A stretch of 20,590 nt of DNA from a virus. The notes under the pieces were generated by a model. It made no database searches and had not been told where the DNA came from. It was given only the letters and a program-made list of their open reading frames with translations. The position numbers were made by a program, and so were the translations under genes. The DNA lies in IMG/VR virus record IMGVR_UViG_3300032304_002474, positions 1 through 20,590 of that record; one strand, 5' to 3'. Within the stretch, counting starts at the first letter, position 1; every line of letters begins with the position of its first letter. Of this stretch, positions 1 through 20,590 are shown piece after piece.

Positions 1-285
1 AACCCCATATGTGCTGCTATAAGTTTTGCTTGGAAAATGGGAGTGAAAAAATTGGCACTTCTTTGCTGTGACGAGGCTTTTGACGACGAAAGACCGGGCG
101 CGACAAAAATGAAAAATGGGCTTCATCAGTACCCGACCCAGATAATGTGCCAAAAAATCATAGATGCTCAACTTTATTGGCTTAAAAAGGCTGGAGTAGA
201 AATTTTTGATTCTTCGTCCGGTATAGAATATGAAAATGCCACATATATAGAATCAGACAAATTAAAGGAGTTATTTAAAGAATAA
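1..285 (+). CDS. C-terminal part of a Rossmann-like protein (DUF115/MptE-like resemblance)
   Basis: The reading frame is open from the first base of the window, so the gene begins upstream and only its last 94 codons are seen. The visible part starts with a hydrophobic strand-helix-strand stretch (CAAISFAWKMGVKKLALLCC) followed by a DEAF segment. It ends with a helix and a GVEIFDSSSG segment near the C-terminus. This order (alanine-rich helix, GxKxLxLLxxD strand, final GxEIxNxS strand) resembles the end of DUF115/MptE-like and sialyltransferase-like Rossmann domains, some of which act in glycan or pterin metabolism. That match is from memory and rests on a fragment. The stop is five bases before the next start, so the two genes are probably co-transcribed. 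Confidence 0.45.
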   Translation, partial: NPICAAISFAWKMGVKKLALLCCDEAFDDERPGATKMKNGLHQYPTQIMCQKIIDAQLYWLKKAGVEIFDSSSGIEYENATYIESDKLKELFKE

Positions 286-289
286 TAAA

Positions 290-577
290 ATGTCTAATTT
301 CGCTTATTTTAATCCAGATAATTTTAAGAAGTGGATGAGATCACAAGATGGCTTCGACACTGAGTTAAAACAAAATTTAATTGGGATGGATGTCGAAACT
401 AAACTTAGAAAAATATCTATTGTAAAACACGCGATATTAGAATCAGGATCTATTCAAAAGATTGCAAAAGAATTCACAGAGAATGGTGGAATTATCAAGG
501 AAGTTGACGGTGAAGAATATCTTATCGAAGTCAAATCAGGATCTTTTTATATTAACAAAAAATATGTTATCGTCTAA
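290..577 (+). CDS. hypothetical phage protein, 95 aa
   Basis: A 95-residue soluble protein that I do not recognise. It opens with MSNFAYFNPDNFKKWM, has a predicted helical centre (about residues 30-65) and ends in short beta-like stretches with alternating hydrophobic residues (EYLIEVKSGSFYINKKYVIV). There is no signal peptide or membrane segment. No clear Shine-Dalgarno sequence precedes the ATG; the upstream bases are A/T-only, so translation may be coupled to the gene ending at 285. The stop overlaps the stop of the convergent minus-strand gene by 11 bp. Coding status is inferred from full-length reading, spacing and composition. Confidence 0.7.
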   Translation: MSNFAYFNPDNFKKWMRSQDGFDTELKQNLIGMDVETKLRKISIVKHAILESGSIQKIAKEFTENGGIIKEVDGEEYLIEVKSGSFYINKKYVIV

Positions 578-932
578 TATCTGAATTTCTTCTCAACATA
601 GTCGAATCAGTTGTTATTAAAGATTTGTTGTTGATCGAAGTTGAATTTGTATAGCCCGTAAATTGATTCAAAGGCAAATGCGAATATCCTCTTGTTTTGA
701 GTGACAACTTTAGTTTTTCAAAAGACTCTGCTGATTCTGCATATAACTCGTATTGCATTCTATTGTCGTATGCTTCTTTAGAAATATTGGCATACGTTTG
801 TTGGTTCATTCCTAAGGAATCTAAATTTGTGATTCTTGTAGGATACACCTTTTTTGCATACTCAAAAGCAGTAATTACTTTTATGCCCTTTTTGTCTAGT
901 CGAGCAAGGTATATGTAAAGATTATTTGCCAT
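567..932 (-). CDS. hypothetical phage protein, 121 aa
   Basis: A 121-residue protein with an N-terminal segment of alternating hydrophobics (NNLYIYLARLDKKGIKVITA), a YAKKVYPTRI motif and a basic C-terminus rich in Ser, Arg and Asn. It has no membrane segment. ATG at 932 is preferred over the in-frame TTG one codon upstream, because ATG is the usual start and overlaps the end of the 44-aa gene (922-1056) by 11 bp, a typical coupled arrangement; an AAGG sequence lies upstream. An open frame on the opposite strand (697-918) has an unnatural, Phe/Tyr/Ser-rich composition and is taken as its shadow. The basic tail could bind nucleic acid, but this is only a guess. Confidence 0.75.
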   Translation of the reverse strand: MANNLYIYLARLDKKGIKVITAFEYAKKVYPTRITNLDSLGMNQQTYANISKEAYDNRMQYELYAESAESFEKLKLSLKTRGYSHLPLNQFTGYTNSTSINNKSLITTDSTMLRRNSDIRR

Positions 933-1056
933 CAATTATCGCCTTAAAGAATTCCTCTAGTGCTATTTTAGTATAGATGTCAATGTTCCCAAATTCACTA
1001 AAGAATATTTGCATAGCCTCAGCAGATTCATTTTGTTGTTCTGGCTCTTTTTCCAT
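922..1056 (-). CDS. small acidic protein, 44 aa
   Basis: A 44-residue frame begins at ATG 1056 with MEKEPEQQNESAEAMQIFF and ends in LEEFFKAIIDGK. It has an acidic, Gln-rich N-terminus followed by an amphipathic helix-like C-terminal half. Its stop overlaps the start of the next minus-strand gene (932) by 11 bp, which is strong positional support for a real gene despite the small size. It has no obvious Shine-Dalgarno sequence. A TATATATAG motif on the same strand lies about eight bases upstream of its ATG, shared with the divergent plus-strand gene at 1096. Function unknown. Confidence 0.6.
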   Translation of the reverse strand: MEKEPEQQNESAEAMQIFFSEFGNIDIYTKIALEEFFKAIIDGK

Positions 1057-1095
1057 ATTACATCTATATATAAGTTAACAAAGAGGTTATCAAAT
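1057..1095. promoter_or_regulatory. bidirectional promoter candidate with TATATATA core
   Basis: This 39-bp gap between divergent starts (1056 minus, 1096 plus) holds CTATATATAA at 1064-1073, nearly self-complementary and so readable on both strands. On the plus side it is followed by AGAGG about ten bases before ATG 1096. On the minus side no ribosome site is visible. The motif recurs in the other divergent gaps of the window. Assignment as a promoter is inferred from position. Confidence 0.45.
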
Positions 1096-1647
1096 ATGAG
1101 CGTTTTCAGAGTAAAACTTCACAATTCAAGACAAGGTCTTCTAGACATCCATGACAATCAAAGAACAGCATACATCATGGGTCCAAATAGAATAAACAGA
1201 AAATTAAAAGATGGAGAAGTATTCACAGACTGCAACTACTGGAAGCGATTTGCCTATCCTCAAATTCCTCTCGAAGAAGCCTTTATTGAAGTTGTCTCTG
1301 ACGATGGAACGATATATAACGATAAAATCGAAAATAACACCTATCCAAAAGTTTATGATATTAATGCAGTGGCAGGCAGTTCATTTGCAAATAACACAGC
1401 CGATATAGCCGGGCAAATAGGCAGTTATGCTCTTTTTGCTCAAATAACAAACAAAAGTTCTGAGCAGTCTGTTCGGGTGCGTTTAAATAGGTTGAACACT
1501 GCAATTATCGACATCCCAGCAGGTGCGACCCAGACGTTTAACCCCGGAGAACTGGCTATAGGCGTTTTAGAAGTAGACAATTCTGAGGGCGAAGTTGATG
1601 TGCCCGTTCAGATTGTTGTTTCCATTAGCACAGCCGCCACGAGCTAA
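1096..1647 (+). CDS. putative virion-type beta-sandwich protein, 183 aa
   Basis: The frame can be extended upstream to 1009, but that part lies on top of the divergent 44-aa gene. ATG 1096 has an AGAGG ribosome site and a TATATA motif upstream, so 183 residues is the preferred product. The N-terminal half is mixed (MSVFRVKLHNSRQGLLDI). The C-terminal half (about residues 110-183) is a series of alternating hydrophobic strands with Gly, Thr and Ser turns (YALFAQITNKSSEQSVRVRL, then VDVPVQIVVSISTAATS). Such a tail suggests an all-beta sandwich like phage decoration or head-tail proteins, but no family is recognised. It leads the plus-strand cluster that includes the actin-like ATPase, 42 bp before the next start, which has its own TATATTA motif. 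Confidence 0.7.
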   Translation: MSVFRVKLHNSRQGLLDIHDNQRTAYIMGPNRINRKLKDGEVFTDCNYWKRFAYPQIPLEEAFIEVVSDDGTIYNDKIENNTYPKVYDINAVAGSSFANNTADIAGQIGSYALFAQITNKSSEQSVRVRLNRLNTAIIDIPAGATQTFNPGELAIGVLEVDNSEGEVDVPVQIVVSISTAATS

Positions 1648-1667
1648 AGGAAAAATAGAACTTCCCA

Positions 1668-1675
1668 CTATATTA
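1668..1675 (+). promoter_or_regulatory. CTATATTA promoter-like motif
   Basis: The 42-bp gap before ATG 1690 contains CCCACTATATTATTTTGAGG. The same layout occurs on the minus strand upstream of ATG 8512, as CCACTATATATTCTGAGG. Two unrelated genes thus share a CACTATAT element followed by a GAGG ribosome site at the same distance, about 14 bases from the motif to the ATG. This supports a phage-specific promoter plus leader cassette. Confidence 0.4.
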
Positions 1676-1689
1676 TTTTGAGGGAAATC

Positions 1690-1917
1690 ATGCCAAATCT
1701 CATAAAACAAGGTGAAGCGCGTGTTGTCACAAAAAACGGTGAAGTTTTTGTAAATATCGCTCTTGAACTAACAATAAAATTGGACGGTTCTAATTTGCAA
1801 GTGTCTGCTATGAGTGGCGGAAATTCAGATGATTCAAAGCCAAGTTTAAATAAACAAGAAAAAGTCAATTGGGAAATCCCAGATTTTAGTGCAGGCAAGA
1901 TAGATTTTGGAAAGTAA
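1690..1917 (+). CDS. small protein upstream of the actin-like ATPase, 75 aa
   Basis: Start ATG 1690 is chosen over the TTG at 1678 because GAGGG lies at proper spacing before it. The 75-residue product has an N-terminal beta-rich half (residues about 5-45, EARVVTKNGEVFVNIALELT) and a low-complexity middle (SGGNSDDSKPSLNK). It ends in a short conserved-looking tail, WEIPDFSAGKIDFGK. A folded domain with a flexible, Trp/Phe-containing tail is a common layout for adaptor proteins that bind a partner, for example single-strand-binding-like or filament-binding proteins. It lies 12 bp upstream of the actin-like gene and is presumably co-transcribed with it, so it is a candidate partner. No family recognised. 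Confidence 0.7.
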   Translation: MPNLIKQGEARVVTKNGEVFVNIALELTIKLDGSNLQVSAMSGGNSDDSKPSLNKQEKVNWEIPDFSAGKIDFGK

Positions 1918-1929
1918 AGGAGATAAAAA

Positions 1930-4062
1930 ATGAATGTAAGAGGCTTCGATGTGGGTACTTATAATATCGTTTGTTGCAAAAGAAGCGCAGACAATGAGTT
2001 TTCTTATAAACGAGAAGTCAATGGATTTCTTGAAATGCCCTTGGCGAATCGTTTTGTATTCAACATGATGAAGAATGCGGGTGTTCCATTAATCGAACAG
2101 CCAGAATCTAATGTTGCTTATGCTCTTGGTGAAGCTGCGGTCAATATGGCGTATACAATGACCCAAATAGAATTAAAGCGCCCTATGAAAGATGGTTGTT
2201 TGAATCCTAGAGAACGACACGCGCAGCAGATCATGAATGTCATGTGTCATAGTCTTATCGGAGAGGTAGAAGAAGATAATACAACTTTATACTATTCGGT
2301 GCCCGCAAACGCTATCAATCAAGAAACTGATGCTGACTATCACGGAAAAGTTCTTGAAGCGATGTTTAGATCATATAGAAGTGAAAAAGGTTACAAAGTT
2401 GATCCTCATCCAATAAATGAAGCTCTCGCGCTCGTCTATGCAGAATTAGGAAATAAAAATTGGACGGGTTTTGGAGTCAGTTGCTTGGTTCCTGGTACAA
2501 AGATCTATACCGATAAAGGAATATCAAATATTGAAAATGTTTCCGAAAATGACAAAGTGATAACGCACAAGGGAAGATGGAGAAATGTCAATAAGATCAT
2601 CACAAAACAATTCAAGGGAATGATGACCAAAATACAAATCCAAGGATATTCAAACAACACTAATGATTACAAATTTGTAGACAATCACGAATTGTATGTA
2701 AAAAGGAATGGATCATGGAGGTGGGTCGGTTGCGAGGAGTTAGTTGAAGGAGACATCGTTGGGGAACCCATAGTTGGACAAGACAGCACTTCTAGTCCCG
2801 TAACCATGACTTTATGTGAAAGAACCACATGTTCAAAAGAATACACAAAAAAAACAATAGGGTCTACGCCATCAATGCAAAGATTGATCGGGTACTTTAT
2901 GGGCGACGGCTCAGTGAATGAGATCGAAGGTTGTATTCAATTTGATTTTGCCAACCACGAAACTCAGAACATCAAGGATGTACAAGAGATAATCAAGAAC
3001 ATTTTTTCAAAAGATTCTTCGGAAACTAAACATGGAGATGGATGCACGCGTTTAAAATGTTACTCTAGGGGTCTGGTCAATTATTTCAAAAACAACATGT
3101 ATGACGAGAATAGAGTTAAGAAATATCCTTGGGATATAAGCAGACTGACAAAAAATGAATGTTTGAATTTGCTTATAGGTCTGGTGAGGAGTGATGGGTC
3201 GGTGTTAGAAGAATCCGTGTCTTTTTCTAATACTAATACGCGTTTAATTCTTTTGGCAAAGCAATTATTTTCAAGAATTGATTTGGCGGCTTCAATAAAT
3301 TTTAGAGAGCCAAGAATAAACGAAAAAGGAATAGGCGGAAGGTCTATAGTAGGAAAAAAGAAAGAATGGGGCGTAAGTTCGGGGGGTAAAAAAGTTTCTA
3401 GGTCCATAATTCAAGCATTTGAGGAAACAAATGAATCAAATGATAAAGTGCTTCAGAAAATTTTCATAGAGGATGGTTTCTGTTGTGGATACATTCAGAA
3501 AATAGAGCATGAGGAATACGATGGGGTTGTATATGACCTCCAAGTTGAGGAAGACCATAGTTTTTCTGGTCCTTATCTGACAATTCATAATTGTGGGGCC
3601 GGTATGGTGAACGTTTGCTACGCAATGTATGGTGCTCCTATATTTCATTTTTCTATAGTCAATAGTGGAGACTGGATTGACAAGATGGCATCAAAAGCCA
3701 TTGGAGAAGAAACCACAACGTATGTAAATAGAGAAAAAATGCACACAGATCTCACAGTTGAAAATCCAGATACTCTTGTACAGAGAGCAATAAAGACTCA
3801 ATATGAAATTATGATTCAACACACAGTTCAAGGAATTAAAAAAGGAATTGAAGAAGCCGGCAACAAGGCTCGATCTGAACAACCCATAGACGTTGTGGTA
3901 GCAGGAGGTACTAGTCTACCTAAGGGCTTCGATTTACTTTTTAGAAAAGTCCTTGAGCAGGCTAAGATAACAAATCTTAAACTAGGGGAGGTTATCAGAC
4001 CGCAAGACCCCCTCTATTCAGTGGCAAGAGGCTGTTTGATTGCGGCAGAAAACGCGAAATGA
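1930..4062 (+). CDS. actin/Hsp70-fold ATPase interrupted in frame by an intein
   Basis: The 710-residue precursor consists of an N-extein (1-184), an intein (185-554) and a C-extein (555-710); the spliced product would be 340 residues, a normal size for ParM/MreB-like proteins. The extein carries the ATPase-fold signatures. Phosphate-1 loop is FDVGT at residues 6-10. The phosphate-2 region is rebuilt across the splice junction as VS/CGAGMVNV. The adenosine loop is VVVAGGTSLPKG at about residues 655-667. Actin-fold proteins of phages and plasmids polymerise to move or position DNA, while Hsp70 relatives are chaperones; the sequence alone does not decide. The usual phosphate-2 aspartate appears to be Ser. 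AGGAG sits eight bases before the ATG; the gene lies between the 75-aa gene and a DUF5659-like gene. Confidence 0.85.
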   Translation: MNVRGFDVGTYNIVCCKRSADNEFSYKREVNGFLEMPLANRFVFNMMKNAGVPLIEQPESNVAYALGEAAVNMAYTMTQIELKRPMKDGCLNPRERHAQQIMNVMCHSLIGEVEEDNTTLYYSVPANAINQETDADYHGKVLEAMFRSYRSEKGYKVDPHPINEALALVYAELGNKNWTGFGVSCLVPGTKIYTDKGISNIENVSENDKVITHKGRWRNVNKIITKQFKGMMTKIQIQGYSNNTNDYKFVDNHELYVKRNGSWRWVGCEELVEGDIVGEPIVGQDSTSSPVTMTLCERTTCSKEYTKKTIGSTPSMQRLIGYFMGDGSVNEIEGCIQFDFANHETQNIKDVQEIIKNIFSKDSSETKHGDGCTRLKCYSRGLVNYFKNNMYDENRVKKYPWDISRLTKNECLNLLIGLVRSDGSVLEESVSFSNTNTRLILLAKQLFSRIDLAASINFREPRINEKGIGGRSIVGKKKEWGVSSGGKKVSRSIIQAFEETNESNDKVLQKIFIEDGFCCGYIQKIEHEEYDGVVYDLQVEEDHSFSGPYLTIHNCGAGMVNVCYAMYGAPIFHFSIVNSGDWIDKMASKAIGEETTTYVNREKMHTDLTVENPDTLVQRAIKTQYEIMIQHTVQGIKKGIEEAGNKARSEQPIDVVVAGGTSLPKGFDLLFRKVLEQAKITNLKLGEVIRPQDPLYSVARGCLIAAENAK
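2482..3591 (+). mobile_element. intein with LAGLIDADG homing endonuclease (370 aa)
   Basis: Residues 185-554 of the actin-like precursor. Block A is CLVPGTKIYTDKG with the catalytic Cys1. The block B region contains the histidine of DNHELYVK. Two LAGLIDADG-type helices are present, LIGYFMGDGS and LIGLVRSDGS, each with an acidic residue, so the endonuclease may be active. Block F is VVYDLQVEEDHSF; block G is LTIHN followed by extein Cys +1. All residues for class 1 splicing are present: Cys1, penultimate His, terminal Asn and Cys +1. The element sits inside the conserved phosphate-2 loop, a typical choice because precise loss is hard. It is in frame, with no stop or frameshift. Confidence 0.95.
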
Positions 4063-4077
4063 AAGAAAGAGAGAAAA

Positions 4078-4296
4078 ATGAAAAAAACAGTTAGCGATTT
4101 AGGTGCAGGAGCCTATCTTCTTATGCATGGTCATAAGGTAATAGGAAGAAAAGGAAGAGATTTTATATTTGAAGTGGGCGAGCAAGAAGAAACAGAATTT
4201 GAGCAGAGAAAATTAGAATATCTCTCAAGTGAGTTTCACAGATTTGATTCATATATTATGTCACTGAAGAAGATCGGCGAATATAGCCCACAATGA
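4078..4296 (+). CDS. DUF5659-like small protein, 72 aa
   Basis: A 72-residue protein that begins with a short helix and DLGAGAYLLMHGHKVIG, then GRDFIFEVGE and a C-terminal helix ending in FDSYIMSLKKI. The order (DLAxAAYLLxxGxxxxG, a beta strand with FxFE, then a helix with a FxxxxxxLK ending) matches my recollection of the DUF5659 family, common in phages and without a known function. The upstream ribosome site is a purine-rich AAGAGAGA. Its last four bases overlap the next start (ATGA), implying translational coupling with the gene at 4293. Confidence 0.65.
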   Translation: MKKTVSDLGAGAYLLMHGHKVIGRKGRDFIFEVGEQEETEFEQRKLEYLSSEFHRFDSYIMSLKKIGEYSPQ

Positions 4297-4718
4297 AAAT
4301 AGAAGCGCTTCAGTATTTTGTTGGAAGAATATGTACGGTTTTCACTGTCCCCACTAATAGGGACTTTAAATCAGAAAATCCACAAACTTTTCCTCAGCCT
4401 GTGTTTCATTATTTCGTAGGCAAAGTTCTTGAAGTAAATGCCCATGGAATAAGTATAGAACAATGGAACAATGATAAAAAGCTTAGAACTTTCTTCTTTA
4501 TGGATCATATTGTGTCTATTTCCGAAGAAGAAATTCTCAATCCTTCTGATCCAAAAGACATGGAGATTATCAAAGAGTATAAAAAAACAAATGATAATTC
4601 TATGAAAAAAGCAAATGAAAAAGTAGAAGAACTTAAAAAACAGAGAGAAGAGTTGTCGAAGAATCCCTATGTGGACATAGGCACACTTTCTAATCTTGCA
4701 GAAGGCAAACCTAATTAA
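4293..4718 (+). CDS. hypothetical protein with beta-barrel-like core and coiled-coil tail, 141 aa
   Basis: The 141-residue protein has an N-terminal beta-rich region (residues 1-85) with YFVGRICTVFTV, FHYFVGKVLEVN and RTFFFMDHIVSISEEE. This pattern of curved strands and glycines is reminiscent of small SH3/Sm-like barrels, although no family is recognised. Residues 88-125 are a charged, probably coiled-coil helix rich in Lys and Glu. It starts in an ATGA overlap with the DUF5659-like gene. Its TAA stop lies in the perfect palindrome CTAATTAATTAG (4711-4722), which also contains the stop codon of the convergent primase gene; the two genes overlap by 8 bp. Confidence 0.7.
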   Translation: MKIEALQYFVGRICTVFTVPTNRDFKSENPQTFPQPVFHYFVGKVLEVNAHGISIEQWNNDKKLRTFFFMDHIVSISEEEILNPSDPKDMEIIKEYKKTNDNSMKKANEKVEELKKQREELSKNPYVDIGTLSNLAEGKPN

Positions 4719-5757
4719 TTAGATTGTCCATCGCCAGTTTGGTTCCCTCCCAATCTCCTGTGCCGGGTGATGGGTTATATTCTTTTTCTTTTGACAGAAT
4801 ATAATGACGTAATATTTTTTCGCCTTTAGCCACAAGAAGACCATTCCAATCTTTAAATTCTTTGCATGGTCTTACATAAAATATTTTACCAAATCCCTTG
4901 GACATGAGATTCTTGGCTATTTTTGGGAGGGCTTCCGCTCCAGCATCATCTGCATCTAGAGCAAGGACAGGAACTAAACCTCTAAGCATTTCGACTTGTT
5001 TGTCGGTCATGTTCTTACCCCCCAGAGCAGCAGATTTAAATCCACATGTGGAGAGAGATAAAGCATCAAATTCTCCCTCTGTAATATAAATTTTGTCTCC
5101 ACTAACAGGCCATTCTGGGACAAACATCACATCGCCCTTCCCTATGCCCAATTCTTTAGGAGGACCAAGATATCGTAGGTTTTTACCTGGATCTCCGATG
5201 TATCGCCCATTATAATAAATCAAATTTCTTTTATTATCATAATAAGGTATGACAATCCTATTCCTATATCTCCCTCTTGTGCAAATGAATAATCCATCCA
5301 CAGAAATTTTTCTTGAAGCGATGTAGTCCTCAGCCATTTTTCGAAGATTATTATAAGATGGCAAGTCGCCGAAAAGATAGCAATTGTCAGGCATTTGCAG
5401 ACCACTTAGTTTTTCTTCTGATACTGGCTCGCTTTTTGTGCTAAATAATTCCAGGACTCTTCTTTCAAGATCTTCAAGGCTACCCTCTGAGATTGCATCT
5501 AATGTTTCTATCGCCTGTTCATATGAGCACTTGTCCACAAGCATGACAAGCCCAACAAGATTGCCTTTTTCATCTGACTTCCAACAGTGGTAAACTCCAT
5601 TTTGATTATTTGTTTTGCCTCCGGATGGATTGCACCAAAGATGATGCTTTCTATCTTCGCAAAATATAGAGTTCAATAGAATTTCATTTCCTCTAACCAC
5701 AACATCGTCAAAACGAGACTCTGCCCAACTTAGAAATCTATCGAAATCAATTGACAT
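4711..5757 (-). CDS. DNA primase, TOPRIM type with N-terminal zinc finger
   Basis: At 348 residues it is close in size to T4 gp61 and lacks a fused helicase. The N-terminal part contains a CHC2-like zinc-binding region with Cys33, Cys42, His57 and Cys58 (LWCNPSGG, then GVYHCW). The middle contains a basic RGRYRNRIVIPYYD segment, as in DnaG catalytic cores. The TOPRIM domain has the glutamate motif YITEGEFDAL (Glu227) and the DxD motif LALDADDAG (Asp268 and Asp270), which bind the catalytic metals. The expected role is RNA primer synthesis for lagging-strand replication. AGGAAAG lies before ATG 5757. It diverges from the PD-(D/E)XK nuclease gene, consistent with a DNA metabolism region. Confidence 0.9.
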   Translation of the reverse strand: MSIDFDRFLSWAESRFDDVVVRGNEILLNSIFCEDRKHHLWCNPSGGKTNNQNGVYHCWKSDEKGNLVGLVMLVDKCSYEQAIETLDAISEGSLEDLERRVLELFSTKSEPVSEEKLSGLQMPDNCYLFGDLPSYNNLRKMAEDYIASRKISVDGLFICTRGRYRNRIVIPYYDNKRNLIYYNGRYIGDPGKNLRYLGPPKELGIGKGDVMFVPEWPVSGDKIYITEGEFDALSLSTCGFKSAALGGKNMTDKQVEMLRGLVPVLALDADDAGAEALPKIAKNLMSKGFGKIFYVRPCKEFKDWNGLLVAKGEKILRHYILSKEKEYNPSPGTGDWEGTKLAMDNLIN

Positions 5758-5824
5758 AATTTCTTTCCTGTGGGATAATTCTAATTGTTTAGATCAAAAA
5801 ATACAATAGAAACTCATATAGTTC
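5758..5824. promoter_or_regulatory. divergent intergenic region, primase / nuclease
   Basis: The 67-bp gap separates divergent starts at 5757 (minus) and 5825 (plus). On the plus side TACAAT at 5802-5807 could act as a -10 hexamer and CATATAG at 5815-5821 lies four bases before the ATG; no Shine-Dalgarno sequence is present there. On the minus side an AGGAAAG ribosome site precedes the primase. Promoter roles are inferred. Confidence 0.35.
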
Positions 5825-6631
5825 ATGAATATAGAGCACATATCCGTATCCAGGAGCAAATCCTACAAGCAGTGTCCTTACTACTACAAATTAAAATACC
5901 ATGATAAAATACCAAATCCTGGCGAGGAGCAATTTTATTTTGTCTATGGGAAAATAATACACAAAATTGCAGAACAAGTTATTCAGGAAAAAGGCACAAG
6001 AAAAATATCTGAGGTTGTGAATGATGTGCTTTCAGGAGACATTGAGATAGAAGAAGGCAAAAAAGCTCCACACTTGCCAGTCGATTATAAAAAAAGACTT
6101 CCTTCTCATATAAAAGCCATAGAGAAATTAAACAAATCGATAGGCTACGAAGGAATAACTGAGCATAAATTTAAATATGATCTAGAGTCGCCGAATGGGA
6201 AATTTGTAACGGGATTTATCGATAGAATAATAATTCGCGGTGACAAAGCATGGATTTTGGACTACAAAACAACAAAAAAAGGTCCGTTTAGAGAGAACAA
6301 AAGCACAATAAGATATGATCCACAACTTAGGATATATTCAAGAGTGGTTCAAAAAGAATTTGGAATCGACCCCAAGAATATTAAAGCGGCTCTTTATTAC
6401 CTGGAGGATGAGGTGATACTTCATTCTTCTTATGAGGAAGATTCGCTTGAGTCTATAGAAAAAGAACTTTTAGAAATATACAACGAAATTTATCAACACC
6501 CCCCAGATCATGCAAGAGGGATAACCGGAAATCATTGTAATCGTTGCGAATATAGAGACATATGTCCATTCTTCAGATCTCCATCTAAAAAAACAATATG
6601 GAATGGAGATCTGAAGAAACTCGGGAACTAA
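5825..6631 (+). CDS. PD-(D/E)XK nuclease of Cas4/RecB type with four-cysteine cluster
   Basis: The 268-residue protein has the full core of this nuclease group. His46 is in YGKIIHKIAE, Asp133 in GFIDRIII, and Asp146 with Lys148 in ILDYKTT; QLRIY at 167-171 matches the QxxxY motif. Cys17 (YKQCPY) and the C-terminal trio Cys238, Cys241, Cys247 (HCNRCEYRDICPFF) match the cysteine arrangement that holds a 4Fe-4S cluster in Cas4, AddB and related exonucleases. The expected activity is single-strand DNA exonuclease or flap processing in phage replication or recombination. No cas1 or CRISPR array is in the window, so an adaptation role is not supported. The start lacks a Shine-Dalgarno sequence and follows CATATAG by four bases. 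Its 3' end contains a perfect 16-bp inverted repeat. Confidence 0.88.
   Translation: MNIEHISVSRSKSYKQCPYYYKLKYHDKIPNPGEEQFYFVYGKIIHKIAEQVIQEKGTRKISEVVNDVLSGDIEIEEGKKAPHLPVDYKKRLPSHIKAIEKLNKSIGYEGITEHKFKYDLESPNGKFVTGFIDRIIIRGDKAWILDYKTTKKGPFRENKSTIRYDPQLRIYSRVVQKEFGIDPKNIKAALYYLEDEVILHSSYEEDSLESIEKELLEIYNEIYQHPPDHARGITGNHCNRCEYRDICPFFRSPSKKTIWNGDLKKLGN
6569..6618. repeat. perfect 16-bp inverted repeat at a convergent gene junction
   Basis: TTCTTCAGATCTCCAT (6569-6584) is the exact reverse complement of ATGGAGATCTGAAGAA (6603-6618), with an 18-base spacer. It lies within the last 21 codons of the nuclease gene, 10 bases before its stop codon, and just outside the end of the convergent protease gene. 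The RNA hairpin would be strong on either strand. There is no T-tract directly after it, so it is not a standard intrinsic terminator. Confidence 0.85.
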
Positions 6632-7470
6632 AAGTTCACCGCCAAGTTAGGCATAGGAACGAACTCAAGTTTTCTTATGCCGGGAGTCCAATCTTTAATA
6701 GGCATAATTTCTGCTTTTCTTCTTGAATCTAAAATCCAAGAATGATTGTTGTCGGAAAAAACCTTTTTAATTGAATGGAATGGTGTGAAGTACCCTATTC
6801 CATCGCCTGATGAGATGTCAGAAGTCCCCCAGCAAATTCCAACTATTTCTCCTTCATTTGTTATTAAACCACCTCCGGATCTTCCAGGTCGTGGACTATT
6901 TTTAATTGTAATGATATCAGGGTTTCTTAATTCCTTTACCACAACTTCATATCTTGCAACTTCTTTTCCTCCATCACAACCTACAGAATTAAGGATTTGA
7001 CCTTTTTGAATAGATTTGGAAGAAACAGGAAAGAAAACAGGCTTCCAAGATGGTTTAAATCTTAAAAGGCTCACGTCATATCCTCTTTCATTACTCCAAA
7101 ATAAAACCTCTGCATCATGGGTTTCTGGAGTTTCTAGTTTGGCATCATTATGATACCAAACAACTATTTTTGCACTTATATTTTGATTTGGGGCGTATTC
7201 TTTATTGCCCGACCACAAATGACCACACGATATTACGTAAGCCTGATTTGATTCAAAGTCGTAATGACAAATTGTGCCCGAGCCTGCGCCGCCGTTTGAA
7301 GATATTCTAACCGAAGCAGAAAGTAGTTTCCTATAGGTTTCGTCTCTTTGTTCGTTTAAAACCACCGCGACGGACTCTTCCTTGAGTATCGGATGTGTGG
7401 GTGACGAATTTGCTACATTGCAAAAGATTAGAAAAAAAGATAAAATCAGCCAGAATGAATTCCTTTTCAT
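6628..7470 (-). CDS. secreted trypsin-like serine protease
   Basis: The 280-residue protein starts with a classic signal peptide: MKRN, a hydrophobic core WLILSFFLIFCNVA, and a small-residue cleavage region around residues 19-23. The mature part has a chymotrypsin-fold catalytic triad: His84 in ISCGHLWSG, Asp132 in YDVSLL and Ser198 in GRSGGG. The GxSGG and IVGICWG pattern resembles trypsin-like/DegP-like peptidases; no PDZ domain follows. It should act outside the cytoplasm, possibly on envelope proteins or on phage particles during lysis, but the substrate is unknown. The lipobox-like Cys17 lacks the normal -1/-3 residues, so a lipoprotein is unlikely. GGAGG stands eight bases before the ATG. 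Its stop overlaps the nuclease gene by 4 bp. Confidence 0.85.
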   Translation of the reverse strand: MKRNSFWLILSFFLIFCNVANSSPTHPILKEESVAVVLNEQRDETYRKLLSASVRISSNGGAGSGTICHYDFESNQAYVISCGHLWSGNKEYAPNQNISAKIVVWYHNDAKLETPETHDAEVLFWSNERGYDVSLLRFKPSWKPVFFPVSSKSIQKGQILNSVGCDGGKEVARYEVVVKELRNPDIITIKNSPRPGRSGGGLITNEGEIVGICWGTSDISSGDGIGYFTPFHSIKKVFSDNNHSWILDSRRKAEIMPIKDWTPGIRKLEFVPMPNLAVNF

Positions 7471-7501
7471 TTTTGGTAGCCTCCATGCTACAATTATATA
7501 G
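7471..7501. promoter_or_regulatory. bidirectional promoter candidate, protease / 170-aa gene
   Basis: The 31-bp divergent gap contains, on the minus strand, CTATATAATTG upstream of the protease ribosome site. On the plus strand it contains TGCTACAAT (7485-7493, an extended -10-like sequence) followed by TATATA at 7495-7500, directly before ATG 7502. If the plus -10 is TACAAT, transcription would start at about the ATG, giving a leaderless message. This is inference from spacing only. Confidence 0.4.
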
Positions 7502-8014
7502 ATGAATAATCTTGCGTTGTTTGTTACTCACTATTTATTTTTAACCAGAGACCAAATCGAGGAAATTACAAAAGGTAATTCCTTAGATGTTCTTGGGCAC
7601 AATGTTCCTATATGGGTTGATGCGAAAACAGGTAAAGCTACAGAACCAGGAAAAGAATTTTTTTGTAACTATCGAATAAACAACATAAAAAGCAGAAGTA
7701 ATGACATTATAATAAAGCCTCGAAAAGGATATGAAGTTTTCCTGCCGAGTGTTCTAAAATGGGTACCACCTCCCGAATTGGATATGAAGGAAGTTTCGCT
7801 GCTGCCTGAGAATGAAAGAAAATTAATCCTAAAAGACAGAGATCGGTGGTGGTTCAATAATCCAAAGCCCTTCGGAGTAGAAGATTTAAAAAATGGCTAC
7901 ATAAGATTTGAAGTCAAAAAAACAAAGCAAAAAATACAAGGAAAAGAATATTCAGCCCAGCATGTGATAGAAATAGCCGAAATGTCCCGACTTTTAGATT
8001 CTCTAACAATTTGA
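7502..8014 (+). CDS. hypothetical protein, 170 aa
   Basis: A 170-residue soluble protein of unknown function. It has an N-terminal amphipathic region (MNNLALFVTHYLFLTRDQIEEI) and a central beta-like region (VPIWVDAKTGKATEPG). A Pro/Trp-rich stretch (VLKWVPPPELD), an aromatic RDRWWFNNPKPFGVEDL segment and a Lys-rich C-terminal part follow. The ATG follows TATATA by one base and lacks any Shine-Dalgarno sequence. The next plausible in-frame start is a TTG at 7517, also without a ribosome site, so the exact start is uncertain. The stop overlaps the convergent gene by 12 bp. Confidence 0.7.
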   Translation: MNNLALFVTHYLFLTRDQIEEITKGNSLDVLGHNVPIWVDAKTGKATEPGKEFFCNYRINNIKSRSNDIIIKPRKGYEVFLPSVLKWVPPPELDMKEVSLLPENERKLILKDRDRWWFNNPKPFGVEDLKNGYIRFEVKKTKQKIQGKEYSAQHVIEIAEMSRLLDSLTI

Positions 8015-8512
8015 AAGAGCCATGCCCATACGCATGGTAATTATTTCTCCGTCTTCTACCGTTATATTTCTGCTTAAGGATGTAGAAGATATCAAGGCGA
8101 CCTGATTTGAATAGCCTAATCCATTTGCAAGAAATATATTTCTCACAGGACCCCAAGATCCTCCTATTGCTCTAAAAAGCAACGTGGGGCTCTTCGCTTG
8201 TCTATTGCCGGAATTTGTAGTTATTACAGAGAAACTACTAGATTGAACGGCTTGTCTTGTATATGCATTTGCTATTGGCTCATAACCATATACAGATCCT
8301 ATACCAGAAGATGCTTGCAAAGAAGTCCTAGAATCTAGTCCGATGTAATAATTAGAAGGAACAACTTCCCCTGAAAAGAGTATTTTAAGGATAAGTTCCT
8401 CTCCTTCGTAATGAAGGATATTTAAAAGATTTTCTTCCTTATGTAAAATCTCGCCATTTTTTGATAAGTGTTCAAAACTTATCACCTTCATTATTCCGTT
8501 CCATTTATCCAT
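8003..8512 (-). CDS. putative virion structural protein, 169 aa
   Basis: The 169-residue protein begins MDKWNGIMKVISFEHLSK and continues with NLLNILHYEGEELILKILFS, VPSNYYIGLDSR and ANAYTRQAVQ. The arrangement (N-x-L-H-x-x-G-E, then YYIGLD, then a YxRQ segment and a beta-rich, Ser/Gly-rich end) resembles phage particle proteins that I associate with tail or head decoration, but I cannot name a family. No signal peptide or membrane segment. GAGG precedes the ATG, with a CTATATAT motif about 14 bases upstream, in a leader closely similar to that before ATG 1690. Confidence 0.7.
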   Translation of the reverse strand: MDKWNGIMKVISFEHLSKNGEILHKEENLLNILHYEGEELILKILFSGEVVPSNYYIGLDSRTSLQASSGIGSVYGYEPIANAYTRQAVQSSSFSVITTNSGNRQAKSPTLLFRAIGGSWGPVRNIFLANGLGYSNQVALISSTSLSRNITVEDGEIITMRMGMALSNC

Positions 8513-8526
8513 ATATGTTCCTCAGA

Positions 8527-8534
8527 ATATATAG
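8527..8534 (-). promoter_or_regulatory. CTATATAT promoter-like motif
   Basis: On the minus strand CCACTATATATTCTGAGG leads into ATG 8512. Both the TATA motif and the GAGG ribosome site match the leader of the gene at 1690. The motif lies just outside the IS605-like right-end candidate, within the sequence where a guide would be taken from. Confidence 0.4.
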
Positions 8535-8545
8535 TGGAGAACTAA

Positions 8546-8700
8546 GTGAACTACTCAAATCCCTAAAGGAATTGGGCTTCATGGTTCGACGCCTCAACTT
8601 TTACTTCGTGTGCGTTGACGGCTCCCCATGTTTTTGTTTAATGAGCGAGTTGGTCCCCAACACACTCGTTTTTTGTTTAGTGTAATACTTAGTTTTCGTA
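8546..8700 (-). mobile_element. IS200/IS605-family right-end / omega-RNA-like relic (no transposase)
   Basis: The 290-bp stretch 8513-8802 has no convincing gene. Read on the minus strand it ends with GAAGCCCAATTCCTTTAGGG then ATTTGAGTAGTTCAC at 8580-8546: a GAAGCCC box, an imperfect hairpin (8556-8562 pairing with 8568-8574) and a terminal GTAGTTCAC. From memory, this combination resembles the right end of IS200/IS605 elements, where the end also forms the 3' part of a TnpB omega-RNA. Upstream, one minus-strand frame ends GTNSLIKQKHGEPSTHTK, which might be an eroded TnpB tail. No tnpA or tnpB gene is present. It may instead be an ordinary phage structured leader; the assignment needs a database comparison. 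Confidence 0.4.
8646..8674 (+). terminator. terminator-like hairpin followed by T6
   Basis: CGAG/CTCG (8646-8649 with 8665-8668) and TTGG/CCAA (8650-8653 with 8657-8660) form a stem with a four-base bulge, followed by TTTTTT. It could terminate plus-strand transcription entering the 8.5-8.8 kb region. It may also be a folded part of the omega-RNA-like element, so its role is uncertain. Confidence 0.3.
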
Positions 8701-8743
8701 CTACATACTAATCTAGTGTTAATTTTGAATTTTCCACACTGTA

Positions 8744-8787
8744 CTGCCATGAATCCTGCCCCTAAAGGGGACTGGGCTTTCTGGCAG
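8744..8787. other. 44-nt hairpin in the leader of the 74-aa gene
   Basis: An outer stem CTGCCA/TGGCAG (8744-8749 with 8782-8787) encloses an inner CCCC-TAAA-GGGG hairpin (8759-8770). It shares the CCCTAAAGG...TGGGCTT core with the hairpin at 8556-8580, at a distance of about 200 bp. It ends 15 bases before ATG 8803 and may fold in that message. The pair may represent two copies of the same end-type palindrome. Confidence 0.5.
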
Positions 8788-8802
8788 CGGGGATGTAAGA
8801 AT

Positions 8803-9027
8803 ATGTATTTTCGAAAATGGCTTTTTGAAGTCGGCGGTGATGGAGGAATAGGTGGCGGTCTTGTTCCAATACTTCAAAGACCAGATTTGTACGCAGGCGC
8901 TTTTGCCGATTATCATGCAAATTCAGAGACGAATCCTAAAAGCCAATATGGAAAGCTGCCCCCGGTGAGAAAGCAAAAAAAGAACATATATAATCAGGGA
9001 ATAAATAAGAATGTCAACAAAAAATGA
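8803..9027 (+). CDS. small glycine-rich phage protein, 74 aa
   Basis: ATG 8803 is preferred to the upstream in-frame ATG codons because the hairpin region (8744-8787) would otherwise be translated and because GGGGATG precedes it. The 74-residue product starts MYFRKWLFEVGGDGGIGGGL, continues with VPILQRPDLYAGAFADYHAN and has LPPVRKQKKN before a Lys/Asn-rich end. The RKWL..GG.GGIGGG, ADYH and LPPVRK blocks look conserved and I associate them with short phage proteins of unknown role. Its last 17 bases overlap the start of the next gene at 9011, suggesting coupled translation. Confidence 0.65.
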   Translation: MYFRKWLFEVGGDGGIGGGLVPILQRPDLYAGAFADYHANSETNPKSQYGKLPPVRKQKKNIYNQGINKNVNKK

Positions 9028-10660
9028 TTTTTTGAATATATTGAAGTCTCTCGAAGACGAAGTTTTTGGCTTGATAGCGGGACTAGAGAAAAGTCTGGGC
9101 AGAGTGGCTACTGTGCCCACCGCGCCTCAGCCTGCCACCTCGGCTAATCCGGGTTCGCCCAAAAAACCATATAATCCATTTTGGAAAGGGCTCAGAGGCG
9201 TAGGCAGATGGCTCTGGAAGGGCTATTCAAAGGATAACCCTGACTATACTCATCTTTATGGAGACGCCCCTCAGAAAGAATGCTGGGTGCCTTTAATTGG
9301 AAAAAATAGACCCTCGCTTCAGGAATATCTTGAATTTTCTAAAACCATAGATTCTTTTGCCGATGAAATCTTTGTAGAAGCGTTTGGAAAAGTTGTTTTT
9401 GAAGAGTCGACAAGCGAAATTTCAGCATTAATGCAAAAGTTCAGAATTGACTTTAAAAATGTAATTAAAAAATATATTGACATAATTAATAAAATTCCCG
9501 AAAAAACTACAGAAACAAAGCCGGAAGAAAAGCCCAGCGCAACCGAAGTCCCAAGCAAATCTGACAAAACTTCGAGTGCAGCATCATCAGAGCCAGAAAA
9601 AACTGGCGCTTCGGTGGCAGCTGCTGCTACTTCGGCGGACGCCGTAGATTCGACTAGCAGTGCGACAGTTGACAAAACAACTAATGTGGCCGCATCAGAT
9701 TCCAGCGTAGACACTACTTCAGCCAGCAATCAGACTACTTCAGGAGAAGAGCCAGACTCAGCAAAGGAAGAAGCCAAGAAAAAAGGTTCAAATTATAAAA
9801 AATGGGTAGACGATGCCATCTCTGCAAAGAAAAATGGAACAATAGGACAGCCAAACGAAACTTGGTTGACAAATAAAGGATATATATCTCGCGAAAAACT
9901 TCCTCTGGTGGTCGCTTGGGTCTCTATGAAGTCTCATAAAGATATTACATCTGATAAAGATGTTGAGGACATTCTTAAAAGCGACAATGCTTTGGGATCA
10001 AAATTCAGAGGGTTGCCCAACAAAAACAAAGACGGAAAAAACACATTAATAAAAAATCTTCGTTCATGGTTCCCTCTTGCAAGTGACGAAGAGTTTAAAA
10101 AATTATTATCTGAGTTGGGCGTTGATGAAAAAATAGATTTATCGCCTCCCAAAAAAGAAGAAACCCCCTCAAAGAAAACCACGAAAGAAAAATTAGAAAA
10201 CCCATCTAAAGCACCCAAGGAATCCGAGGACTCTAAGGGAGACACAAAAGATATGTCTTCAAAAGATTTAGAAGACATAGTTATGGGAAGAAAAAAAGAC
10301 GAAATCGAAAAAGAACCCGATAGATCAGAAGATACTACAGAATACGACAGAACAGTTTCGAAACTTTATGAAAACAAAAACAAACAGGAAATTATAGAAG
10401 GAATCGAAAAGATACTAATCGCACCAATATTCAATATGCTCGAAGCAAAAGAAGATAAAAAAGCAATAAGAAGATGGTGGGGTAATTTAAAGAGTCACTT
10501 GACAGACAACAAAGAAGAAACAATAGATTCTTTGCTTCTAAGAATAAAAAGTGGCGACTTATTTGACGATATTATAGACAATACAGAAGTGACTAAAAAC
10601 AAACCCGACAAAACAATTAATAAATCTACTTTGCTAGATTTGATTCGTTCGGCCGAGTAA
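9011..10660 (+). CDS. large modular protein with disordered linkers, 549 aa
   Basis: No family is recognised. Visible parts are an N-terminal helix region with a Pro/Ala linker (1-50), a Trp-rich segment NPFWKGLRGVGRWLWKGYSK and a helical block (about 100-165). A long Ser/Thr/Ala/Glu-rich disordered linker (about 165-260) follows. Next come a folded-looking block (260-375) with YKKWVDDAISAKKNG and GRxxPLVVAWVS-like segments, a second charged linker (375-450), and a helical C-terminal block with AIRRWWGNLKSHL. The linker-separated blocks suggest a scaffold, structural or injected protein; this is inference. It starts within the end of the 74-aa gene. The stop is 3 bp from that of the convergent hyperacidic gene. 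Confidence 0.75.
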   Translation: MSTKNDFLNILKSLEDEVFGLIAGLEKSLGRVATVPTAPQPATSANPGSPKKPYNPFWKGLRGVGRWLWKGYSKDNPDYTHLYGDAPQKECWVPLIGKNRPSLQEYLEFSKTIDSFADEIFVEAFGKVVFEESTSEISALMQKFRIDFKNVIKKYIDIINKIPEKTTETKPEEKPSATEVPSKSDKTSSAASSEPEKTGASVAAAATSADAVDSTSSATVDKTTNVAASDSSVDTTSASNQTTSGEEPDSAKEEAKKKGSNYKKWVDDAISAKKNGTIGQPNETWLTNKGYISREKLPLVVAWVSMKSHKDITSDKDVEDILKSDNALGSKFRGLPNKNKDGKNTLIKNLRSWFPLASDEEFKKLLSELGVDEKIDLSPPKKEETPSKKTTKEKLENPSKAPKESEDSKGDTKDMSSKDLEDIVMGRKKDEIEKEPDRSEDTTEYDRTVSKLYENKNKQEIIEGIEKILIAPIFNMLEAKEDKKAIRRWWGNLKSHLTDNKEETIDSLLLRIKSGDLFDDIIDNTEVTKNKPDKTINKSTLLDLIRSAE

Positions 10661-10663
10661 GTT

Positions 10664-11035
10664 TTAATCTTCGTCTTCGTCGTCCTCATCTTCCCAATCA
10701 TCGTCATCTTCCCAATCATCGTCATCTTCTAATTCATCCTCATCATCATCCCAATCATCTTCGTCTTCTAGGTCTTCATCTTCATCCTCTAATTCATCTT
10801 CATCTTCATCTTCATCCTCATCCTCTAATTCATCTTCAGACTCCGAATCGTCTGACGTGTCCTTCCAGTCCCAGTCCGCAACGCCGTCTTCATCGTTGTC
10901 ATCGTCATCATCATATTGATAATTTTCTTCATCATCTTCGTCATCATATTTGCTCTCACAGGCGTAGTTGTATTCCTCATACCAGTCATTTCCATAAATA
11001 TAATCTATTTGACTTTGAAAATCATCGAAACTCAT
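10664..11035 (-). CDS. hyperacidic Asp/Glu-repeat protein, 123 aa
   Basis: About 78 of 123 residues are Asp or Glu and only two are Lys, giving an extreme negative charge. The N-terminus (1-35) is more normal, with Tyr and Trp (MSFDDFQSQIDYIYGNDWYE). The rest is built from DDDDWED, EDEDEL and similar units. Such proteins can mimic DNA, bind metal ions or shield basic proteins, but nothing here proves one of these. AGGAGG is placed nine bases before the ATG, and a good sigma70-like promoter lies upstream (11061-11088), suggesting strong, independent expression. Tandem 18-bp DNA repeats near the 3' end indicate growth by slippage. Coding status is supported by the well-formed start signals. Confidence 0.75.
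   Translation of the reverse strand: MSFDDFQSQIDYIYGNDWYEEYNYACESKYDDEDDEENYQYDDDDDNDEDGVADWDWKDTSDDSESEDELEDEDEDEDEDELEDEDEDLEDEDDWDDDEDELEDDDDWEDDDDWEDEDDEDED
10687..10722. repeat. two perfect 18-bp tandem copies
   Basis: CATCTTCCCAATCATCGT occurs at 10687-10704 and again immediately at 10705-10722. On the coding (minus) strand each copy encodes a six-residue unit of Asp, Trp and Glu (DDDWED phase). Adjacent DNA is a looser mix of TCATCT triplets, so the region probably expands and contracts. Confidence 0.85.
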
Positions 11036-11060
11036 GAACGAAGTCCTCCTGTGTGCTTGG

Positions 11061-11088
11061 ATTGTAATGAATCTATCAATCAGGTCAA
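11061..11088 (-). promoter_or_regulatory. sigma70-like promoter of the hyperacidic gene
   Basis: On the minus strand TTGACC (11088-11083) and TACAAT (11066-11061) are separated by 16 bases, close to the bacterial consensus. The -10 lies about 15 bases before the AGGAGG ribosome site of the gene starting at 11035. It points to recognition by the unmodified host polymerase. Confidence 0.6.
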
Positions 11089-11131
11089 TACTAGAAAACA
11101 GTAATTTCTATATATTAATCTAATTTTTTTT

Positions 11132-12505
11132 TCAAACTATAAACTTTCTAACTAGTTTGTTGTCCTCTATATTCCACATTGATTTAGAGCCTATATTATT
11201 AGAAATTGAAAGAACGCATTTGGCGACAGAGTTTTTAAGTATTGTTTCATCGTCCCTCATTTCTTCTATAAGATTACCAGTTTCATCAAATTGATAGAAA
11301 GTATCAGAAGGAATTTCAACATCAACATCTTTTTCTAAAGAAAGACCAGAAACCATAGGCAAACTAGACATTTTAGCAGTTTTGTTTGATCTGACGCACA
11401 CGGTGGTTCCGTATTTGGTTTTAAGAACTTTGTCGTCTTTTTTAAGTTGTCTGACGACCTGTTTCCAATCCGTACTCGATAAAATCTTCATTTCAGAATG
11501 AGGTATTATTTGCCATTCTAAAAATACTTCTTTTATGATCTTGGCATGTGTAGGATTTTTAACCTGCGCTACAGCGACCATAGATTTGGCTATGTTGCAA
11601 TAGTAATTAACAACTCTAGCACTTGTTGGTATGGCTTCTAAAAGAATTGAAAAAGCGCTGTCTCTGGCTTCTTTCAAAGAAATTAGCCTATCTTTTCCTT
11701 GAGCAATATTGTTTTCGTATATTCTAACAAGGATGTGGTACCAAGCATTAGAAAATACTCGACCAAAACTATGACACTCGGCGGCAAGCATATTGTTTTT
11801 AGTTTCCTTAGGCAATCTTGCAGGATCTACATATAAAAACTTTTCTACCGCTGGGTCTCTCAGTGCATTTGCAAGATAAGCACTATCGCCAGTCACTCTT
11901 CTTATGAGAAGTCCAACTTCTTCTGCAAGTCTTGATACTGTATTTGAAACTAAAAGATTGCCTTTTGTTTCCTCTAAAACCTTTTTTAAGGCTATTTCGT
12001 AGTTCATAACATTAACCATCGCGACAATATCTGAGAAGGCTTCATGAAAAGACCAAATCTCTAATGATTGTACGCTCCAAAAGTCTGGGCGCATTGCATC
12101 AAGTACGGCATGACCAAGTTCATGGGTTACTATGTCAGAAGAATCCGAAAAATAATAGTTTTTACCTTCGAATCTATATTTAAAGAACTTAAGAGATCTT
12201 CTGTCATAATAAGCATTCATTTCGTTTCCAGCATCGGGATATACGCTTAAAAATTCTGTGGCAGCCCATTTTCTTAGTGGAACTTTAAATTTGTTTTGAA
12301 TCTGCTCAATGCAGTTTCCCATGGAGACATGGCAGTTTAGGGCTCTTGTTTCGTCTCGATTTTTAGGAGCAGGAGTCATTCCTTTTACTGCGTACTTGAG
12401 AAGTCCCACTTTTGGCATCACAAGATCTGCTGTGAGATCGGGCGTTGTGGGATCGTTTATTGGATATTTGATAAGCGACAAAAGACCGAGTAACTTCTTG
12501 AACAT
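11132..12505 (-). CDS. thermolysin-like zinc metalloprotease (gluzincin)
   Basis: The 457-residue protein contains the zinc site HELGH at residues 128-132 and, 23 residues later, HEAFSD with Glu155 as the third ligand and Asp159. This is the ExxxD arrangement of M4-like gluzincins (thermolysin has HExxH and then Glu 20 residues on). A further segment ECHSFGRVFSNAWYHILVRI (about 263-282) matches the helical C-terminal lobe. The N-terminus is short and only mildly hydrophobic, with no clear signal peptide and no usual FTP/PepSY propeptide, so it may act in the cytoplasm or within the virion. The last 150 residues are a separate unrecognised domain. AAGGAGG precedes ATG 12505; the gene diverges from mscL. 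Confidence 0.85.
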   Translation of the reverse strand: MFKKLLGLLSLIKYPINDPTTPDLTADLVMPKVGLLKYAVKGMTPAPKNRDETRALNCHVSMGNCIEQIQNKFKVPLRKWAATEFLSVYPDAGNEMNAYYDRRSLKFFKYRFEGKNYYFSDSSDIVTHELGHAVLDAMRPDFWSVQSLEIWSFHEAFSDIVAMVNVMNYEIALKKVLEETKGNLLVSNTVSRLAEEVGLLIRRVTGDSAYLANALRDPAVEKFLYVDPARLPKETKNNMLAAECHSFGRVFSNAWYHILVRIYENNIAQGKDRLISLKEARDSAFSILLEAIPTSARVVNYYCNIAKSMVAVAQVKNPTHAKIIKEVFLEWQIIPHSEMKILSSTDWKQVVRQLKKDDKVLKTKYGTTVCVRSNKTAKMSSLPMVSGLSLEKDVDVEIPSDTFYQFDETGNLIEEMRDDETILKNSVAKCVLSISNNIGSKSMWNIEDNKLVRKFIV

Positions 12506-12550
12506 TATAACCTCCTTGTTTCATGCTCCTAAAGATATATATCTTTTGAA
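12506..12550. promoter_or_regulatory. divergent promoter candidate with 16-bp perfect palindrome
   Basis: AAAGATATATATCTTT at 12531-12546 is a perfect palindrome centred between ATG 12505 (minus) and ATG 12551 (plus). On the minus side it is followed by AAGGAGG before the metalloprotease. On the plus side the ATG comes four bases after the palindrome and no ribosome site is visible. It may be a bidirectional promoter core or a dimeric protein-binding site. Confidence 0.5.
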
Positions 12551-13039
12551 ATGAAAAATCAGGAAGCAAGATCACTATTAGGTGAAAAAGAATTAAAAGA
12601 ATATAGAAACTTTGCCTTTAAAGATGATATGTTTAAGTTGGCGGTTGGTGTAGTTCTTGGAAATTCTTTTAATAAAGTTGTTTATGGAATATCTGATTAC
12701 ATCGTAATGCCTATTTTTACTTTTCTAGCATCTCACACAGGAAAAGAATGGCGGCATTGGAACATATCGCCAATGAAGGGTCTAAATTTTGAAATAGGTA
12801 AGATGTTTGGTTTATTTGTAGATTTTATACTTATTTCATTTATACTCTATTTAATTTACGTAAAACTTTTATCAAAAATAGCGGGTGCGGCACAACCAAA
12901 AATAAAACCTTGTCCGAAATGCTGTGGGACGGTCCCAGCATGTGCAACAAAATGCCCTCTTTGTACAGGAGATTTAATTGTCAAAGCAAGAAGAACTAGA
13001 AGAAAAAATAAGAGAACAGCGAACGATAGAGGCGAATAA
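12551..13039 (+). CDS. mscL: MscL-type mechanosensitive channel with C-terminal zinc ribbon
   Basis: The first 110 residues follow the large-conductance mechanosensitive channel: an amphipathic N-helix with YRNFAFKDDM, a first membrane helix KLAVGVVLGNSFNKVVYGI leading to YIVMPIFTF, and a loop. A second membrane helix, GLFVDFILISFILYLIYVKL, follows. In host cells MscL forms an inner-membrane pentamer that opens under membrane tension. The usual cytoplasmic C-terminal helix is replaced by a zinc-ribbon-like module, Cys121, 124, 125, 131, 135 and 138 (CPKCCGTVPACATKCPLC), and a very basic tail. The total of 162 aa is slightly above normal (about 130-150). The start lacks a Shine-Dalgarno sequence and follows a TATATA palindrome. 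The 3' end overlaps the next gene. Confidence 0.88.
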   Translation: MKNQEARSLLGEKELKEYRNFAFKDDMFKLAVGVVLGNSFNKVVYGISDYIVMPIFTFLASHTGKEWRHWNISPMKGLNFEIGKMFGLFVDFILISFILYLIYVKLLSKIAGAAQPKIKPCPKCCGTVPACATKCPLCTGDLIVKARRTRRKNKRTANDRGE

Positions 13040-13586
13040 AAAAGGACTTGTGGGGCAAACAGGCAAGATAGGTGTTGTTTTAAAAATGCTCGGATCTCCT
13101 ATTGTATCTCAATCAGAAGGCGGAACGTTTGTAGACACTCATTACCCTTCATGGGCGCAAGAAGAAATAGATGAGAATGATCCTATGAATTTCCCAGTAA
13201 TGGATTTAGATGGAGCAACAAGACCAGAAGGGGCCGAATGGAGAAATATCCCAGAAGGAATTCCATACGGAATACAAGAAATAGGATATCATTTCGATGG
13301 ACTCAGCCGTGGAATGCATCTTGAAATAAAATATGACGATCTATCAACAGAACTTTCCGTGACTAGCGGCGGGTATCTTGTTTATAAAGAAATCAAAGGA
13401 GAAATTGTTTGCTATGTGCCAGATAACAAGTGGGAAGGCTGGATTGAATCTTTATTCAAAACTGCTAAGTCCCTCTTAAGAAAGAAAAAAGAAGAGGAAT
13501 TCAAACAAGAAGTTGAAAGTGTAGAAAAGAATAAATTATCTTGGTGGAGAGAAATGAAATCCCGTTGGGGATTTGATCTCACATGA
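12978..13586 (+). CDS. hypothetical protein starting at TTG inside mscL, 202 aa
   Basis: The frame opens at TTG 12978, 62 bp before the mscL stop. AGGAG with a six-base spacer stands directly before this TTG, which makes the overlapping start credible. A GTG at 13050 is an alternative with a poorly spaced GGA. The product has a charged helical N-terminus (SKQEELEEKIREQRTIEANK), a central mixed domain with PVMDLDGATRPEGAEWRNIP and YHFDGLSRGMHLEIKYDD, and a Lys/Glu helical, Trp-containing C-terminus. It has no membrane segment and no recognised family. It is presumably translated from the same message as the channel. The stop overlaps the convergent gene by 8 bp. Confidence 0.75.
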   Translation: MSKQEELEEKIREQRTIEANKKGLVGQTGKIGVVLKMLGSPIVSQSEGGTFVDTHYPSWAQEEIDENDPMNFPVMDLDGATRPEGAEWRNIPEGIPYGIQEIGYHFDGLSRGMHLEIKYDDLSTELSVTSGGYLVYKEIKGEIVCYVPDNKWEGWIESLFKTAKSLLRKKKEEEFKQEVESVEKNKLSWWREMKSRWGFDLT

Positions 13587-13950
13587 ATGCAACAACATAA
13601 ACTAGGGCTGCAAGCTGAAGTGCTATTACAGCGAAAATAATATAGTTTTTGACACTCATTCCGTTCTTAATTTTTTCTTCAACTAAAGCTTGCATAGGAG
13701 ATCTGACGGCGGCTACCTTTTCTGAAGTTTCTCCACAAACTTTCTCAACCACCAAATCGATTACTTCGCCCGTAACTTCGTCAAGGGTTTCAATGTGTCT
13801 TTCACAAACGCAGAGTTTCTCTGTGATTCTTTGGGAAAGTTTCTTTTGAGCTTTTGGCTCAACATAAACTTCTGTTACTTTGGTGAGCGAATCAACTGTT
13901 TTTTCTAGTTTTTCAGCTTTTCTTCCATCATCAAGTGTAAACTCTCCCAT
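13579..13950 (-). CDS. tail-anchored membrane protein, 123 aa
   Basis: Residues 1-100 form a soluble, charged and likely helical region (EKTVDSLTKVTEVYVEPKAQ) with a CVCE pair. The last 23 residues (KNYIIFAVIALQLAALVYVV) form a single membrane segment ending two residues before the stop, a tail-anchor layout with the bulk of the protein in the cytoplasm. The LDEVTGEVIDLVVEKVCGET stretch might form a coiled coil. AGGAG is placed five bases before ATG 13950. No clear promoter is seen in the 123-bp gap upstream, which contains the terminator of the preceding gene. Single-pass anchors of this size occur among phage lysis-control proteins, but nothing specific is recognised. Confidence 0.75.
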   Translation of the reverse strand: MGEFTLDDGRKAEKLEKTVDSLTKVTEVYVEPKAQKKLSQRITEKLCVCERHIETLDEVTGEVIDLVVEKVCGETSEKVAAVRSPMQALVEEKIKNGMSVKNYIIFAVIALQLAALVYVVAFM

Positions 13951-14014
13951 CTTGTCTCCTATTGTTGGTCTTATCTTATTTAGAGAGTGAGAAAAAATTT
14001 TTTTACATGCAAAT

Positions 14015-14048
14015 AAAAAAGCCCGCCTAGTTGTGTCTAGGCGGGCTT
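14015..14048 (-). terminator. rho-independent terminator of the 91-aa gene
   Basis: The stem GCCCGCCTAG (14021-14030) pairs perfectly with CTAGGCGGGC (14037-14046) around a six-base loop. On the minus strand it is followed by a run of six T (plus-strand A at 14015-14020). It lies 26 bases downstream of the stop codon at 14074 and separates that gene from the tail-anchored gene. Confidence 0.9.
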
Positions 14049-14073
14049 CTATTGATTTCTACAACGGAAAGGA

Positions 14074-14349
14074 TCAGGCGCCTTCCACGATCAGATCTGC
14101 AAGGGTCTGCTTGCGAACGGTCTTATTTCCGTTCTTGGCAGGAGCAATTTCGCTCTTCTTGAAGCATCGGATAGGAGCGTCCTGGAGGCGGCCGAAGACC
14201 GTATTTCCACGACGAAGCATGTATCCCTTAACCAAATCTCCCTTCACTTCCGTAACCGCAACTGTTGTGCGGATCGGCTTGCTGTGAGTTCCCTTGTAAG
14301 AGAACTTCCAGATGGGAAGATTACGAATCAGACAGTAACTAGGGGTCAT
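14074..14349 (-). CDS. basic protein with its own promoter and terminator, 91 aa
   Basis: The 91-residue protein is basic and beta-rich: LPIWKFSYKGTHSKPIRTTV, AVTEVKGDLVKGYMLRRGN, then a cysteine-containing IRCFKKSEIAP and a Lys/Arg tail. No family is recognised; the shape could suit a nucleic-acid or virion-binding protein. Ribosome site AGGAG is seven bases before ATG 14349. It has a consensus-like promoter (14389-14416) and a strong terminator (14015-14048), so it forms a single-gene unit, unlike its neighbours. Its DNA is clearly richer in G and C than nearby genes. Both traits fit a moron-type insertion or a strongly expressed early gene. Confidence 0.75.
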   Translation of the reverse strand: MTPSYCLIRNLPIWKFSYKGTHSKPIRTTVAVTEVKGDLVKGYMLRRGNTVFGRLQDAPIRCFKKSEIAPAKNGNKTVRKQTLADLIVEGA

Positions 14350-14388
14350 TTTTGAACTCCTTTCAATTAAGTTCAGGTGATAGGACTC

Positions 14389-14416
14389 ATTCTACACAAA
14401 TTCTAGTGCTTGTCAA
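14389..14416 (-). promoter_or_regulatory. sigma70 promoter of the 91-aa gene
   Basis: On the minus strand TTGACA (14416-14411) and TAGAAT (14394-14389) are separated by 16 bases. The -35 lies within the last codons of the ferritin-like gene. The predicted leader is about 35 bases and contains the AGGAG ribosome site. It is the best match to the bacterial consensus in the window. Confidence 0.75.
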
Positions 14417-14882
14417 CAGCACTTTCCAGCATTTCTCTAATATTATCTGCATCGCCTCTGCTATCGAGAATCTGATCCTCGAGGAAAAGAGCAATATAGG
14501 TTCCATCAACAAAGTCTTCGCCACCATTCTCTCCAAGTTCTTCTGCTTGGGCGTGTCTGGCGACGTAGTTTGAAACCACTTGGTCTTCCATTTCAAGGGC
14601 GGCTCTCAACAATGCTTTTGGGCATGTGAGATCTTGTTTAAAATCCGCAACGAGACTTGGAACATTTTTATTTAATTTTCGGCGTGTGATCAATCCTTGA
14701 ATGAGCCTTCTAAACTCTTCTACATGTTTCATTTCACTTTGTGCCTGCTCCACAAAATATTCACTTATTTCTTGCCTATGGAGGCCGCGAATATTTGTCG
14801 AGGCTTGCAGGTAAAAATGCATGTGCGCATATTCATTAGAAAGATCTTTAATAAGAAGATCTACTAGTTCTTCAATTTTCAT
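14403..14882 (-). CDS. ferritin-like diiron protein (bacterioferritin/Dps-like fold)
   Basis: The 159-residue protein fits a four-helix bundle. The first helix has LSNEYAHMHFYLQAS with Glu17 and Tyr18. The second has EQAQSEMKHVEEF, the ExxH metal motif. The third has LEMEDQVVSNYVARHAQ, and the fourth FLEDQILDSRGDADNIREML. The two acidic/His pairs have the spacing of a ferroxidase diiron centre. Such proteins oxidise and store iron or protect DNA from oxidative damage. Whether this one assembles into a 12- or 24-mer cannot be told. AGGA lies eight bases before ATG 14882, and the start overlaps the end of the upstream gene by 11 bp. Confidence 0.8.
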   Translation of the reverse strand: MKIEELVDLLIKDLSNEYAHMHFYLQASTNIRGLHRQEISEYFVEQAQSEMKHVEEFRRLIQGLITRRKLNKNVPSLVADFKQDLTCPKALLRAALEMEDQVVSNYVARHAQAEELGENGGEDFVDGTYIALFLEDQILDSRGDADNIREMLESAVDKH

Positions 14883-15177
14883 CTGTTTGTCCTTTCGTGG
14901 GGAAGAAAAATGGCTCGCCGCTCTTGTCGAAGCCAGTTATATCAATAGAGCCTTGAATAAAATTTTTCCAAAGTATTTGTCCTACTCTTATAGTTCCGCA
15001 CCAGGTAACAACTTTAAAAACATCATCCAATTCTGTCATTCCATTCCGAATGCAGGCAGAGATGATTTCTTTTGTTTCTTCTGGGGATAGTGAGACATAT
15101 TTGTTTTCTTCATCGTCCCAATGAAGATCATCGGCAGGAATTAAATTATTTATTATATCTTTGTACATGAAAGGCAT
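14872..15177 (-). CDS. hypothetical protein, 101 aa
   Basis: ATG 15177 is chosen; the frame also extends to TTG 15204 inside the upstream small gene, and neither start has a strong ribosome site. The 101-residue product begins MPFMYKDIINNLIPADDLHW, contains a helical LSPEETKEIISACIRNGMTE, a TWCGTIRVG segment and a C-terminal GFDKSGEPFFFPTKG. Two cysteines are present but not arranged as a metal site. It is expressed between a small membrane protein and the ferritin-like protein, overlapping the latter by 11 bp, so it may work with it. Function unknown. Confidence 0.65.
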   Translation of the reverse strand: MPFMYKDIINNLIPADDLHWDDEENKYVSLSPEETKEIISACIRNGMTELDDVFKVVTWCGTIRVGQILWKNFIQGSIDITGFDKSGEPFFFPTKGQTDEN

Positions 15178-15187
15178 TATATTAAAT

Positions 15188-15349
15188 CTAGTTTTCTTTT
15201 TCAATACCAGATTTTTTAGATTTCCACTTTTCTAATCCTTCTTTTGTGAAAAACGCTGCGACGGCGTAAAAAATGCCCCCGAGTATAGGCTGGAGGAGCC
15301 ACGAAATAGAAAGTCCAAGCAGTCCAATAACTATAAATTTCTTTTTCAC
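15188..15349 (-). CDS. small membrane protein, 53 aa
   Basis: A 53-residue frame starting at GTG 15349. It encodes KKKFIVIGLLGLSISWLLQP then ILGGIFYAVAAFFTKEGLEK and a Lys-rich tail, that is, one long or two short membrane segments with positive ends. There is an in-frame stop five codons upstream, so GTG is the only sensible start; no Shine-Dalgarno sequence is visible. A CTATAG motif lies 18 bases before the start, in the divergent gap with the terminase gene. The stop is 10 bases before the next minus-strand start. Small size and topology recall holin-type or membrane-stress peptides, which is speculation. Confidence 0.55.
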   Translation of the reverse strand: MKKKFIVIGLLGLSISWLLQPILGGIFYAVAAFFTKEGLEKWKSKKSGIEKEN

Positions 15350-15383
15350 AAAAGTATTTAGTTAAAACTATAGATACAAGCAA
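15350..15383. promoter_or_regulatory. divergent promoter candidate with CTATAG
   Basis: The 34-bp gap between GTG 15349 (minus) and ATG 15384 (plus) contains the palindrome CTATAG at 15368-15373. It stands 10 bases before the terminase ATG and 18 bases before the minus-strand start. No Shine-Dalgarno sequence precedes either gene. It follows the same TATA-in-a-divergent-gap plan as elsewhere. Confidence 0.35.
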
Positions 15384-17201
15384 ATGCAAAATGGAAAAAA
15401 TACAATTCCAGAGAGTCTCGACTATCCCACAGAGCCGTTTGAAGATTTTTATTTTCGGTTCAAGAACACAAAGGAAATGGTAAGAGATCCTGAGTGGGAG
15501 AAAATATATTCGACCTATTACGAACTGGACGAGTATGAGATGGATGTCCCTGTCGGTGAGAAGGTGGAAGATTTAAATTCTTTCTCGGCGGATAAACAAA
15601 TCCAAGAAGTTATAAAATGTGCCAAAGACTTCTTTTATTTTTGTCATAGGTATGTGAAAATTTTACATCCTAAATTTGGAACCATACCCTTCGTTTTATA
15701 CAAATACCAAAGAAGAGTAATTCATGAATATGAGAACAATCGATTCAATATGATATCGAAATTCCGGCAAGGAGGATTAAGTACGGTTACGGTTCTATGG
15801 GGTTTGTGGAAATGCATGTTTCAAAAAGATCAACAAATCTATTTCTTGTCAAAAACTGATCGTGAAGCCTTAGCGGCAGGAGATATAGCACGAAGAGCGA
15901 TGGATAATTTTCCATATTGGATTTATGATAAAAATAACGCAGACATAACAAAACACGAAAAAAACTTTAGCGACGTGGGATCAAAAATATGCTTTTATAC
16001 TCCTGAGGCGGCGCGCGGTAAATCAGCCACTTATATCATGATCGACGAGGCAGCATTTATAGATAAGATGGATGAACATTGGAAAGCCATGTATCCTGTA
16101 ATCGCGACGGGTGGACACATAGAAATCATATCCACGGTCAATGGTCTTGGAAATTGGTATGAAGAGACATATCACGAAGCTCAGGCTGGACGAAACTTCT
16201 TTAACATAATAGATCTTGATTACTGGGAACACCCGGTCTATGCCAACCCAGAGTGGGCAGAGGCAATGAAGGCCAATCTTGGAGAAAAAGGATGGCAACA
16301 AGAAGTTCTTAGAGATTTTCTTGGTTCAGGTGAAACTTATATCTCTTCCAACGTAATAACTCAATACGACAAAGCAACAAGAAACACAGGCTTGTCTAGA
16401 AATGCCTTTTCAAAATGGACTAACGAATCGCAACAAAAGCAAAATTGTCCTGACGGTGCTCTTTGGATATGGAAAGAACCTATGAGTGGTCATGAGTACA
16501 TTATCGGAGTAGATTGCGCTGAAGGGGTTGGAAAAGATGGAGACAATTCTTGTTTTCAGGTGTTAGATGCAATCAGCCTTGAGCAAGTCGCAGAGTTTTA
16601 TAGCAACCTTGTGCCTCCAAATGTATTTGCACAAATATTAAATCAAATAGGGATTTATTATAACACTGCGACTATAGTGGTCGAAAACAACGCTATAGGC
16701 GGGGCTGTGATTAATAGCCTAAGTAATGATTTAGGATATGAATCAATATATTACGAAAGCCGAAAATCATCAACGAAATTAGGAATCAAAATGAGTCCTT
16801 CAAATCGTCCAATACTTCTTGAGGCAATGCAAAACAGATTGATGAACGGAAGCGTACGCATAAATAGCCAAAGACTTGTTGGAGAGTTGAAAACATTCAT
16901 ATACAGTCCGCAAAAGAAAAGAGCAGAAGCTATAAAAGGAAAACATGATGATGCTATTATGGCATTGTGTCTTGCTCTTTACGTTCGAGATGAAAGATTA
17001 CGAGGAATGCCTTTGAGCATGGACAAAGGAGATCAAGAGATACTTCTTAAAAAAACAAATCCTTACGAAGACATAAAAAAAGAAATCATGGAAGGTGGAA
17101 ATTCGGATTGGTTCGAGACAAAATCAGGGAACAAAGAATTCTCTATGGATGATTTTCCTCAAAGAGGAAATGATGGACTTCTTAAGGAGTTTGGATGGTA
17201 A
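15384..17201 (+). CDS. terminase large subunit (T4 gp17-like packaging ATPase and nuclease)
   Basis: The 605-residue protein has both domains of the packaging motor. The ATPase part has a Walker A-like loop KFRQGGLST (126-134), a Walker B IMIDEAA with Asp221 and Glu222, and a coupling motif ISTVNG (249-254). The nuclease part, of RNase H fold, has Asp377 in IIGVDCAEG, Glu434 in IVVENNAIGG and Asp522/Asp523 in KHDDAIMAL. The protein docks at the portal and translocates and cuts concatemeric DNA. The Walker A loop lacks the usual GK(S/T) and relies on the first Lys/Arg residues, as in many phage terminases. Length fits gp17 (about 610). The start has no Shine-Dalgarno sequence. The end overlaps the next gene by 7 bp. 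Confidence 0.95.
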   Translation: MQNGKNTIPESLDYPTEPFEDFYFRFKNTKEMVRDPEWEKIYSTYYELDEYEMDVPVGEKVEDLNSFSADKQIQEVIKCAKDFFYFCHRYVKILHPKFGTIPFVLYKYQRRVIHEYENNRFNMISKFRQGGLSTVTVLWGLWKCMFQKDQQIYFLSKTDREALAAGDIARRAMDNFPYWIYDKNNADITKHEKNFSDVGSKICFYTPEAARGKSATYIMIDEAAFIDKMDEHWKAMYPVIATGGHIEIISTVNGLGNWYEETYHEAQAGRNFFNIIDLDYWEHPVYANPEWAEAMKANLGEKGWQQEVLRDFLGSGETYISSNVITQYDKATRNTGLSRNAFSKWTNESQQKQNCPDGALWIWKEPMSGHEYIIGVDCAEGVGKDGDNSCFQVLDAISLEQVAEFYSNLVPPNVFAQILNQIGIYYNTATIVVENNAIGGAVINSLSNDLGYESIYYESRKSSTKLGIKMSPSNRPILLEAMQNRLMNGSVRINSQRLVGELKTFIYSPQKKRAEAIKGKHDDAIMALCLALYVRDERLRGMPLSMDKGDQEILLKKTNPYEDIKKEIMEGGNSDWFETKSGNKEFSMDDFPQRGNDGLLKEFGW

Positions 17202-17458
17202 AAGAAACAAAAATATTATCGCACCTCGAAAAAGCAGCAAAAGAGTGCGGCGATTCATTTGAAGATGTTAAATCTTTGATTCTTAAGTCGATGTCAGTTT
17301 TAAAAAACAAAGAAAAAAAGAAAATAAATAAAAAAAATGAACAACAAAAAAAATTAAACTTATCAGGACTCGATCCAAATCAAAGAAGAATAGCCATCGA
17401 AAACCTAAATTCGATGATTTCGGAAGAAAGAAAAAAGATCATCGAAGAAGAATACTAA
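17195..17458 (+). CDS. small charged helical protein, 87 aa
   Basis: An 87-residue, Lys/Glu-rich, largely helical protein. It opens with MVKETKILSHLEKAAKECGD, has a very basic middle (KNKEKKKINKKNEQQKKLN) and a C-terminal LDPNQRRIAIENLNSMISEE. No family is recognised. Its ATG overlaps the terminase stop by 7 bp, so it is translated by coupling. Position directly after the large terminase and the basic helical make-up are compatible with a DNA-binding packaging or head-related helper. This is an inference from context only. Confidence 0.7.
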   Translation: MVKETKILSHLEKAAKECGDSFEDVKSLILKSMSVLKNKEKKKINKKNEQQKKLNLSGLDPNQRRIAIENLNSMISEERKKIIEEEY

Positions 17459-17496
17459 ATACATTGAAGGATTCACTATTGCCACAAGGAGGTGAC

Positions 17497-17760
17497 ATGA
17501 GCATAAGAAAAGGAATTTTAAACAAAATCCAAAGAGCTAAAGAGAATAATCAGAGACTGGATTCAATTGAGATTGAAAATCGCTCGCAACTCATAAAATA
17601 TAGGCAGAATATCACTGTTCCTGCCGTTTGGGTCCCCCAACAAGGAGTAAGGGCTGCAAACTTGGGAAAAATTCCTGCGGAAAATATATCTGAACTAGAT
17701 ACATACATCCAAGCCAACGTAAAAAACATCGATGGCGGTGATTTGGATAACCCAATATAG
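17497..17760 (+). CDS. hypothetical protein, 87 aa
   Basis: ATG 17497 is preceded by AGGAGGTGA, the best ribosome site in the window, so it is chosen over the in-frame TTG 17464. The product has a helical basic N-terminus (MSIRKGILNKIQRAKENNQR), a short beta-like region with ITVPAVWVPQQGVRAANLG, and an acidic end KNIDGGDLDNPI. The VWVPQQ and GGDLDN segments resemble connector parts of phage fibres or tail proteins, but a specific family is not recognised. It precedes the first fibre gene by 14 bp and is likely on the same message. Confidence 0.7.
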   Translation: MSIRKGILNKIQRAKENNQRLDSIEIENRSQLIKYRQNITVPAVWVPQQGVRAANLGKIPAENISELDTYIQANVKNIDGGDLDNPI

Positions 17761-17774
17761 GAGAAAAATAAAAA

Positions 17775-18809
17775 ATGGCAGCTGAAACGACTATTCAGAT
17801 GAGAAGAGGCCTTGCGGCCACGTGGACATCAACGAACCCAACACTTGCAGCGGGCGAGTGGGGCTTCGAGACGGACACAAAGAAAATGAAGATGGGAGAC
17901 GGAGCGACTGCTTGGGCTTCGTTGCCGTACTCAGTAAGACAAGTTGACAACATTTTAATAAGCACGAACACAATCAGTTCGACAGACCAAAATGGAAACA
18001 TCACTCTGCAGCCAAATGGAACTGGTTCGGTTGTTGTTACCGGCGACGTTTACTCGCAGAGCAACAAACTTCTTGCCACAAAAGACTACGTTGACGCTGT
18101 CAAACAGGGTCTCGATGTCAAGAACTCAGTTCGTGCCGCGACGACTGAAAATGTGAATCTTGCCAACGCTCTTGAAAATGGAGACGTTGTAGACGGTGTC
18201 GAGCTTGTTACGGGCGACAGAGTTCTCGTCAAGAACCAGACCACAGCCTCACAGAACGGCATTTACGTTGTAAAGGCAAGTGGTGCCCCAGACAGAGCAG
18301 ATGACGCCAACAGCAATGATGACGTTACTGCGGGTATGTTTACATTCGTCGAGCAAGGCACAGTGAATGCTGACAGTGGTTGGGTTTTAACTTCTGACGG
18401 TGCAATCACTCTTGGAACCACAAGTCTTGCATTTACTCAATTTTCTGGCGCTGGCCAGGTGGGTGCCGGCGGTGGTATGACGAAAACTGGCAACACTCTC
18501 GATGTTGTTGGCACTGCGGACAGAATTACCGTAAACGCTGACAGTGTTGACATTGCCTCTACTTACGCTGGTCAGAACACAATCACGACCCTCGGAACCA
18601 TCGGAACCGGAACATGGCAGGGCTCAACAGTAGCAACCATATACGGCGGAACAGGTCTTGCGACTTATGCTGCGGGCGATTTACTCTACGCCTCCGCATC
18701 AAACACTCTTTCGTCTCTTGCGAAAGGTTCATCTTATCAATTCCTAAAGATGAACGCCGCAGGAACGGCTCCGGAGTGGTCGAACACGATCGACGGCGGA
18801 ACTCCTTGA
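17775..18809 (+). CDS. tail-fibre-like protein with Mtd-like N-terminal domain, 344 aa
   Basis: Residues about 5-55 (TIQMRRGLAATWTSTNPTLA, then GEWGFETDTKKMKMGDG and TAWASLPY) match the short beta-prism repeat found at the N-terminus of major tropism determinant proteins and many phage fibres. Residues about 105-230 form a second domain with VRAATTENVNLANALENG, GDRVLVKNQTTASQNGIYVV and ITLGTTSLAFTQFSG, homologous to the start of the gene at 19735. A Gly/Thr-rich shaft follows, with TIYGGTGLATYAAGDLLYAS and YQFLKMNAAGTAPEW. Likely a trimeric receptor-binding or baseplate-associated fibre. AGGAG precedes the ATG. The gene is visibly richer in G+C than its neighbours and is closed by a strong terminator. 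Confidence 0.85.
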   Translation: MAAETTIQMRRGLAATWTSTNPTLAAGEWGFETDTKKMKMGDGATAWASLPYSVRQVDNILISTNTISSTDQNGNITLQPNGTGSVVVTGDVYSQSNKLLATKDYVDAVKQGLDVKNSVRAATTENVNLANALENGDVVDGVELVTGDRVLVKNQTTASQNGIYVVKASGAPDRADDANSNDDVTAGMFTFVEQGTVNADSGWVLTSDGAITLGTTSLAFTQFSGAGQVGAGGGMTKTGNTLDVVGTADRITVNADSVDIASTYAGQNTITTLGTIGTGTWQGSTVATIYGGTGLATYAAGDLLYASASNTLSSLAKGSSYQFLKMNAAGTAPEWSNTIDGGTP

Positions 18810-18830
18810 TTTTAATTTAATTAATTGATT

Positions 18831-18874
18831 CCAAATAAAAACCGCCCTGGGAAACTGGGGCGGTTTTTTATTTG
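18831..18874. terminator. strong bidirectional rho-independent terminator
   Basis: CCAAATAAAAACCGCCC (18831-18847) and GGGCGGTTTTTTATTTGG (18857-18874) are complementary over almost their full length, with a single extra T. The GC core CCGCCC/GGGCGG is followed by six T on the plus strand and preceded by A5 that gives a T-tract on the minus strand. It ends the message of the 344-residue fibre gene. Confidence 0.9.
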
Positions 18875-19044
18875 GAAAAAAACGAGCATAAAATCTCTAT
18901 AATAGAACAACGGTAAAGTTCTTGTTTTTCAAGAATAAGTCCGCGAGGTTAAAATCTCGAGTCTCCTGCAAGAGAAATCGAGCATTTAGAATGAGTTTTA
19001 CGAAAGTATGAATTGAAAGTAACCAATCGGCAAAAAGAGAATGA

Positions 19045-19605
19045 ATGCCTGCAATAGACAACATTAAATTAAGAAGAGGAACTAGCGGGCAGTGGTCATT
19101 TGCTGACCCTGTACTGGCTGAGGGAGAGCCCGGTTTCGACACCACAAACAACTTAATGAAGGTTGGGAATGGACGGGATCCATGGAGCCTATTATCTGTT
19201 TTTGCGTTGGCCAATCCCATAATACTTTCGTCCGCCTCCGCATTTGCCAATAAAATTACTATACGTTCTCCTATTGTGAATTTCAAGCAAGTGGCCGATA
19301 CGAATATGTTTGAGGTTCCTAATGGTCACATGTTTTCCATAGACTCATTTGAAATTCTTACAACAGAAATCTCCAATCCGAATAGCCCCCCAGTCATAAG
19401 ATTCGGAACAACCACACTCCCGGCAGAATATTATGCTGCGACTCAAGTCACAAGTAATAGTGTTGGAGCCAGACACATAATAGACAACCCACAGGATGCA
19501 GCTACGGCTGGAACCATCATATCTTTTGGCGTGACAAATGCTTCTACAGCAAGCGCTCACTCTGGCTGTGCCATCGTAAAAGGATATTTATTCAAGACTT
19601 CTTGA
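19045..19605 (+). CDS. second fibre-like protein with the same N-terminal domain, 186 aa
   Basis: Residues 5-50 (NIKLRRGTSGQWSFADPVLA, GEPGFDTTNNLMKVGNG and WSLL) repeat the N-terminal domain of the fibre gene at 17775. The following part (about 75-186) is different: it has FEVPNGHMFSIDSFEILTTE, PPVIRFGTT and a C-terminal CAIVKGYLFKTS, and looks like a compact beta-sandwich head. It is thus a short adapter or fibre with a new tip. ATG 19045 is preceded by AAAGAGAATGA. The 235-bp region upstream of it contains the terminator at 18831-18874 and otherwise only short hairpins. The gene is probably transcribed separately from the first fibre. Confidence 0.8.
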   Translation: MPAIDNIKLRRGTSGQWSFADPVLAEGEPGFDTTNNLMKVGNGRDPWSLLSVFALANPIILSSASAFANKITIRSPIVNFKQVADTNMFEVPNGHMFSIDSFEILTTEISNPNSPPVIRFGTTTLPAEYYAATQVTSNSVGARHIIDNPQDAATAGTIISFGVTNASTASAHSGCAIVKGYLFKTS

Positions 19606-19625
19606 TTAATACGAATCCGGCGAAA

Positions 19626-19673
19626 CCCCGATGATGGGGAGGGTTGCTGGTCTTATGTCAACTCCAACATCGG
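19626..19673. other. two-stem hairpin between fibre genes
   Basis: CCGATG (19628-19633) pairs with CATCGG (19668-19673), and GGGTTG (19641-19646) pairs with CAACTC (19659-19664, one G-T pair); CCCC/GGGG at 19626-19639 is an alternative local hairpin. No T-tract follows, so it is not a typical terminator. It may be a processed or regulatory RNA structure in the 129-bp gap between two fibre genes. Confidence 0.35.
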
Positions 19674-19723
19674 CGTGTTCCATTTTATATGCAATTTAAG
19701 TTAATGATCTTAATTTTTACGAT

Positions 19724-19731
19724 CTATATAT
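19724..19731 (+). promoter_or_regulatory. CTATATAT motif before the last fibre gene
   Basis: CTATATAT lies three bases before ATG 19735, and no Shine-Dalgarno sequence exists in this short gap. If the motif acts as a -10 element, the transcript would begin at or after the ATG. A leaderless start, or a role of the AT-rich element in translation, must then be considered. Confidence 0.35.
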
Positions 19732-19734
19732 GGC

Positions 19735-20590
19735 ATGGTCAATTCTTATGTTGAAAACTCCGCTGTATCTGATCTTGACTTCAAACAGTCCGTAAGATCT
19801 GCCACGACTGGAAATATAACTCTTTCGGGTCTTCAGACCGTAGATCAAGTTTCTCTCGTAAATGGCAATAGGATTCTCGTTAAGGATCAGACCGAAGGAA
19901 GTCAGAATGGAATTTACATAGTTTCCTCCGGGTCTTGGACTAGATCACTAGACGCCAACGGAAATTCAGAGATCTCGTCTGGAATGATGTTGTTCGTAGA
20001 GGAAGGTTTCTCAAACGCAAGAACCTTATGGATACTTTCCACGAACAATCCAATAACATTAGGATCCACCTCTCTTTCATTTACAAGATTTGTAGGCGCT
20101 CAAGGAACAACAGGTTCACAAGGAACAACGGGTTCACAAGGAACAACAGGTTCACAAGGAACAACAGGTTCACAAGGAACAACAGGTTCACAAGGATTGA
20201 CAGGTTCACAAGGATTGACAGGTTCACAAGGAATACAAGGCAGGCAAGGATTAACTGGTAGTCAAGATTTAACAACATCATTGGCAGCAGGAAGTGGAAT
20301 AATTTTCACATATGATTCGGGTAGCGATACTCTCACGCTTTCTTTACAAAACGTACAAGGAATTCAAGGACTAACCGGTATCCAAGGAACAACAGGTTCA
20401 CAAGGAACAACAGGTTCACAAGGAACAACAGGTTCACAAGGAACAACAGGTTCACAAGGATTAACAGGTTCACAAGGATTAACAGGTAGTCAGGGAATAC
20501 AGGGCGGACAAGGATTGACTGGTAGTCAAGATTTAACAACATCATTGGCGGCAGGAAGTGGAATAATTTTCACATATGATTCGGGTAGCG
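19735..20590 (+). CDS. collagen-like tail fibre, incomplete at the window end
   Basis: At least 285 codons are open and the gene runs off the window. Residues 15-120 ([52 protein letters not shown]) are homologous to the second domain of the gene at 17775. From residue about 121 follow Gly-X-Y triplets such as [12 protein letters not shown] and [12 protein letters not shown], a collagen-like trimeric stalk. The triplet tract is interrupted by a folded insert ([20 protein letters not shown] and so on), then starts again, and the same insert begins again at the window edge. ATG 19735 follows an in-frame stop at 19711; it has no ribosome site but sits next to CTATATAT. The likely role is host attachment. 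Confidence 0.88.
20095..20274 (+). repeat. first array of 18-bp collagen-coding repeats
   Basis: Ten 18-bp units start at 20095, 20113, 20131 and so on up to 20257. The core unit is GGTTCACAAGGAACAACA (GSQGTT); later units vary as GGATTGACA or GGAATACAA. Each unit codes two Gly-X-Y triplets except the last, where Gly is replaced by Asp. Confidence 0.9.
20377..20538 (+). repeat. second array of 18-bp repeats, 264 bp from the first
   Basis: Nine 18-bp units from 20377 to 20538 repeat the first array with an offset of exactly 264 bp (20113 to 20377, 20257 to 20521). The following unique insert is repeated too (20275 onward and 20539 onward), with one visible base change within about 50 bases. 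The tract is therefore a higher-order tandem repeat of 88 codons that continues beyond the window. Confidence 0.9.

Follow-up and report, generated by a model that had tools for sequence, protein, structure and literature searches.

The window, that is, the whole stretch of 20,590 nucleotides analyzed here (IMG/VR virus record IMGVR_UViG_3300032304_002474), contains an open frame of 710 aa at positions 1930–4062, and a good ribosome-binding sequence, AAAGGAGATAAAAAATG, is present upstream of it. Based on the open frame and Pfam matches, this is the precursor gene of a phage volactin-like actin with an intein. The gene and all its parts described below are on the plus strand. The N-extein (1930–2481, 184 aa) extends from the phosphate-1 motif GFDVGTYN to Ser184. 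It is followed by the class-1 intein (2482–3591), which corresponds to 370 codons and 370 aa from Cys1 to Asn370, and by the C-extein (3592–4062), which contains the +1 Cys, CGAGMVN as the remainder of the phosphate-2 loop, and the stop codon. The extein after joining the flanks is 340 aa long.

The actin gene is surrounded by a conserved cassette, seen here at 1096–1647, 1687–1917, and 4078–4296. Among 107 loci of the clade A type, a relative of the 183-aa protein is found upstream in 74 and a relative of the 76-aa protein in 72, while a relative of the 72-aa protein is directly downstream in 81. These three cassette proteins show no confident family match, and they may be filament partners. 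The window is a tailed phage fragment, as seen from a DnaG-like primase with a Toprim domain (4711–5757, minus strand), a PD-(D/E)XK exonuclease (5825–6631), a trypsin-like protease (6628–7470, minus strand), and a large terminase (15384–17201). It also encodes a ferritin-like (Dps-type) protein at 14403–14882 on the minus strand (PF00210, E 1e-13). Collagen-like GTTGSQ repeats are present at 19735–20590 in a protein that runs past the window end and is probably a tail fibre.

The insert in the actin gene starts with Cys-Leu-Val-Pro-Gly-Thr and ends with Ile-His-Asn, and Cys-Gly-Ala-Gly-Met follows. Splicing block A, CLVPGTKIYT (2482–2511), includes Cys1. Block B is FVDNH (2674–2688), whose His is intein residue 69; in this intein family Val replaces the usual Thr of TxxH. 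Blocks F and G, VYDLQVEEDHSF...LTIHN (3529–3591), include the penultimate His and the terminal Asn. The two LAGLIDADG motifs are LIGYFMGDGS (2884–2913), with the catalytic Asp at intein residue 142, and LIGLVRSDG (3172–3198), with the catalytic Asp at residue 238. In alignments of four and then six copies of the intein, Cys1, the block B His, the block F Asp-His, and the terminal Asn are invariant, and both D142 and D238 are invariant across the aligned copies. The penultimate His is conserved except in locus L085, where it is Lys. In Pfam, LAGLIDADG_3 matches two stretches of the window intein with 40.3 bits against a cut-off of 22.5. Intein_splicing (PF14890) gives 34.6 bits, just below its curated cut-off of 35.8, and the sister intein of locus L002 exceeds this cut-off with 37.5 bits. 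The splicing residues, both motifs, and the Pfam matches thus confirm what the earlier note had read at 2482–3591, a class-1 intein with two intact motifs of a LAGLIDADG endonuclease.

A structure model of the precursor, poor in quality at the junctions, matches PI-SceI and other inteins; the best structural matches are PI-SceI (VMA), PI-PkoII, and PI-PfuI. Like these, the volactin intein has Hint blocks A, B, F, and G flanking a two-motif LAGLIDADG nuclease. It differs from them in being smaller (370 aa), in its low identity to them (~12–17%), and in its host, a volactin-type phage actin instead of the V-ATPase, polymerase, or ribonucleotide reductase of PI-SceI-type inteins.

When the two flanks are joined, the extein shows a single match to Volactin (PF25216) at positions 3–321 of 321, with 213.1 bits and E 9e-63; the gathering cut-off of this model is 35 bits. 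With the uncut precursor, the match is split in two pieces and scores 190.6 bits. PF25216 is the family of the volactin of Haloferax volcanii, which is a dynamic filament (PMC10869688). Filaments are demonstrated for the archaeal protein only (PMC10869688). The assignment of the host to the ParM or MreB family was rejected, as MreB_Mbl reaches 25.2 bits against a cut-off of 27, and the MamK and MreB models are far below their cut-offs. No family matching the extein is present in PHROGs version 4. A single-sequence search of the extein against PDB gave no match, but a profile search did match MamK. From the profile matches, the host protein is a member of the Volactin family and is not ParM-like.

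The evidence for the fold comes from L006, an intein-free phage homologue 87% identical to the window extein, which was modelled in place of the spliced window extein. Predicted with 41 relatives, L006 has pLDDT 91.9 and pTM 0.89, and its top PDB match is the MamK filament (TM 0.73/0.75), followed by MreB, BeeR, and actin. The earlier note had proposed an actin-fold host, and the confident model of this empty homologue, together with the full-length Volactin match of the extein, bears this out. Volactin shares the actin fold with MamK and MreB but is only ~17% identical to them, and no intein-containing member was found for MamK/MreB.

Phage volactin-like proteins fall into two clades, A and B, which are ~35% identical to each other and ~32–38% identical to archaeal volactins. 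They are common among viral contigs (L006, L100, and many other loci), and many of their genes are on contigs of 100–595 kb; two of the records measure 485 and 595 kb. In Omnitrophota MAGs (L185, L186, L202, and L206), two volactin-like genes adjoin each other, and the second has Cys at the +1 position.

The insertion point was located by profile alignment, in which the volactin sequence iSfGaGmvNvc sits on VDIGAGTTDIC of MamK. The intein lies at S|CGAG, between the invariant Ser184 and the variable next residue, within the phosphate-2 loop. This agrees with the position claimed in the earlier note. Ser184 (2479–2481) occupies the place of the phosphate-2 loop Asp of MamK; the D-I-GAG of MamK/MreB aligns with S-x-GAG of volactin. 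Ser at this position is invariant in the aligned phage and archaeal volactins. As the intein interrupts this loop, it is a reasonable structural inference that the protein is probably inactive before splicing.

At least 12 other records carry the same insert at precisely this position; with the window, there are at least 13 records and ~10 distinct inteins. As the intein searches retain the best 80 loci and disfavour split genes, the carrier numbers are lower bounds and not prevalence. In clade A, the carriers at S|CGAGM are the window, L085, L089/L090 (identical loci), L180, L260, L261/L264 (identical), L262, and L263. In clade B, they are L002, L003, and L004/L005. More than 100 homologues lack the 370-residue segment. 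Intein-free homologues occur at 79–88% identity, and the nearest are 87–88% identical among the matches listed. The recurrence at an identical position, along with the more than 100 homologues without the insert, excludes chance; it also supplies the further actin-fold hosts with an insertion at this loop that the earlier note had suggested searching for, and speaks against its alternative that the segment is a native domain. More distant inteins (L095 and others) occupy other proteins, for example, a terminase-like one.

None of the carriers comes from an isolate; one is from a MAG and the others are metagenomic contigs, which would fit an assembly artefact or chimera. Nevertheless, in-frame insertion at one codon in at least 13 records from many metagenomes refutes this explanation, and its probability is negligible. 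The one intein match in a cellular genome is L180, from a Neisseriaceae MAG; its contig is probably phage because it bears a terminase. Cellular volactins carry the same loop, GISFGAGM, and some phage homologues bear the intein. In the Haloferax class, a search of 145 genomes at E 1e-25 gave no such intein; lacking a positive control, this search is weak.

Several comparisons indicate that the intein has moved independently of its host gene. When the ten carriers are placed on an extein tree (116 viral sequences), their distribution requires ten changes, at least seven of which are forced by supported branches. Between carriers, the identity of inteins is nearly flat (~45–77%), whereas that of exteins ranges from 31% to 88%. 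The window and L085 are 88% identical in the extein and 50% in the intein, and empty relatives fall between them. The window and L002 are 36% identical in the extein and 60% in the intein. No single constant rate fits both of these pairs.

The pair of L002 and L004/L005, which come from different metagenomes, is the clearest case. Their exteins show dS of ~0.9 on both sides, while the inteins show dS of 0.03–0.04 and dN of 0.005–0.008. In a sliding DNA comparison, the identity is ~82–85% outside the intein and 98.7% inside. The identical block extends only ~12 bases to the left and ~8 bases to the right of the insertion, and this co-converted flank includes the +1 Cys codon. Such a pattern is the expected trace of break-repair homing with a short co-converted flank, and judging from these distances, the pair is a recent homing event. 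L004/L005 (contig IMGVR_UViG_3300014819_000010) has a one-base frameshift within the intein near a run of A, which could be an assembly error or a dying copy. In the L002 locus, a few kb away from the actin intein, the first ORF (~1–1800) contains another intein-like segment with motifs of the LAGLIDADG type, followed by an apparent ribonucleotide-reductase sequence.

It could be supposed instead that the intein predates the split of the two phage volactin clades and has been lost many times. One site is used in both clades, and some carriers cluster, such as L089 and L262, which group together in both the intein and host trees. Vertical descent may explain some carrier pairs. As a general account, it is very improbable: the rates conflict, with inteins diverging far more than exteins between the window and L085 and far less between the window and L002, and the near-identical intein in diverged genes contradicts it for L002 and L004/L005. 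The lateral transfer and the incongruence between host and intein are indirect evidence of mobility to the cognate empty site. The presumed homing site in the window consists of a left side at 2467–2481 and a right side at 3592–3606, where the codon of the +1 Cys lies.

The +1 residue is Cys in all 10 distinct carriers. Among 106 dereplicated empty alleles, it is Cys in 55, Phe in 35, Trp in 12, and others in 4. The nearest empty alleles among the matches listed have Phe for the window, L085, L260, and L263, and Trp for L002 and L003. The association between the intein and the +1 Cys is in the same direction in all differing independent pairs, with a median p of 0.125 on supported branches, which is above 0.05. 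Comparison of carriers with their nearest empty alleles reveals an identity dip within 15 bases of the site, which is clear in L085 (p = 7e-5) and weaker elsewhere; such a dip near the site is also present in 2 of 10 control pairs. Outside L085 and the L002 pair, the signal of co-conversion beside the insertion is weak. The +1 pattern is suggestive of selection for splicing plus co-conversion. In a possible extension of this reading, empty alleles with Phe or Trp at +1 are immunity alleles, kept or selected because such a residue spoils the homing site or makes the insertion unspliceable. The Phe and Trp of the nearest empty alleles fit this extension, as does the prevalence of Cys across the rest of clade B. 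However, Phe is also usual in haloarchaeal volactins, where the 145-genome sample showed no such intein, and thus Phe may simply be ancestral. Moreover, co-conversion can restore Cys. Immunity is a rather unlikely explanation.

Another explanation is that the intein is regulatory and persists because the phage benefits from it. Splicing conditional on redox, temperature, or timing could gate the assembly of the actin ATPase from a probably inactive precursor. The N-terminus is CLC, with Cys1 and Cys3, in half of the 10 distinct inteins (L089, L180, L260, L262, and L263). This layout can form a redox-sensitive disulfide. The window intein starts with Cys-Leu-Val and has Val, not Cys, at position 3. 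The penultimate His varies in L085; Lys at this position occurs among mycobacteriophage inteins, where the residue modulates splicing and such changes alter its rate (PMC5050341). It can be speculated that a selfish intein has turned into an assembly checkpoint that times the working phage actin filament, at least in those lineages that have Cys1-Leu-Cys3 or an altered penultimate residue, but this is a long shot. Most close relatives have no intein, the carriers are scattered over the tree, the nuclease motifs are conserved, and recent transfer is visible. A regulatory intein is thus quite improbable. The earlier note had proposed that assembly of the ATPase is switched by splicing, and this part of it is not supported, as the patchy presence, the retained Asp pair, the incongruence, and the near-identical transfer fit a homing element.

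The segment is very probably a mobile class-1 intein whose allele-specific home is the phosphate-2 loop of phage volactin-type actins. Translation would first yield the 710-aa precursor containing the intein. Splicing and cutting are inferred from the conserved residues and the transfer pattern. Splicing would proceed by an acyl shift at Cys1, transfer to the +1 Cys, and cyclisation of Asn aided by the penultimate His, and would produce the 340-aa actin. Once free, the intein with its two-motif LAGLIDADG nuclease is predicted to target volactin genes that lack it in phages infecting the same cell, and to cleave them around S|xGAGM. When the break is repaired on the carrier copy, the intein would be copied along with a few flanking bases, and therefore the +1 Cys, which is required for splicing, would travel with it.

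The intein itself is of an ordinary kind, and it is the site and the host type that are apparently unreported. No report of an intein in an actin-like host was found in the literature searched, outside which most subscription journals lie, in agreement with the earlier note, which had called the host unusual. The huge-phage survey and the two jumbo-phage reviews searched name no phage actin. The closest parallels are the inteins of mycobacteriophage TerL and other phage proteins (PMC5050341), which are likewise phage-borne, located at a nucleotide-binding motif, scattered, mobile, and variable at the penultimate residue. Those inteins are in terminases (P-loop sites of TerL), Cas4-like exonucleases, and others, whereas the site here is a loop of an actin fold.

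With these observations, a cytoskeletal ATPase of the actin fold joins the known hosts of inteins. A nucleotide-binding loop is hit again, this time of the actin type rather than the P-loop. They also document a widespread and little described family of phage actins, the volactin-like proteins, on contigs of up to ~595 kb. The L002 pair, in which almost the same intein sits in two diverged phage genes and the shared block stops only a few bases beyond the insertion, represents an unusually clear case of natural homing. As empty alleles with Phe, Trp, and Cys are present along with occupied ones, the homing specificity is directly testable.

Follow-up and report, generated by a model that had tools for sequence, protein, structure and literature searches.

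A divergent, optional MscL-family channel gene with a putative zinc ribbon at a fixed site in a lineage of large phages

The window analysed here is the whole stretch of 20,590 nucleotides that makes up positions 1 to 20,590 of the IMG/VR virus record IMGVR_UViG_3300032304_002474, and the features discussed below are collected in Table 1. We report that an intact open reading frame, with an ATG at 12551 and a stop codon at 13037-13039, encodes a relative of MscL, the bacterial pressure-release channel. The gene is flanked on one side by a divergent peptidase gene and on the other by g12978, a core gene of the phage lineage. The phage setting that the earlier note had proposed is borne out by the large terminase gene, located 2.3 kb downstream, and by synteny with many viral contigs. 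For the MscL gene, the terminase gene and several others no clear Shine-Dalgarno sequence was seen, and an A/T-rich TATA-like element is present shortly upstream (12506-12550, 15324-15383 and other starts); these elements possibly represent a phage-specific late promoter, or the transcripts may be leaderless.

Table 1. Features at and around the MscL gene of the window
Feature	Position	Strand	Remarks
M4/thermolysin-like peptidase gene, divergent, HELGH motif	11132..12505	-	weak profile match only; other flank of the slot
Phage MscL gene with putative C-terminal zinc ribbon	12551..13039	+	162 aa
N-terminal amphipathic helix S1, residues 12-22	12584..12616	+	AlphaFold2 secondary structure; aligns with cellular S1
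Pore helix TM1, residues 25-60	12623..12730	+	AlphaFold2 and alignment; L30/V34 correspond to the L19/V23 lock, G33/G37 to G22/G26
Periplasmic loop, residues 61-81	12731..12793	+	virus-specific TG..WR..P..G signature and beta hairpin
TM2, residues 82-110	12794..12880	+	AlphaFold2; hydropathy
Putative zinc ribbon CPKC-x10-CPLC, residues 118-141	12902..12973	+	invariant C121/C124/C135/C138; pLDDT about 90
Shine-Dalgarno sequence AGGAGAT of g12978	12967..12973	+	inside MscL codons T139-G140-D141
62-nt overlap, MscL basic tail (residues 144-162 and stop) with first 20 codons of g12978	12978..13039	+	
g12978, core gene, TTG start, 202 aa	12978..13586	+	found in 30 of the 37 related phage records that were searched
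T4-type large terminase gene	15384..17201	+	defines the phage lineage

The Pfam MscL profile (PF01741) matched residues 15-112 with an E-value of 7.7e-17 (62.2 bits, cut-off 27.4), and MscL chains of the PDB were matched down to an E-value of 2e-11. A single chain was modelled with AlphaFold2 from a 41-row alignment (mean pLDDT 79; pTM 0.48, a modest overall value, as can be expected when one subunit of a multimer is modelled by itself). The model has helices at residues 12-22, 25-60 and 82-110, strands at 71-75 and 78-81, and short ribbon strands at 118-120 and 127-129, such that the N-terminal amphipathic helix, TM1, the periplasmic loop and TM2 of the MscL topology are all predicted. Its top Foldseek matches were the archaeal MscL 4y7k (E 9.7e-4) and the M. 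tuberculosis MscL 2oar (E 0.018). The earlier note had proposed an MscL-type channel and had named beforehand a missing profile match and an unfitting topology as grounds for giving this up; both analyses were run, and the above-cut-off Pfam match, the predicted fold and the Foldseek matches agree with the proposal. On profile and predicted fold, the assignment to the MscL family is thus strong and far beyond chance.

In the alignment, L19, G22, V23 and G26 of E. coli MscL correspond to L30, G33, V34 and G37 of the window protein, and the positions of the hydrophobic lock formed by L19/V23 (PMC4917966) are therefore conserved. Moreover, F10 aligns with F21 and G14 with D25; polar residues at G14 (S, Q, E and R) leave the E. 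coli channel functional (PMC4917966). The A27/A28 positions are N and S in the window protein. In two other viral members (L101 and L213) the small-residue pattern of TM1 is poorly kept and the match to the lock and small residues is weaker. The window protein thus resembles the MscLs of M. acetivorans (MaMscL, 4y7k) and M. tuberculosis (MtMscL, 2oar) in profile, predicted fold, lock positions and an amphipathic N-terminal helix followed by two membrane helices, and it probably forms a homopentameric, membrane-tension-gated and non-selective pore. It differs from them in its longer periplasmic loop with the WR signature, in its placement in a separate clade, in the lack of an EIRDLLK-type C-terminal bundle, and in its scores against the canonical mscL equivalog models of NCBIfam (TIGR00220 and PRK), which reach at most 50.7 bits where the cut-offs are 71-225 (TIGR00220, 45.9 bits against 71). 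Given these scores we regard it as a divergent MscL relative rather than filing it as a canonical mscL ortholog, and its gating could have drifted. The PHROG 25692 profile, which carries no functional label, aligns with residues 15-128 of the protein.

Following TM2, where the canonical C-terminal helical bundle was looked for, the window protein has instead a segment that we refer to, on the basis of motif and homology, as a putative zinc ribbon; scores against curated ribbon profiles were below cut-off (best E 3.3 for the window tail; best 22.4 bits against 27.3 for a cellular homolog). The protein has six cysteines (121, 124, 125, 131, 135 and 138), and only C121, C124, C135 and C138, which form two conserved CxxC knuckles, are invariant among close relatives. 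Hence, of the six-cysteine ribbon described earlier as replacing the bundle, the replacement stands, as a Cys4 ribbon, and the six-cysteine site was rejected because two of the cysteines vary. Another candidate homolog (L006) was set aside as its similarity is confined to the ribbon, in a helicase-like protein.

A CPxC-x10-CPxC ribbon in the same place, after TM2 and instead of the bundle, is also present in bacterial MscLs from Clostridia, Bacilli, Coriobacteriia and some Chloroflexota, Acidobacteriota, Verrucomicrobiota and Pseudomonadota. Nearly all of 80 bacterial loci had it in a search that was biased towards the ribbon, and in samples of 30 each that were not picked for it the ribbon occurred in 11 Clostridia, 3 Pseudomonadota and 1 member of the phylum to which a Verrucomicrobia genome belongs, where one positive in each of the latter two is the genome on which the sample was centred and where the frequencies may be low, each sample being the best-scoring matches. 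Most bacterial MscLs without the ribbon finish in the usual EIRDLLK-type helix. Ribbon-type bacterial loci across several phyla were recorded as L015-L094, L241-L243, L259 and L288-L303. The idea of a zinc-ribbon fusion special to, or invented by, the phage was accordingly rejected: the architecture is common in bacteria, and as bacterial MscLs carry the same ribbon it is most simply read as an alternative cellular C-terminal domain that the phage inherited from cells. Three viral lineages (L013, L101 and L213) have no ribbon. Relative to the ribbon-type bacterial proteins the phage forms stand apart from those sampled, and the window subgroup has in addition a CTGDL motif bearing the Shine-Dalgarno sequence of the next gene and an overlap-encoded basic tail. 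In known MscLs the C-terminal domain tunes gating but can be dispensed with for it, and the M. acetivorans protein has none (PMC6167328). Since this domain is not needed for mechanosensitivity (PMC6167328), a ribbon in its place is compatible with a working channel. The ribbon probably has a part in tuning assembly or gating, and not in nucleic-acid binding. No paper on MscL and a zinc ribbon was found in the literature searched, which covered few subscription journals and is weak evidence of absence.

The basic tail is encoded where the MscL gene overlaps g12978, the product of which gave a predicted structure of low confidence (pLDDT 47). The homologous g12978 start is kept in relatives as TTG, GTG or ATG, and the length of the overlap varies. 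The five closest members have 62 nt, L106 has 34 nt, L204 and L211 have 8 nt, and L210 and L212 have 176 nt; in L206-L209, taking the nearest ATG as the start, it is about 4 nt or less. Within the 62-nt overlap, pairwise differences number 27, 18 and 57 at g12978 codon positions 1, 2 and 3, which are 57, 27 and 18 for MscL; the overlap thus evolves as coding sequence of g12978, and the tail of MscL follows. As the tail is encoded in this overlap, its charge is largely set by g12978 codons. In the same way, the g12978 ribosome-binding site confounds the CTGDL motif, which is invariant in the close group. In more distant viral members the tail is missing and the proteins end shortly after the ribbon. 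The tail noted earlier is present, and does not by itself speak for contact with nucleic acid: a role as nucleic-acid binder is not supported, given the overlap coding and the substitutions mostly at g12978 third positions, and a tether of ribbon and tail together fares no better, with the tail absent from distant members and three lineages ribbonless. The zinc-ribbon fusion and the basic tail, the striking features of the first description, have ordinary explanations.

A search with the terminase gave 80 related viral loci. The close relatives (L001-L005) share 63-65% identity in MscL and 82-85% in the terminase, and more distant MscL members sit on contigs of 223-323 kb. MscL with a Pfam score over the cut-off was present in 11 of the 12 related records that were searched first, and in 11 of 50 further terminase-related records. 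Overall, an MscL of the viral clade was found in at least 23 records of one large-phage lineage, including the window and the fragment L014, several of these records being near-copies of one another. Because many related large phages are without the gene, it is not essential to the lineage. A first profile scan of the contigs with the viral MscL alignment gave no matches; a second weak MscL match was seen in G003 and in G004, and inspection of the G004 site revealed no MscL-like open reading frame. Two human-gut 'Bacteriophage sp.' sequences (MT837450 and MT835945) have bacterial-looking neighbours and MscLs that fall among Clostridia in the tree, and were treated as bacterial fragments.

In 14 records the MscL gene lies between the divergent peptidase gene and g12978, and the terminase follows downstream wherever the contig reaches far enough. 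The same slot is empty in 21 records, including the 595-kb phage LR756511, where peptidase and g12978 are adjacent with nothing recognisable between them; four of these (G006, G007, G009 and G049) have an MscL elsewhere in the genome. On the terminase tree slot occupancy requires at least four changes of state, and from this and the pattern of filled and empty slots MscL is an optional module at a fixed site that has been gained or lost several times.

In a tree of 155 rows the 20 viral MscLs form a single clade with 100/100 support and a stem of 1.42 changes per column. A tree of core columns without the ribbon again gave one viral group (100/100), with a single origin in 100% of bootstraps. 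The rooting was by midpoint, and the viral clade is thus separate from the sampled cellular MscLs and not necessarily older. For two close pairs the dN/dS ratios were 0.149 (L003/L004) and 0.150 (L010/L012), that is purifying selection, and wider pairs were saturated or nearly so at synonymous sites; the MscL gene is maintained by selection on its protein. The 381-kb record G055 encodes a cell-type MscL (L203) that lacks the ribbon and whose open frame includes a long Val/Glu-rich extension at the N-terminus. Its long branch falls outside the viral clade, and it is probably an independent acquisition.

MscL genes of Caudoviricetes have been counted in estuarine viromes against salinity, and an aid to host osmotic management was proposed (mSystems 2026, PMC13288924). 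Phage MscL genes are thus already known from viromes; the passages of that report that were consulted describe phage-borne MscL likewise and no clade, slot, ribbon or overlap. The present viral branch is under-described. No relevant paper on huge phages and mechanosensitivity was found in the literature searched (few subscription journals; weak evidence).

The roles suggested in the earlier note were lysis timing, osmotic survival of the infected cell and DNA entry; the first two are possible, and DNA entry is unlikely as the protein is made after infection. On balance we lean towards a virus-adapted, tension-gated release valve that would protect infected cells from premature osmotic bursting. 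In its favour count the family membership and predicted fold, the conserved gate residues, the single viral clade under purifying selection and the repeated filling of the slot. In an infected cell the wall and the osmotic balance would be compromised and the cell's own MscL pool no longer replenished; the phage MscL would open near lytic tension and vent cytoplasmic solutes, and the cell might thereby be kept from bursting before virions mature. At the cytoplasmic mouth the C-terminal bundle is replaced by the ribbon, just as it is in the bacterial MscL subfamily, and the basic tail is a product of overlapping coding. The host may already have an MscL, which counts against the valve reading, as do the scores below the NCBIfam equivalog cut-offs, the N and S at A27/A28, the weaker TM1 pattern of L101 and L213 and the many related large phages that lack the gene.

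We consider it unlikely that the channel is instead a lysis-timing device, with a gating threshold or leakiness by which, at a set time, the membrane potential would be dissipated or the cell weakened, as a holin-like protein or modulator of the lysis clock. Proximity to the terminase, retention in the close lineage and a gate region diverged from cellular MscL would fit this; however, the conserved gate lock favours a channel that is closed at rest, none of those window proteins that were scanned was recognised as an endolysin or spanin, and many sister phages do without MscL. Slightly less likely still is a dedicated partnership with the g12978 product or the M4-like peptidase in an envelope complex, with the ribbon as the site at the channel mouth where the partner docks. 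Wherever MscL fills the slot, it has the same orientation as g12978 and overlaps or nearly abuts it, and translation of the two is therefore probably coupled, but neither g12978 nor the peptidase needs MscL, judging from the 21 records where they are adjacent without it, three viral lineages have lost the ribbon, and in four records MscL is located elsewhere. That MscL is a passenger recently picked up from the host, of no benefit, would suit its patchy occurrence on the terminase tree, but is already disfavoured and very improbable in view of the dN/dS of about 0.15 and the deep monophyletic clade with its long stem. Superinfection exclusion, or an envelope change that blocks later phages, is equally improbable: nothing specific speaks for it beyond the membrane nature of the protein and its presumed synthesis after infection, and the channel core matches no defence model, the only PADLOC hit being a weak one to the ribbon segment (E 0.0087).

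If the release-valve role is true, control of host turgor would join the functions that large phages run themselves. A broader picture, which we put forward tentatively and hold to be rather less probable than the valve itself, is that of a long-standing phage-owned MscL branch, retuned for the infected cell and carried as a module in a packaging-region locus, by which large phages regularly control host turgor. Whatever the role, the data define a viral MscL clade for which empty slots provide natural controls, and they bring to attention a subtype of bacterial MscL that has a ribbon for the C-terminal bundle.

Other features of the window include, beside the large terminase, a gene for a ferritin-like protein (14403-14882, minus strand), a position in which it is conserved in many related phages. 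An open reading frame of 123 residues at 10664-11035 (minus strand) consists mostly of Asp and Glu. At 1930-4062 (plus strand) an intein composed of Hint and LAGLIDADG parts interrupts an actin-like protein that belongs to the Volactin family (E 6.5e-56); the relatives of this protein in G002 and G003, at 86-89% identity, have no intein. Finally, successive tail-fibre-like open reading frames are present at 17775-18809, 19045-19605 and 19735-20589 (plus strand), the first matching the Mtd N-terminal domain and the last having GTTGSQ collagen-like repeats.
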